IMG/VR virus record: IMGVR_UViG_3300020147_000133
Coordinates: 1 to 45,995 of that record
DNA from: a virus
DNA: 45,995 bases
Reading direction: 5' to 3' (one strand)
Within the stretch, counting starts at the first letter, position 1. Each line of letters begins with the position of its first letter. Below are positions 1-45,995 of this stretch, piece after piece. A model generated the notes under the pieces. It was given only the letters and a program-made list of their open reading frames with translations, did not search any database and was not told where the DNA came from. The translations under genes and the position numbers were made by a program.

Positions 1-297
1 ATGCCCGCCCGCTTCTCCATCACCCCGAGCCAAATCCCCCAGGGCTCGTACATCCTCGCCATATGCCAGCGCCCAGGCTGCGGTGGCCATCGCTACCTGA
101 GCCGGGCGGTTATGATCGAACGCGCCGGCGACATCCCGCTGAACCGAATCGAGCGCCGGGTGCGCTGCGTCGAGCGGAAGACGCCACGGGGCCCGGCCTG
201 CGGTGGGGCTATGGAGCTGGAGTGGGGCGCTGTCGGGTATGAGCAGCCAGAGGCGAGGGGCGGCTGGCCGAGGGGCAAGCCGCCTCATGAGCCATGA
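1..297 (+). CDS. Small cysteine-rich hypothetical protein
   Basis: A 98-aa protein with no family I can name. Two cysteine pairs are visible, CQRPGCGG near residues 22-29 and RC..ACGG around 55-68, which suggests a small zinc-binding fold. The C-terminus is rich in Gly, Pro and Glu and probably disordered. The gene begins at the first base of the window, so its upstream signals cannot be judged and a longer start cannot be excluded. It lies beyond the lysis cassette at the end opposite the integrase, where accessory genes are common. Function unknown. Confidence 0.5.
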   Translation: MPARFSITPSQIPQGSYILAICQRPGCGGHRYLSRAVMIERAGDIPLNRIERRVRCVERKTPRGPACGGAMELEWGAVGYEQPEARGGWPRGKPPHEP

Positions 298-305
298 CCT
301 GATCC

Positions 306-326
306 GGTGATCGCATGTCGATCACC
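306..326. other. Perfect inverted repeat after the first gene
   Basis: GGTGATCG and CGATCACC form an 8-bp perfect inverted repeat around a 5-base centre (CATGT), 9 bases after the stop of the first gene. No T-tract follows, so it is either a weak hairpin terminator or a protein-binding palindrome. The sequence does not decide between these. Confidence 0.4.
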
Positions 327-384
327 CGGGAGCAGGTGGGGCATTGGATGCGGTGAGGGGCGACTTTCATGCAGGACGAGCGCG

Positions 385-543
385 CTAGGGCTTGGCGCGT
401 TCCCGGCGGGCTAGCTCCGCCTCCACCGCCTCCCGTATAAAGACGGCTCGCTTGTTCGGCCCCATGAGCGTGTCAATCCGCTCCACCATGCCTGTAGGCA
501 GGCGAACGAGCGTCGGCTTCACACCTAGCGATGGTCTCCCCAT
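385..543 (-). CDS. Ribbon-helix-helix (CopG/Arc-like) DNA-binding protein
   Basis: A 52-aa protein starting MGRPSLGVKPTLVRL, followed by a helix and FIREAVEAELARRE. This is the beta-strand, helix, helix layout of ribbon-helix-helix repressors. I chose the ATG at 543 because MGRP is the usual family start. An in-frame ATG at 588 would add 15 unusual residues and would place the gene start over the operator-like repeats. Neither start has a clear Shine-Dalgarno. The gene diverges from the rightward operon at 662, and five TATCGC-type sites lie between and around them, suggesting it represses both promoters. It could be an orphan antitoxin-type regulator; no toxin gene is adjacent. Confidence 0.65.
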   Translation of the reverse strand: MGRPSLGVKPTLVRLPTGMVERIDTLMGPNKRAVFIREAVEAELARRERAKP

Positions 544-550
544 GCGGGGC

Positions 551-650
551 GCGATAGCCGGTATCGCTTTGTCGGGCAACGGCTGCATAAAAAGCGATAT
601 CTCTTATTGACGGGGTATCCGTTATCGCTTACATATCCGTTATCGCTTAC
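551..650. promoter_or_regulatory. Operator array of TATCGCTT sites between divergent genes
   Basis: The 8-mer TATCGCTT occurs at 562-569, 623-630 and 641-648, and inverted (AAGCGATA) at 592-599. A further GCGATA at 551-556 makes a palindrome with 562-567. The last two copies sit in an exact 17-bp direct repeat (616-632 and 634-650, period 18). The spacing and mixed orientation suit a ribbon-helix-helix repressor binding as multimers, most simply the product of the adjacent gene. This is inference from position and repetition only. Confidence 0.6.
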
Positions 651-661
651 GGAGACAAGCC

Positions 662-865
662 ATGATCACCATCAACGGACGCACCGACATATTCGCCGAC
701 ATGGACTCGGTGGATTTCATCGAAACCCTTGCCTACGTCAGCCCGACCCTCGGGGAGTGGGCGCAAGAGATGCTGAAGGACGGCGGCCACACCGTTCAAG
801 AGCTGGCGCAAAAGCTCCGCGACGCCTTCGTGATCGCCTCGCGCAAAGCGTCGGGTGACGCCTGA
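662..865 (+). CDS. Hypothetical 67-aa acidic protein, first gene of small operon
   Basis: The ATG at 662 follows GGAG with good spacing and comes right after the repeat array. The product is mostly helical and acidic, with amphipathic segments such as EMLKDGGHTVQELAQKL. I do not recognise a family. It is the first of three rightward genes whose stop and start codons overlap (TGATG at 863-867), so they are probably one translationally coupled unit controlled by the upstream array. Confidence 0.6.
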   Translation: MITINGRTDIFADMDSVDFIETLAYVSPTLGEWAQEMLKDGGHTVQELAQKLRDAFVIASRKASGDA

Positions 866-1041
866 TGGTCTGCCTCGACCACAAGTATGAGCCGGGCCCC
901 TACGGGGTCTGCCGCCGGTGCGGGGGCGAAAGCCCCCGCCTTGAGGCGAAGAAAATCGCCAACGCCTTAGAGCCCGGACTCCAGCGGCTCGGCCAGCAGC
1001 TCTGGGCGCGCCACCCGAACAACCCGGAGCGCCAGCGTTGA
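865..1041 (+). CDS. 58-aa zinc-ribbon-like protein
   Basis: The start overlaps the previous stop (TGATG). The product carries CLDHKYEPGPYGVCRRCGG at residues 3-21, a C-x2-H ... C-x2-C arrangement typical of a small zinc knuckle. The rest is a short helix ending in a basic tail. It ends inside the TTGA that starts the next gene. Function unknown; zinc binding is inferred from the motif. Confidence 0.6.
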   Translation: MVCLDHKYEPGPYGVCRRCGGESPRLEAKKIANALEPGLQRLGQQLWARHPNNPERQR

Positions 1042-1322
1042 CCGCCGGCGCCTACATCGACGCGGCTCTGCGTGACGTGCTCCCTGAGGGCGTGCCGGCC
1101 TTCTTCACCGCCGTTGAAAGCGCGCACTGGCGGGGCCGCGGTCGGGGGCGCATCGCAGTTGGTCGTCTTCGAATGTTCGACGGTCAGCCCGCGACGGTTG
1201 AAGTCTGGTCGAGCGGGTTCTGCACCGGCCACCGCTTCACCGAAATGGCGGGCGGAGCCGCCAGCTACGAGGGCGCGCGATGGGTCAGGGTTGCGGACAT
1301 AGAAAAGGCCCCACCGGCCTAA
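1038..1322 (+). CDS. Hypothetical 94-aa protein, third gene of small operon
   Basis: It starts at a TTG overlapping the previous stop (TTGA). The product has an alternating beta-rich centre (IAVGRLRMFDG, TVEVWSSGFCTGHRF) and no domain I can name. The coding end overlaps a strong hairpin at 1306-1335, and the next gene is convergent. Confidence 0.55.
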   Translation: MTAGAYIDAALRDVLPEGVPAFFTAVESAHWRGRGRGRIAVGRLRMFDGQPATVEVWSSGFCTGHRFTEMAGGAASYEGARWVRVADIEKAPPA

Positions 1323-1335
1323 GCCAGTGGGGCCT
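1306..1335. terminator. Hairpin terminator between convergent operons
   Basis: AGGCCCCAC (1306-1314) and GTGGGGCCT (1327-1335) form a perfect 9-bp GC-rich stem with a 12-base loop. It spans the stop of the rightward operon and lies about 50 bases beyond the end of the leftward lysis operon. There is no T-run on either side, so it may rely on Rho or simply separate the two transcripts. Confidence 0.5.
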
Positions 1336-1385
1336 CGTCAAGCAACCCGGAGGCTGCCTCAACTGGATAGGGTAGGGCCTGGTTC

Positions 1386-1736
1386 CTAGCCGGGCCAGAG
1401 GCGCTTGAACCACGGCTCGGGCGTCAGCGCCTGCCGGATGCTCTCCTGCTGGCGGTCGCAGGCGTCCACGATCTCGACCACGGCCCGCTTGTTCGCATTG
1501 GCGACATCGAGCCGGCCGGTCTGAGCGTCGGCGAAGGCAACCCAGGCGCCCGCCGTATCGTCTGCCGGGAGATCGGCGCCCGGAACGTCTCGGCGCAGGC
1601 TGTCAGGAACCAGCGGCCCGCATTGCACGGCAGCGAGGACTGTCGACATACGAGGGCCTCCGACACAGGCTCCGCAAGCCAGCATCAGAGACGTTGCCGA
1701 CAGAAGCGTCAGCGCCGGGCGCAGAGAGGATTTCAT
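1386..1736 (-). CDS. Rz1-like outer-membrane spanin lipoprotein (o-spanin)
   Basis: A 116-aa protein with a short basic N-terminus, a hydrophobic stretch and a lipobox-like LMLAC at Cys21, consistent with export and lipidation. The remainder is periplasmic and rich in Asp and Ala. Its 5' third overlaps the 3' end of the Rz-like gene in another reading frame, the classic embedded Rz/Rz1 arrangement. It would act at the last step of lysis by fusing inner and outer membranes with the i-spanin. It is longer than lambda Rz1 (60 aa), and lipobox assignment is by eye. It is the last gene of the leftward lysis transcript. Confidence 0.6.
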   Translation of the reverse strand: MKSSLRPALTLLSATSLMLACGACVGGPRMSTVLAAVQCGPLVPDSLRRDVPGADLPADDTAGAWVAFADAQTGRLDVANANKRAVVEIVDACDRQQESIRQALTPEPWFKRLWPG

Positions 1737-1986
1737 CGCGGTTGGCTCCAGTGAGTTGATCGGATGCGGCCCGGGCGTCAGCGGCCTTCTCTGAGGCCCC
1801 CAGAGCGTCCACGGCAGCGGCTTGGCCCCCTTCGGCTACAATCTGGCCGGAGCGGGCTTTCTCGGCGTCAGCGGCGTTCCTGCGGCTCTCCGTGAGGGCG
1901 CAGTAGCCGAGCAGCAGCAGGACCGCGACACAGGCTGCGATCACCAGCCACGCGGCTCGAGACAGGGCCCGGAAAGGATTGGTCAT
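1603..1986 (-). CDS. Rz-like inner-membrane spanin (i-spanin)
   Basis: A 127-aa protein with one N-terminal membrane segment (about residues 12-31), then a charged Ala-rich helix suited to a coiled coil, ending in the LCRRPSYVDSPRC motif common in alphaproteobacterial phage Rz proteins. The ATG at 1986 is chosen because it overlaps the previous stop (ATGA) and gives a normal start just before the membrane segment. An ATG at 1998 is also in frame. It follows the endolysin and is overlapped by the o-spanin gene, which supports the spanin call. Confidence 0.75.
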   Translation of the reverse strand: MTNPFRALSRAAWLVIAACVAVLLLLGYCALTESRRNAADAEKARSGQIVAEGGQAAAVDALGASEKAADARAASDQLTGANRDEILSAPGADASVGNVSDAGLRSLCRRPSYVDSPRCRAMRAAGS

Positions 1987-2093
1987 CTGAATCTCCATTG
2001 GTCAGCCATCCACCCCGCCCCGATCACCGCAGCGACACACAGGGCGATGAAGAGCAGGCCGCAGATGGTGCGGACAGTGAAGCGGGGGGTCAC
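1983..2093 (-). CDS. 36-aa single-pass membrane protein in lysis cassette
   Basis: A GTG start overlaps the endolysin stop (GTGA at 2090-2093), and the stop overlaps the Rz start (ATGA at 1983-1986), so it fits exactly between two coupled genes. The product is a short basic leader (TPRFTVRTICG), about 18 hydrophobic residues (LLFIALCVAAVIGAGWM) and a short charged tail. It could be a small holin, antiholin or pinholin-like peptide. That role is inferred from topology and position; no sequence family is recognised. Confidence 0.6.
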   Translation of the reverse strand: MTPRFTVRTICGLLFIALCVAAVIGAGWMADQWRFR

Positions 2094-2692
2094 AGGATCA
2101 GGCTCTTGGCGACGGCCGTCCGCACGATGCGGTCAGCCGCGCCGTTCGGCTGCCTGTCGCTCTTGGGGTTGCCGCGGTTGATGCCGTTGCCGATGGCGGT
2201 GCCTTCGTCGCGGTCCGCGTAGGCATTGAGGCCGTTCTGGTCCCAATACATGCAGGCCGTGAGGATGCCGATCGACGGGATGGCCATCAGCTCGGGATGG
2301 TTCTCGAAGTCGATCCCGCACTTTCGGCCATAGAAGCGCGCGTTCGCTCGCCCGGTCAGCTGGATTGGCCCGCGGCCCTTGTATCGCTTCCCGTCGCCCG
2401 GCTGGGTGTTGCCGAGGTCCGCCCGGCCTTCGTAGGCCTGACCGCTGGCGATCTCCTCCATGTAGCGGAAGCCGCCGGACTCGTGAGCGCACTGGCCCAT
2501 GAAGTGCGCGAGGCGGAGGCCGGTATCGAGGATGCCGTAGGTCCGAAAGCGGACATTGGCCGCCATGCCGAGCTCGCCGGCGATGGACGGACTGGCGCCG
2601 AAGCGGGCGAACAGGGCTCGCAGCGTCCCAGCGCCGATGATCCCGTCGTCAGCGACGCCCAGGTTTCGTTGCAGCTTGCGAGCGTCGAGCAT
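2090..2692 (-). CDS. Endolysin, glycoside hydrolase family 19 (chitinase-like lysozyme)
   Basis: A 200-aa enzyme that would cleave glycosidic bonds in host peptidoglycan at lysis. Residues 1-30 resemble a short helical repeat often found before this domain. The GH19 signature is clear: AHESGG with the likely catalytic Glu71, a second Glu at 79-80, and KGRGPIQLTG at 105-114. The C-terminal part (ACMYWDQNGLN, INRGN) also fits the family. No signal peptide is evident, so release would need a holin, which agrees with the membrane proteins on both sides. Confidence 0.9.
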   Translation of the reverse strand: MLDARKLQRNLGVADDGIIGAGTLRALFARFGASPSIAGELGMAANVRFRTYGILDTGLRLAHFMGQCAHESGGFRYMEEIASGQAYEGRADLGNTQPGDGKRYKGRGPIQLTGRANARFYGRKCGIDFENHPELMAIPSIGILTACMYWDQNGLNAYADRDEGTAIGNGINRGNPKSDRQPNGAADRIVRTAVAKSLIL

Positions 2693-2740
2693 GGATCTTC
2701 TCCTGATTGTCGAGGTCTGCTCGCCGTGAGAGGCTGAGCT

Positions 2741-2914
2741 ATGCCGTGGTCCGACCTGCCCGACCCCGTTCCGCCGCTGACGCCGAGCGAACGGGTACGC
2801 GCCGCCCTGTCCCGGCTGGGATGTGTCGGAGTGTCGGGCCTGCTGATCTTCCTGGTGATCCTCGCCATCGCGGGCGCGGCCTGGTTCGGGCCTTCGTCGG
2901 CTGTATCGGGTTAG
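2741..2914 (+). CDS. 57-aa single-pass membrane protein on the opposite strand
   Basis: An ATG at 2741 follows a purine-rich AGAGG. The first 28 residues are Pro-rich and charged, followed by a strong membrane segment (VSGLLIFLVILAIAGAAW) and a short tail. Third positions are nearly all G or C, as in real genes here. It points against the lysis operon. Its TAG (2912-2914) shares bases with the TAA of the opposing gene (2911-2913), a very compact convergent junction. No better minus-strand gene fills the interval. It may be a holin-type or superinfection-related peptide; function unknown. Confidence 0.55.
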   Translation: MPWSDLPDPVPPLTPSERVRAALSRLGCVGVSGLLIFLVILAIAGAAWFGPSSAVSG

Positions 2915-3240
2915 GGCCGGGTCTGCTCGACCTGCACCGGGTCGGCAGGGGAGTTGGTCACCACCACCTCTTGAGGGCCAGGAGCGCTGCCGGTCGCCTG
3001 CGCTACGTCGACATCCCGTCTGTGTCGGCCCGCACTGATGATCTCGGCCGCCTTGCCGAGGAACAGCGTCCCGACGCCGAGGAAGTAGGCCCCGGCGAAG
3101 ATCGCCCCGTCGTTACCGTTCTCGACCTTGCCGGCGATGAGGATGGTCGCATGGGACGCGGCATAGGCCGTCGTCATGATGGCGAAGGGTCGGGCGATCT
3201 CGCCGATGAAGTGGGCGATCGCGTCGAGGAAGGCCTTCAT
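2911..3240 (-). CDS. Two-pass membrane protein, holin candidate
   Basis: A 109-aa product with an amphipathic N-terminus and two hydrophobic segments (about IMTTAYAASHATILIAG and AIFAGAYFLGVGTLFLG), then a hydrophilic tail. Two helices plus a charged C-terminus match class II holins. The ATG at 3240 overlaps the upstream stop (ATGA at 3237-3240); longer starts add unlikely residues. It lies in the lysis cassette just before the endolysin in transcription order, which favours a holin role. The family itself is not recognised. Confidence 0.6.
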   Translation of the reverse strand: MKAFLDAIAHFIGEIARPFAIMTTAYAASHATILIAGKVENGNDGAIFAGAYFLGVGTLFLGKAAEIISAGRHRRDVDVAQATGSAPGPQEVVVTNSPADPVQVEQTRP

Positions 3241-3635
3241 CCGCTCGCTCCTGTCTTGATCCCGAGCCCCGCCAGCCCGGCCATGAAGATGGCCACCAGC
3301 CACGGGGCGTATTTCGCGATCCAGCCGCCGACGCTCAGAGCGCCTGCCTGTCGGTCCCGCACGGTCTGAAGGTCGTTCACGTCCTTGGCCAGATCGCGAA
3401 GTTCCTTGCGGGTCTCGCGCAGCTGCGCCTTCAGGTCTTCCCCCTCCATGCGGATCACCTTCTCCCGGACCTCTTTCACGTCCGTCCGCACCTCCCGGAC
3501 ATCATGGGCCAGGTTCTGCAGGCTCTGGTTTGTCGCCGTCAGCGCGTCGCTGATCTGCCGTAGGGCGTGGATTTCGGCCATGCTGACAGCCTCCGGCTTC
3601 GCCACCGGCATCATGATCTCGTCGCCTGCTGACAC
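3237..3635 (-). CDS. Coiled-coil protein with C-terminal membrane anchor, lysis-associated
   Basis: A 132-aa protein. Residues 20-100 form a long heptad-rich coiled coil (LRQISDALTATNQSLQNLAH and on), followed by one C-terminal membrane helix (WIAKYAPWLVAIFMAGLAGL). This resembles XhlA-type hemolysin/holin accessory proteins. The start is GTG at 3635 behind a strong AAGGAG. It is the first gene of the leftward lysis cassette and is coupled to the two-pass membrane protein by an ATGA overlap. It may regulate or be part of the holin. Confidence 0.65.
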   Translation of the reverse strand: MSAGDEIMMPVAKPEAVSMAEIHALRQISDALTATNQSLQNLAHDVREVRTDVKEVREKVIRMEGEDLKAQLRETRKELRDLAKDVNDLQTVRDRQAGALSVGGWIAKYAPWLVAIFMAGLAGLGIKTGASG

Positions 3636-3688
3636 TGGCGGCTCCTTGGACTGGGTGGGGCAGCCGAAATCGACTGGCAGTTTTTCGG

Positions 3689-3717
3689 TTGGCAGCGAAT
3701 TGAGCGGGGCCTAGCTT
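3689..3717 (+). promoter_or_regulatory. Candidate promoter for the surface-modification genes
   Basis: TTGGCA (3689-3694) is separated by 17 bases from TAGCTT (3712-3717), and a GGAGG Shine-Dalgarno follows at 3726-3730. The stretch is locally richer in A and T than its surroundings. A separate promoter would let the two acyltransferase genes be expressed in the lysogen while the late operon is silent. The match to consensus is moderate. Confidence 0.4.
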
Positions 3718-3737
3718 CTTGGCCTGGAGGGTTGGCC

Positions 3738-4358
3738 ATGACGGTTGCGATCTACGGCAGCGGCGGTTTCGGGCGAGAGTTGCTACCCTTCGCGGGACCG
3801 GAGCCCCTTTTCGTTTCCGATGACCCGGCCGAGATCGGCACATCAGTCGAAGGCGTGCGAGTTGTCCGCTTGCAGGACGTCGGCGACCGCCCAATCGTAA
3901 TTGCGATAGCCGACGGCCAAATCCGCAGGAGGCTCGCTGCGCGGCTGCAGAACACCGGGCAACTGATCAGCCCGACCGCAATCATCGGGCCGGGCGTCGA
4001 GATCGGGGAGGGCGCCATCCTGTGTGCGTTCACGACGGTCACCGCATCCGCTCGGATCGGCCGGCACTTCCACGCCAACATCTACTCCTACGTCGCCCAC
4101 GACTGTGTCGTCGGGGATTTCGTGACCGTTGGGCCCCGCGTCGGGATCAACGGCAACACCATCGTCGAAGACGACGTCTATATCGGGACGGGGGCGGTGC
4201 TGCGTCACGGCACCCGCGATCGCCCCCTCCGCATCGGCAAGGGCGCGGTCGTAGGAATGGGCGCCGTTGTCACAAGGGACGTTCCGCCCGGAACGACCGT
4301 CGTCGGCAATCCGGCCCGCCCGATGGTTCACCCGCCGGCCGCCCTGAGAGCTGTCTAG
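3738..4358 (+). CDS. NeuD/PglD-like hexapeptide-repeat acetyltransferase
   Basis: A 206-aa enzyme expected to move an acetyl group from acetyl-CoA to a sugar. The N-terminal domain begins with a nucleotide-sugar-type GSGGFGRE (residues 7-14). The C-terminal half is a left-handed beta-helix of hexapeptide repeats (IGPGVEIGEGA, VGDFVTVGPRVGINGNTIV, IGKGAVVGMGAVV) with a likely catalytic His in YVAHDCVVG. It ends with the usual VVGNPARP. I prefer the ATG at 3738 behind GGAGG over the TTG at 3732. The next acyltransferase gene overlaps its stop. It is cytoplasmic and likely acts on a precursor of the surface polysaccharide; the substrate is unknown. Confidence 0.85.
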   Translation: MTVAIYGSGGFGRELLPFAGPEPLFVSDDPAEIGTSVEGVRVVRLQDVGDRPIVIAIADGQIRRRLAARLQNTGQLISPTAIIGPGVEIGEGAILCAFTTVTASARIGRHFHANIYSYVAHDCVVGDFVTVGPRVGINGNTIVEDDVYIGTGAVLRHGTRDRPLRIGKGAVVGMGAVVTRDVPPGTTVVGNPARPMVHPPAALRAV

Positions 4359-5413
4359 TGCAGGTCCAATCGAAGCTCGTTGAGCTTGAGGCTTTGCGAG
4401 GCTTCGCGGCCCTCTACGTCCTTCTGCACCACGCCCTCCCGCTGGAGGCGATCCATCCCTTCGTGGCGTTGCCGTTCCGGTTTGGCCAAGAGGCCGTGAT
4501 CTTGTTCTTCCTGGTGTCCGGCTACGTCATCCATCGGTCGTGGCCCGGAGCGCTCCGGAAGTACGCGATCGCCCGGGTGCTCCGCATCTATCCGATCTTC
4601 TTCTTCGCCTTGGCCCTATCCTACGCCTGCGCGTCGGTGTCCGCTGGCGCGTTGCTGCCGCCCGACCTGGCTTCGCTGGCAGGCAACCTGCTTATGCTCC
4701 AGGATCGGGCCAGAGAGGGCGGCATCGTCACCCCCTATATGGGCAACGCGCCGCTGTGGTCGCTGTCCTACGAGGTGTTCTTCTACGTCGCCTACGCGGC
4801 CGCCATGCGAACAGGACGGCCTCATGCGGTGGCGCTCGTCGCGTCCAGCGTCGGTCTCGCGGCTATGCTCCTGCTTCCGTTTCAGGGCTTCCGCTTCCTC
4901 GCCTATTTCATGGTCTGGTGGATCGGCGTCGGATTCGCGGAGGCTGAGCGGGGGAACCGCAATCCTCTGCTCGCAGCGCTAGTCTGCGCCACAGGGGCAA
5001 CGGTCGCCTTCGCGCTGCATCTGCGGCCCGTTTCCAGCACGGTCGACTTCCCGGTGTTGGAACTGCGCCACTTCGGAGCGGCACTCCTCTTCTCAGCGGC
5101 GGCGTTGACATGGCAGCGCATTGGCCGGTCCGCGCCCGGGTGGTTTTTCGCGCCGTTCGTGGCGATCGCCCCCATATCTTACGGGCTTTACGCTGTTCAC
5201 TATCCCTTGCTGACCTCGGGCCTAACCCCAGCAGCGGCGGTCGCCGCCGCGTTCCTGCTGGCCGTTGTCATCGAGCGCATCTCAGGGCGCCTCACCGGGC
5301 GGCTCAGAGGGTCGAGTAGCCAGTCAGCACCCAAGCCGAGCCGTTATACGTCACCTCGCAGCGCGACCCCGCGGCGAGGGCTTTCAGCGGTCCCGTCCCG
5401 ACGTTCAGATTGA
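4358..5413 (+). CDS. Membrane O-acyltransferase, acyltransferase-3 (OafA-like) family
   Basis: A 351-aa polytopic membrane protein. The N-terminus has the family signature ELEALRGFAALYVLLHH (Arg14, His24-His25), followed by FFLVSGYVI at 50-58 and about ten hydrophobic segments. Enzymes of this type acylate O-antigen or capsule sugars, and temperate phages use them for serotype conversion. The GTG at 4358 overlaps the acetyltransferase stop (TAGTG). The last 36 codons run antisense through the end of the tailspike gene and read as a Ser/Arg/Pro-rich tail, so the true fold probably ends near residue 315. It most likely changes the phage receptor and blocks superinfection. Confidence 0.85.
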   Translation: MQVQSKLVELEALRGFAALYVLLHHALPLEAIHPFVALPFRFGQEAVILFFLVSGYVIHRSWPGALRKYAIARVLRIYPIFFFALALSYACASVSAGALLPPDLASLAGNLLMLQDRAREGGIVTPYMGNAPLWSLSYEVFFYVAYAAAMRTGRPHAVALVASSVGLAAMLLLPFQGFRFLAYFMVWWIGVGFAEAERGNRNPLLAALVCATGATVAFALHLRPVSSTVDFPVLELRHFGAALLFSAAALTWQRIGRSAPGWFFAPFVAIAPISYGLYAVHYPLLTSGLTPAAAVAAAFLLAVVIERISGRLTGRLRGSSSQSAPKPSRYTSPRSATPRRGLSAVPSRRSD

Positions 5414-7709
5414 ACGCGCCCGTCGCCGCTGCCGTGCGCACGATGACGAACTTGGCCCCCTCGACCGCCCCCGTAGTCGAGAGCGTCACCGCCCGGTCCG
5501 CGGTCAGCGGCGTGTTCCAGATCTGAGTGACCTTGGACGAGTTGACGGTGAGGGTCGCCGCCGAGTTGCCCACATCCGCGACCACACCGCCCCTCTCACC
5601 GTCGGGAATCCACGTCGCGCCGCGCATCCAGCCCGGGGCCTCCGCGTTGGTCGGGTCGACGTTCATGACCTTGAGGCCGAACGGGTAGGAGTTGCCGGTG
5701 CCGGGCGTGGTATCCGCGGGCTCGGTCGGAAGCTGTGTCGCCAGCGGCTGATCGGTGTCGATCATCGGGGCTACCGCGATGCTGTTGACCGTCGACACGC
5801 CGATTCCGGTGACGACCTCGGGATCGTAGCAAACACCCATGTCCGCCCCGATGGGGGCGAAGAACTCTACCTTTTTGAAATCTGCGGCGGCGGTCCCGCC
5901 AGCGACGCCCAGGATCACATAGGCCACGTCAGGGCCGAACAGCACCTCGGCCTCATTGCTGATGACCGTCAGGTCGGCACCCTGGCGGAACAGGCCGTTG
6001 GAGGCGTTAAACGCGAGGGAGCAATCCTCGGCGTCCTCCAGCCGGTTGAAGCTGGCGTCGTAGCAGACGGCCGCAATGCGTCCGCCGGCCGTCGTCGTGT
6101 GCACCTTGACCGTGATGCGGCGGTTGTAGTCCTCGCCCGCCGTTCGCAGGTCGAAGAGCATCCCGAAAATGACCTTCTGGCCGGTCGAAACGACGACAGA
6201 GCCGTGTTTCAGGCTGACCGTGGCGTTGTGGAACACCAGCTTGTAAGTCGGCTCCGCGACGTAGATGCAGCCCCGGGCAGGCTTGGTGGTCAGAAGGGTC
6301 GCCGAAGGCGTCTGGCCGACGACATGCCGGCGCCCAACCTCTCCGATCTTGACGGGTTCGCCCCAGCCGTAAGGGCCGTCGCGACTGAAGTCGAAGGTGT
6401 TGGCCATTAGCCGAAGCCGGGCCGCCCCGTTATCAGGCTTGAGCGCGGCCGTGGCCAGCGTCGCGCCGGCGATCGCGGTGTAGGACAGACCGAAATAGAA
6501 TGAGGTGATGCCGTCACCGGAGATCAGCTTGTCAGGGTTTTCCCACCGCATTCCGTAGAACATGCAGTTGCGCGCAATGGTCGTTTCGCCGTCGGGCGAG
6601 TAGCCGTTGATGAGCACGGCGTCTCCGGCGCCCGCGTTGCTCATCTCGAACGACGGGCCCCAGAACTTGTGGCTGTTGATGACGAAGCCGCCCGCGTCCT
6701 TGCGGAACTGGACCCCAATCACGTCGTCGGCGGACGACAGCGGGCTCTGCCATTCTCCTGCGTACCAATTGCTCTCATTGATCGCGCTGCCGTTCTTGGC
6801 CCAGATGCGAACACCGATCTGGGCCCGGTTGATCCGCTTGAGATAGAAACTGTTGTAGTGGGTCGCGGACCCTGCTGCGTAGTGGTCCACCCCCAGATAG
6901 AAGCTATCGACCGAAATCCACGCGACGTGGTTCGAGCAGTTGCGGAACACGACGCCGGCGAACTGATCAGTATAGTCGGGTTCGGCCCGCTCGATGTTAA
7001 TGATGCTGGGCACCACCATGTCCCGAGCCGGGATCACCCGCGCTCCAGGCTCGCCGAACACCAGCGCGTCCTCGCCGCCGCCAGTGAACGTCATGACGCC
7101 GTGCACCACCAGCGGCGACAGGGCCTCGCTCGTCACCTGACCGTCAAAATAGACGTTGCCGGGGATGCGGCCGCCGATGCCGCCGCCCTCTTCCTGGCAG
7201 CAATCGAACACGTCTTGCAGCTTGCCGGTGTTCGACGCCGCTGCGCTGAGCGTGTCGAGCTTAATCCCGAACGGGCGGCAGTCCATCAAGCCGTCGGTAA
7301 CCTGCTTCCAACGCCGAGTGTTGACGTTGGTGGTGATGTGCCATGGCTTGTCCACCGCCCCGAAGTCGATCTCCGTCATGGGGACGGGGGGGTGGTCGCC
7401 GGCGACCGTATGGCCCTGAAGGGTGATCGAGGTCACCGCCTCGGCGATGTCGGACCCCTCGGCTGAGGCGCGGGTCGCATAGATCGGGACGTTGACCCCG
7501 GACACCTGCGCCGCGTCGGCGGCGTAGCCCTGGGCGAGGTCGCGGGCATCCTCGGCGGCTTCTGCCGCCGGTTCTGCCCGGTCGGCAGCAGCCTCCGCGC
7601 GCTCGGCGAACGGCAACGCCGCTGCAGCCGCGAGCGCGGCCACCAGCGCCCCGCCGGCGACCGACACCCTCACCTGATTGTCGACAACCCTGAGAACACG
7701 ATCAGCCAT
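5304..7709 (-). CDS. Tailspike / tail fibre protein with beta-helix-type head region
   Basis: An 801-aa structural protein at the promoter-distal end of the tail cluster. Residues 15-70 are Ala/Glu-rich and helical, likely the trimerising stem that attaches to the virion. Near residue 145, CRPFGIKLDT followed by LQDVFDCCQE resembles the start of pectate-lyase-like beta-helix tailspikes, and the long beta-rich middle fits that fold. The C-terminus (RAVTLSTTGAVEGAKFVIVR and on) resembles a small beta-domain tip. It probably binds or cleaves surface polysaccharide, which fits the neighbouring polysaccharide acyltransferase genes. The exact enzyme activity cannot be told. It overlaps the next upstream tail gene by 8 bases. 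Confidence 0.75.
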   Translation of the reverse strand: MADRVLRVVDNQVRVSVAGGALVAALAAAAALPFAERAEAAADRAEPAAEAAEDARDLAQGYAADAAQVSGVNVPIYATRASAEGSDIAEAVTSITLQGHTVAGDHPPVPMTEIDFGAVDKPWHITTNVNTRRWKQVTDGLMDCRPFGIKLDTLSAAASNTGKLQDVFDCCQEEGGGIGGRIPGNVYFDGQVTSEALSPLVVHGVMTFTGGGEDALVFGEPGARVIPARDMVVPSIINIERAEPDYTDQFAGVVFRNCSNHVAWISVDSFYLGVDHYAAGSATHYNSFYLKRINRAQIGVRIWAKNGSAINESNWYAGEWQSPLSSADDVIGVQFRKDAGGFVINSHKFWGPSFEMSNAGAGDAVLINGYSPDGETTIARNCMFYGMRWENPDKLISGDGITSFYFGLSYTAIAGATLATAALKPDNGAARLRLMANTFDFSRDGPYGWGEPVKIGEVGRRHVVGQTPSATLLTTKPARGCIYVAEPTYKLVFHNATVSLKHGSVVVSTGQKVIFGMLFDLRTAGEDYNRRITVKVHTTTAGGRIAAVCYDASFNRLEDAEDCSLAFNASNGLFRQGADLTVISNEAEVLFGPDVAYVILGVAGGTAAADFKKVEFFAPIGADMGVCYDPEVVTGIGVSTVNSIAVAPMIDTDQPLATQLPTEPADTTPGTGNSYPFGLKVMNVDPTNAEAPGWMRGATWIPDGERGGVVADVGNSAATLTVNSSKVTQIWNTPLTADRAVTLSTTGAVEGAKFVIVRTAAATGAFNLNVGTGPLKALAAGSRCEVTYNGSAWVLTGYSTL

Positions 7710-8112
7710 TTTGTGTTGCGCCCGCCCTGACGGTGAAAGAGCCCTCCATCCAGCGAACCTTGCCGAGGCCGGTGCTGGTGATGTGGAGGTCGTAGACGAG
7801 GGCCACGTCCTTGCCGGCCCCGGCGGAGCCGAGGAGGAGTGTCTCCAGCGTCGTCTCGTTGATCCTGATCTGGACGGAGGAGACGACCGTCTCGACGCCC
7901 TCCACGTCGACCGTGGCGACGCTCACCGAAATCCCCTCGGCGTTAGATGCCGCGTTCTCCAGCGCGACCAGCGGGTCACCCGGCGCATCCCGATAGAGCC
8001 GGATGTGCATGGCGAATGTCGCGGCCGAGAAGTCGAACCCCTCGATGGCCGTGATGTCGACGAACGGGCTCCACCGCTGGGCGACGAGATCGACTCGTGC
8101 AGGCGTGATCAT
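7702..8112 (-). CDS. Tail-associated beta-rich protein, possible fibre/baseplate adaptor
   Basis: A 136-aa protein rich in beta-strands (FAMHIRLYRD, ISVSVATVDV, VRWMEGSFTV). Many alphaproteobacterial phages have a similar-sized gene between the central tail protein and the fibre. The ATG at 8112 follows GAGGGG. It overlaps the tailspike start by 8 bases. I infer a structural or adaptor role linking fibre to tail tip; no family is recognised. Confidence 0.55.
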   Translation of the reverse strand: MITPARVDLVAQRWSPFVDITAIEGFDFSAATFAMHIRLYRDAPGDPLVALENAASNAEGISVSVATVDVEGVETVVSSVQIRINETTLETLLLGSAGAGKDVALVYDLHITSTGLGKVRWMEGSFTVRAGATQNG

Positions 8113-8157
8113 TCGGCCCCTCGCGTGGCTTGTTTCATGGCGGGTTGTCCGGGGTGG

Positions 8158-8334
8158 TCAGAGCGGCGCGGGGGCGCCGTCGATGATCTTGTGGGTCGTG
8201 TCGTCGCCGGTGAAGTCTGCCGGCAGGGGAAGGACCGCCAAGCCCTCGCGGGCCTGAAGATCGGCGACACGCTCCGAGCAGGTCAGGATTGCCTTCATTT
8301 GCCCCGTCGAGGGGTCGTAGAGCGCAAACTTCAT
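8158..8334 (-). CDS. 58-aa phage tail-region protein
   Basis: This short gene is bounded by an ATGA overlap with the central tail protein stop (8331-8334). The product starts MKFALYDPSTGQMKAIL, a pattern seen at the start of small phage proteins beside tail-fibre genes, and ends in an acidic, Pro-rich tail. The coupling and the high third-position GC support it as real. It may be a fibre-assembly or decoration protein; function unknown. Confidence 0.65.
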   Translation of the reverse strand: MKFALYDPSTGQMKAILTCSERVADLQAREGLAVLPLPADFTGDDTTHKIIDGAPAPL

Positions 8335-11219
8335 GGCTTGGTCGCCGTCACCGCGCGGGCGTAGCGCTGGCTGATCGTGATGTCGTCCGCGCCGGCTGGC
8401 GTCTGGGCGTAGAGGTCCCAGGTGTAGGTGCCTGCGCCTGGCGTATCGGTGGCGAACACGGAGAGGAAGCCCGGGGCCAGAATGTAGCGCCGGGCTCCGG
8501 CCGCTCCGGTGATGTCCGCTCCATCGACCCGGACGCTTACCGAGACCGGCGACGCCTCGCCCTGCCTCAGCCAGTAGCCGAGGATGAAGGGCTGAATGCT
8601 GTCCGTCAGCTGGCTGAAGCTATACTGGCCGTTCAGATCTACCGCTTCGCCATCCACGACCGTCAGGGTGATGCTCTGGACCACAGTCGGGGTGTCGGCC
8701 ACGACCGTTGTTCCGCCCGTCGTGGTCAGCGAGACGACCTGATTGGCCGCGCCGTCGTCCAGTGCCGGGGTCTTCACGATGCCCTCGGCAAGGGCCCCGC
8801 TTTCGGCGATGATCGCCGCGCCGACCTTCAGGGTGGTGAATGACGACACGCCTTCGACAAGATCGTCCACCGCCTGAATGGCGTCGCCCGCGCCCCGGGT
8901 GTCCGAGACCGTCGGCCCGTCTCCACCCCAGCCAGCGGGGGGCGTTGGGGGCTCCGGGTAGTCTCCCCCGCTGTCCGGCGTCGCCTGCCAGCCGATGAAC
9001 ACCCAGCTGTCATCCAGCATATGCGTCAGGGCCAGTGACGGCTCAGCCTCATAGGTCGAGCCGTCCTTGCCGAAGACCCCGTAGAGCACCCCTCCCGTCA
9101 GCCCCGTGATGGTCCCTGCGCTGAACTCTTCGGGCGGGGCATTGTTGAAGAACGCCTTGTGCTCAAGGATCGATATTTCCGTCTCGGTCGCGCTGGTCGG
9201 GAAGTCGACGTCCGCCGTTTCATCCCATGTCGTGCGGCGGACCGGGAAGCGGGCGAGCTCATGACGCACCGGCGGGGTCGAGGGCGTTCCGACTCCCGGC
9301 GCTGTGCCGGTCTGCGCCAGAGCCGCCGCGACCTTGGCGTCCGTCTCCTCGCGGAACTCGATCTTGACCGTGCAGTCCGACGGGGACCAGGTGCGCTTGC
9401 GGACCCGCACCTTCACCCCGTCGAGCAGGTATTCCGGCTCGGCCCAATCGAAGGCGTGGCCGGGCTCCAGCTGCATCATCCACGGCTTGAAGAGAACGTC
9501 GGCGGCGATCTTCTCGCGGGCGTTGGCCATCTCGAGATAGACCAGCTGCGCCGCCTGATCCTTGTCGGGGACGAAGCGGTAGGAATAACCCTCCGTGTGC
9601 CGGCCGCCGTCTTCCTCAACCCAGTCCGGGTTGGTGATCGCCTCGACTGGGGCCTGCTCCCAGCGGTGATCCTCGCTCAGGAAGTCGGCGATCCCGGTGT
9701 TCTTGCGGTCCAGCCGGGAGGGGGCGAGCGAGAAGACCGGGGGCTTGGCCGTGTCCGAGCCCGTCGCGGTCAACACGCTCGACACCACGGCCCCGTTCGA
9801 GATGCATGAGATCATCCCGCACTTGCGCGCCCGCTCTGCGCCCGAAGCCTTGAGCAGATCTTCGAGCACGTCGTTCTTGTCCTCGTCGGAGAACGGGACA
9901 CCGCCGGCCTTCCATCCGTTTGCGTCCGCGATGTCGGCGCAGGCGGTGAAGGCATCGACGTCGATGGTCTCCAAGGGAGCTGCGATGCCCCCAACAGGCC
10001 AGCAGGCGTAGGGGACGCCGTAGGTGACAGGCGAGCCCTCGCTTGGCCCCTCCCAGCGCCCGATGGTCCAGTTCAGGGCGGCGATGCAGCCCTCGTCCAT
10101 CCACGGCCAGGTCGACGGGTCCGACAGGTCCGACGCTTCGTCGCGCGGGTCATGGCCGAACAGGCCCTCGCCGGTGATGACAACCTTCGGGATGCCGCCG
10201 CGATACTCGCCCTTCTTCGAGTTCTCCTTGCCGGTCCACATGAAGGCAGGGCGGCCAGACAGCTTGTGATCCGTCGTCCAGCCCGGGGCGGGGCTTCCCT
10301 CGGCGTTCGTGCCGACCGGGCTGGTGAGCGCCGCCGAGGGCTGGTCCCCCAGCAGGTAGGAGAACCACATCTCCCCGGCATGGGCGCCATTGGTCGCCCT
10401 GTCCTCGCTGTCGAAGGTGGTCGCCTCGTCGTCGAAGGAGACGCCCAGGACGCTCTTGATCGGCCCTGAGGCGCCGAATGTCGCCGCCAGCGACTGATAC
10501 CGGTTCGTTGGCCCATAGCCGACGCGATAGCGCACCGTCCCGCCGAAGCCGAAACGGCCGATGGGGAAGGCCAGCGGCGCGTTCGGCTCATAGCTGAACT
10601 GGATTGCCTTGTTATCCTCGTCGCCGGCTCTGCCGGTCAGGACGCCGATGGCGTTCCGCGGCTCGTCCTCGCGCCAGTAGGTCCACTTGGTCCCTTCGGT
10701 CGCGTATTCGTCGCCCCGCTCGCCGGGCCAGATCAGCTTGCGGAGGGCATTGGTCTGGCGCTGTTCCTCGTTCGGTTGGAGCCCCCGGGCGTCCCCGGTG
10801 ATGATGTCGTATTCCAGCTTGCGGGTCTTGCCGGTGATGAGGCGGGGCTGATCCAGTTCGCCAAGCCACAGCCGGTAAGGCTCATTGACCAGCGCGCCCG
10901 TCGCCGGGTTCTTCGCCGCCAGATGGATCGTGACCCAGCCGCCCTGCGCATCCGAAGCCGCCAGCGCCGCCAGCGAACTCAGGTCGGGCGGGATGATCCG
11001 GATCGACACCGGGGAAGCGTCGTCGTCGACCCCATCCGTGATGTCGCTGATCGAGTCCAGCACGCCATAGGTGGCGTCGCGCGACTTGTAGAGGTCCGAC
11101 CCCCACTTCACGAAGCCGCGCTCCAGCATCCAGCGGATTGTGTGGTCCGGCAGGGTTACCGTCACCAGGTGGACGATGGGCCAGCCTGCCCTCAAGGCGG
11201 CGATCAGGTCGGCGTGCAT
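8331..11219 (-). CDS. Central tail tip / host-specificity protein
   Basis: A 962-aa protein, the second-largest in the tail cluster, placed after the tape measure and one small tail gene, as with lambda J and GTA tip proteins. The N-terminal 300 residues are beta-rich and resemble a tail-hub domain; the C-terminal 250 residues (VSLTTTGG, LTVVDGEAVDLNGQYSF) look like fibronectin- or knob-type exposed domains. It probably forms the tail tip that contacts the receptor. The assignment rests on size, order and composition rather than a recognised motif. Confidence 0.7.
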   Translation of the reverse strand: MHADLIAALRAGWPIVHLVTVTLPDHTIRWMLERGFVKWGSDLYKSRDATYGVLDSISDITDGVDDDASPVSIRIIPPDLSSLAALAASDAQGGWVTIHLAAKNPATGALVNEPYRLWLGELDQPRLITGKTRKLEYDIITGDARGLQPNEEQRQTNALRKLIWPGERGDEYATEGTKWTYWREDEPRNAIGVLTGRAGDEDNKAIQFSYEPNAPLAFPIGRFGFGGTVRYRVGYGPTNRYQSLAATFGASGPIKSVLGVSFDDEATTFDSEDRATNGAHAGEMWFSYLLGDQPSAALTSPVGTNAEGSPAPGWTTDHKLSGRPAFMWTGKENSKKGEYRGGIPKVVITGEGLFGHDPRDEASDLSDPSTWPWMDEGCIAALNWTIGRWEGPSEGSPVTYGVPYACWPVGGIAAPLETIDVDAFTACADIADANGWKAGGVPFSDEDKNDVLEDLLKASGAERARKCGMISCISNGAVVSSVLTATGSDTAKPPVFSLAPSRLDRKNTGIADFLSEDHRWEQAPVEAITNPDWVEEDGGRHTEGYSYRFVPDKDQAAQLVYLEMANAREKIAADVLFKPWMMQLEPGHAFDWAEPEYLLDGVKVRVRKRTWSPSDCTVKIEFREETDAKVAAALAQTGTAPGVGTPSTPPVRHELARFPVRRTTWDETADVDFPTSATETEISILEHKAFFNNAPPEEFSAGTITGLTGGVLYGVFGKDGSTYEAEPSLALTHMLDDSWVFIGWQATPDSGGDYPEPPTPPAGWGGDGPTVSDTRGAGDAIQAVDDLVEGVSSFTTLKVGAAIIAESGALAEGIVKTPALDDGAANQVVSLTTTGGTTVVADTPTVVQSITLTVVDGEAVDLNGQYSFSQLTDSIQPFILGYWLRQGEASPVSVSVRVDGADITGAAGARRYILAPGFLSVFATDTPGAGTYTWDLYAQTPAGADDITISQRYARAVTATKP

Positions 11220-11806
11220 CAGCCTTCCTCGACCACGAAGCTGTCAGTCGTGACCGCCGCCAGAAGGCCAGAGGTCTGGTCGCCCTCATCGACGATCAGC
11301 CCCTCGATGAAGGGCTCGGCGAGCTCGATCACGTCGTCATCGTCTGGGGCCAGCCACAGGGAGGGCCAGAAGCTGACCGTCGCCGCCCCGGTCGCGTCCG
11401 CAATGGTTTCCGCCGTCACGATGTGCGCGCTCGGCCCGTCCGGAGTCTCGACCGTGAAGAACCAGCCCTTGCGGATGACATAGTGCGGCGTGAGCCCGTC
11501 CAGGATCAGCGACGTGCCCGCCTGATCGGCCCCATTGACCAGCGGGGAGCCCGGCGCGCCCTTGTCGACACCCGGCTCGGGGATCGGAACCCGGATGCGC
11601 TCGCCCATGCCCCGGGCGAGGTCCGCCAGCAGCTCACGCCCGCAGACGGTCTCCAGCGCCCCTACATCGACCTCGACGGCGAAGTGATCGCCGGCGCGGT
11701 TCAGCGGGGTCAGCGACCCATTGCCGGACCGTTGGGTTTCCGAAGCCCTGACGAAGCGGAGACCATATCCGGCCCCGCGAGGCAGGCGGGGGAGGGTGAT
11801 CGTCAC
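11219..11806 (-). CDS. Tail protein between tape measure and tail tip (distal-tail-like)
   Basis: A 195-aa protein that begins MTITLPRLPRG and contains a beta-rich body. Its stop abuts the start of the tail-tip gene at 11219, and its start overlaps the tape-measure stop (ATGA at 11803-11806). In siphophages this slot is usually the distal tail or minor tail protein that joins tube and tip. I see no diagnostic motif, so the role is by position. Confidence 0.65.
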   Translation of the reverse strand: MTITLPRLPRGAGYGLRFVRASETQRSGNGSLTPLNRAGDHFAVEVDVGALETVCGRELLADLARGMGERIRVPIPEPGVDKGAPGSPLVNGADQAGTSLILDGLTPHYVIRKGWFFTVETPDGPSAHIVTAETIADATGAATVSFWPSLWLAPDDDDVIELAEPFIEGLIVDEGDQTSGLLAAVTTDSFVVEEG

Positions 11807-14361
11807 TTGCGCCGGCTCCCCGTCTTGAACTTGTGGCGGCGGTCGCGCACGGCGTTGACCTCCGAGGCGAAGTTGCGGCGCTGCTCATCCAGCGCCCGCT
11901 CCAGACGCCTCACCGCAGCCATGTCGGCGCCGCGTGCGTCGATCACCGGAGCGAAGGTCACCGAGGAGCCACCGCCACGCGCTCCGAGAGCGGGAACGCT
12001 CGCCGTCGCCGCATTGACGCGGCCGACCAGTCCGCCGTCGGCGAAGGCCGGGAGCATCTTGCTCAGGTCCGCGCCACGGTTGGCCGCCTCAAGGAACGGC
12101 CGGTTTTGCGGCCGAGCGCCCCGGGCGTTGACCATGAACTCGCCGTTGGAGCCCCACACCAAAACCTTGTCGTCGCGCGGCCCGCCGGGACCGACGACGG
12201 GGCCGCCGTCCTTCAGGCCGGCGATGGCGGCGATATTGGACGCCGTGGCGGCAGTCGTGACGGCCACGGCCGGCAGGTTCAGCGGGAAGGGCGCGCTCGC
12301 CCATGCCTTCTGAATGGCCAGGAACCCGTCGATGGTCGCCTGAGTGAGGGCGGCGGCCTTGCCGATGGCGGCCAGCTCCTTGATTGAGCTGTTCTGAAGC
12401 CCCGCCAGCGTGTCGAGCATTCCGCGCTCGCGGGCGATGCGCTTCTCGAAATACATCGCGTCGATTTCGGCCTTGGCCTCCATCGCCTGCTGGTGGTTCA
12501 GCACCCCTTCCTGTTCGAGCTCGGCGACGTAGCCGAGCGCCTCTTCGTACTCCGCCGGATCGAAGGCGGCGTCCGCGATGCCCTCCGCTACGTCGCGGCC
12601 AACCCGGGCGCCGGGCGACTCCGCATCCATGGCGCCGTAGCGCGACTGCCGTCCCCGGTCCCCCTCGGCCAGACGACGCGCCCGCTCCTCATCGTCGATG
12701 TTCGGGTCGTTCTCCAGGTCCGCCTTCTGGCGGTCCCGCTCCATCTTGAGGGTCTGGGCGAGGATGCGCTTCTCGACCTCGTGACGGTCTCTCGCCGTGA
12801 GGGCCAGGTCGCGCTCGATCCCCAGATGCTCAAGGAGGATCTGCGCCGCCTGTTCCTCGATCTGGAGGCGATACTCCTCAAGGTCCTGCCGCTCGCGCCA
12901 GTTGATGCGGCTTTCCTCAAGCCCGCGCAGTTCCTCCTGCTTCGCGCGCAGCTGCTCCGCTTCGGTCTTGGACAGTCCGCGCAGCCCGTTCGACGCGATG
13001 TATTCCCGCTCGGCCGCCGCGATCTCGCGCAGGTTCGCCTCATGCTCGGCGTTCAGCTGCGCGATCTTGTTCCCGGCGTCGCTGCTGATCGATTCGAACT
13101 CGTGATCGTAGGCGCGCAGCAACTCCATCTGCACGCGGTCGAGCTGCTTCTCGAACTGTTCCTGCCGTCGGGCGCGTTGCTCGGCTTCCCGGTTTCCACG
13201 GCCGCCGCCACGGGCCGCGGGCGGGGTGAGCCTGCCGCCCCCGCCGCGGGGGTCCGCAAAGATCGCGCGCATGTCGGCTGCGGTGACAGGCGAGGGGTCC
13301 GCGAGGCTGTCGCCGGCCGCGCCGCGCGGCCCATTGATCAGCCGGTTCCCCGCACGGAAGGCGCCCCGGACCAGCCCGTCCGCCGTGCCCATGCGGGCCG
13401 CCTCGACGAACCCGGAGCCGGTCATGCGCTTGAACTGCGCCGACTTCTCCATGAAGTCATTCAGGGCATTGAGCGCGTCCGCGATGACCTGGACGAAGCC
13501 GACCACCTCGTCTGACAACTCGATAAAGGCCGAAGTCAGCTGGACCTTGATGACCTGCGAGAGCGTCTCGAACTGCTGGTTGGCGTCCGCGCCCTTCTTG
13601 ACCAGCTCGGCATCCATGACGATGCCCATGTCCCGCGCCTTCTGGCGCAGGTTGTCCATCTCGTCCGCCCCTTCGCGGAGCAGGGGGAGCATGTCGCCGA
13701 GGCCCAGCTTCTCCGCGACCGCCGCGCGCTCTGACTCCTTGGCGAGTTCGCTGATCCTGCGGGACACCTCCGGGATCGCGTCCTCGAAGCTGCTCCAGCT
13801 GTCGAGGGTTTCCTTGCTTATGCCGAGGGCGTTGAACCCCTTGAGCGCCCGCGGGGAAAGGCCGGATTGCGCCTGACCGAGCACCTCGTTGAACTTCTCG
13901 ATGGCCGCGTCCGCGTTGGCCGCCTCGCCGCCGACTTCCGTCATGGCGAAGCGGAACTCTTGAAGTGCGCTGGTCCCGACGTTCAGCTTCTGCGCCGCGT
14001 CATCAATCTCATCGGCGAACCGCATCGCCGCGATGGTCTGCTGCGTCGCCACCGCCAGCGCGGCCACCCCGGCGGCAGCAGCGAGGCCCGCCACGCCAAG
14101 CGGCTCCAGCGCCGAGCCGAAGATGCGAAGATGGCCCGCGCCGGCCTGGATCGTGGCCATGCGGCTGTCGTTGAAGACGTTGCCCATCGCCTTGCCGACG
14201 CGGCCGTATTTGGCCTCCAGTTGGCGCGTGAAGGTGTCCGCGTCCTTCTTGATCTTCGCCGCCGCGCCGTAGTGGCTGCGGATGACCTTGTTGAGCTTCT
14301 CGTCGAGCTTCTGGAAGTTGGCGTCCCACACCGTAGTGAGGCGAGCGATCTCTTCAGCCAT
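11803..14361 (-). CDS. Tail tape measure protein
   Basis: An 852-aa protein, one of the largest of the tail cluster. It has long charged coiled coils (residues about 390-620), hydrophobic segments (GVAGLAAAAGVAALAVA near 95 and a second at about 665-735), and the usual C-terminal GGPVVGPGGPRDDKV and FADGGLVG loops of tape measures. It would set tail length and help DNA entry. The start at 14361 overlaps the frameshifted chaperone extension by 8 bases. Its size predicts a tail of roughly 125-130 nm by the usual 1.5 angstrom per residue rule. Confidence 0.9.
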   Translation of the reverse strand: MAEEIARLTTVWDANFQKLDEKLNKVIRSHYGAAAKIKKDADTFTRQLEAKYGRVGKAMGNVFNDSRMATIQAGAGHLRIFGSALEPLGVAGLAAAAGVAALAVATQQTIAAMRFADEIDDAAQKLNVGTSALQEFRFAMTEVGGEAANADAAIEKFNEVLGQAQSGLSPRALKGFNALGISKETLDSWSSFEDAIPEVSRRISELAKESERAAVAEKLGLGDMLPLLREGADEMDNLRQKARDMGIVMDAELVKKGADANQQFETLSQVIKVQLTSAFIELSDEVVGFVQVIADALNALNDFMEKSAQFKRMTGSGFVEAARMGTADGLVRGAFRAGNRLINGPRGAAGDSLADPSPVTAADMRAIFADPRGGGGRLTPPAARGGGRGNREAEQRARRQEQFEKQLDRVQMELLRAYDHEFESISSDAGNKIAQLNAEHEANLREIAAAEREYIASNGLRGLSKTEAEQLRAKQEELRGLEESRINWRERQDLEEYRLQIEEQAAQILLEHLGIERDLALTARDRHEVEKRILAQTLKMERDRQKADLENDPNIDDEERARRLAEGDRGRQSRYGAMDAESPGARVGRDVAEGIADAAFDPAEYEEALGYVAELEQEGVLNHQQAMEAKAEIDAMYFEKRIARERGMLDTLAGLQNSSIKELAAIGKAAALTQATIDGFLAIQKAWASAPFPLNLPAVAVTTAATASNIAAIAGLKDGGPVVGPGGPRDDKVLVWGSNGEFMVNARGARPQNRPFLEAANRGADLSKMLPAFADGGLVGRVNAATASVPALGARGGGSSVTFAPVIDARGADMAAVRRLERALDEQRRNFASEVNAVRDRRHKFKTGSRRK

Positions 14362-14596
14362 CCAACCGCCCCAGTGCTACCGCTCGCTCGAAGTCTTCAT
14401 CGGACGGCGCATTGGGCGCGTCCTTCACGCCATTGGCGCGCTTCCCGCCGACCCACGACTGGCTGAGGTCCCAGAGGCTCATCTCCCGGACCTGTTGGGG
14501 CGTGAACCCAATGGCCGCCCCTAACTGGTAGTACCGGCCGAACCGGATTTTGCGGCGGGGGAGGCCGTCTTCCTCCGCCGCCGCTTCGGCTTTTCC
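14354..14596 (-). CDS. Tail assembly chaperone, C-terminal part made by -1 frameshift
   Basis: In the -1 frame relative to the upstream chaperone gene there is an open stretch encoding RFGRYYQLGAAIGFTPQQVR then EMSLWDLSQSWVGG, which closely resembles the second half of GTA-type tail assembly chaperones. It has no ATG, GTG or TTG before the Met of EMSLW, so a fused product by ribosomal slippage is the likeliest route, as with lambda gpG-T. Candidate slip sites are GGAAAAG (14590-14596) and A-AAA (14548-14551). It ends 8 bases inside the tape measure start. Confidence 0.65.
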   Translation of the reverse strand, partial: GKAEAAAEEDGLPRRKIRFGRYYQLGAAIGFTPQQVREMSLWDLSQSWVGGKRANGVKDAPNAPSDEDFERAVALGRLDG

Positions 14597-14919
14597 GAGT
14601 CGTCGGCCTCGTCAGGAGCCCCAGCCATGGCGGCGAACAGAATCGCGCGGCAGTGATCCCGCCACTGGATCAGCTGTCCCTCGCTGGCATTGCGCTCGAC
14701 CAGCAGGGCCGCGACGCCCACTTGCTCCCCGGCGCCGATCAGGCCGAGGCGGAGCGTCTGCTGAACGTCCGCCACCCGCCAGCGGGGAGAGCCGAGCCGG
14801 TTGAAGATTTCCTCCGGCCCGGCGTCCGTCCGCTCCTGCAGTTCCTCCAGTTGGGCGATGCCCAGCCGGAAGTCGCGCGGTTCGTCGAAGACCAGCCTGA
14901 CCTTCGCCGTCCGGCTCAT
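14521..14919 (-). CDS. Tail assembly chaperone, N-terminal product (GTA gp10-like)
   Basis: A 132-aa protein beginning MSRTAKVRLVFDEPRDFRLG, with ..LGIAQLEELQERTDAGPEEI, matching the phage tail chaperone family related to GTA gp10. The C-terminus is Lys/Arg-rich (PKRRRRKTASPAAK). The ATG at 14919 overlaps the stop of the tail tube gene (TAATG). It would bind the tape measure during tail assembly. A -1 shift near its 3' end would extend it by about 80 residues. Confidence 0.8.
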   Translation of the reverse strand: MSRTAKVRLVFDEPRDFRLGIAQLEELQERTDAGPEEIFNRLGSPRWRVADVQQTLRLGLIGAGEQVGVAALLVERNASEGQLIQWRDHCRAILFAAMAGAPDEADDSEKPKRRRRKTASPAAKSGSAGTTS

Positions 14920-15359
14920 TACGAGACCGCCGAGACGGTCGGCGCGTCGGCCTGTTCGAGGGTCACCGAGACCTCGGCGTTGGTCTTGGGCGTGCCGTTC
15001 ACGCTGAAGGCGGTCAGCAGGTAGGAGCCGGCGACCTGCCACTTGCCGGTGACGTTGTGTTTGACGCGGATGTTCTTCGGCTCGCCGGAGACCAGCCAGT
15101 CCATCCAGGTCTTCACCGACGAGGAGTGCATCTTGCCGGCGCCCGTGATCGAGCTGTCGATCGCATCGACGGCCCGCATGGTCCTGCTCGGAAGGCTCGG
15201 GTCGGTGCAGTCCGGCACGGTGTTGGTGATCGTCGAGGCAGTGAGGCTGATGCCCCGGTCGCCGTTGATCAGGCAGTCGTGGGCGAAGACCTCGGGAGAG
15301 GCTCCGTCGCTGATCTGCACGAGGATGTTTTCGCCATTGGCGACGTCAACGAAGGACAT
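14919..15359 (-). CDS. Major tail (tube) protein
   Basis: A 146-aa protein starting MSFVDVANGENILVQISDG, with the beta-rich build and size of the TP901-1/GTA gp9 major tail protein family. It sits exactly where expected, between the tail completion protein and the tail assembly chaperone. The ATG at 15359 has GAAAGG a short distance upstream. It would stack as rings to make the tail tube. Confidence 0.85.
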   Translation of the reverse strand: MSFVDVANGENILVQISDGASPEVFAHDCLINGDRGISLTASTITNTVPDCTDPSLPSRTMRAVDAIDSSITGAGKMHSSSVKTWMDWLVSGEPKNIRVKHNVTGKWQVAGSYLLTAFSVNGTPKTNAEVSVTLEQADAPTVSAVS

Positions 15360-15423
15360 AGCAGTAGCCTTTCTCTGTAGGCAGGAGCGCCCACGAAGGG
15401 CTGGTTGACCGCAGGGGTGCGGA

Positions 15424-15834
15424 TCAGGCGGAGGCGACCAGCGACAGGCGCAGCGCGACCGTCGCGCGGCTGGTCAGCCCGTCGGCGTCGCGCCGGTAGT
15501 TGATGTCCTCGACGTCCTGGATGACCACGACGTAGCCGGTCACCGTCAGGGGAGAGGAAAGGGCGGTAGAGACTGCCGCGGCGATCTGACGGACCTCGGG
15601 GAAGCCCACGGCGCGCGACCAGCAATCCAGCGAGAGGTAGACCTCCGCCTGTTCGCCGCAGCCGTTGCCGTCGTTCAGAACCTGCGACGCGCCGAGCGAG
15701 ACGTAAGGAAAGGCCGCTCCCGTCGGCACGCTGTCATAGACCCGCGCCGGGTTGCCGATCAGGGCCTTAACGGATGCGGGGGCCCTCAAGGCCGCGACGA
15801 TGGCGGCCTGTATGGCCAGCGAAGGGTCAATCAT
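15424..15834 (-). CDS. Tail completion/terminator protein, DUF3168 family
   Basis: A 136-aa protein with the layout of DUF3168: MIDPSLAIQAAIVAALRA, then VYDSVP, FPYVSLG, the acidic EVYLSLDCWSR and a C-terminal beta-strand pair. Family members cap the tail tube and join it to the head. It overlaps the upstream gene start by 8 bases. Confidence 0.85.
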   Translation of the reverse strand: MIDPSLAIQAAIVAALRAPASVKALIGNPARVYDSVPTGAAFPYVSLGASQVLNDGNGCGEQAEVYLSLDCWSRAVGFPEVRQIAAAVSTALSSPLTVTGYVVVIQDVEDINYRRDADGLTSRATVALRLSLVASA

Positions 15835-16240
15835 CGAACCCTCCCGCCTTCGCCTGCCTGATCGCCGCGTTCAGCGCCCGGCTCGCCCGGGCGGCGGCCC
15901 GCTTCTTCAACACGCGCTTGGCCGAGTTCCAGAAGGGCTTGCCGGGAACAGGCTTTCCATCCGGGCCCATGTGCCCCGCCTCAAGGTGCAGCGGATAAGG
16001 CGCTTCGGGCCCGCCAATGGAGACCGTGTAGCCGGTGTCGTTGTCGGTCTTCGCCATGACCAGTGTCGACCGCAGATCGCCGCCCTTGTCGTCCCCGGTG
16101 TGCGGAACGATGGCCTCGACCTTCGCCTTGAACTCGCTCGCGTTCTTCTCGTTGGCGCGGCGCATCTGCTCGCGCGCGGCCTCGGGGAGGCGCTGCGTGC
16201 GATCCTGAAGGCGCTTCAGGCCCTGGACCTCGTTAGCCAT
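15827..16240 (-). CDS. HK97 gp10-like tail-completion protein
   Basis: A 137-aa basic protein. Residues 1-40 form a helix (GLKRLQDRTQRLPEAAREQM), followed by FKAKVEAIVPHTGDDKGGDL and a beta-rich section with SIGGPEAPYPLHLEAGHMGP, the pattern of the HK97 gp10 family. It links head connector and tail. It overlaps its neighbours by 8 bases on each side, as usual in this operon. Confidence 0.8.
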   Translation of the reverse strand: MANEVQGLKRLQDRTQRLPEAAREQMRRANEKNASEFKAKVEAIVPHTGDDKGGDLRSTLVMAKTDNDTGYTVSIGGPEAPYPLHLEAGHMGPDGKPVPGKPFWNSAKRVLKKRAAARASRALNAAIRQAKAGGFDD

Positions 16241-16592
16241 CGGCGCCGCCGGTCGTGGCCTGGATCAACAGCCATTGGCGTCGGCCGTCCATGTCCCCGA
16301 TGAACACGATGTTGAAGGTCTGGCTGGCGTCGCGCTCGTTGATGGCGCGGTCCCCGACCTGAAGTCTGCGCGTTCCGCTGTCGCTGCGGACCCAGATGTC
16401 CCAGGACGCCAGCCCCGACAGCCGCGCCGCCTGCACCGCCTCATTGCCCCGTGTCGGCATCAGCGAGCAGGCGCGCGCGATGCCCATATCCGCCCAGTCG
16501 GTCGCGGTGTTGCCGTACCCGTCGTCGCCTTCGCCTCGGCGCTGGAACTTCACGCGCTGGCGCAGATCGCCCGCGCCCTTGGGGGCCGGCAT
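16233..16592 (-). CDS. Head-tail adaptor (head closure) protein
   Basis: A 119-aa protein with the start typical of SPP1 gp16-like adaptors: GDLRQRVKFQRRGEGDDGYG then TDWADM, with a later RLQVGDRAI and INERDASQTFNI. It would seal the head after packaging and receive the tail. It abuts the next gene upstream with a one-base overlap at 16592. Confidence 0.85.
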   Translation of the reverse strand: MPAPKGAGDLRQRVKFQRRGEGDDGYGNTATDWADMGIARACSLMPTRGNEAVQAARLSGLASWDIWVRSDSGTRRLQVGDRAINERDASQTFNIVFIGDMDGRRQWLLIQATTGGADG

Positions 16593-17335
16593 CAGGCCTT
16601 CGCGGCCTTCTTCGCCCCGCCCTTCTTGCCGTCGCCGTCATGGTCGAGGGGATCGCTGAGCTCTTCAGCCTTGCCCGCCCTCACGGCGGCCTCGCCGGCC
16701 TCTCGCTTCACGGTGAGCTCCATCCCTGCCCGATAGGCGATGGTCACGCGGCGCTCGCCCGAGGGGGTGTAGTCGAAATCAGCGGTGAACCTGACGCGCA
16801 TGGTCGGGGTCTCCTCAATGGGGGTGTAGCCGTCGGGGTAGCCGAACTGTTCAGCGGTCCAGCCGGACATCGACCGGATCGGGAGGCCCGCGTCCTTGGC
16901 CGCCAGCCATGCGGGCCTGTATCTCTCGACCAACGACCACTCGCCGGGGGTCACGTAATGCCCGGCCTCGCGCTCCATCGGGACGCCGCAGAGGATCACG
17001 CCTGACGCGTCCAGCGCCTGAACCGCAACCTGCGCGGCGTAGAGCCCCGACGACCCGGACCAGCCGAGCGGATGAACCTCTATGTCCGCGAGTCCGCCGT
17101 GCTTGCGGTGCACGAAGGCCCGGTAGTCTGTGTTCAGGGCCTTCTCGGCTCTCTCCGCACGCCACGCGGCGAACAGTTCGGGGTGCAGGGTCGCCCAGAC
17201 ATCGATGTGGCCCTCGTAGTCCCGACCGGCGAAGTTGGTGGCCACGATGATGGTGTGGAGGCCAGCGGTCAGGCGTCGGGCCCGCTCGAGGTCTTTCCAG
17301 ACTGTCGGGGCGCCGCCGAGGACGAGGGCGATCAC
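16592..17335 (-). CDS. Rossmann-like enzyme domain fused to small phage connector-region domain
   Basis: A 247-aa protein in the connector cluster. Residues 1-165 start MIALVLGGAPTVWKDLERA and look like a nucleotide-binding Rossmann fold similar to the DUF115 / MptE group (strands VLVLGG, TIIVATN, GVILCGV). From about residue 172, TMRVRFTADFDYTP and IAYRAGMELTV match a small phage protein that normally stands alone in this position. The tail is Lys/Ala-rich. The fusion is unusual for a head gene cluster. Enzyme activity and substrate are unknown. Confidence 0.6.
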   Translation of the reverse strand: MIALVLGGAPTVWKDLERARRLTAGLHTIIVATNFAGRDYEGHIDVWATLHPELFAAWRAERAEKALNTDYRAFVHRKHGGLADIEVHPLGWSGSSGLYAAQVAVQALDASGVILCGVPMEREAGHYVTPGEWSLVERYRPAWLAAKDAGLPIRSMSGWTAEQFGYPDGYTPIEETPTMRVRFTADFDYTPSGERRVTIAYRAGMELTVKREAGEAAVRAGKAEELSDPLDHDGDGKKGGAKKAAKA

Positions 17336-17676
17336 GCGATAGCCGGGTCTCGCAGGGGGTAGAGCAGGGCCCCGATGGGATTGTCGGGCCCCGGAACACC
17401 GGTCGCCAGTCGGGCCAGCATGTCGGACTTCTCCTCGTCCAGCAGGCTCTTGACGCCGAGAATGATGGCGGCGGTCACTTCAGGTGGAGCGGTCTCTGCG
17501 GTCCAGTCGTCGTCGGCTTGACTCTTCAGGTGCCGGAGCACCGCCGACTGCGCCTGTGCGATCTTCAGTTCGATGTCGGGCGTGCGCTCGTCCGTGAACT
17601 CCAGCGGGCTGCCGCTCTGGGTCAGGTCCAGCCGGAGGGCCAGGTTGACCTGCTCGAGCGTGACGAGGTCGACCAT
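17332..17676 (-). CDS. Head-tail connector protein, HK97 gp6-like
   Basis: A 114-aa mostly helical protein starting MVDLVTLEQVNLALRLD, with KIAQAQSAVLRHLK and a C-terminal NPIGALLYPLRDP that is characteristic of gp6-like connectors. It forms the ring beneath the portal. It overlaps the downstream gene by ATGA and abuts the collagen-like gene. Confidence 0.85.
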   Translation of the reverse strand: MVDLVTLEQVNLALRLDLTQSGSPLEFTDERTPDIELKIAQAQSAVLRHLKSQADDDWTAETAPPEVTAAIILGVKSLLDEEKSDMLARLATGVPGPDNPIGALLYPLRDPAIA

Positions 17677-18431
17677 CAGATCTTCACCGTCGCGGGCGCT
17701 TTGGTTTGGGGGCCGGCGAAGTCCTTGCCGTCCCGGCCGCGCTTGACGGCCAGTCGCCAGTCGCCCTCGTCGGGCTTGCCGCCCGTAGTCTTCCGCGCGG
17801 TCCAGAACGAACCGCCCCAGGTCACGCCGTCGCCTTCCAGATACTCGGTCCCTTCCTTCCAGACACCCATGTCGCGGACGTAGGGCAGGAAGATTTCGTG
17901 GGTTTCGAGGGTGTCCTCGCTGGAGAACTTCAGCACCAGCACCTTGTCCTCGTGCCGGAACTCCGTGTCGAAGTCGCGCAGCGAGAAGCCCGCCGGGCCT
18001 CGCTCGCCATTCTGGCCATCCTTGCCCTCGACGCGGCCGAGGTCGCGGGTTGAGCCGTCCGATAGCGTCAGGATCAGGTTCCCCCCGCGGTCGATCACCG
18101 CCCCCGCCACTCCGACGCCGTCCCGCCCGTCCTTGCCGTCCAGCCCACGTTCGCCGGGGGCGCCCGCTTCGCCCGGCGCTCCATCCGCTCCGTCCTTGCC
18201 GTCGACGCCATCACGGCCGTCCGCGCCCGCCGCGCCGGCCTCCCCGTCTTGTCCATCGACGCCGTCACGGCCAGCCGGACCCGGATCGCCCTTCTCGGGC
18301 GCTCGCTTCTTCAGCTCGGCAATCTCTTGATCCTGCGCCTCGATCCGCTTCAGCAGGGGCGCAGTGGCCTCGTCCACATAGGACTTGACCACCTCCACCA
18401 TCTGCTCGCCGAAGGCCTTACCGTCGAACAT
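17676..18431 (-). CDS. Collagen-like protein with C-terminal carbohydrate-binding-type module
   Basis: A 251-aa protein. Residues 1-42 are a coiled coil (VDEATAPLLKRIEAQDQEI), residues 48-106 are about 20 uninterrupted Gly-X-Y repeats (GDPGPAGRDGVDG), then a beta domain and a further short G-x-y run. Near residue 195, GVWKEGTEYLEGDGV, GGSFWTARK and GKPDEGDW resemble the aromatic binding motif of type 3 carbohydrate-binding modules. It is wedged between portal and connector genes. It probably trimerises and is displayed on the virion, perhaps as a head fibre that grips surface glycans. That role is inferred. Confidence 0.75.
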   Translation of the reverse strand: MFDGKAFGEQMVEVVKSYVDEATAPLLKRIEAQDQEIAELKKRAPEKGDPGPAGRDGVDGQDGEAGAAGADGRDGVDGKDGADGAPGEAGAPGERGLDGKDGRDGVGVAGAVIDRGGNLILTLSDGSTRDLGRVEGKDGQNGERGPAGFSLRDFDTEFRHEDKVLVLKFSSEDTLETHEIFLPYVRDMGVWKEGTEYLEGDGVTWGGSFWTARKTTGGKPDEGDWRLAVKRGRDGKDFAGPQTKAPATVKI

Positions 18432-19791
18432 GCGAGAGCCCCTTCGTGAGAGCGATCATCGCCCGGGCGGCCTGAAGCTCGGCCTCGTTGTCGTTCGCGG
18501 GGTCCGCCTGCGCCGGTGCGGGCTCTTCCGTGCCGAACGGATCGGCCCCCGCATCCCGTCGCGCCAGCGCGGCGAGGGAATAGTTCTGCTGCTGGAGGTA
18601 GACGGCGTCGCCACCCTCGGTCGGGCCCTTGTCCAGCTTGGCGCGCATCTCGTCGATCTTGAGGATGCCGGCGCCCTCCTTGAGCACCTGCATCTGGGTC
18701 ACGCTGTCCATGCGGAGCAGGTTTTCCGTGTCGAACTCGGTGCCAGTGCCGGCCGGGCACTCCAGCCCTTCATCAAGGCAGAGCTCGGCGGCCTCGATCA
18801 GGCTCTGCAGGCACTGCGAATAGTATTCGACGTTCAGCGCCTGGATGTTGTTGTAGGTCGGCATCTGGCCGATGCCGATCTTGTAGGGCGGGACGTGGAA
18901 GGTGGAGCAGACCACCTCCGCCGACCACTTCAGCTGCTCGATCAGCTGCGATTCCTCCGCCGACATGGCCATGCGCTCATACTTGAGCCCGTCACCCAGG
19001 ACGGCTACTCGGCCCGCGTTCTCGCCTGAGAAGTTGGTTTCCCACGTCTCCTTGAGCCGGGTCGCCGTTTCGTCGGCGATGGAGCCCGGAGCGGTCAGCA
19101 CTCCACCCGGCTGCGAGCGGTTGCCGAAGAAGGCAGCGGAACTGTCGAGGATGTTCATCCCCTGCATCGCCGCCAGACCTGAGGCGTAGATCGGCGAGGT
19201 GCCGACGAGGGGATGGAACAGGCAGTTCATCCGGTCGTGGATGATCTCCCGCGCCGGAACGAGGACATCAGCGGGCATCCCAGCGAGATTGTCCGTCTGG
19301 AGTTGGTAAAAGACCGACCCGTCATCGGCGACCATCGGAGTCACGCGGTTCGGGTCCAGCACATAGAGCGCCACCACGACGTTGCGGGCGTCCCGGCGCT
19401 TGAGGACGTAGGCGTTCCCCCGCATCAGCTTGGACAGCATCCAGCCTTCCCAGAACTGGATGCGGGTCTGCCACGGGTTCGGCTTGCGCAGGACCGGCGA
19501 ATAGGCCGGGCTGTCGGCCTCTGTCCAGATCCCCGCGTCCTGCTTCACCAGCTTAACGCGCAGCTTCGCCACGTCGGAGGCGATCAGCGTCATGCAGGCG
19601 TAGACGGCGTGGAAGCTCAGGACGAGGTTGCGGTCGATGGTGACGTTCTGCTGCCAGGCGCCCTGATAGGACTCGTACACGCGGAACCAGCCGCGGCTCT
19701 CGGCCACGGAGGCGAGGTTCGCCGCCTTCACGATGGCCATCGCGGCCCGGGCGACAATGCCCGGCTTGCGCGGCTGAACCTGCGTCGCCAA
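18418..19791 (-). CDS. Portal protein, HK97 family
   Basis: A 457-aa protein with HK97 portal features: SFHAVYACMTLIASDVAKLR, then FWEGWMLSKLMRGNAYV, the DPNRVTP strand, GTSPIYASGLAAMQGM and PPYKIGIG. It makes the dodecameric DNA channel in the capsid. The best start is a TTG at 19791 behind GGGGAC; an ATG 16 codons in is an alternative. The 3' end overlaps the collagen-like gene by 14 bases. Confidence 0.9.
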   Translation of the reverse strand: MATQVQPRKPGIVARAAMAIVKAANLASVAESRGWFRVYESYQGAWQQNVTIDRNLVLSFHAVYACMTLIASDVAKLRVKLVKQDAGIWTEADSPAYSPVLRKPNPWQTRIQFWEGWMLSKLMRGNAYVLKRRDARNVVVALYVLDPNRVTPMVADDGSVFYQLQTDNLAGMPADVLVPAREIIHDRMNCLFHPLVGTSPIYASGLAAMQGMNILDSSAAFFGNRSQPGGVLTAPGSIADETATRLKETWETNFSGENAGRVAVLGDGLKYERMAMSAEESQLIEQLKWSAEVVCSTFHVPPYKIGIGQMPTYNNIQALNVEYYSQCLQSLIEAAELCLDEGLECPAGTGTEFDTENLLRMDSVTQMQVLKEGAGILKIDEMRAKLDKGPTEGGDAVYLQQQNYSLAALARRDAGADPFGTEEPAPAQADPANDNEAELQAARAMIALTKGLSHVRR

Positions 19792-19794
19792 GGA

Positions 19795-20043
19795 TCAGTC
19801 CCCGCTCTTCGCGGCGGCGATCTTCTCGCGCAGGGTGGTGGCGTCCCAGCCGTTGAAGGGGCGCTTGCCGAGAGCCTTCTGATATGCCTCGCGCAGCACC
19901 TCGATCTCGCTCGGCGCGGCGGCCGGCATGGGCGCGGGGCGGGCGACCATGTCGCGGCGCTCATATCCCAGCTTTCCGAGAACGCGGGCGAAGCGGGGGT
20001 CACGCGAGGCCGCGGCCCGATCCATGTAGCGGCTGTTCTTCAT
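19795..20043 (-). CDS. Small protein between capsid and portal genes
   Basis: An 82-aa basic protein starting MKNSRYMDRAAASRDPRFAR. The C-terminal part (EIEVLREAYQKALGKRPF then GWDATTLREKI) resembles a short helical motif found in small phage structural-region proteins. I chose the ATG at 20043 because GGGAG precedes it and a terminator hairpin (20065-20097) lies just upstream; the longer start at 20103 would read through that hairpin. Function unknown. Confidence 0.65.
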   Translation of the reverse strand: MKNSRYMDRAAASRDPRFARVLGKLGYERRDMVARPAPMPAAAPSEIEVLREAYQKALGKRPFNGWDATTLREKIAAAKSGD

Positions 20044-20064
20044 GCCCGTCTCCCGTGGTCGAAA

Positions 20065-20097
20065 AGGGCCGGCCGGGGCGAACCCCCGGCCGGCCTT
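20065..20097 (-). terminator. Strong intrinsic terminator after the capsid gene
   Basis: GGCCGGCCGGGG (20067-20078) pairs perfectly with CCCCGGCCGGCC (20084-20095) over a 5-base loop, extended by a G-U and an A-U pair. On the minus strand the stem is followed by CTTTTCG. It lies 15 bases past the capsid stop and would trim or attenuate the late transcript, giving more capsid mRNA than portal and tail mRNA. Confidence 0.75.
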
Positions 20098-20111
20098 ACT
20101 CATCGAGGCGA

Positions 20112-22142
20112 TCAGCCGCCCCAGGCCACGCTGTCCAGCAGGGCCACCGCCGACGTGCGGCGCTTGGACCAGTTCAGGATGCGCTCGGCGCGGAAGGCCA
20201 CGCTGTTCGTCTGGAACATCGAGACCAGCGACGTGGCCGTGGGGGTCACGGTGTCGTTGGTCGGGTTGTCCAGCATCTGCAGCGAGGCCTCGCGCGACAC
20301 GTCGACCTGCACGCCGCCTTCATCCGCGAAGTAGATGTCGGAAGCGTTGACCAGGGCGACGAAGCCCGTGGTGACCGCCGGCGAGCCCGAGGTCTCGGTC
20401 GGGACGTATTCCGACACGATCACCGGCAGGCCGACGAAGGTGCCGCCCCGCATGGTCAGGCCCGGGAATTCCGGCTGGCCGAGCGGGTTGACCATCAGCG
20501 ACAGCGCGAGCGCTGTGGCCGAGGACATGATCCAGACACCCGAGGTCGGCGGGTTGTTGGCCGCCACGAAGGTGGCCATCAGGGCCCGCACATCGGCGCG
20601 GATGTCGTCCGCGTCGCCGGTGCCGGTGGCGTTGACCGCGGTCACGCCGTTGGTGATCGACGCGGGCGAGACACCGGCCGAGGCCGCCTTGTCGGGATCG
20701 ATGAAGTCGATGTCGATCCGTTCGGCGACGGCGGCGGCCAGCGCATCCCGAAGGATCGCATCGGCGGCCGGCGACGACTTCCGCAGCAGCTCTTCGGTCA
20801 CGACCGAGATGGTGGCGACCTTGAGCTCGTCCAGGGACGTGCGGCTGAAGTCGAAGGCGGTCAGCGGCTTGGGCTTGCCCTCACCGACCCAGTAGGCCTG
20901 TCCGCCGCCGGTCTGGCCGATCAGGGCCGTGCGGAACGGGACGCGCCGCAGGTTCGGGATGCCGTTCTGGCCGAACTTGCCGACGATGGTCATCGGACGG
21001 AGGTATTCGGCGAAGTCGGCGTAGACCGCCGTTTCGTCGCCGACCAGGTCCTCGGCCCAGTTGCCCGAGGTCGAGGCGCCGGCGACCACGTTCGCCTTGG
21101 TGACGATGCGGTGGACGACCGAGTTCTCGCCGTAGAGCGACTTGGCGACGTCGCCTTGGCGGAGCTCGCCCTGGCTGAGGAAGGCGAGGGCCTTCACCTT
21201 GGCGAGGCGAGCGAACTCGATGCCGGGCTCGGCCTTCGGCTGGGCCTTGACCTGCACGGTCGAGGCGGCGCGGGCCTGGGAGCCCGTGGCCTCGGTCGAG
21301 ACGCCTTGGACCGGCTGCGCGGTGGCGGCCGAGTTGGCCTCCTGCGCCTTCAGGCGCACGATATGGGCGTCGATGGCCTTGACCTCGGCGTCCAGGTTGT
21401 CGTGCTCCTCGGCCTGGGCGGCGTCCAGCGTCTCGTCGCCGGCCTCCTCCATGATGGCCGACATGCGCGCCGTCTTCTCGGTGCGCGCGGTTTGGAACGC
21501 AGCGATGCGTTCGGCGATGGTCTTCATTTTCGTGCCCTCCTTGGGCGCTTTCGAGTGAGCGACGACCGGGATGGCCTTCGCTGGCTTGCCCGAAGCGCCG
21601 GGCGAGGCGGGAGCCACGAGGGTGGCCCCGGACAGGTCGACCTCTTCCTCCTGCGGCTGGCCGGACGCGGCCCGCAGGTTGGAGTCGATCGACTTGATGC
21701 TGGTGATGGTGCAGTCGGCGTTGGCCGGGATGGTCACGAGGCTGAGCTCGAGGATTTCGAACTTCAGGAACCGGATGCCGCCGCCTTCCATGAGCGCGTA
21801 TTCCAGCGCCCGGAAGCCGACCGACACGGCCTTGACCAGCTTCAGCTTGACCGACTGCCAGGCCTCGTCGAGCCGGTCCTTCAGGGCGCCGGGCTCGTCG
21901 GTCTTGACCATGCGGATGGTGAAGGGGATGCCCTTCGAGGTGGCCTTGCCCAGTTGGACGTGGCCGACAGGCTCATAGGGGTTGTGCTGCCAGAGGGCGG
22001 GGAGTTCCGCGGCGAACTCGGCGCCGAGGGGTTCGAGGATGTCCCCCATCCGGTCGGGCGTCGGCGTGGTCGCGATGCCAGTGATGATCCGCTCGTCTTC
22101 GCTGACGGCCTTCACATCGAGCATGGAATAGGCGCGGTTCAT
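20112..22142 (-). CDS. Fused prohead protease and HK97-fold major capsid protein
   Basis: A 676-aa protein. Residues 1-170 are a prohead protease (GIATTPTPDRMGDILEP, LWQHNPYEPVG with His53, VKAVSVGFR with Ser107). A Pro/Ala/Lys-rich linker leads to a coiled-coil scaffold-like region from residue 206 (MKTIAERIAAFQTARTEKTA) and an HK97-fold capsid domain (STSGNWAEDLVGDE to the C-terminus, including SDIYFADEGGVQVDVSREAS). The protease would cut the scaffold part away during maturation. An internal ATG (codon 206, at 21527) has an excellent Shine-Dalgarno, so a free 471-aa capsid precursor may also be made. Confidence 0.9.
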   Translation of the reverse strand: MNRAYSMLDVKAVSEDERIITGIATTPTPDRMGDILEPLGAEFAAELPALWQHNPYEPVGHVQLGKATSKGIPFTIRMVKTDEPGALKDRLDEAWQSVKLKLVKAVSVGFRALEYALMEGGGIRFLKFEILELSLVTIPANADCTITSIKSIDSNLRAASGQPQEEEVDLSGATLVAPASPGASGKPAKAIPVVAHSKAPKEGTKMKTIAERIAAFQTARTEKTARMSAIMEEAGDETLDAAQAEEHDNLDAEVKAIDAHIVRLKAQEANSAATAQPVQGVSTEATGSQARAASTVQVKAQPKAEPGIEFARLAKVKALAFLSQGELRQGDVAKSLYGENSVVHRIVTKANVVAGASTSGNWAEDLVGDETAVYADFAEYLRPMTIVGKFGQNGIPNLRRVPFRTALIGQTGGGQAYWVGEGKPKPLTAFDFSRTSLDELKVATISVVTEELLRKSSPAADAILRDALAAAVAERIDIDFIDPDKAASAGVSPASITNGVTAVNATGTGDADDIRADVRALMATFVAANNPPTSGVWIMSSATALALSLMVNPLGQPEFPGLTMRGGTFVGLPVIVSEYVPTETSGSPAVTTGFVALVNASDIYFADEGGVQVDVSREASLQMLDNPTNDTVTPTATSLVSMFQTNSVAFRAERILNWSKRRTSAVALLDSVAWGG
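21525..21542 (-). promoter_or_regulatory. Internal ribosome binding site for separate capsid translation
   Basis: Within the fused gene, AAGGAGG (21542-21536 on the minus strand) lies 8 bases before an in-frame ATG at 21527-21525. This is among the strongest Shine-Dalgarno sequences in the window and sits exactly at the domain junction. It fits production of excess capsid protein from the same reading frame. Confidence 0.65.
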
Positions 22143-22183
22143 CGTCGCCTCCGTTCAGGTTGGCTGGGGGTGCCGGGGTCCGG

Positions 22184-23989
22184 CTAGAGGATGAGCATCT
22201 GGTATTGGCGCTCGGCGGCCTCGGTCTCATTCGCCAGCGCCGCGCCGGCTGCCATGGCGTTGGTCACCAGCCCGTCGATCCGGCCCCTGGACCGCTTCTT
22301 GTCGAAGGCCCTGTTCTTCTGCCCGTCCGCGATCAGTAGGGCGTTGCCGGCGCACCAGTAGGTGACGGGCGAATGATCGATGACGATCTGCTTGTTGAGG
22401 ATCGCATCCTCGAACCGCTCGACGCTCCGGGGCATACAGAGCTGCCGGTCCTCGAACACCACCCGCGTCCCTTGGGCATGGGCGACCAGCTTGAGCCCTT
22501 GCCCTTCCGGTTCCGCCGGGCCCTTCCAGCGCCAGACCGGGAAGCCGATCTCGTCGCAGGCGGCGATGAAGTCCGCGATCCCTGCCGGATCGAAGGCCAG
22601 GTACTGCAGATCATGCTCTGCCGCGATCTCCGCCAGCTTGGCGGCCACGAACGACTTGTCGATCACGGCTCCGGGGACGACCTCCAGCCAGCCGTCCGCA
22701 GCCCACTGGCTGTAGGGCGCGCTATCGGCCCGCTCCCGGTCGTCCAGCCCATCCTTCGTGGTCCAGTACCAAGTCTTCGAGTAGAGCTTGCCGTCCTTCA
22801 GCCAGCTCACCGTCAAAGCGGTGAGGTCGTTCTTCTGCGACAGGTCGAGCGACGCCCAGCAGGGACAGCCCCGGAAGTCGTCCGGGTCCACCTCGCCCTG
22901 AACCGCGGCCCAAGACTCCTCGGCGATCCAGAAATCCACCGCCCCGGTCGGGATGCCGAAATACAGCCGCTTCACGGACATGGCCGTCGAGGTCAGCTGC
23001 CGGGCCGTATTGACCTCGCCCCGGATGTTCTCTTCCGGGAAGGTGATCCCCAACGCCGGCAGGGCCTTCACCCACGCCTTCGGGTTGTCGAAGATCGTCT
23101 CCCGGTCCGCCTTGTCGACCCGGGCGATGAAGGCGAACGCCTCGTCATCGAGAACTTCGCCCTTCAAGACCCGCTGGAAGAACTCGCTGTAGGCGGTCCC
23201 GACCAGCTGCGTCGATGCGGGGGTGTTCGTCCCCAGCAGCATCATCGCATCGCCCGGCATCTTCGCGATGGCCCGGCGCCACGTCTCGATGGAAGTCCCG
23301 AACTTGAACTCGTGGATCTCGTCCGCCGTCACCAGCGTAGGGCGCGGGCCGGAGATCGCCTCCCCATTCGCCAGCGCCTGAAACCTCGAGCCCGTCTCGG
23401 GATGCTCGATCTTCCAGGCGTTGTCGCCTTCGCCCCGGATCAGCACCTCGCCCCGGCTCACGAGGCTGTCAGTCTCATCCTCCGGCGTGTCCGGCAGGTT
23501 GGCCCGGCACATGGCCACGGCATCCTTGAACAGCACGTTCGCGGTCGCCCGGTCCTGACCGATCGCATAGACCTCTGACCTGGCCACCCCATGCCAGCCC
23601 ATCATGTAGAGGCCGATGGCCGCCATGAGCGGTGACTTGGCCTGCCCCTTGCCAGTCTCCAGCCACGCCTGCCTGAACCGGAGTCGCCCGCTCTCCTTCT
23701 TCCACCCGAACAGGCTGCCGATCACGAACCGATGCCACGGCAGCGGGACGAACGGCTGCCCCTCCATCGCGCCAGCCGTCACGGTCAGGACCGCAGGAAA
23801 GAACCCCAGCGCCCGAGACGCCGCCGCTTCGTCAAACCACAGTCCGCGTGACGGGCCTTCCTTCAGGTCCCGCAGATGGCGCTCAGCCGCGAACTTCCCA
23901 AACTCTCCCGAGATGATTCGGCCCGCAACGACGTCCAGCGCCCATTGCGTCGTCGGGTCAGCCGGCTTTGACGGGCCGGAGATAGTCAT
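22184..23989 (-). CDS. Terminase large subunit
   Basis: A 601-aa DNA-packaging motor. The N-terminal ATPase has WLETGKGQAKSPLMA (a Walker A variant with Ala where Gly is usual) and LVTADEIHEF as Walker B with catalytic Glu. The C-terminal nuclease shows SLDLSQKNDLTAL and YLAFDPAGIADFI with acidic metal ligands. It is most like the HK97-type large terminases. The ATG at 23989 is preferred; a TTG at 24022 in frame gives 11 more residues and deeper overlap with the small subunit. Confidence 0.92.
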   Translation of the reverse strand: MTISGPSKPADPTTQWALDVVAGRIISGEFGKFAAERHLRDLKEGPSRGLWFDEAAASRALGFFPAVLTVTAGAMEGQPFVPLPWHRFVIGSLFGWKKESGRLRFRQAWLETGKGQAKSPLMAAIGLYMMGWHGVARSEVYAIGQDRATANVLFKDAVAMCRANLPDTPEDETDSLVSRGEVLIRGEGDNAWKIEHPETGSRFQALANGEAISGPRPTLVTADEIHEFKFGTSIETWRRAIAKMPGDAMMLLGTNTPASTQLVGTAYSEFFQRVLKGEVLDDEAFAFIARVDKADRETIFDNPKAWVKALPALGITFPEENIRGEVNTARQLTSTAMSVKRLYFGIPTGAVDFWIAEESWAAVQGEVDPDDFRGCPCWASLDLSQKNDLTALTVSWLKDGKLYSKTWYWTTKDGLDDRERADSAPYSQWAADGWLEVVPGAVIDKSFVAAKLAEIAAEHDLQYLAFDPAGIADFIAACDEIGFPVWRWKGPAEPEGQGLKLVAHAQGTRVVFEDRQLCMPRSVERFEDAILNKQIVIDHSPVTYWCAGNALLIADGQKNRAFDKKRSRGRIDGLVTNAMAAGAALANETEAAERQYQMLIL

Positions 23990-24395
23990 CGGAGGCACGG
24001 GCAGACCTCGCTTTCCGCTCAACCTTCGCCGCCGTCGACCGCCGGCGAGGCGACAGGCCCAGCTCCGCCTCCAGCTGCGCCGCGTCCGATCCGGCCTCGC
24101 GCATCGCCATGAAGTGCGGACTGATCCGCGCGATGGCCTTCGCGTTCCCCCGGCGCGGCTTGGTCACCGCCCCGTTCTCGGCGACCTCCCGGCTCGACCG
24201 GTCAAAGTTGATGTAGGCCAGCACCAGCCGCTGGATCGCGTGACGGTTCGTAGGAGAGAGCGTGTTCCGCTCCCGCATCTCCGTCGTCACCAGGCGCCAG
24301 TATTCGCCGGCCGCCTCGATCTCCAGGTCGTCCGTCAGGAGCATCCGCCAGTGCGGCTCCGGTACGATCTCGCCCGTCCCTTGAACCACGTTCAT
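23958..24395 (-). CDS. Terminase small subunit, P27-like
   Basis: A 145-aa protein directly before the large subunit and overlapping it. It is helical, with YWRLVTTEMRERNTLSPTNR and LVLAYINFDRSSREV, then SPHFMAMREAGSDAAQLEAE and LGLSPRRRSTAA, the order seen in P27-type small terminases. It recognises the packaging site. It starts just after an intergenic stretch that may contain cos. Confidence 0.85.
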   Translation of the reverse strand: MNVVQGTGEIVPEPHWRMLLTDDLEIEAAGEYWRLVTTEMRERNTLSPTNRHAIQRLVLAYINFDRSSREVAENGAVTKPRRGNAKAIARISPHFMAMREAGSDAAQLEAELGLSPRRRSTAAKVERKARSARASDDYLRPVKAG

Positions 24396-24512
24396 GCGCC
24401 CTCACCCCTACGGGGTGCCCTCAACTTTTCGTTCTGAAACCGCTCTCAGTGAAAATGCAGGGCCCCCGCCGGTCCGTAAGGCAACGACTTCCAGACTTTC
24501 GACCCCCGCCCC
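24396..24512. other. Intergenic stretch, candidate cos/packaging region
   Basis: About 117 bases between the HNH and small terminase genes without a convincing gene. It contains a CACCCC-TAC-GGGGTG hairpin (24403-24417) and an A/T-richer patch. HK97-like phages that encode an HNH protein beside terminase usually carry cos near here. No known cos sequence is recognisable, so this is a positional guess. Confidence 0.3.
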
Positions 24513-24908
24513 CTATGGTCTGGGCTGGTTCCAGGGATGGGCGGCGTCGATGGGTCGCCCCTTGAGGTCACACCCTGCCACGAAGCCTCGGCTCTCTTGC
24601 TGCTGCTTGGTGATGTCGTGATGGTCAGGGCAGAGGGTTTGCAGCTCGCCGCACCAGAACAGGGTCTCGCTGCCCTTGTGCTCGATGACATGGTCGGCGA
24701 CGAGGAAGCGCCGCCTCGGGTTAGCCTGCCTCTCACCGGTCGAGGTGAGGCTTCCGTCGTTGAGTATGCCCTTGGCCAGGCACATGCGGCACAGGGGCTC
24801 GGCCCTCAGTTGCTGAGCGCGGCGGCCGTGAGGACCGCACCAGCGGGCCAGCTTGTACCACGGGCGCCAAGCCTCAGCCTCCGGGCTCCGGTTGTCCCTG
24901 CGGGTCAT
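24513..24908 (-). CDS. HNH endonuclease, terminase-associated
   Basis: A 131-aa nuclease with two zinc-binding Cys pairs (PLCRMC and LCPDHH) around an HNH core: VADHVIEHKGSETLFW and LQTLCPDHHDITK. HNH proteins in this location stimulate terminase cleavage at cos in HK97-like phages. It is basic at the N-terminus, as expected for DNA binding. It lies 3 bases downstream of the next gene and is read before the terminases. Confidence 0.88.
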   Translation of the reverse strand: MTRRDNRSPEAEAWRPWYKLARWCGPHGRRAQQLRAEPLCRMCLAKGILNDGSLTSTGERQANPRRRFLVADHVIEHKGSETLFWCGELQTLCPDHHDITKQQQESRGFVAGCDLKGRPIDAAHPWNQPRP

Positions 24909-24911
24909 GGG

Positions 24912-25172
24912 TTAGGCTGGGCGGCGCTGGCGGGTTCCGTGTCGCCGGGCTCGCTGCTCCAGCTTGGCCATCTCGGCGTGGACCATAGCCTGAACTTCGG
25001 AGGCGTCGATCTTCAGGACCAGCTTGCTGACGGTCTCGGCCTCGCGCCATGAACGCCAGACGATCTCGCCGTGATACCAGAGCACAAAGCCCTCGGGCCA
25101 TTGGCTCAGGCGGACGACGCCACCATCCGGTGTTTCGGCGCGGGCGATCTCGACGATCTCAGCGTCAGCCAT
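24912..25172 (-). CDS. Hypothetical 86-aa protein
   Basis: A small protein with a beta-rich first half (GGVVRLSQWPEGFVLWYHG), a helical middle (AETVSKLVLKIDASEVQAMV) and a basic C-terminal tail (RARRHGTRQRRPA). No family recognised. It is packed 3 bases before the HNH gene. Confidence 0.6.
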   Translation of the reverse strand: MADAEIVEIARAETPDGGVVRLSQWPEGFVLWYHGEIVWRSWREAETVSKLVLKIDASEVQAMVHAEMAKLEQRARRHGTRQRRPA

Positions 25173-25195
25173 CCTCGCCTCCGATGTCGTGGGTG

Positions 25196-25447
25196 TCAGG
25201 CCGTGACGTGCATGGCCCGCTTGGTCTTCGGGTCGATCAGGGCCGACTCCCTCTTGGGGTAGCCGCCTATCCAGACCCGCCGGAAGGTGGCCGTCTCGTC
25301 CCCGGCGCAGCGGAGGCGCTCGTAGTAGTCGCCGTTCCTCACCGTTCGGTCGATGATGACCGGCTCGCAGCAGGTGCGGTCACAGACAGGACAGCCCGCG
25401 CGCTTGGCGTGGGCCGCAGCGATGATGCCTCCGACGTTCTCGGGCAT
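25196..25447 (-). CDS. Zinc-ribbon protein, Ogr/Delta-like size
   Basis: An 83-aa protein with CPVCDRTCCEP and a further LRCAGDE, then a basic C-terminus with WIGGYPKRESALIDPKTK. Small Cys-rich proteins of this type include late-gene activators and NrdR-type ribbons. I start it at the ATG at 25447 (MPENVGG); an upstream in-frame start at 25537 adds 30 low-complexity residues. It is the first gene after the candidate late promoter. A regulatory role is possible but unproven. Confidence 0.55.
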   Translation of the reverse strand: MPENVGGIIAAAHAKRAGCPVCDRTCCEPVIIDRTVRNGDYYERLRCAGDETATFRRVWIGGYPKRESALIDPKTKRAMHVTA

Positions 25448-25583
25448 GGCGTCTCGGTGCTGTGGTGATGGTGTCGCTTCCCCGGGCTGGCCGTTGCCGT
25501 AGCTCAGAACACAGGCGGGGGAACGAGAACGGCCCACGCCGGGAAGGCGGGGCCGGTGTCCGGACGCGCGAAGCGCCGATACG

Positions 25584-25615
25584 CTTTTATGCCCTGATTT
25601 TATTTAGAACCGCAA
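25584..25615 (-). promoter_or_regulatory. Candidate late promoter
   Basis: On the minus strand TTGCGG (25615-25610) is followed after 17-19 bases by GCATAAAA. The stretch 25585-25610 is the most A/T-rich in this half of the window and separates the last early gene from the zinc-ribbon/HNH/terminase block. A late promoter here is expected by gene order, but the consensus match is weak. Confidence 0.35.
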
Positions 25616-25629
25616 GGGGTGGTGTTCGG

Positions 25630-26352
25630 TCACGCTGCCGGGCGCAGGATGTCGTAACCGACCGCCGCCAAATCGAGAGCCACGCCCAGCTCCGCCTCCA
25701 TGGCCAGGGCCCTGGTCTGGTCGTTGCCGGCCAGAGCCCTGACATACTCGCCCCGCCCACATACGGCGTCGATCAGGTCGGCCAGCCTTGCCGATCCTGT
25801 GGCCGAGACGATGTGGGCCCGCGCATTGGCCTGCCGGTTCCGGGCGTCCGCGGCCTTCTTGGCCGTCGTGGTGTCGAGGTCGTCGTTCGCGGCGCCGTGG
25901 GGGGTGTTGTCGTTCAGGCAGGATCGCAGGCTGTAGGTCCGCACCAGGGTGTAGTCCGCCGACCACGCCTCGGCCGCCCGCTTCCGATGTCCGGTGAGGC
26001 GCTTCTTGTCGATCAGCCACAGCATCCCGTGGCGCTTGCCGACTCCGGTGGCGGTGCGGAGCGTGTCGACGCCCTTGGCGGCAAGGCCGGCATCCTGCTC
26101 CGCTGCCGCCTCCCGCGACTCCCGTTCGGCCTTGGCGCGACGGTGATCCTCCAGTCCGTCGTCCACGCGGTCCAACGCCTCAATGGCCTTGTCCATCTGG
26201 CGCAGGGCGATCCTGTTCTCGGCTGTACGCATCGGCCCTTCCATGTGGGCTTCCGGCATGGCCTCGACCCGGCCGCGGACAAGGGCGGCCCGCTCGATCA
26301 GCTTGCGCCACTCAAGGGCGATGCGGGCTTCGGCTTTGGCGGCGAGGGTCAT
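25630..26352 (-). CDS. Last gene of early operon, possible late regulator
   Basis: A 240-aa, highly helical and charged protein. The N-terminal half looks like coiled coil (RRAKAERESREAAAEQD). The C-terminal part (ARLADLIDAVCGRGEYVRAL and MEAELGVALDLAAVGYDI) is weakly reminiscent of the DUF6456 domain of alphaproteobacteria. Its position, last in the early operon and next to the presumed late promoter, is that of lambda Q or other late activators. That role is inference from order; the family match is not certain. Confidence 0.55.
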   Translation of the reverse strand: MTLAAKAEARIALEWRKLIERAALVRGRVEAMPEAHMEGPMRTAENRIALRQMDKAIEALDRVDDGLEDHRRAKAERESREAAAEQDAGLAAKGVDTLRTATGVGKRHGMLWLIDKKRLTGHRKRAAEAWSADYTLVRTYSLRSCLNDNTPHGAANDDLDTTTAKKAADARNRQANARAHIVSATGSARLADLIDAVCGRGEYVRALAGNDQTRALAMEAELGVALDLAAVGYDILRPAA

Positions 26353-26570
26353 GCTGCGTCTTCCTTGGTGAGAGGGGAGGGGTCGTTGTCCGACATCAGG
26401 GCGATGGTGAAGGCCGCGTCCTCGCGCTGGATCGCCATGTCAGCGTCGAGCAACGATGCGGCTGCGTCCCGTAACTGCCGGGCGCTGGCAGAGCCCTTCG
26501 GTCGGGTTTCCGCCTTGTGGATCAGGCCGTCTGCGATGACCCGGAGGGTTGTATCGTTCGCCGCTCTCAT
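26349..26570 (-). CDS. 73-aa hypothetical early protein
   Basis: Its start overlaps the helicase stop (ATGA at 26567-26570) and its stop overlaps the next start (ATGA at 26349-26352). The product is one or two helices (TLRVIADGLIHKAETRPKGS, then QLRDAAASLLDADMAI) with an acidic tail. No family recognised. The double coupling and clean composition support it. Confidence 0.65.
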   Translation of the reverse strand: MRAANDTTLRVIADGLIHKAETRPKGSASARQLRDAAASLLDADMAIQREDAAFTIALMSDNDPSPLTKEDAA

Positions 26571-28048
26571 GCCGCGCGCTCCGTTTCCCGGAAGTGCCGG
26601 TCCTCGGTCCCGAACTGCATCCGCACCTCGCCGGGCTTGCCGATGACCTCGTGGTATCGGCTCTTCTGAACCTTGATCAGGGTGTCGTCTTCGTTCTCCC
26701 GATGCACGATCACCCCCAGGTCGGCCTTGTTGTACCAATTGGCCGAGCCGGCGATGTCGTAGAGGGTCGGCATCTTGTACTTGCCGTCGGCGTCCTTCAC
26801 CGACTTGGTCGGGTGCGCGATGACCGCGATGTGGACCCGAAAGGCCTTGGCGAACCGCTTCAGCGCCCGGATGGCCCGGCCAGTGTATTCCGTCTCCGTC
26901 TCTCCGGGCCTGCGGCTGTGCTCGAGTTCGTTCCACGGGTCGATGATGATGATCGACGCCGCGAACCGGACGACAGCTGCTTCCATCCTGTCGAGTAGCC
27001 ATTCGAGCGAGGCGTCGTCATCCTCGCCCGGGACGAGGAAAACGTGGTGCTCGTTGATCCACCGGTCGGCCGCCGCGATTTGATCCGCTTCAAGTTTCCA
27101 GTGCGCCGTGCTGCAGTACCAGGCCCGAAGGTTCCGTCTGTGGTCGCGCTGGGGCTCCTGCTCGAACGAGGCCCACGCGATGGTCAGGGCGTTGTCCTGA
27201 GCCACACCGCAGAACAGGTCGTTGGCGAAGCTGGTCTTGCCGAAGCCCGGCGTTCCGGTGAACACCGAGAAGTCGCCCAGCCGGACTTTGAAGTTCTCGC
27301 GGAAGAGCCCGAACTGGCGCGGGCGCGGCTCGTAGAGCACCTGTGCCGGCAGGGGCGGGAGGTCGCTCATCCGGTGGACCCCGTCGACCTTGATCCACTG
27401 CGCCCGGTTGACCGTCTCGACCACGCCCTTGGCGCCGTAGTCCTCCAGCACCTCGTTCAGGTCTTTCAGGCGCTCCCTGCCACGGCGCCCAGGGTTCTTG
27501 GCCTTCGGGTAGGTCAGGAACTTGCACCGGAACCGTCCGAGGATCACGGACAGGTCGTGCAGCAGCGCAGCGCCGTTCTCGTCGCCATCCGAGGCGATGA
27601 TGATCACCGGAGCCCGGTCTTTCGTCAGGAACGGCTTAATGTCCTTGAGCCAGTCGTACTTGGTCCCGCCTTCCAGATCTTCCGCCGTCCGTTCGCCCGG
27701 CGGCGGGGCGCCGTCCGGAACGCTGATCGTCCGCAGCAGGCCGCACTGGATGGCCGCCAGGGCGTCGAGTTCGCCCTCGGTGATGATCAGCGGCTGATCC
27801 AGCAGCGCGTCGTCCTTCACCGCATCCTCATTCCAGGCACAGCGGACCCCGCCCTTGTCCTGCCAGTATTTCTGCTGGCCTTCGGGCACCTCGCCGAGGA
27901 AGCGGTATTTGCGGCGGACGATCTCTCCGCCCCTGACGAACGGGATAACCAGCGCATCACCACCACCTTTGCGGACGCTCCCGAGCCCGAGCCGGCTGGC
28001 CAGCTCGATGTCCAAACCCCGCTGGTCGAGTTGATCCATCACGGTCAT
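26567..28048 (-). CDS. TOPRIM-helicase (Twinkle/DnaB-like replicative primase-helicase)
   Basis: A 493-aa replication enzyme. A TOPRIM domain lies at residues 85-165 (PLIITEGELDAL with Glu91; IIIASDGDENG with Asp154/Asp156). A RecA-type helicase follows with Walker A GTPGFGKTS at 265-273, Walker B IIIIDPWNE at 366-374 and an HPTKS motif. It resembles Twinkle and T7 gp4 but lacks the N-terminal zinc ribbon, which is encoded in the overlapping upstream gene. The ATG at 28048 has GGAAGGA close upstream. It would unwind the phage fork and possibly prime. Confidence 0.9.
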   Translation of the reverse strand: MTVMDQLDQRGLDIELASRLGLGSVRKGGGDALVIPFVRGGEIVRRKYRFLGEVPEGQQKYWQDKGGVRCAWNEDAVKDDALLDQPLIITEGELDALAAIQCGLLRTISVPDGAPPPGERTAEDLEGGTKYDWLKDIKPFLTKDRAPVIIIASDGDENGAALLHDLSVILGRFRCKFLTYPKAKNPGRRGRERLKDLNEVLEDYGAKGVVETVNRAQWIKVDGVHRMSDLPPLPAQVLYEPRPRQFGLFRENFKVRLGDFSVFTGTPGFGKTSFANDLFCGVAQDNALTIAWASFEQEPQRDHRRNLRAWYCSTAHWKLEADQIAAADRWINEHHVFLVPGEDDDASLEWLLDRMEAAVVRFAASIIIIDPWNELEHSRRPGETETEYTGRAIRALKRFAKAFRVHIAVIAHPTKSVKDADGKYKMPTLYDIAGSANWYNKADLGVIVHRENEDDTLIKVQKSRYHEVIGKPGEVRMQFGTEDRHFRETERAA

Positions 28049-28238
28049 CGAAAAATCCTTCCTCGTAGGGACAGTGCCAGCACTTCACGAGAACCGCGTC
28101 GGCGGTTTCGGTGACGTGCAAACAGGGGTCGCGTTTCTTCTTCCGGTGGGCCGAGCATTTCGGGCAGGTGGTCCGGTAGTCGGCTCCCCGGCCGGGGTTG
28201 ATTCCGGCGGCTCGGGCCTTGTCGATGCGGGTCGCCAT
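27957..28238 (-). CDS. Primase-type zinc-ribbon protein, split from the helicase
   Basis: A 93-aa protein with TTCPKCSAHRKKKRDPCLHV and LVKCWHCPYEEGF, a CxxC ... CxxC ribbon exactly like the N-terminal zinc domain of phage primase-helicases. Its reading frame continues 92 bases into the helicase gene, where the residues become Arg/Pro-rich and likely unstructured. The start overlaps the previous stop (TGATG). It probably acts with the TOPRIM-helicase in trans, or is joined to it by a +1 slip at a run of five T (28051-28055). Confidence 0.75.
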   Translation of the reverse strand: MATRIDKARAAGINPGRGADYRTTCPKCSAHRKKKRDPCLHVTETADAVLVKCWHCPYEEGFFDDRDGSTRPAGFGHRAGQPARARERPQRWW

Positions 28239-28939
28239 CAGACCCACCCAACGCGCTTCAGCTGCGCGTCCTCTTTCCGCCGCCGGGCGACAGCTTCGGC
28301 GGCCTTGGTGAGGTAGCTCTGCGGGTCCTGGGTGCCGCTCACGGTCGCCTTGGCGAGAGAGGGCAGGAGGTCCCGCGGTTCGAGCTTGTTGGCCGAGATC
28401 AGGCGACCGAAGAACGGGCGCGCCTTGGCTTCGGTCATGCGCCCTTGGCTGGTCAGGAGGCTGACGGCCTTCCTCCACGCCTCGGCATCGTGATCGACTT
28501 GCACGGCGCCGTCAGCGCCCGAAGATTTATCTTCGGAACTCTGGCTTCTGGCTTCTGAAGAATGCTGCAGCAAAACGTCATCGTTTGCTGGCGTCCCTTT
28601 CAGCCTTTTCAACGCATTAGCCCTCGCGCCGAGTCTGCCAGACCGGGCACGTTTGATCGACTTTTCTTGCGCGATTTCGAGCTCAAGGCCGAGGCGAGCG
28701 TTTGTGAGGTCGTCCCCATCGACATCGAAGAATTCAAGCACGTCCCCGCCGATCTTGGCCCATCGTGAGGGGGTGCAGCAGACGATGCGGGCCAGTTTCT
28801 TCGGGTCGTTGGGCAGGCGGCCGTCGGCGCGCCACATTGCCATCAGCAGGAGCAAATACGCCCCGTGCTGTTCCGTGGTCAGGTGCCGCGTGTCGCCCAG
28901 GTAGTCGGCGACATAGAGTTGCATGAAGGGCGCGCTCAT
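28238..28939 (-). CDS. DUF1376 replication-associated protein
   Basis: A 233-aa protein with the DUF1376 N-terminus: MQLYVADYLGDTRHLTTEQH then AYLLLLMAMWR, a winged-helix-like domain frequent in phage replication initiators. The middle is a variable Ser/Asp linker and the C-terminal part a helical domain (KARPFFGRLISANKLEP then LLPSLAKA). It likely binds the origin or recruits the helicase encoded just downstream. The start overlaps a 17-codon micro-gene by ATGA. Confidence 0.8.
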   Translation of the reverse strand: MSAPFMQLYVADYLGDTRHLTTEQHGAYLLLLMAMWRADGRLPNDPKKLARIVCCTPSRWAKIGGDVLEFFDVDGDDLTNARLGLELEIAQEKSIKRARSGRLGARANALKRLKGTPANDDVLLQHSSEARSQSSEDKSSGADGAVQVDHDAEAWRKAVSLLTSQGRMTEAKARPFFGRLISANKLEPRDLLPSLAKATVSGTQDPQSYLTKAAEAVARRRKEDAQLKRVGWV

Positions 28940-28989
28940 CTCGCCCCTCCCGCCGGCATAGCGGCCTCGCGCGGATCGCCGTCGAACAT
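28936..28989 (-). CDS. 17-aa micro-gene between methyltransferase and replication gene
   Basis: An ATG overlaps the methyltransferase stop (TGATG at 28987-28991), and the TGA overlaps the DUF1376 start (ATGA at 28936-28939). The peptide (MFDGDPREAAMPAGGAR) has no recognisable function. The exact nesting suggests it may serve mainly to carry terminating ribosomes to the next start. It could also be chance in compact DNA. Confidence 0.35.
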   Translation of the reverse strand: MFDGDPREAAMPAGGAR

Positions 28990-29894
28990 CAGGCGGCCCC
29001 TGCGAGAGCGAGCAGGTTGGGAGCCGACGACTCGGCCTCCATCTGCATCAGGTTTTTGACGGCTTGCCGGTAGTAGGCGGGCTTCAGTTCGGACCCGATG
29101 AACCGGCGGTCAGCCTTGAGGGCCGCCCAGCCTTCGGAGCCGATGCCCATGAAGGGCGAGAACACCGTGTCGCCGGGGTTCGTCCAGAGCCGGATGCACC
29201 GCTCGATCAGGTCAAGTTGCAGCGGGCAAAGGTGGCGCTCGTCCTTGTCCTCACGGGCGACCTTCACGTTCAGGACGTCGGTCTGGTTGATATCCATCCA
29301 GACCGGAGAGGCCCATTGCTGCCACATCGACACCGGGAACAGGTTCTTGTCCTGCCCGACCTTGTCGGCCTGGCCCTCGTCTTCCGGCGTCTTGCGGAAG
29401 ATCAGGACGTAGTCGGGCATCCCCTGTCGGTTGCGCGTCGCGTCGGTCTGAATCTGTTTGTAGAGCAGGCCCAGCGCCTTCGTCCGCTGCATCTCGATTA
29501 CCGGGTCTTTCCAGACGGTGATGCGACTATGATAGGTCCAGCCTTCGGCTTCATGGACTTCCCGAATATCGGCGGGGAAGTCGTAGAGACCAACGGTGCC
29601 GTGCGTGCCCTTGGTCCGGGGCAGGTCGGAGCAGTGAACCGCCGTCAGCCGGCCGGGCTTGGTGATGCGGAACTTCTCGCGCACGAGATGGCGGTAGAGT
29701 TCCTTGAACTCGGCCTCATTGGCCACATTGCCCATGTCCCGCTCGCTGTCGCTGTAGACGAACAGGTGAGCGAAGGGCGGGCTGTAGACGGAGAAGCCGA
29801 TCGAGGCGCCCGGCAAGCTGGCGGCGAACTCCACACAATCGGCGTTGACGGCGTAGAAGCGTTCGCCCTGAGCGGCGTCGAGAACCTCGGTCAT
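28989..29894 (-). CDS. DNA methyltransferase, N4-cytosine/N6-adenine type
   Basis: A 301-aa SAM-dependent enzyme. The catalytic motif is SPPF (residues 38-41), a variant of SPPY/DPPY, and the SAM-binding loop VFSPFMGIGSEGW sits near the C-terminus, giving the N-terminal-catalytic order of beta-class enzymes. SPPF favours an exocyclic amino target, possibly N4-cytosine. The ATG at 29894 is chosen for its ATGA overlap with the helicase stop. No restriction nuclease is adjacent, so it is probably an orphan that protects phage DNA or marks promoters. The target sequence cannot be inferred. Confidence 0.85.
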   Translation of the reverse strand: MTEVLDAAQGERFYAVNADCVEFAASLPGASIGFSVYSPPFAHLFVYSDSERDMGNVANEAEFKELYRHLVREKFRITKPGRLTAVHCSDLPRTKGTHGTVGLYDFPADIREVHEAEGWTYHSRITVWKDPVIEMQRTKALGLLYKQIQTDATRNRQGMPDYVLIFRKTPEDEGQADKVGQDKNLFPVSMWQQWASPVWMDINQTDVLNVKVAREDKDERHLCPLQLDLIERCIRLWTNPGDTVFSPFMGIGSEGWAALKADRRFIGSELKPAYYRQAVKNLMQMEAESSAPNLLALAGAA

Positions 29895-31285
29895 GCGGCG
29901 ATCCATTCGGGAAGTTGAAGGGGGACGGTCGGCGCATAGGGCGCTTGCTCGTGAACGATGCGGGCCGCGCGAGCCATGGCGGCGGTCATCTCGCGCTTCA
30001 TGCCCTCGTGGTCGCCCGCCTTGCGGCTCACGACGTTCCAGATGCTTTCCTCAGTGTCGGCGCAGGCGATATGCACATCGACCGGGCGAACCTGGCCGAA
30101 GCGCCAACAACGGCGGATGGCCTGATAGAAGCTTTCGTAGGAGAAGCTGAGGCCGACGAACGCCACGCGGGCGCAGTGCTGCCAGTTCAGACCGAACCCC
30201 GCGACGGACGGCTTGGTGATGATGATGCGCACGGCGCCGGTCGAGAACGCGGTCAGGCGTTCCTCTTTCTGCTCCGGTGTCATCGACCCGCGAACCTCGA
30301 CGGCCTCCGGGATGCGGGCCGTCAGGGCGTCTGCTTCATAGTCGGTGTCACACCAGATGACCCACGGCTCGCCCGGCTCGCGCGCCACCACTTCCGCGAT
30401 CAGGTCCGCGCGGGCGTCGATGGTCTTGCGCTTCTCGCCGTGAATGGCCGTTGCCGAAGTGTCCGGCATACGGAACAACCGCGCCTGCCCGTCTTTCTCG
30501 TGGCCGGTGTCGATCGACCGGTCGGCCGCTACCTTGTGACGTTCCAGGTTGAGCGGAGGCAGGTCGAAGCCGTCATCGGAGAAGCCAAGATCTGACGGCT
30601 TGGAAACGCAACGCGCCCACGACGCCACCCAGTTCCAGAAGTCCTGAACGGCGTGGCCCTTCATGCGCCAGTTGCCGGTGTCGGCGCTGTCGTGAAGGAA
30701 CCAGCGGGTCAACATCTGCGATTGCGACATGGCGCCGAGGAACTGGCTGTGCTGGCCGAGTTCGGCGTGATCGTTCGGCGCCGGGGTGGCGGTGCAGGCC
30801 AGCCGGAAGGGCGTCTTGGCGAAGCCGTCAATCAGGGCGCGCGTCGTCTTGCCGTTGAAGCTCTTGAGGATGCTGCTTTCGTCCAGCACGACGCCGGCGA
30901 ACTGCGCCACGTCGAACTTGCCGAGGCGCTCGTAGTTGGTGATGTAGACGCGGGCGCCGGTGATTTGGTCCGGCTCACGGACGGCTTTCGCGTCGATGCC
31001 GAACTTGACCGCCTCGCGCTCGTGCTGAGCGGCCACGGCGAGGGGGGCCAGCATCAGGACGGGCTTGTTCGAGAACTCGACCACCACCCGGCCCCATTCG
31101 AGGGCGCAGAGCGTCTTGCCGAGGCCGGTGTCGAGGAACATGGCCGAGCAGCCGGTCCGCAGGGCGAAGTCGGTTACATGCGCCTGGTGGGGGTTCATGG
31201 CCGAGTTCAGCGTCGGCACGTTGCCGAGCCCGCGCGCCTCGAACTGGATGCGCTTCGCAGCGATCAGGTCGTGATAGGGCGTCAT
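29891..31285 (-). CDS. SNF2/DEAD-type helicase
   Basis: A 464-aa superfamily 2 ATPase. Motif I is FLDTGLGKT (50-58), motif II is VVLDESSILKS (a DESS version of DEAD), motif III is CTATPAPND, and the C-terminal RecA domain ends with QAIRRCWRFGQ as motif VI. Phage proteins of this SNF2-like group commonly pair with a methyltransferase gene, as here, and help replication or recombination. The start overlaps the upstream stop (ATGA). It has no nuclease domain. Confidence 0.88.
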   Translation of the reverse strand: MTPYHDLIAAKRIQFEARGLGNVPTLNSAMNPHQAHVTDFALRTGCSAMFLDTGLGKTLCALEWGRVVVEFSNKPVLMLAPLAVAAQHEREAVKFGIDAKAVREPDQITGARVYITNYERLGKFDVAQFAGVVLDESSILKSFNGKTTRALIDGFAKTPFRLACTATPAPNDHAELGQHSQFLGAMSQSQMLTRWFLHDSADTGNWRMKGHAVQDFWNWVASWARCVSKPSDLGFSDDGFDLPPLNLERHKVAADRSIDTGHEKDGQARLFRMPDTSATAIHGEKRKTIDARADLIAEVVAREPGEPWVIWCDTDYEADALTARIPEAVEVRGSMTPEQKEERLTAFSTGAVRIIITKPSVAGFGLNWQHCARVAFVGLSFSYESFYQAIRRCWRFGQVRPVDVHIACADTEESIWNVVSRKAGDHEGMKREMTAAMARAARIVHEQAPYAPTVPLQLPEWIAA

Positions 31286-31647
31286 CCTTCACCCCCGTCA
31301 TCCGGCCGGTTCTCATTCGCGGGCTTGGCGAACAGCTGCTCCGCCCTCGCCGCGGCAACAGCCCGGTTCAGCTTCAGCGGCCCGCCAATGTCAGCTGCCC
31401 GGCTGTTGAAAGCCGTCATGGCCTCGACCCGTCCGATGATCGGGTGAAGGTTCTCCGCCACCATATCGAGGGTGTCGCAGAGGATGGCGGCGCGTTCCTG
31501 GGGGTCCAGCTCGGTGAGCATGGCCTTCACAGTCTGGCGGGCGGTCATGCGCAGGAACATGGCCCGGGCGGAGCGGGCGGCTTTGGAGGCTGGGGCTTCC
31601 TTGGAACGGTCGATGCGCTCGATGAGATACTGTTCGCGGGCAGTCAT
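31282..31647 (-). CDS. Hypothetical 121-aa helical protein
   Basis: A mostly helical protein (MTAREQYLIERIDRSKEAPA, then AILCDTLDMVAENLH) with a disordered C-terminus. It overlaps both neighbours by ATGA, so it belongs to the early operon. No family recognised. Confidence 0.65.
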   Translation of the reverse strand: MTAREQYLIERIDRSKEAPASKAARSARAMFLRMTARQTVKAMLTELDPQERAAILCDTLDMVAENLHPIIGRVEAMTAFNSRAADIGGPLKLNRAVAAARAEQLFAKPANENRPDDGGEG

Positions 31648-32150
31648 GCGGCGAGGCTCCGCCGCATGCGCCAGACGACGCCAGCGACGACAGCGCGGCT
31701 GACGCCGACGGCACTCGCTACTTCTGAGAAGGTGTGGCCGTCATTCGCCAAGGACACGATGCGGTCGTCGCGGTCCGGCATGGATCGGCGCCGGCTGCAG
31801 CGCTGGCGGCCGATTGTCACCTTCCCGTCAACCCAGTCCACCCGATGACGGGAGCGCAGCGTGATGAGCGCGCATGTCAGGGACCGGTCTGAACACCCCA
31901 GCCACTCCTTCAGCTCGGCCTCTGTGGCGCTGCCGCTGAAATGCCCTTGCAAGTCCTCCAGTATCTCGACCGACAGGGACGGGAGGGCGCCGCGAGCCCC
32001 TCTCGCGCGCATCGGGACCAGCCTCTCGGCAAGAACGAGGCGCACCATTTCGTGCGAGCACCCCACGGCCTCGGCTATCGCCCTCAGCGGGAAGCCGTCG
32101 CGGTAGAGCACGACCATATCGGCCCAGTCGGTGAGGGTGAGACGAGTCAT
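31644..32150 (-). CDS. Two-helix-turn-helix regulator with GcrA-like C-terminal HTH
   Basis: A 168-aa basic protein. The N-terminal DNA-binding helix pair is LRAIAEAVGCSHEMVRLVL (about residues 22-40). A second at the C-terminus, RIVSLANDGHTFSEVASAVG then VSRAVVAGVVWRMRR, resembles the N-terminal HTH of GcrA. A Leu-rich segment joins them. The ATG at 32150 overlaps the upstream stop (ATGA). It may be a transcription factor acting with the nearby GcrA protein; the target is unknown. Confidence 0.6.
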   Translation of the reverse strand: MTRLTLTDWADMVVLYRDGFPLRAIAEAVGCSHEMVRLVLAERLVPMRARGARGALPSLSVEILEDLQGHFSGSATEAELKEWLGCSDRSLTCALITLRSRHRVDWVDGKVTIGRQRCSRRRSMPDRDDRIVSLANDGHTFSEVASAVGVSRAVVAGVVWRMRRSLAA

Positions 32151-32338
32151 CCGATCCAATTCCGATTATGGTCATTGGCCGCCTGAAGCCGCTCCAGTTC
32201 GCTTTCCAGACAGGCCTTGAGGCCCGCCATGCCGGAGATCGCGTGAATGCGGCGCATGGCGCTACCCAGCCGGGACCGCTCGATCTGGATGACGTCGGCC
32301 CGCTCACGCATGGCGGTGATCGCTGCGTCGATGGCCAT
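32147..32338 (-). CDS. 63-aa coiled-coil protein between HTH and GcrA genes
   Basis: One long amphipathic helix (ITAMRERADVIQIERSRLGS then LESELERLQAANDH). The ATG directly abuts the stop of the GcrA gene and its stop overlaps the next start by ATGA. It may mediate protein contacts. Family unknown. Confidence 0.6.
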   Translation of the reverse strand: MAIDAAITAMRERADVIQIERSRLGSAMRRIHAISGMAGLKACLESELERLQAANDHNRNWIG

Positions 32339-33025
32339 CTAGGCGACCCTCCGCAGAGACCGCTCATAGGCCTTGGCGTCTGGGGCGCCGCCGAGACGGG
32401 TCCGGCTGACGGCCCTCGTCCCATGCGCGGCGCAGTAGGTGGGGATGCCCCGGTTCGCGAACAGGTCGACAGGCTGACCGCAGCACATCTGGTTGGCCGG
32501 GCGGTCGGGTTCTCCGACGGGCCAGGAGCACTGCCCGAACCGCCGCTCGAGCAGCAGGATCGCGTCGTCATTGGCCGGGGCCGCGAAGGCGTCGACCAGC
32601 TTCTTCCCGGCCTCGGCGGCGGCGCTGGACCGTTTCAGGGCCTCAGCAGGGTCAAGTGTGGCGACGGGGCCGAACACGGCTCCGGGCTTCAGGTGGGGGC
32701 CTTGTCTTGGCGGGGTCCGCTTGGCTCCCCGAGGGCTGGCCGGGCCAGACCGAACCGGAGGGGCTTTCATGGCCCGCGCCCGGGGCGGCATGGTATCCTG
32801 GACCAACACGCCTTTGCGGACGAAGGTGTAGGTCTTGCGTATCAGCTTCACCCCGTCCAGCCGACTGGCGGCGGTAAGGCCGAGCCTCTGGCATTTGCCG
32901 ATGACCGCGTTTCGGCTGAGGCCCATCTTCGCGGCGATCTGGCTAGCCGAGTGGCCGCTGCGCCAGAGTTGCTCCAGCTGGTCGACGACGCCGGGGGCTT
33001 TCCAGTTGAAGTCATGGACGCTCAT
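32339..33025 (-). CDS. Phage-encoded GcrA-family cell-cycle transcription regulator
   Basis: A 228-aa protein. Residues 8-50 match the GcrA N-terminal HTH (LWRSGHSASQIAAKMGLSRN then AVIGKCQRLGL). The C-terminal 164-206 segment matches the GcrA RNA-polymerase-binding domain with its Cys/His ligands (GQCSWPVGEP, CCGQPV, YCAAHGTRAV). Host GcrA binds sigma70-RNAP and acts at promoters carrying CcrM-methylated GANTC. This copy has a longer basic linker than host GcrA, about 173 aa in Caulobacter. The ATG at 33025 (MSVHDF) overlaps the upstream stop by ATGA and has GGGGG before it. It may tie phage early genes to the host cell cycle or redirect polymerase. Confidence 0.88.
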   Translation of the reverse strand: MSVHDFNWKAPGVVDQLEQLWRSGHSASQIAAKMGLSRNAVIGKCQRLGLTAASRLDGVKLIRKTYTFVRKGVLVQDTMPPRARAMKAPPVRSGPASPRGAKRTPPRQGPHLKPGAVFGPVATLDPAEALKRSSAAAEAGKKLVDAFAAPANDDAILLLERRFGQCSWPVGEPDRPANQMCCGQPVDLFANRGIPTYCAAHGTRAVSRTRLGGAPDAKAYERSLRRVA

Positions 33026-33255
33026 TGGCTTGCCCCCTTCAGGCTGGCATGGGTGAAGTCGTATCGGGCCCGCCGCTCCGCTCCGATCTGGCGACAGACG
33101 CCCCGGCGACGAGCATCGGCCTCCCTGCGCTGGCTCTCCCGGTGAAAGGCGGAGAAGGCGCTCATGGCAGGTACCGGAAGAGGCGCGTCGAAGAGGTCGC
33201 GGTCCCGGACCGGTTCCCTGAAGCATCCGCAGTTACGGCAGCGGGCGTGGGGCAT
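33022..33255 (-). CDS. 77-aa Cys-rich basic protein
   Basis: It starts MPHARCRNCGCF, a CxxCxC cluster suggestive of a metal site, and continues as a very basic helical protein with SAFHRESQRREADARRRG. Its stop overlaps the GcrA start (ATGA). No family recognised; DNA or RNA binding is possible from charge. Confidence 0.6.
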   Translation of the reverse strand: MPHARCRNCGCFREPVRDRDLFDAPLPVPAMSAFSAFHRESQRREADARRRGVCRQIGAERRARYDFTHASLKGASQ

Positions 33256-33256
33256 T

Positions 33257-33658
33257 TCATCCCAGCGCCTTCAGCACGTCGCCAGCCTGGGCGATGGTCT
33301 CCAGCGCCTTGGCGCGGATCGGGCGGGCTTCAGTCTCCGTCACCTTCCCGTCGGCGGTGGCGAGCCGGATCATGCGGCCCATGTCGACGGCGCTCTCGAT
33401 GGTTTCGCTGGCCTCCGTGCCGAGGTCGGCGCGAGGCGCTCCGGTGTCGCCCTTCAGCAGCTCGATGAGGGCCTCCCGCTCCTCGGCGTTCGCCGCCATC
33501 AGGAAGCGATGGAGCGGGATCGTCGTGTCGGGGTGATCGTCGTTCTCGTAGTGGCTGAAGACGCCCGGTGAGACGCCGGCCGCCATCGCGGCGTTGGCGG
33601 TCGACCCCATGCGGAGCCTGATGCGGCGGGTGATGGCCTTGATGACGTGGACGCTCAT
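33257..33658 (-). CDS. HTH protein in CII-like position
   Basis: A 133-aa protein. Residues 5-40 have a helix-turn-helix pattern (MGSTANAAMAAGVSPGVFSH then YENDD), followed by PLHRFLMAANAEEREALIEL and a helical C-terminal half. It lies early in the leftward operon behind cro, the place where lambda-like phages keep CII-type regulators. The start overlaps the previous gene (ATGA). The family is unassigned, so the CII comparison is positional. Confidence 0.6.
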   Translation of the reverse strand: MSVHVIKAITRRIRLRMGSTANAAMAAGVSPGVFSHYENDDHPDTTIPLHRFLMAANAEEREALIELLKGDTGAPRADLGTEASETIESAVDMGRMIRLATADGKVTETEARPIRAKALETIAQAGDVLKALG

Positions 33659-33852
33659 GTTCGCAAACCGTTCCGGGTGATCGTTTTGGTGACGGGCTGG
33701 GGTCGTTCAGGCGATAGGGGCGGCGGGTTGTTCAGGGAGAGGGTCTTGGTCATTTGCGGCGTCAGGCTGTTCAGCGGGCTTTCCGCATCGTCCGAAGGCT
33801 GGGCGCTGAGAGAGATCACCCGACTCTGCGGCCTCACGCTGGGCGGCTGCAT
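33655..33852 (-). CDS. 65-aa Ser/Pro-rich early protein
   Basis: A low-complexity product (SPLNSLTPQMTKTLSLNNPP) with no visible fold. Third-position GC is high, and its stop overlaps the following start (ATGA), which argues it is translated. An internal ATG at 33753 (MTKTLSLNN) would give a 32-aa version and cut the overlap with its neighbour. Function unknown. Confidence 0.4.
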   Translation of the reverse strand: MQPPSVRPQSRVISLSAQPSDDAESPLNSLTPQMTKTLSLNNPPPLSPERPQPVTKTITRNGLRT

Positions 33853-33937
33853 TGCAGAGGATGAGGAAGGCTCCGCGCCGGGCCCCGAACGAGTGGAGCC
33901 GGTGCGCGGTCGAAGCCACTTGCGCCTTGTCAGCCAT
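33707..33937 (-). CDS. 76-aa early protein
   Basis: It starts MADKAQVASTAHRLHSFGAR with GGAGCC upstream. It has a helical N-terminal half (RGAFLILCNAAAQREAAES) and a Pro/Asp-rich tail. It overlaps the 65-aa gene in another frame; the N-terminal half has the stronger coding signal. It would be the first gene of the leftward early operon after cro. Function unknown. Confidence 0.45.
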   Translation of the reverse strand: MADKAQVASTAHRLHSFGARRGAFLILCNAAAQREAAESGDLSQRPAFGRCGKPAEQPDAANDQDPLPEQPAAPIA

Positions 33938-34082
33938 GGGTGAGGCTCCGATCAGAGGGGGTGGCCGGCCGCTGGGCTGGAGGGAACGGCGCGCGGCCCC
34001 TGTCGCCACCGGGTTGGGGCCCGCTCGTGCGGCGACAGGATGGGGCGACGGAACGGCGACGCTGCCGGGTTTCCGTCACAAG

Positions 34083-34180
34083 GCTAACGAATCGTTCACC
34101 CTCATTCCGCGCGAAACGCGAACATTTAGGGTTGCAGAACGTCAGAATGTAACGTCGTGTAACCGACTTAAGCCGGGGGG
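34083..34180. other. A/T-richer noncoding stretch
   Basis: This is the longest interval here without a convincing gene. It contains a GAATC (34089-34093, a CcrM-type GANTC), the near-repeat TGTAACGTCGTGTAAC (about 34147-34162) and low GC compared with the surroundings. It may hold the promoter for the rightward gene at 34204, or regulatory signals in the leader of the leftward operon. I cannot define a promoter with confidence. Confidence 0.3.
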
Positions 34181-34203
34181 CCCGAAGGTCGGGAGTGGCG
34201 TTG

Positions 34204-34404
34204 ATGGCGAAGCCGTATTGGGAGAAGTGCCGCCGCGGGAAGCTGCTCAAGGCCGTGATGGCCGAGGCTTTGCCCGACAACGTGGCCCTGCTGGGCCGCG
34301 CCGACGAGCGGGCGGCGCGGGGCCAGCTGATCGCGTCAGCCGTGGCATACTGCAACGCGCGGTGCGGGGGTTGTCCGCTGACCAGAGGAGAGCCGACCGG
34401 GTAG
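34204..34404 (+). CDS. 66-aa Cys-containing protein, opposite to early operon
   Basis: The ATG at 34204 follows GGGAG with 8-base spacing. The product is a basic start, a helix (KLLKAVMAEALPDNVALLGR) and a C-terminal CNARCGGCPL that may bind metal or be redox active. It faces the cro gene with only one base between stop codons. A minus-strand frame here also has high third-position GC, but its Arg/Ser/Pro composition looks like an antisense shadow. It would be antisense to the leftward early transcript. Function unknown. Confidence 0.55.
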   Translation: MAKPYWEKCRRGKLLKAVMAEALPDNVALLGRADERAARGQLIASAVAYCNARCGGCPLTRGEPTG

Positions 34405-34405
34405 G

Positions 34406-34630
34406 TCATGCGGCGTTGGCCGTGGCGGGAGCGGCGTCGTTGGCGGCCTCCATCGCCAGCAGGACGTCCAGCGTCATCGCCGGAAACGCCTTCATGATCT
34501 CCGGCCACGCATCCCGGGGAAGCTTGTTCCGGTTCACCCAGAGCGAGACAGCGCCGGGCTTGCGGTCGGTCGCCAGGGCGACGGCTTTCGGGCCCCCGTG
34601 GTCTCGGACAAACTGTTTCGCATCGGTCAT
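34406..34630 (-). CDS. Cro-like repressor
   Basis: A 74-aa protein with a YdaS/Cro-type HTH: TDAKQFVRDHGGPKAVALAT followed by KPGAVSLWVNRNKLP and WPEIMKAFP. It diverges from the CI-like gene over a region with three CTTAC-N5-GTAAG-type operators. No Shine-Dalgarno precedes the ATG, and the candidate -10 TAAGCT ends 8 bases before it, so the mRNA is probably leaderless. It would push the switch to lytic growth. Confidence 0.8.
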   Translation of the reverse strand: MTDAKQFVRDHGGPKAVALATDRKPGAVSLWVNRNKLPRDAWPEIMKAFPAMTLDVLLAMEAANDAAPATANAA

Positions 34631-34636
34631 GCCGAG

Positions 34637-34706
34637 TAGCTTACCGCGAGTAAGCTAGAATGCAACCCCCTAGCGCACACTCGGTAAGCTTTCTCCCGGT
34701 AAGCTT
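34637..34706. promoter_or_regulatory. Lysis-lysogeny switch: divergent promoters and three operators
   Basis: O1 at 34640-34654 is a perfect CTTAC-CGCGA-GTAAG. O2 at 34674-34688 (CGCAC-ACTCG-GTAAG) and O3 at 34689-34703 (CTTTC-TCCCG-GTAAG) are weaker and lie back to back. The leftward promoter is TTGCAT (34665-34660), 16 bases, TAAGCT (34643-34638), with O1 in the spacer and -10. A matching TAAGCT (34700-34705) lies 8 bases before the cI ATG. Binding by the CI-like or Cro-like protein would cover these promoters. Confidence 0.75.
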
Positions 34707-34713
34707 CCTAACC

Positions 34714-35085
34714 ATGGACACGGGCTGGGAATATCTGGCGGAAGCGCACGAACGGCTTAGGTGGGCCCGGCTTCGCGCGGGCTACGCCACGGCCAAGGCC
34801 GCCTCCGAGTCCCTCGGAATGAAGAAGGACACCTACTCCGCCTATGAGCGCGAGCCGGGGAAGTCGAAGGTGACCGGCCTGGACCACCAGCGCGCAATCC
34901 AGTTCGGGCGGAAGTTCAAGGTGAGTTGGGAGTGGCTTCTGCTTGGCATCGGCTCGCCCTTCAGCGGGGTCCAGACTACCTATCAAGAGCGGGTCATGAC
35001 AGCTATGTCGGACGCGCCCGAGGAAGAACAGGAGCGGATCGCCAAGGCGGTTGAGGCCCTACTCAGGACGGGTACTAACGGATGA
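34714..35085 (+). CDS. CI-like phage repressor (XRE-type HTH)
   Basis: A 123-aa protein with an N-terminal HTH (WEYLAEAHERLRWARLRAGY then TAKAASESLGMKKDTYSAYE) and a short C-terminal helical region (EEEQERIAKAVEALLR). It has no S24 peptidase domain, so induction would not use RecA-driven self-cleavage. The ATG at 34714 has no Shine-Dalgarno; it looks leaderless, as lambda cI is from pRM. An in-frame ATG at 34660 lies inside the operators and is less likely. It diverges from cro and likely maintains lysogeny. Confidence 0.82.
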   Translation: MDTGWEYLAEAHERLRWARLRAGYATAKAASESLGMKKDTYSAYEREPGKSKVTGLDHQRAIQFGRKFKVSWEWLLLGIGSPFSGVQTTYQERVMTAMSDAPEEEQERIAKAVEALLRTGTNG

Positions 35086-35561
35086 TGATCGCGGTCCTGG
35101 TTCTGGCGCTTGTCGCGCCGGACTACCTGACGGAGGTTGTCGGAGAGCCGATCACCACGACTGGCACGACGGCGGAGATCGCCACGCGAGCCGAGGCGTG
35201 CGCGGCGCAGACACTGAACGCTGGCGCTGACGAGGGGCCCGTGATCCTTTCTAGCGACCCGGCCTCTGGTGTCGTGGTGGCCCGCAACTCCCTCGAATAC
35301 CGAGATGGCCTGCTGCCGTGGCGGATGCGCAGCCGGATCACCATAGAGGCCCGCGACGGTCGGTTCAGGATTCGCCACTCGGCGATAGAGCGGCACGACG
35401 ATCAGTCGTTCGGCGCGCAGGTGCTTGGCGCCTCCCCGTGGGCGCCGGTCGGCAAATGGCGGGGTTCCGGCTGGCAGAAGGCCGAGGCTGCGCTTCAGGA
35501 AACCTCCCGCTCGCTGGCGGCCTGCATCACCTCCAGCGGGCCGTCGTCCGACGATTGGTGA
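35082..35561 (+). CDS. Exported protein co-transcribed with the repressor
   Basis: A 159-aa protein with a signal-peptide-like start (MMIAVLVLALVAP) and a beta-rich body (WRMRSRITIEARDGRFRIRH), resembling the DUF4468/TBP-like fold, ending in a Ser-rich tail. The ATG overlaps the repressor stop (ATGA), so it should be made in the lysogen. That makes it a candidate for lysogenic conversion or superinfection exclusion at the envelope. The function is inferred from location only. Confidence 0.7.
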   Translation: MMIAVLVLALVAPDYLTEVVGEPITTTGTTAEIATRAEACAAQTLNAGADEGPVILSSDPASGVVVARNSLEYRDGLLPWRMRSRITIEARDGRFRIRHSAIERHDDQSFGAQVLGASPWAPVGKWRGSGWQKAEAALQETSRSLAACITSSGPSSDDW

Positions 35562-35770
35562 TCGGCCGGCGCGAACACCTTGACCAGGTGTGGCGCCCAT
35601 CCAGCGGTCTGATCGCCCACGACCCGAACGACCCTGACGCGACGCCTGCGCACGGCTAACCGGCGCCCGGCGCGTAGGGCCGCACCTCGATCATCGAACT
35701 GCTGAACGTGGGTCAGGACCGATTGCGCGCCCCGCCGCCATGTCGCCTCTACGCTGTAGAACTCGGTCAC
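35495..35770 (-). CDS. 91-aa basic protein convergent to the repressor operon
   Basis: A GTG at 35770 follows GGAG at suitable spacing and starts MTEFYSVEATWRRGAQSVLT, followed by an Arg-rich helix (RAGRRLAVRRRRVRVVRVVG). It resembles small alphaproteobacterial proteins of similar build, but I cannot name a family. An ATG at 35803 gives 11 more residues. Its 3' end overlaps the exported-protein gene by 67 bases on the opposite strand. Function unknown. Confidence 0.5.
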   Translation of the reverse strand: MTEFYSVEATWRRGAQSVLTHVQQFDDRGAALRAGRRLAVRRRRVRVVRVVGDQTAGWAPHLVKVFAPADHQSSDDGPLEVMQAASEREVS

Positions 35771-35863
35771 GCGAACCACTCCAATCCTTAGCGCCAGATG
35801 CACGCCGAGGCCGCGCCGAGTCGAGTCCCCGGCGCCGGCGCGCGTCCAAAAGTGGCGGAACGG

Positions 35864-35914
35864 CTTACAGTGCGTAAGTTTTCGCTTGCAATGCGGATTA
35901 CTGGCGGTAAGCTA
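35864..35914 (+). promoter_or_regulatory. Right operon promoter with two repressor operators
   Basis: O4 at 35864-35878 is a perfect CTTAC-AGTGC-GTAAG and O5 at 35897-35911 is ATTAC-TGGCG-GTAAG. The promoter TTGCAA (35886-35891), 16 bases, TAAGCT (35908-35913) carries O5 across its spacer and -10. It is almost identical to the cro promoter module. Two tandem GAGTC sites lie just upstream (35818-35827). The CI-like protein would silence the recombination operon here in the lysogen. Confidence 0.75.
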
Positions 35915-35937
35915 CTCCCAACGAACGGGAGACACCC

Positions 35938-36279
35938 ATGCCTTCACCGACCATCACCCCGACCGAAGCCCGCGACCAGCTGAACTGGCTGCGCGGCTGC
36001 ACCGACGTCGGGACCGAAGCCCGCAAGTCTGAACTGCGCCGGGTCCTCGCCGCCGCCGATGAGGTCGAGGAAACCGACCCGGGAAAGATGCTCAAGACGG
36101 CCGACTGGCTGGAGCGCATCGCCGCCGAGCACGAAGCGAACGGCAAGGCCCACCAGGCCGAAGAGAACCGGGAGATCGCCGCGCGGTATCGGCGGTGTGC
36201 TGCCCGGGCGATGGCCCCCGCGAACACCCTGCACCCGATCTTCGCGGACATCCTCAAGCCTCGGAGGGCGGCGGCATGA
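35938..36279 (+). CDS. First gene of right operon, helical hypothetical protein
   Basis: A 113-aa highly helical, charged protein (LRRVLAAADEVEETDPGKML, WLERIAAEHEANGKAHQAEE). The ATG follows GGGAGA. It is the promoter-proximal gene of the rightward early operon, a place often used for host-takeover or anti-defence proteins. No family recognised. Confidence 0.7.
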   Translation: MPSPTITPTEARDQLNWLRGCTDVGTEARKSELRRVLAAADEVEETDPGKMLKTADWLERIAAEHEANGKAHQAEENREIAARYRRCAARAMAPANTLHPIFADILKPRRAAA

Positions 36280-36653
36280 GTGGGGGGAAGCATACGGCTG
36301 GCTGGTCACTCAAGGGTGATCACGAGTGGTCTGACTGCCATGTCGAGTTCGACCGCAGCGGCTCCTACTACACCATTTACGAGGACGGTCGGTATTTGCC
36401 GGTCGCATTCGCCATCGGCGCTGAGGGCGACGACGACACTGCCCGCGCCCGCCTGATAGCCGCCGCCCCGTGTCTGTTGGACCAGCACGGGTGTGAGCTG
36501 AGCGACCTCCGGTTTCTCCTGCGGGCTATCGAAGAGGGCGACCCCAAGGCGGAACTGATTCTGCGGGTCAAAGACATGATCGAGCGTGAGAGCGCCGCCA
36601 TAGCCAAAGCCACGGCAGCAGACACCCAGCCCTCTATTGAGAAGGAGGGGTGA
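36276..36653 (+). CDS. Hypothetical 125-aa protein
   Basis: It starts at an ATGA overlap (MSGGKHTAGWSLKGDHEWSD). A beta-rich first half (VEFDRSGSYYTIYEDGRYLP) with AARARLIAAAPCLL-like helix afterwards is a pattern common in small phage early proteins. The C-terminal part is acidic. No family named. Confidence 0.65.
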   Translation: MSGGKHTAGWSLKGDHEWSDCHVEFDRSGSYYTIYEDGRYLPVAFAIGAEGDDDTARARLIAAAPCLLDQHGCELSDLRFLLRAIEEGDPKAELILRVKDMIERESAAIAKATAADTQPSIEKEG

Positions 36654-36654
36654 G

Positions 36655-37101
36655 GTGGAAAGCTTGGTTCACTCCGACGCCGAGGGCGTCTCCGTACCCA
36701 CCGAGCAGGCGGAAAAGCCGGTTCTGGTCCTGACGGCAGAGCAGATCGAGGCCGCGATGACCCCCGCCGGGGGCTACACAAAGGCGACGCTCGCCGGGTG
36801 GGGCATCGACTGGCCGCCGCCGAAGGGCTGGAAAGAACGCCTGATCGCTGGCGAGGCGTTCGAGCCGTATGTGCCGGAGCCGGTGACGGAGGCCGAGGAG
36901 GCGTGGTCACGCGCCCTGTGTGTGGCGGCGGACGATGATCCAGAGCGGATTGTCGGTTGCCCCGCGCTGCCTCTGTGGCGGGCCTACCTGACCTACGCGC
37001 GCCTTGCCATGAAGGCGAGAGCAGCCCTCGAAACCGGCTCGGTGGGTACGAAGGCGAAGCCGGAGTGCACCCAATCCCCCACCTCGAACGGGGAGGGCTG
37101 A
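36655..37101 (+). CDS. 148-aa protein bounded by inverted copies of a portable repeat
   Basis: A GTG at 36655 behind AAGGAGG starts the product MESLVHSDAEGVSVPTEQ. The middle carries MTPAGGYTKATLAGWGIDWP then PKGWKERL, a motif of small alphaproteobacterial phage proteins. The N-terminal and C-terminal ends (SVGTKAKPECTQSP) are encoded by inverted copies of the same DNA element. A TTG at 36637 would overlap the previous gene. Function unknown. Confidence 0.65.
   Translation: MESLVHSDAEGVSVPTEQAEKPVLVLTAEQIEAAMTPAGGYTKATLAGWGIDWPPPKGWKERLIAGEAFEPYVPEPVTEAEEAWSRALCVAADDDPERIVGCPALPLWRAYLTYARLAMKARAALETGSVGTKAKPECTQSPTSNGEG
36664..36705 (-). repeat. Portable SVGT..EC element, inverted copy A
   Basis: On the minus strand, CTCGGTGGGTACG, 17 bases, then GGAGTGAACCAA. 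Compared with copies B and C it has one change (TGC to TGA) in the second arm. It lies at the 5' end of the gene it helps to encode, read antisense. Confidence 0.6.
37038..37079 (+). repeat. Portable SVGT..EC element, copy B
   Basis: CTCGGTGGGTACG (37038-37050), 11 bases, then GGAGTGCACCCAATCCCC (37062-37079). It encodes SVGTKAKPECTQSP near the end of the 148-aa protein. With copy A it forms a pair of inverted repeats around that gene. Confidence 0.6.
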
Positions 37102-37104
37102 GGG

Positions 37105-37395
37105 ATGGGCGACGAGCTGCGCTCCAATCGGCGGGAAGTCCGCAATCCAGTGTTAGCGCTGCCGGGCCTCAAGGCGGTGCTGGCCCTGCCGGAAGCCGAC
37201 CGTCTCGCCCTATGCGACCTGTTGACCAGCATGAGGGACGACGCGCGCGCCCGTGCCCAGCAGTCGTGGGTCAAAAACAAGGGCCCCATGGCCGCCTACT
37301 GGAAGGCCACGGGCGCGTACGTCGAACACATCCGGCGGGCGGTGAAACGCGGCTCAGACCCCACCCCCTCCACCCCGAACACAGGAGACGCGTGA
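37105..37395 (+). CDS. 96-aa helical hypothetical protein
   Basis: It starts MGDELRSNRREVRNPVLALP with a central LKAVLALPEADRLALCDLL, then AYWKATGAYVEHIRRAVK. Basic and helical; it could bind DNA. It overlaps the next gene by one base (TGATG). No family recognised. Confidence 0.65.
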   Translation: MGDELRSNRREVRNPVLALPGLKAVLALPEADRLALCDLLTSMRDDARARAQQSWVKNKGPMAAYWKATGAYVEHIRRAVKRGSDPTPSTPNTGDA

Positions 37396-37613
37396 TGCGG
37401 ATGCACCCGAACGCGAGGATCGCCACGACCTTCGCCGCAGCGCTGGCGGTCTGCGCCACGCCGCGCCCCACAGAGGAATCGAAGAAGCGCGACACGCCTG
37501 CGCCGCCCGAACCCAAGCCTGAGCCAGCGCCGACCAATCTCCCCGGCGAGACGAACCGGCAGTTTGCCGCCCGTCTGAAAGCCGCCCGCAAGCCTTCGGA
37601 GCAAGCGCAATGA
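37395..37613 (+). CDS. 72-aa exported-type small protein, paralogue of gene at 43002
   Basis: A signal-like N-terminus (RIATTFAAALAVCATP) is followed by a Pro/Glu/Lys-rich tail (TPAPPEPKPEPAPTN). It is related to the small gene at 43002 in layout and residues (MR-H-x-A ... LAxCA-P ... E ... TPxPP). It may be a secreted or envelope microprotein. It ends in an ATGA overlap with the next gene. Confidence 0.6.
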   Translation: MRMHPNARIATTFAAALAVCATPRPTEESKKRDTPAPPEPKPEPAPTNLPGETNRQFAARLKAARKPSEQAQ

Positions 37614-37969
37614 ACCGGACCCACGCCCGCGGACCGGTCGAGCCGCCCTTCAGCTGCACCAGCCTTCGCCTAGTCGCTGAGCCTGTGGAGGCCATCGTCT
37701 CCCGTCTGGCCTCCGTGGTGGAGAACGACAACCGGGAGCCCCGCTACCGCGCCGAGGGGAGGGAGATCGTCACCGTCCACACCGGGCGGCGCCAGTCTCC
37801 TCCCAAGGCCCGTGAGGCCCTGTTCTTCATGGTCGAGGGCATCCTCGCCACCAACCAGGACGATCTGGTCGACTCCGACATTCTGCGGATGGCGGACCTC
37901 GTCAGAGCGATCCGGGCGGCGGAGCGGAACGACCCGACGCCGCCGGCGAACATCGCGCGGGCCGCCTGA
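37610..37969 (+). CDS. 119-aa hypothetical protein
   Basis: The start overlaps the previous stop (ATGA). It is helical in the second half (EALFFMVEGILATNQDDLVD, ILRMADLVRAIRAAER). The N-terminal part has a short strand-rich region. No family recognised. Confidence 0.6.
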   Translation: MNRTHARGPVEPPFSCTSLRLVAEPVEAIVSRLASVVENDNREPRYRAEGREIVTVHTGRRQSPPKAREALFFMVEGILATNQDDLVDSDILRMADLVRAIRAAERNDPTPPANIARAA

Positions 37970-38073
37970 TGCCCCCGCTGATCACCATCCTCACAGGCCT
38001 GCTGATCGCGGGCGTCTGGTTCGCAGGCGGCATGGCTGTGCTGATCCACTTCAACCGGGAGACTGAACGATGA
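37969..38073 (+). CDS. 34-aa membrane peptide
   Basis: The ATG overlaps the previous stop (TGATG), and its own stop overlaps the next start (ATGA at 38070-38073). The product is MPPLITILTGLLIAGVWFAG followed by a short basic tail: one membrane helix and nothing else. It is one of several tiny membrane proteins in this operon. Function unknown. Confidence 0.6.
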   Translation: MPPLITILTGLLIAGVWFAGGMAVLIHFNRETER

Positions 38074-38648
38074 AAACGCGCCTGACCAATGCCGATCGTG
38101 AGGCCATCCGCGCCGCCCTGATCGACCACAAGTTCAAGCCGATCTTCGCCGATCTGGACCGGGAGGAAAACGCCCTCGCGATCAAGGTCCGGGCGCGGGC
38201 CTACGGCGACTTCCTGTCCGTCATCGACAACGCGCCGGAGGGGGCATTCCCCTCGACCGGGAAGGTCACTGTCGCGGTCGGCGGCAAGTCCTACGGCGTC
38301 ACCTTCTCCGGCGCCGCCCGCGTGTTCTACCAGCATGATCGCGGCTGGTCCTCGCGCATCCTCGAAATGAAGTCCGGCGACAAGCTGGGCGAGCAAATCG
38401 AGGACCACGCCAACCGGCTGGAGACCGCCAAGGACGAGCGGAACCACCTTCGCCGCACTCTCGACGCGACCCTGAAAGAGTTCCGCACCTTCGACGACCT
38501 CCTCGCTGGGTGGCCCGAAGCCGAGGCATTCATCACTGAGCGCTGGCGGTCTCGCCCCGAGTATGCAGCCAACGTCCCCGCCGTCGCGATCAAGACTCTG
38601 ACGGAGAGCCTCGACCTTCCGCCTGAGACGGTCGCGGAGGCCGCCTGA
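38070..38648 (+). CDS. 192-aa protein resembling the Nmad5 group
   Basis: It starts MKTRLTNADREAIRAALIDH and continues with two helical halves around a beta region (KVTVAVGGKSYGVTFSGAAR). The C-terminal helices include RLETAKDERNHLRRTLDATL. It is faintly like the nucleotide-modification-associated Nmad5 proteins of phages. If so it would help alter or protect phage DNA. The similarity is by eye and weak. Confidence 0.55.
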   Translation: MKTRLTNADREAIRAALIDHKFKPIFADLDREENALAIKVRARAYGDFLSVIDNAPEGAFPSTGKVTVAVGGKSYGVTFSGAARVFYQHDRGWSSRILEMKSGDKLGEQIEDHANRLETAKDERNHLRRTLDATLKEFRTFDDLLAGWPEAEAFITERWRSRPEYAANVPAVAIKTLTESLDLPPETVAEAA

Positions 38649-38875
38649 TGGCCCGCGTCGTTCGCCAAGACTGGCAGGCCGTCAACGCCGCCGGGACCGT
38701 CCTCTACACGTTCGGCGACCGTGATGCGGGCAGGGCGTGGGTCCGGGACAACGCCTGCCGTCACGACGGCCTGATCCTGGAACGGGTCGAGATCATCGCG
38801 CACCGCGAATACCGGCCCCGCGTGATCAGCCGCGCCCGTGACTTCGCCATCCCGCCCATCCCGCAGGCCGCCTGA
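38648..38875 (+). CDS. 75-aa hypothetical protein
   Basis: A TGATG overlap begins MARVVRQDWQAVNAAGTVLY, then FGDRDAGRAWVRDNA, a compact alpha/beta protein. Similar small proteins occur in alphaproteobacterial phages without assigned function. Confidence 0.6.
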   Translation: MARVVRQDWQAVNAAGTVLYTFGDRDAGRAWVRDNACRHDGLILERVEIIAHREYRPRVISRARDFAIPPIPQAA

Positions 38876-38876
38876 C

Positions 38877-38957
38877 GTGGAGCCCGCCTTCGCCATCCTG
38901 ATCATGGCCATCGCGCTGCTGATCATCCTTTCGAGCACGAACCGGAGAGAGCCGTGA
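38877..38957 (+). CDS. 26-aa membrane micropeptide
   Basis: A GTG one base after the previous stop starts MEPAFAILIMAIALLIILSS then TNRREP. It is a bare membrane helix with a basic end. Its TGA overlaps the GTG of the annealase gene (GTGA). Such position-perfect overlap argues for translation, but its size keeps confidence moderate. Confidence 0.5.
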   Translation: MEPAFAILIMAIALLIILSSTNRREP

Positions 38958-39700
38958 CCAAAGCTCCTGCCAACGATGAAGCCGCCCCGGTGACGGGCCT
39001 CGCCCTGTTGCGTCAGCCGTTTCCGGCGCACCAGATCAGCAAGCTCCCGAAGGAGACCAAGGCGCAGATCGACGAACGCAAAGCCAATCGGTCCGCTGGC
39101 GTGTCCTGCAAGGTCTGCGGCGGCTGGCACCACAAGAACGCGGTGCACCTGGATTACGTCGGCCATGCGGCCCTGACGGACCGGCTGCTGGACGTTGACC
39201 CGGAATGGTCATGGGAGCCCGCCGCGCTGCGAGACGGACTGCCGGCGTTCGACGCCAGCGGCGGCCTCTGGATCAAGCTGACGGTCTGCGGTGTGTCCCG
39301 GCTGGGCTACGGCCATGCCGCCGCCAAGCCGCAGATGGACCCCGGCGCGCGCGAGAAGGAAGTCATCGGGGACGCCCTGCGGAATGCCGCCATGCGCTTC
39401 GGCGCCGCACTGGACCTCTGGCACAAAGGCGACCTGCACGCTGCCGAAGAGGCAGAGGCGGAGAAGCCGAAAGAGGATGTTGGCAGCGCAGCCGCCGACT
39501 TCGCCATCGGCACTCTGCGGACGTGCGCCAGCCTCGCCGAACTGGCCGAGTTCTGGGCGAAGAATGCCAAGGGGCTGAAGGCCGACCTGAGCGCCGCTGA
39601 CTTCGCTCGGGTCGAGAAGGCCAAGGACGACGAGAAGGCCCGGCTGACGCCCGCCGACGACGGCTTCCCCGGCGACATTCCGATGGATGAAGCGGCATGA
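38954..39700 (+). CDS. Rad52/Sak-like single-strand annealing protein
   Basis: A 248-aa recombinase that would pair complementary single strands during phage recombination. Residues 65-155 carry the Rad52/DdrA pattern: YVGHAALTDRLLDVDPEWSW, a beta sheet (WIKLTVCGVSRLGYG) and GDALRNAAMRFGAALDLW. A CKVCGGWHH near residue 52 may bind zinc. The C-terminus is acidic (FPGDIPMDEAA), as in proteins that bind SSB-type partners. The start is a GTG coupled to the micropeptide stop. It is followed by NinB and other recombination genes. Confidence 0.82.
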   Translation: MTKAPANDEAAPVTGLALLRQPFPAHQISKLPKETKAQIDERKANRSAGVSCKVCGGWHHKNAVHLDYVGHAALTDRLLDVDPEWSWEPAALRDGLPAFDASGGLWIKLTVCGVSRLGYGHAAAKPQMDPGAREKEVIGDALRNAAMRFGAALDLWHKGDLHAAEEAEAEKPKEDVGSAAADFAIGTLRTCASLAELAEFWAKNAKGLKADLSAADFARVEKAKDDEKARLTPADDGFPGDIPMDEAA

Positions 39701-40455
39701 CCACGCAGCCCATCACCATGCCGGCGGACCCGCCGCCCATCCCCAACGCTACGCCCTTCGATCTGATCGTGGAAGATCTGGGCGACCTGCTGCTCGAGGC
39801 CAAGAACTGGTGCGACGGCGAGGCGGCCGAGACCCAGGAGCAGGTCGATGAGATCGCCCGCCTGATCGACGCCCTCAAGGCCAGCGCGGCGGCTCTGGAG
39901 GATGAACGGGTCCGGGAGAAGAGGCCGCTGGACGACCAGATCGCGGCCATTCAGGACCGCTACAACGTCTATCTCGCGCCGCTCAAGAACAAGAAGCCGG
40001 GCAAGGTTCCGACCGCTCTCGACGCCCTGAACGCGGCCAAGCGGCCCTTCCTGTTGGCGCGAGAGGCGGAGCTTGAGGCGGCCCGCCAGAAGGCGCGGGA
40101 AGAAGCCGAAGCCGCCGCGCTCGCTGCCGCCGAGGCCGCACAAAAGGCCGCCGCCAACGATCTCGGCGCCCGCGAGGAAGTGGAGATCATGATCGAGCGG
40201 GCAGAGGCCGCCGCTGCTGCCGCTAGGGCCGCCGAGAAGGAGAAGGCCCACGCTCATGGCGGGGGACGGGCACAGGGTCTCCGCACCCGCGTCGTGGCCG
40301 AGATCACCGATCTGAACGACGCCGTGCGCTTCTATTGGGCCGAGAACCGGGAAGCCTTCGCCGAACTGGTCCAGTCGCTGGCCGACACGGACGCGCGGCA
40401 GAACCGCCGTGCGGCCGAGGGCAAGGGCGTGGCTTTCCGGGAGGAACGGTATTGA
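39697..40455 (+). CDS. Coiled-coil protein of the recombination cluster
   Basis: A 252-aa protein starting at an ATGA overlap. The middle is a long Ala/Glu/Lys coiled coil (AREAELEAARQKAREEAEAA), flanked by a helical N-terminal region and a globular C-terminal part (NDAVRFYWAENREAFAELVQ). Similar proteins accompany annealase genes in phages and may be recombination accessories. The precise role is unknown. Confidence 0.65.
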   Translation: MTTQPITMPADPPPIPNATPFDLIVEDLGDLLLEAKNWCDGEAAETQEQVDEIARLIDALKASAAALEDERVREKRPLDDQIAAIQDRYNVYLAPLKNKKPGKVPTALDALNAAKRPFLLAREAELEAARQKAREEAEAAALAAAEAAQKAAANDLGAREEVEIMIERAEAAAAAARAAEKEKAHAHGGGRAQGLRTRVVAEITDLNDAVRFYWAENREAFAELVQSLADTDARQNRRAAEGKGVAFREERY

Positions 40456-40913
40456 CCGACCGCCACACCCTCCGCCTGACGCCCGGTGCCCGCCAGCAGG
40501 CCCATCAGTGGCTCGACCGCGCCCTGTCGCTCTGGCAGCCCGGTTCAGCCTGGGTGATGGAGCTTCGCGAGGCCAAGCGATCGGACGAGCAGAACGCGGC
40601 CCTGCACGGCCTGATAGGCCAGATCATGAAACAGCGCACGCACCTGAACGGGGTGAAAATGGACATGGCGCTGTGGAAGGCGACTTTCCTGCACGCGCTT
40701 GGCGAAGAGGTGCGGTTCACGCCGACACTGGAAGGCGACGGCGTCTTCCCGCTGGGGCTGCGGACGAGCGCCCTGTCGAAGGCCCGCTTCTCCGAGCTGA
40801 TCGAATATATCCTGTGGTGGTGCGCCAAGGAGGGCCTGACGGTTCAGCACTTCGGTCCCGAGCACGAAGCTGCCAACGACACGACAGGGCAGGGGGCTTC
40901 CCGTGCGGCCTGA
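40452..40913 (+). CDS. NinB-family recombination protein
   Basis: A 153-aa protein with the NinB signature: LREAKRSDEQNAALHGLIGQ, a loop, MDMALWKATFLHALGEEV and a C-terminal FSELIEYILWWCAKEGL. NinB binds single-stranded DNA and aids recombination mediators. The TTG start overlaps the previous stop (TTGA). The neighbouring annealase supports a shared recombination task. Confidence 0.85.
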   Translation: MTDRHTLRLTPGARQQAHQWLDRALSLWQPGSAWVMELREAKRSDEQNAALHGLIGQIMKQRTHLNGVKMDMALWKATFLHALGEEVRFTPTLEGDGVFPLGLRTSALSKARFSELIEYILWWCAKEGLTVQHFGPEHEAANDTTGQGASRAA

Positions 40914-41328
40914 GCTGTCGATCATCCCCGAGCCCGACCGCTCCACTGAGGCGCGGAAGCCTCTGACTGCGAAGCAGCGGGCAGAGCTTGCGCTGGCCCA
41001 AGGCGGCCGGTGCGGGTGCGGCTGCGGCGGAAAGCTGGACCACGCGGGGGAGGGGACCGTTGACGAGCATCTGAATCCGCTCGGGCTTACCGGGACGAAC
41101 GACCTGGCCAACCGCTCGATCTGGCGCAAGCCCTGCTCCGACGCAAAGACCTACGGAACCGACCTGCCGGCCATCGCCAAGGCCAAACGGATAGAGGCCC
41201 GCGAAACCGGAACCCGCCGTGAGCGCAAGCCCATCCCCCAGCGCCCGGACCCGTGGCCGAAGGGCCGCAAGCTGGCGTCCAGACCATTCCAGACCCGCGC
41301 CGCCAATGACGATCGGAGAGACGCATGA
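40903..41328 (+). CDS. HNH-like nuclease with altered last ligand
   Basis: A 141-aa basic protein. GGRCGCGCGGKL gives Cys ligands, then VDEHLNPLGLTGTNDLANRS matches the HNH His/Asn core, and WRKPCSDAKT is where the final His usually sits (here Ser). The change may reduce nuclease activity or mean a structural role. Its C-terminus is a basic disordered tail. It overlaps the NinB gene by 11 bases. Confidence 0.7.
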   Translation: MRPELSIIPEPDRSTEARKPLTAKQRAELALAQGGRCGCGCGGKLDHAGEGTVDEHLNPLGLTGTNDLANRSIWRKPCSDAKTYGTDLPAIAKAKRIEARETGTRRERKPIPQRPDPWPKGRKLASRPFQTRAANDDRRDA

Positions 41329-41561
41329 AGAACAAGCTGACCGACCTGAACGATCACCTATTCGCCCAGCTTGAGCGGCTGTCAGATGAGGACCTGACCG
41401 CCGAGCAGATCACGACAGAGGTCGGACGAACCGACGCTATTGTGAGCGTGGCTGAACAGATCGTTCGCAACGCGGACCTCCAGCTCAAGGCCGTCACGAT
41501 CATCGCCACCCACGGCGAGCGGTTCCGGCCCCAGCTGTCGATGCTGAAGGCACCAGAATGA
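41325..41561 (+). CDS. 78-aa helical protein
   Basis: It starts at an ATGA overlap (MKNKLTDLNDHLFAQLERLS). The middle, VGRTDAIVSVAEQIVRNADL then LKAVTIIA, recurs in small phage proteins beside HNH genes. No function is established to my knowledge. Confidence 0.65.
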   Translation: MKNKLTDLNDHLFAQLERLSDEDLTAEQITTEVGRTDAIVSVAEQIVRNADLQLKAVTIIATHGERFRPQLSMLKAPE

Positions 41562-42223
41562 AGGGCAGGGCCATCGCATACAGCGCGGCGGAAATGGCGT
41601 GGCTGGAAGCCAACCGTCTTTTGCCGATCAGCGACTATCACCGGGCTTTCGTTGCTGAGTTCCGGCGCGAGGTGTCGGCGCAGAACCTTCACGCCCTGCG
41701 GAAGCGCCGAGGCTGGAAAACCGGCCGCACGGGCTGTTTCGTCAAGGGCCAGGAGCCGCCGAACAAGGGCAAGCCGTGCCCGCCGGGGAAGGGCGGTCGC
41801 CACCCGAACGCCCAGCGGACGCAGTTCAAGAAGGGCGCGCGGCCTCACACATACAAAGGGCCGGGACACGAGATGATCGACCCGAAAGACGGCTACGTCA
41901 TCATGATCGTGGCCGAGACGAACCCTCACACCGGTGCCGCGACGCGCCCGGTCCATAAGCACCGCTACCTGTGGGAGAAGGCGCACGGCCCTGTCCCGGA
42001 CGGCTACTGTTTGAAGTGCCTCGACGGCGACAAGGCCAACACCGACCCCTCGAATTGGGAACTCATCCCGCGTGGCGTCCTCGCTCGTCTGAATGGCGGT
42101 CGGCACAAGAAGCGTCTCGCTTTCGATGCCGCGCATCCCGAAATCAAGCCTGTTCTGATGACGATGGCGAAGGTCGAGCATCGCGCCCTGGAACTGGCGC
42201 GCCAGCGGAAGGACGCAGCATGA
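41558..42223 (+). CDS. HNH endonuclease with N-terminal DNA-binding domain
   Basis: A 221-aa protein. Residues 8-55 look like a small HTH (YSAAEMAWLEANRLLPISDY), residues 60-105 form a basic Gly/Lys-rich linker, and the HNH_3-type core is VHKHRYLWEKAHGPVPDGYC then DKANTDPSNWELIPR. Proteins of this form may be homing-type or DNA-processing nucleases in the recombination operon. It starts at an ATGA overlap. Confidence 0.85.
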   Translation: MKGRAIAYSAAEMAWLEANRLLPISDYHRAFVAEFRREVSAQNLHALRKRRGWKTGRTGCFVKGQEPPNKGKPCPPGKGGRHPNAQRTQFKKGARPHTYKGPGHEMIDPKDGYVIMIVAETNPHTGAATRPVHKHRYLWEKAHGPVPDGYCLKCLDGDKANTDPSNWELIPRGVLARLNGGRHKKRLAFDAAHPEIKPVLMTMAKVEHRALELARQRKDAA

Positions 42224-43002
42224 CCCGCACCATCACCGAGCCCCCCATGACAGATGAAGCGAAGAACGACAGCCCCCGCCTCTCCCCCGGAGAGCCGAGT
42301 GGGGAAGGCGATGCAGCGCGCGAGGCGTTCGCGGAAATCAAGCGACGCGTCAGCCGGGCGCGGGAAATGATGGCCGAGGACTATCCGCAGGAAGATCAGT
42401 CGGTCACCCGTGCCTCGGCGCACCTGTTGGGCGTGTTCTGTTTGACGGGCAAGGTCGAAGCCGCCCTCGCTCCCCCTGTAGGGTCGGAGGCGTGCCTGTC
42501 GTGCGGCGGCAAGGGCTACGTCGAGCATGAAGGCGGCGAAGGCGAGGGTTATCCCAGCCGCCCGGAGATCGAGGACTGCCCGTCCTGCACGGCTCCCCCT
42601 TCCCCCGGAGGAGCGGATGGGCTGGAGCCGGTGGCGTGGCTGATGACGCACAAAACGACCGGCGCGACCGGGTACGCATTTGAGAGGGAACCCGAGGCTT
42701 ACGCTCGGGAACACTACACGGTCACGCCCCTCTACGCCCGCCCTCCCGAAGCCGCCGCCGAGATCGAAGCACTGAGAGCGCGGGTGGAGTGGCAACCGAT
42801 TGAGACGGCTCCAAAGGACGGTCAGGGCGTCCTTGCCATCTGCGCCACGGCCTATTCGCCCGTCTCTCACGTGACGTGGTGGTTGGACGGCTGGGTGCAC
42901 TACAGCCGCCCGGCCGAGAAGTGGCATGGCGGTGTCGGAAAGTGGTTCCCGACCCACTGGATGCCGCTCCCCGAGGCTCCCGCCCAGCAGGAGGGGGTGT
43001 GA
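42220..43002 (+). CDS. DUF551-containing protein with zinc motif
   Basis: A 260-aa mosaic protein. Residues 85-130 have CLSCGGKGY and DCPSC, a DnaJ-like zinc pattern. The C-terminal 80 residues are DUF551: VEWQPIETAPKDGQGVL and FPTHWMPLPEAP. The parts between are Pro/Gly-rich and encoded by repetitive CCCCC/GGAG-type DNA. It starts by ATGA overlap and ends by TGATG. Function unknown. Confidence 0.7.
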   Translation: MTRTITEPPMTDEAKNDSPRLSPGEPSGEGDAAREAFAEIKRRVSRAREMMAEDYPQEDQSVTRASAHLLGVFCLTGKVEAALAPPVGSEACLSCGGKGYVEHEGGEGEGYPSRPEIEDCPSCTAPPSPGGADGLEPVAWLMTHKTTGATGYAFEREPEAYAREHYTVTPLYARPPEAAAEIEALRARVEWQPIETAPKDGQGVLAICATAYSPVSHVTWWLDGWVHYSRPAEKWHGGVGKWFPTHWMPLPEAPAQQEGV

Positions 43003-43178
43003 TGCGCCGCCACGCCCTCACAGCCGCAATGGTCGCCGGTCTGGCCCTTTGCGCCGCGCCAAAGTCTGCGGAGGAAATGACGGACGAGGAGCGCAAGACG
43101 CCGCCGCCTCCCGCCCGAGAGCCCGAGAGCAGACAAGTCCGCCGCGCTCGCGAACGCCGCGAAAGGAAAGCCCAATGA
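43002..43178 (+). CDS. 58-aa exported-type small protein, paralogue of gene at 37395
   Basis: MRRHALTAAMVAGLALCAAP is a signal-peptide-like start, followed by a Pro/Glu/Arg-rich tail ending RRARERRERKAQ. It matches the 72-aa protein at 37395 in order of features. It begins at TGATG and ends in ATGA, so it is embedded in the operon. Function unknown. Confidence 0.6.
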   Translation: MRRHALTAAMVAGLALCAAPKSAEEMTDEERKTPPPPAREPESRQVRRARERRERKAQ

Positions 43179-43555
43179 CCACCACCCCCGCCCCTGTGGC
43201 TTGGCGGATTGTTCCGGTGGAGCCGACCTATGAAATGCAGGACGCCGCCCGCAACTCGGCGGCGAAGATGCAAATGTTTAAGGCCCGGATTGCTTGGTAT
43301 GCCATGCTGCGAGCTTCCCCCGCCCCCGACCTTGAGGGGCTTAGGGAGAGGGTGGCGCGGGTGGTTGATCCGCGCTCGTTCGAGGGCTTGGCCTACGCGT
43401 CCGAGCGCCTCCCGGCGGAACCCCGCAGCAAGTATTTCACCGATCTTGCGCGGCTGTCCCGAGACGGAGTGGACGCCGCCCTCGCCAAAGCCGACGCCGT
43501 TTTGGCCCTGATCTTCACCCCGGAAGGAGAAGTCCGTGAGTATCACAGAGATTGA
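43175..43555 (+). CDS. 126-aa hypothetical protein
   Basis: It starts MTTTPAPVAWRIVPVEPTYE, a pattern of small phage proteins of unknown role, with a helical middle. A Pro/Leu segment (ASPAPDLEGLRERVARVVDP) in the centre is encoded by DNA that resembles a captured repeat. It overlaps the next gene by 20 bases. Confidence 0.6.
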   Translation: MTTTPAPVAWRIVPVEPTYEMQDAARNSAAKMQMFKARIAWYAMLRASPAPDLEGLRERVARVVDPRSFEGLAYASERLPAEPRSKYFTDLARLSRDGVDAALAKADAVLALIFTPEGEVREYHRD

Positions 43556-43901
43556 CTTCGATCGGCTGATGGAGGCCACCCAGACCGTCATCCGGCTCAA
43601 GGCGGGCGCGGTTCTCAGTGCCGAAGACGTGGCCGATATTCAATACGCCTTCGAGTGCGAGCGCCAGCACGAAGATGACGCAGTTGACGCCTACAGCAAG
43701 GGGTATTCGCACGGCGTGTTGGTGGCTGGTGGGGCTGACAAAGCGTGTCTCATGGAGACTGTCGAGGCGCTGAAAACGCAGTTGGCTGTGGCGAACGCGC
43801 TGAACCGATACTGGCAAGCTACCACCCCTGCCGACGCTCACTCGGTGGGTACGGAGCGCGACAGCGCGGAGTGCACCAAATCCCCGGACCCCAAGTCATG
43901 A
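43536..43901 (+). CDS. 121-aa hypothetical protein ending in the portable element
   Basis: A GTG at 43536 behind GGAGAAG starts MSITEIDFDRLMEATQTVIR. The body is helical and acidic. The last residues (SVGTERDSAECTKSP) are encoded by copy C of the repeated element. Function unknown. Confidence 0.6.
   Translation: MSITEIDFDRLMEATQTVIRLKAGAVLSAEDVADIQYAFECERQHEDDAVDAYSKGYSHGVLVAGGADKACLMETVEALKTQLAVANALNRYWQATTPADAHSVGTERDSAECTKSPDPKS
43841..43885 (+). repeat. Portable SVGT..EC element, copy C
   Basis: CTCGGTGGGTACG (43841-43853), 14 bases, then GGAGTGCACCAAATCCCC (43868-43885). The core gap is 3 bases longer than in copy B and 3 shorter than in copy A, so the reading frame is kept. It forms the C-terminus of the 121-aa protein. 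Confidence 0.6.
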
Positions 43902-44341
43902 CCGACAAGCTGACAGACGAGAAGCTGGCAGAGTGGGAATCTCTGGCGAAGGCGGCGACACCGGGGCCCTGGGAGCCGGTTGGCCTGCCCTATGACGGCT
44001 ATGATGACCCTGAGATCGTCACGGCGGACGGCCTCTATGTCGCGCAGACCGCCTACGACATGCAGTCGGCGACGACAGAGCGCGACGTAGATGCAGATAC
44101 GCGCCACATCGCCTTCAACAACCCTGCCTTCGCCCTCTCCGCCATAGCCGAAATACACCGCCTCCGTGGGGAGAGAGACGAGGCGGTGAAGTTGCTCAGG
44201 CCGTTCGCAAAGGCGTCCGACAAACTCCACAGCGGATATGACGACGGGATAGCGGCGGGCGATCACCCCATGAGCCGTGTGTTCGTGGCCGACCTACGGG
44301 AAGCCCGCGCCTTCCTCGCCAAGCTGGAGGAGAGGGGATGA
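43898..44341 (+). CDS. 147-aa phage protein of the Ea22-like type
   Basis: It starts at an ATGA overlap (MTDKLTDEKLAEWESLAKAA then TPGPWEPV). The ATPGPWE motif and the following DTRHIAFNNPAFALSAIAEI are frequent in small proteins near the integration end of temperate phages. Function unknown. Confidence 0.7.
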   Translation: MTDKLTDEKLAEWESLAKAATPGPWEPVGLPYDGYDDPEIVTADGLYVAQTAYDMQSATTERDVDADTRHIAFNNPAFALSAIAEIHRLRGERDEAVKLLRPFAKASDKLHSGYDDGIAAGDHPMSRVFVADLREARAFLAKLEERG

Positions 44342-44499
44342 GCTACCTCCGGAAGCTGATCGGTGCGGCGTTCGTCATGGCGGCGGTGCAGGTCGCCATA
44401 CCTGGCCCCGGCCTGCGGGAGTGGTTCGTCGGCCTCTTTGCCTACACCGCCGTCCTGATCTTGGTGCCAACGCCTCCTGCAAAGGAGCCCCGCCAATGA
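44338..44499 (+). CDS. 53-aa two-segment membrane protein
   Basis: An ATGA overlap on each side frames the gene. The product has two hydrophobic segments (LIGAAFVMAAVQVAIPG and WFVGLFAYTAVLILVP) and a short basic start and tail. It is one of the tiny membrane genes in this operon. Function unknown. Confidence 0.6.
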   Translation: MSYLRKLIGAAFVMAAVQVAIPGPGLREWFVGLFAYTAVLILVPTPPAKEPRQ

Positions 44500-44756
44500 C
44501 CTCCCCCGACCTCATAGACCGTCTGGAGAAGGCAGAGGGGCTTCACGACCGCATTGCCGCCTCCCACCCCTCCCTCCGGCGCGGGCAGGTATGGTGCCGG
44601 TCCTGCGGCTCGTCACGCCGCGTTGACAGCTCACAGGCCCTCCGCTCCGGCTGGCCCAAGTGCTGCGGCGACACAATGACGATCGACAGCCCCGCCGAAC
44701 AGGAACTCCTCCACTCCCGCACACAGGAGGGGGAGGATGACCGCGGCGAACGATAA
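44496..44756 (+). CDS. 86-aa zinc-binding protein
   Basis: The product carries VWCRSCGSSRRVD and WPKCCGDTM, two Cys pairs that resemble a zinc ribbon, after an N-terminal helix. It starts at an ATGA overlap and overlaps the excisionase-like gene by 20 bases. It may bind nucleic acid; family not recognised. Confidence 0.65.
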   Translation: MTSPDLIDRLEKAEGLHDRIAASHPSLRRGQVWCRSCGSSRRVDSSQALRSGWPKCCGDTMTIDSPAEQELLHSRTQEGEDDRGER

Positions 44757-45075
44757 CCACATTCTGACATTCGATGAAGCCGCCGCGCTTCTCAAGGTCG
44801 GGGAACACACCTTGCGCGGCCTCATCGCCAGTGGTTCGCTCCGTGCCGCCAAGATCGGCCGGCAGTGGCGCATCCGGTCTGACGACGTGAATGCCTGTCT
44901 GGAGGCTCTATGCTCTACAAGCGCGGCGAATTCTGGCACTACGACTTCACCGTCAATGACCGCCGATACCGGGCCTCGACAAAGCTCCATCGTAAGGCTG
45001 CGGCCCAGATCGCAGAGGACCGCGCCAGGGAAGCCGCGATCCTGGGATCATCTGATCGTCCGATCCCCACGATAG
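44737..45075 (+). CDS. Excisionase-type HTH protein
   Basis: The first 62 residues are a MerR-like winged HTH (ILTFDEAAALLKVGEHTLRG then KIGRQWRIRSDDV) as found in Xis proteins. The next 50 residues continue in a frame that overlaps the integrase start and are Ser/Arg/Pro-rich, probably disordered. The ATG follows AGGAGG. It would direct excision together with the integrase. The unusual overlap is 166 bases. Confidence 0.78.
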   Translation: MTAANDNHILTFDEAAALLKVGEHTLRGLIASGSLRAAKIGRQWRIRSDDVNACLEALCSTSAANSGTTTSPSMTADTGPRQSSIVRLRPRSQRTAPGKPRSWDHLIVRSPR

Positions 45076-45995
45076 AACAGGCGGCGGACGCGTGGTTTGC
45101 CGCCAACCGCGCGGGAAGCCGGTCCGAGGTCACGACGGCCCAGCGATTGAATATCATGCTGCGGCTGATCGGGACTGACACGCCGGTAAACCGGATCGAC
45201 GCGCCAGAGATCGCGGAGGCAATCGCCACACGCCGGGTAGAGACGACCCGGCAGGGCCGGGCGCCCGCCAACGCGACCGTCAACAGGGATCTGATCGACA
45301 CGACCCTGCGGCCTATTTTGACCTACGCCAAGGAGATCATGAAGGCGCCCGTCAATGACATTCCCTGGAAAGCCCTGCGGCTGAAGGAGCCGCCCGAGCG
45401 GGACCGGGCTTTCACCCAGGCCGAGCTGACTTCATGGCGCGCGGCCCTTCCTGAATGGCACCGGGCCGTTTTCGACTTTGCCGCCCGCTACGGTGTCCGG
45501 TTGCGCGAGGCGTTCTTTCCGCCCGACTGTTACGATGCGGCAACCGGGACAGTGTTCCTGCGCCTGCGGAAAAACGGCAAGCCACACGCCATCCGCCTCT
45601 TGCCCGACGATGCCGCCGACATGACCGCTCGCTATGGGCGGGCCGTGGCCGCCGATCTCGATACGGTATGGTTCAAGGAGACGAAGGGCGGACTCGCCCC
45701 GATCCGCTGGCGGGGGTTCCAATCAGCCTCCCGCAAGGCGCTGGACCGGGCGGGGATCACCGGAGCTCGTCCGGCTCACGATTTGCGCCACCATGCGGCT
45801 ACAACCGTCCTGCGACAGACCGGGAATCTCGCCGCGGTGAAGCGGCTCCTCGGGCACGAGGACATCGCCTCTACGATGCGCTACGCCCACGCCGACGACG
45901 ACGACGTGCACGAGGCTCTGCGTCACACCTATGGCACAAAACCGCCTGAGGCGCAGAAAAGACGAAAGAAAACAAAGGTCGTCACCGGAACCTAA
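44910..45995 (+). CDS. Tyrosine-type site-specific recombinase (integrase)
   Basis: A 361-aa integrase that would insert and excise the prophage. The N-terminal part has a short strand pair (YKRGEFWHYDFTVNDRRYRA) and a helical core-binding domain near 55-150. The catalytic domain shows Arg197 in GVRLRE, His290 and Arg293 in HDLRH, His316 in LLGHED and the nucleophile Tyr325 in MRYAHA. All key residues are present. The stop codon is the last three bases of the window, so attR would lie just outside. Confidence 0.93.
   Translation: MLYKRGEFWHYDFTVNDRRYRASTKLHRKAAAQIAEDRAREAAILGSSDRPIPTIEQAADAWFAANRAGSRSEVTTAQRLNIMLRLIGTDTPVNRIDAPEIAEAIATRRVETTRQGRAPANATVNRDLIDTTLRPILTYAKEIMKAPVNDIPWKALRLKEPPERDRAFTQAELTSWRAALPEWHRAVFDFAARYGVRLREAFFPPDCYDAATGTVFLRLRKNGKPHAIRLLPDDAADMTARYGRAVAADLDTVWFKETKGGLAPIRWRGFQSASRKALDRAGITGARPAHDLRHHAATTVLRQTGNLAAVKRLLGHEDIASTMRYAHADDDDVHEALRHTYGTKPPEAQKRRKKTKVVTGT

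Follow-up and report, generated by a model that had tools for sequence, protein, structure and literature searches.

A probable mirror-image immunity region of lambda type, with matching operators at two lytic promoters and a predicted single short repressor, in environmental temperate phages

Introduction

In phage lambda, cI lies between two lytic promoters, the divergent cI and cro genes are separated by operators, and the same operators recur at the second lytic promoter beyond cI, with three sites at each. The lambda cI transcript is leaderless. Among alphaproteobacterial temperate phages, Rhizobium phage 16-3 carries left and right operators for one repressor, C; these are of the ACAA-TTGT type and differ in sequence and half-site spacing from the operators reported below. 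In CP-933P, a prophage of E. coli O157:H7, the −35 and −10 elements of PL are identical to those of PR, and PaaR2 and its Cro analogue YdaS each repress PL; the repressor gene paaR2 is leaderless (PMC8630535). The Gifsy phages have non-cleaved lambdoid repressors that are inactivated by antirepressors (PMC3121763).

We analysed a window of 45,995 nucleotides, the whole of IMG/VR virus record IMGVR_UViG_3300020147_000133. Its gene order mirrors that of lambda, with cI between two lytic promoters, a gene in the rex position, cro, a CII-like gene (a weak match) and replication genes on one arm, recombination and integration genes on the other, operators between the divergent cI and cro genes and again at the lytic promoter beyond cI, and a cI transcript that is predicted to be leaderless. 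The window also resembles CP-933P, in that its pL has −35 and −10 elements like those of pR (−10 TAAGCT in both), a repressor and a Cro analogue would act at both promoters, the repressor gene is predicted to be leaderless, and its Cro matches Pfam YdaS weakly (E 0.018, under cutoff). The comparison covers the promoters, the roles of the two proteins and the Cro match. CP-933P differs in that its inverted repeats are 18 bp long, with four at PR/PRM and three at OL, and in that toxin-antitoxin genes follow its repressor (PMC8630535). Here we describe an immunity region that is very probably a bipartite, mirrored counterpart of that of lambda, in which one short CI-like repressor would act on shared operators at both lytic promoters.

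Results

Gene layout

Principal features are listed in Table 1. Further minus-strand genes comprise methylase-like ORFs and genes for primase/helicase, terminase, portal, head and tail; the right operon, which begins at 35938, also encodes an exonuclease-like protein and NinB. The ORF in the rex position has, by eye, a signal-peptide-like N-terminus. The GcrA-like protein is a phage-encoded cell-cycle regulator sitting in the lytic operon, and its presence suggests that the host is probably alphaproteobacterial.

Table 1 Features of the immunity region and flanking genes (window coordinates, except the last two rows, which use those of the relatives' contigs).
Feature	Position	Strand	Sequence or description
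Helicase	29891-31285	minus	
GcrA-like protein, lytic operon	32339-33226	minus	Pfam PF07750, E 1.2e-16
CII-like regulator, cro operon	33257-33658	minus	phrog_101, E 2.3e-6, weak
cro-like gene, 74 aa	34406-34630	minus	ORF; Cro profile match; predicted leaderless
pR	34634-34665	minus	−35 TTGCAT (34665-34660), 16 nt, −10 TAAGCT (34643-34638)
Module copy, cro side	34665-34634	minus	TTGCATTCTAGCTTACTCGCGGTAAGCTACTC
O1 (OR1)	34640-34654		CTTACCGCGAGTAAG; overlaps pR spacer and −10
O2 (OR2)	34674-34688		CGCACACTCGGTAAG; one good half-site; 34 bp from O1
O3 (OR3)	34689-34703		CTTTCTCCCGGTAAG; overlaps predicted pRM −10
pRM, predicted −10	34700-34705		TAAGCT; without clear −35
cI-like repressor, 123 aa	34714-35085	plus	XRE helix-turn-helix and two C-terminal helices
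ORF in lambda rex position	35082-35561	plus	overlaps cI end
O4 (OL upstream site)	35864-35878		CTTACAGTGCGTAAG; perfect operator, upstream of right promoter
pL	35886-35917	plus	−35 TTGCAA (35886-35891), 16 nt, −10 TAAGCT (35908-35913)
Module copy, right-operon side	35886-35917	plus	TTGCAATGCGGATTACTGGCGGTAAGCTACTC
O5 (OL promoter site)	35897-35911		ATTACTGGCGGTAAG; overlaps pL spacer and −10
Leader hairpin	35915-35931	plus	CTCCC-AACGAAC-GGGAG; 3' arm: Shine-Dalgarno for the first right-operon gene
First right-operon gene	35938-36279	plus	
Single-strand annealing protein, right operon	38954-39700	plus	phrog_3290, E 4.7e-50
Tyrosine integrase, end of right operon	44910-45995	plus	phrog_1, E 3.5e-33
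Left-right duplicated sites, distant phage L017	6658-6698 and 8093-8133		
Left-right duplicated sites, distant phage L100	5916-5967 and 7141-7178		

A repeated module within a set of five operators

The first-pass annotation had described a 32-nt module, TTGCA-N7-TTACT-N-GCGGTAAGCTACTC, with one copy before cro and one before the right operon, and both segments were exact as written. Alignment of the two copies gave 26 matching bases out of 32 (81%), and the claimed identity over −35, operator and −10 held, with the N7 spacer dissimilar between the copies. The full pattern occurred twice in the window (0 expected); when the cro-cI intergenic region was compared with the rest of the window, the next-best match was 21/32, and the top match in 60 dinucleotide-shuffled windows was 23/32, versus 26/32 for the real pair. 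The module proved to belong to a larger set that had been overlooked, namely five CTTAC-N5-GTAAG operators, with extra sites upstream of the right promoter (O4) and before cI (O2 and O3).

The operators are 15-bp palindromes with an N5 centre. The cro-cI interval (OR) holds three of them, spaced 34/15 bp, and the region preceding the right operon (OL) holds two, 33 bp apart. We built a scoring matrix from the OL pair (35864 and 35897), which thereby defines it, and ran it over the window; the four top scores in 46 kb were those of O4 (16.9), O1 (16.9), O5 (15.5) and O3 (12.8). O2 scored 8.7, the level of several chance sites, and is counted as an operator on account of its position, which is conserved in relatives.

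Promoters and start codons

A consensus promoter scan found no sigma-70 site in the region because the boxes are a TTGC-type −35 and a TAAxxT −10. In the relatives, pR and pL likewise have TTGC-type −35 boxes in most phages, followed after 16-18 nt by a TAAxxT −10, and the right operator half-site lies inside this −10, TAA plus the next base being common to both. The cro ATG is 7 nt past the pR −10 in the window, and cI starts 8 nt past the pRM −10; the corresponding distance is 6-8 nt for cro in 18 of 19 phages and for cI in all 16 phages with O3 placed, the L003 hexamer not being −10-like. These short distances suggest that the cro and cI transcripts are probably leaderless. In C. crescentus, 375 leaderless mRNAs have been described (PMC4117421).

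Concerted operator change in relatives

Relatives were gathered by IMG/VR scans with CI and the annealing protein, plus tblastn against phages. Those sharing the window-type cI have the same layout; most are IMG/VR contigs, and two are isolates (Ruegeria phage 45A6 and Synechococcus phage Yong-M3-232). Half-sites are GTAAG in the window, L085, L087 and L095 (mixed with GTCAG in L003) and GTAAC in L004, L076, L078, L086, L088, L090, L091, L093, L094 and L098 (mixed with GTAAT in L092); others include GTAAT/C (L079), GTATC (L080, L083) and GTAGC (L097).

In 25 phages, we scored the 170 nt preceding cI against the 1500 nt that follow its stop codon, with sites not preselected. The mean score of own left against own right regions was 17.5, compared with 12.2 against the right regions of other phages (n = 25), and none of 100,000 permutations reached the observed left-right sum. 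Similarly, a matrix from right-operon sites only located the cro-cI sites in most phages. The left-site spacing of 33-34 plus 15 bp recurred in 11 of 24 phages, and the two right-operon sites were separated by 32-37 bp in 19 phages or, in the four distant ones, by 23-30 bp. The OL-OR distance, over which any repressor-mediated loop of the lambda kind would form, is 1.25 kb in the window and about 0.5 kb in L078. The right-operon sites of L078, L093 and L099 were entered off register, so their rows are weaker than possible, and some operator sites in L095-L099 are not clear. These results support the earlier reading of a pR/pL pair, since phage-specific operators at the two promoters match each other across the 25 phages. 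That both operator sets changed together in about two dozen relatives strongly suggests that a single repressor (and a single Cro) controls both sides.

L004 and the window are 96% identical in the helicase and 94% in the methylase, yet share only about half of their CI residues, and the operators of L004, unlike those of the window, are GTAAC-type on both sides; on this sequence comparison, the immunity region is replaced inside one phage group.

Many GTAAC-phage operators are head-to-tail GTAAC-N5-GTAAC sites, not palindromes, at the same positions (L004 7568-7631 and 8524-8571, L076 7391-7438, L086 and L098). The distant phages L017 and L100 have unrelated operators (GATGCA..TGCATC and TACGCA..TGCGTA), with the same left-right duplication at 23-26 bp spacing.

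CI and Cro

The window CI is predicted to fold into an XRE helix-turn-helix and two further helices (AlphaFold mean pLDDT 91.9), and an S24 peptidase domain was absent from its 123 residues in both the domain search and the predicted structure (helices only). Its Foldseek neighbours were weak (none with E <0.05) and included C.Csp231I, SinR, P22 c2 and a Salmonella temperate phage repressor solved with its antirepressor; genome scans with CI gave no cellular matches. As in the Gifsy phages, this repressor would not be inactivated by self-cleavage, judging from the missing domain, and an antirepressor is therefore a more likely induction route than RecA cleavage. A related repressor in L003 (5998-6777), 48% identical to the window repressor across the N-terminal part, has an S24-like C-terminal domain that is missing in the window CI and most relatives.

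A Cro profile built from seven family members matched P22 Cro (1rzs) and other phage Cro chains. The window Cro also scored 33.4 of 38 bits against the NCBIfam carph-isopro domain, just under cutoff.

Position 42 of CI and position 29 of Cro are the same helix position, both within the predicted recognition helices. Most GTAAC phages have R there, and GTAAG phages have serine or some other non-basic residue: at CI position 42, S occurs in all five GTAAG phages and 1 of 17 others, and Cro position 29 is non-basic in the same proportions (Fisher p 2.3e-4 for each, kinship ignored). These residues are thus associated with operator type; the association is suggestive only because the Fisher test ignores kinship and the CI tree has about three independent changes, on which a tree-based sign test is underpowered. 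Such covariation would fit, indirectly, with CI and Cro each binding OL as well as OR, as in the lambda switch.

A hairpin in the right-operon leader

The 5' arm of the leader hairpin in the window lies between the −10 and the predicted pL start site (about 35920-35921). In the hairpins of about 20 related pL leaders, the 5' arm in most begins near the end of the −10 and reaches +6 to +8, mostly before the predicted start site as calibrated from cro and cI (7-8 nt past −10); the hairpin is not present in the L095 leader. Folding the leader alignment to a consensus yielded no pairs, as MAFFT had misaligned stems of unequal length, and a self-versus-cross duplex test was used in its place. The arms covary: across 20 phages, own 5' and 3' arms paired better than crossed ones (0 of 100,000 permutations), the margin over shuffled arms was wide (−207 against −118, sd 9), and most single-phage z-scores fell between −2 and −4.

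OL lies at most 45 nt from the cI stop in several phages, and a terminator-like site was not found between them. The likeliest role for the hairpin is to block translation of cI read-through transcripts, in which alone it probably forms; the main alternative is that the leader palindrome acts at the DNA level for another protein. Transcripts initiated at pL would be without the 5' arm and therefore translated, and lysogen read-through from cI would hide the ribosome site. We consider it an evenly balanced proposal that pL carries such a translational insulator, with the Shine-Dalgarno hidden in cI read-through and free in pL transcripts. A mechanism of this kind has been proposed for B. subtilis sigG, where the hairpin is predicted only in upstream-promoter transcripts (PMC5942855).

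Discussion

We propose that a short CI-like repressor holds pR and pL off through the same 15-bp operators, three sites between cro and cI serving as OR and two before the recombination/integration operon as OL. At pR and pL alike, one operator lies on the spacer and −10 and a second 33-34 bp upstream, just beyond the −35, so that a dimer on each would bracket the −35. In OR, O3 adjoins O2 and covers the predicted cI promoter; bound there, CI could repress its own gene and Cro could shut cI off. Cro, expressed from pR, would compete for the same sites; protein binding and the order of occupancy are predictions of this model. The TAAGCT −10 contains the right half-site, and operator changes between phages would therefore fall mostly in tolerant −10 positions; −10 variants among the phages are TAAGCT, TAACGT, TAATCT and TATCGT.

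The 81% identity over 32 nt within one genome might be expected of a recent duplication or gene conversion without a shared regulator. That identity, however, is limited to −35, operator and −10, with differing spacer and flanks; the perfect operator O4 lies beyond the promoter, and in relatives the match persists across different sequences and intervening lengths of about 0 to 1000 nt. We therefore reject neutral duplication, which is extremely unlikely. Least probable of all is that the likeness reflects only a shared sigma-factor promoter consensus, with no operator involved. The matched bases do take in the −35 and −10, the latter with the right half-site embedded in it, but self matches exceed non-self matches although the promoter type is common to all relatives, which led us to reject pure promoter similarity; furthermore, O4 and O2 are palindromic sites that lie beyond the core promoters, and the half-sites differ in step with the recognition helices of CI and Cro.

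CI and Cro are inseparable by sequence as the cause of the concerted change, and both would track the same operators, so that only one of them might act at the right operon, with the lysogenic repressor confined to pR and another factor silencing pL. This division of labour is very unlikely, as the OL scores (16.9 and 15.5) are on a par with that of the best OR site (16.9), and both proteins repress PL in CP-933P (PMC8630535). The earlier prediction of one repressor shared by both operons is, in contrast to these alternatives, well supported by the operator match, the right-site matrix and the CI and Cro helix residues.

The accompanying claim that the switch does not look like that of lambda failed for the layout, which is lambda in mirror image. 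It stood for several specifics: the short repressor is without the C-terminal S24/LexA-like domain for self-cleavage and dimer contact; there are three OR but two OL sites, as opposed to three at each in lambda; the sites are spaced 34/15 and 33 bp, a pair of them lying on either side of the −35; the 15-bp palindromes have an N5 centre and a half-site within the −10; and cro, too, is probably leaderless. These comparisons strongly support an OL/OR switch of lambda type with a geometry of its own (3+2 operators, spaced 34/15 and 33-35 bp). As read from its sequence, the switch would work like that of lambda, but its repressor is not of the lambda CI type.

The leader hairpin would explain in concrete terms why a lytic operon that directly follows cI stays silent in a lysogen. 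If true, the insulator, together with −10-embedded operators that switch along with CI and Cro, would constitute a distinct and widespread design in which a terminator between cI and the lytic operon is unneeded.

These findings extend the OL/OR logic of lambda to little-studied environmental temperate phages, probably of alphaproteobacteria. They provide about two dozen natural switches in which the repressor, Cro and both operator sets appear to have changed specificity together, a panel from which cross-immunity groups are likely to be readable from sequence and which makes repressor-operator co-evolution testable with natural proteins.
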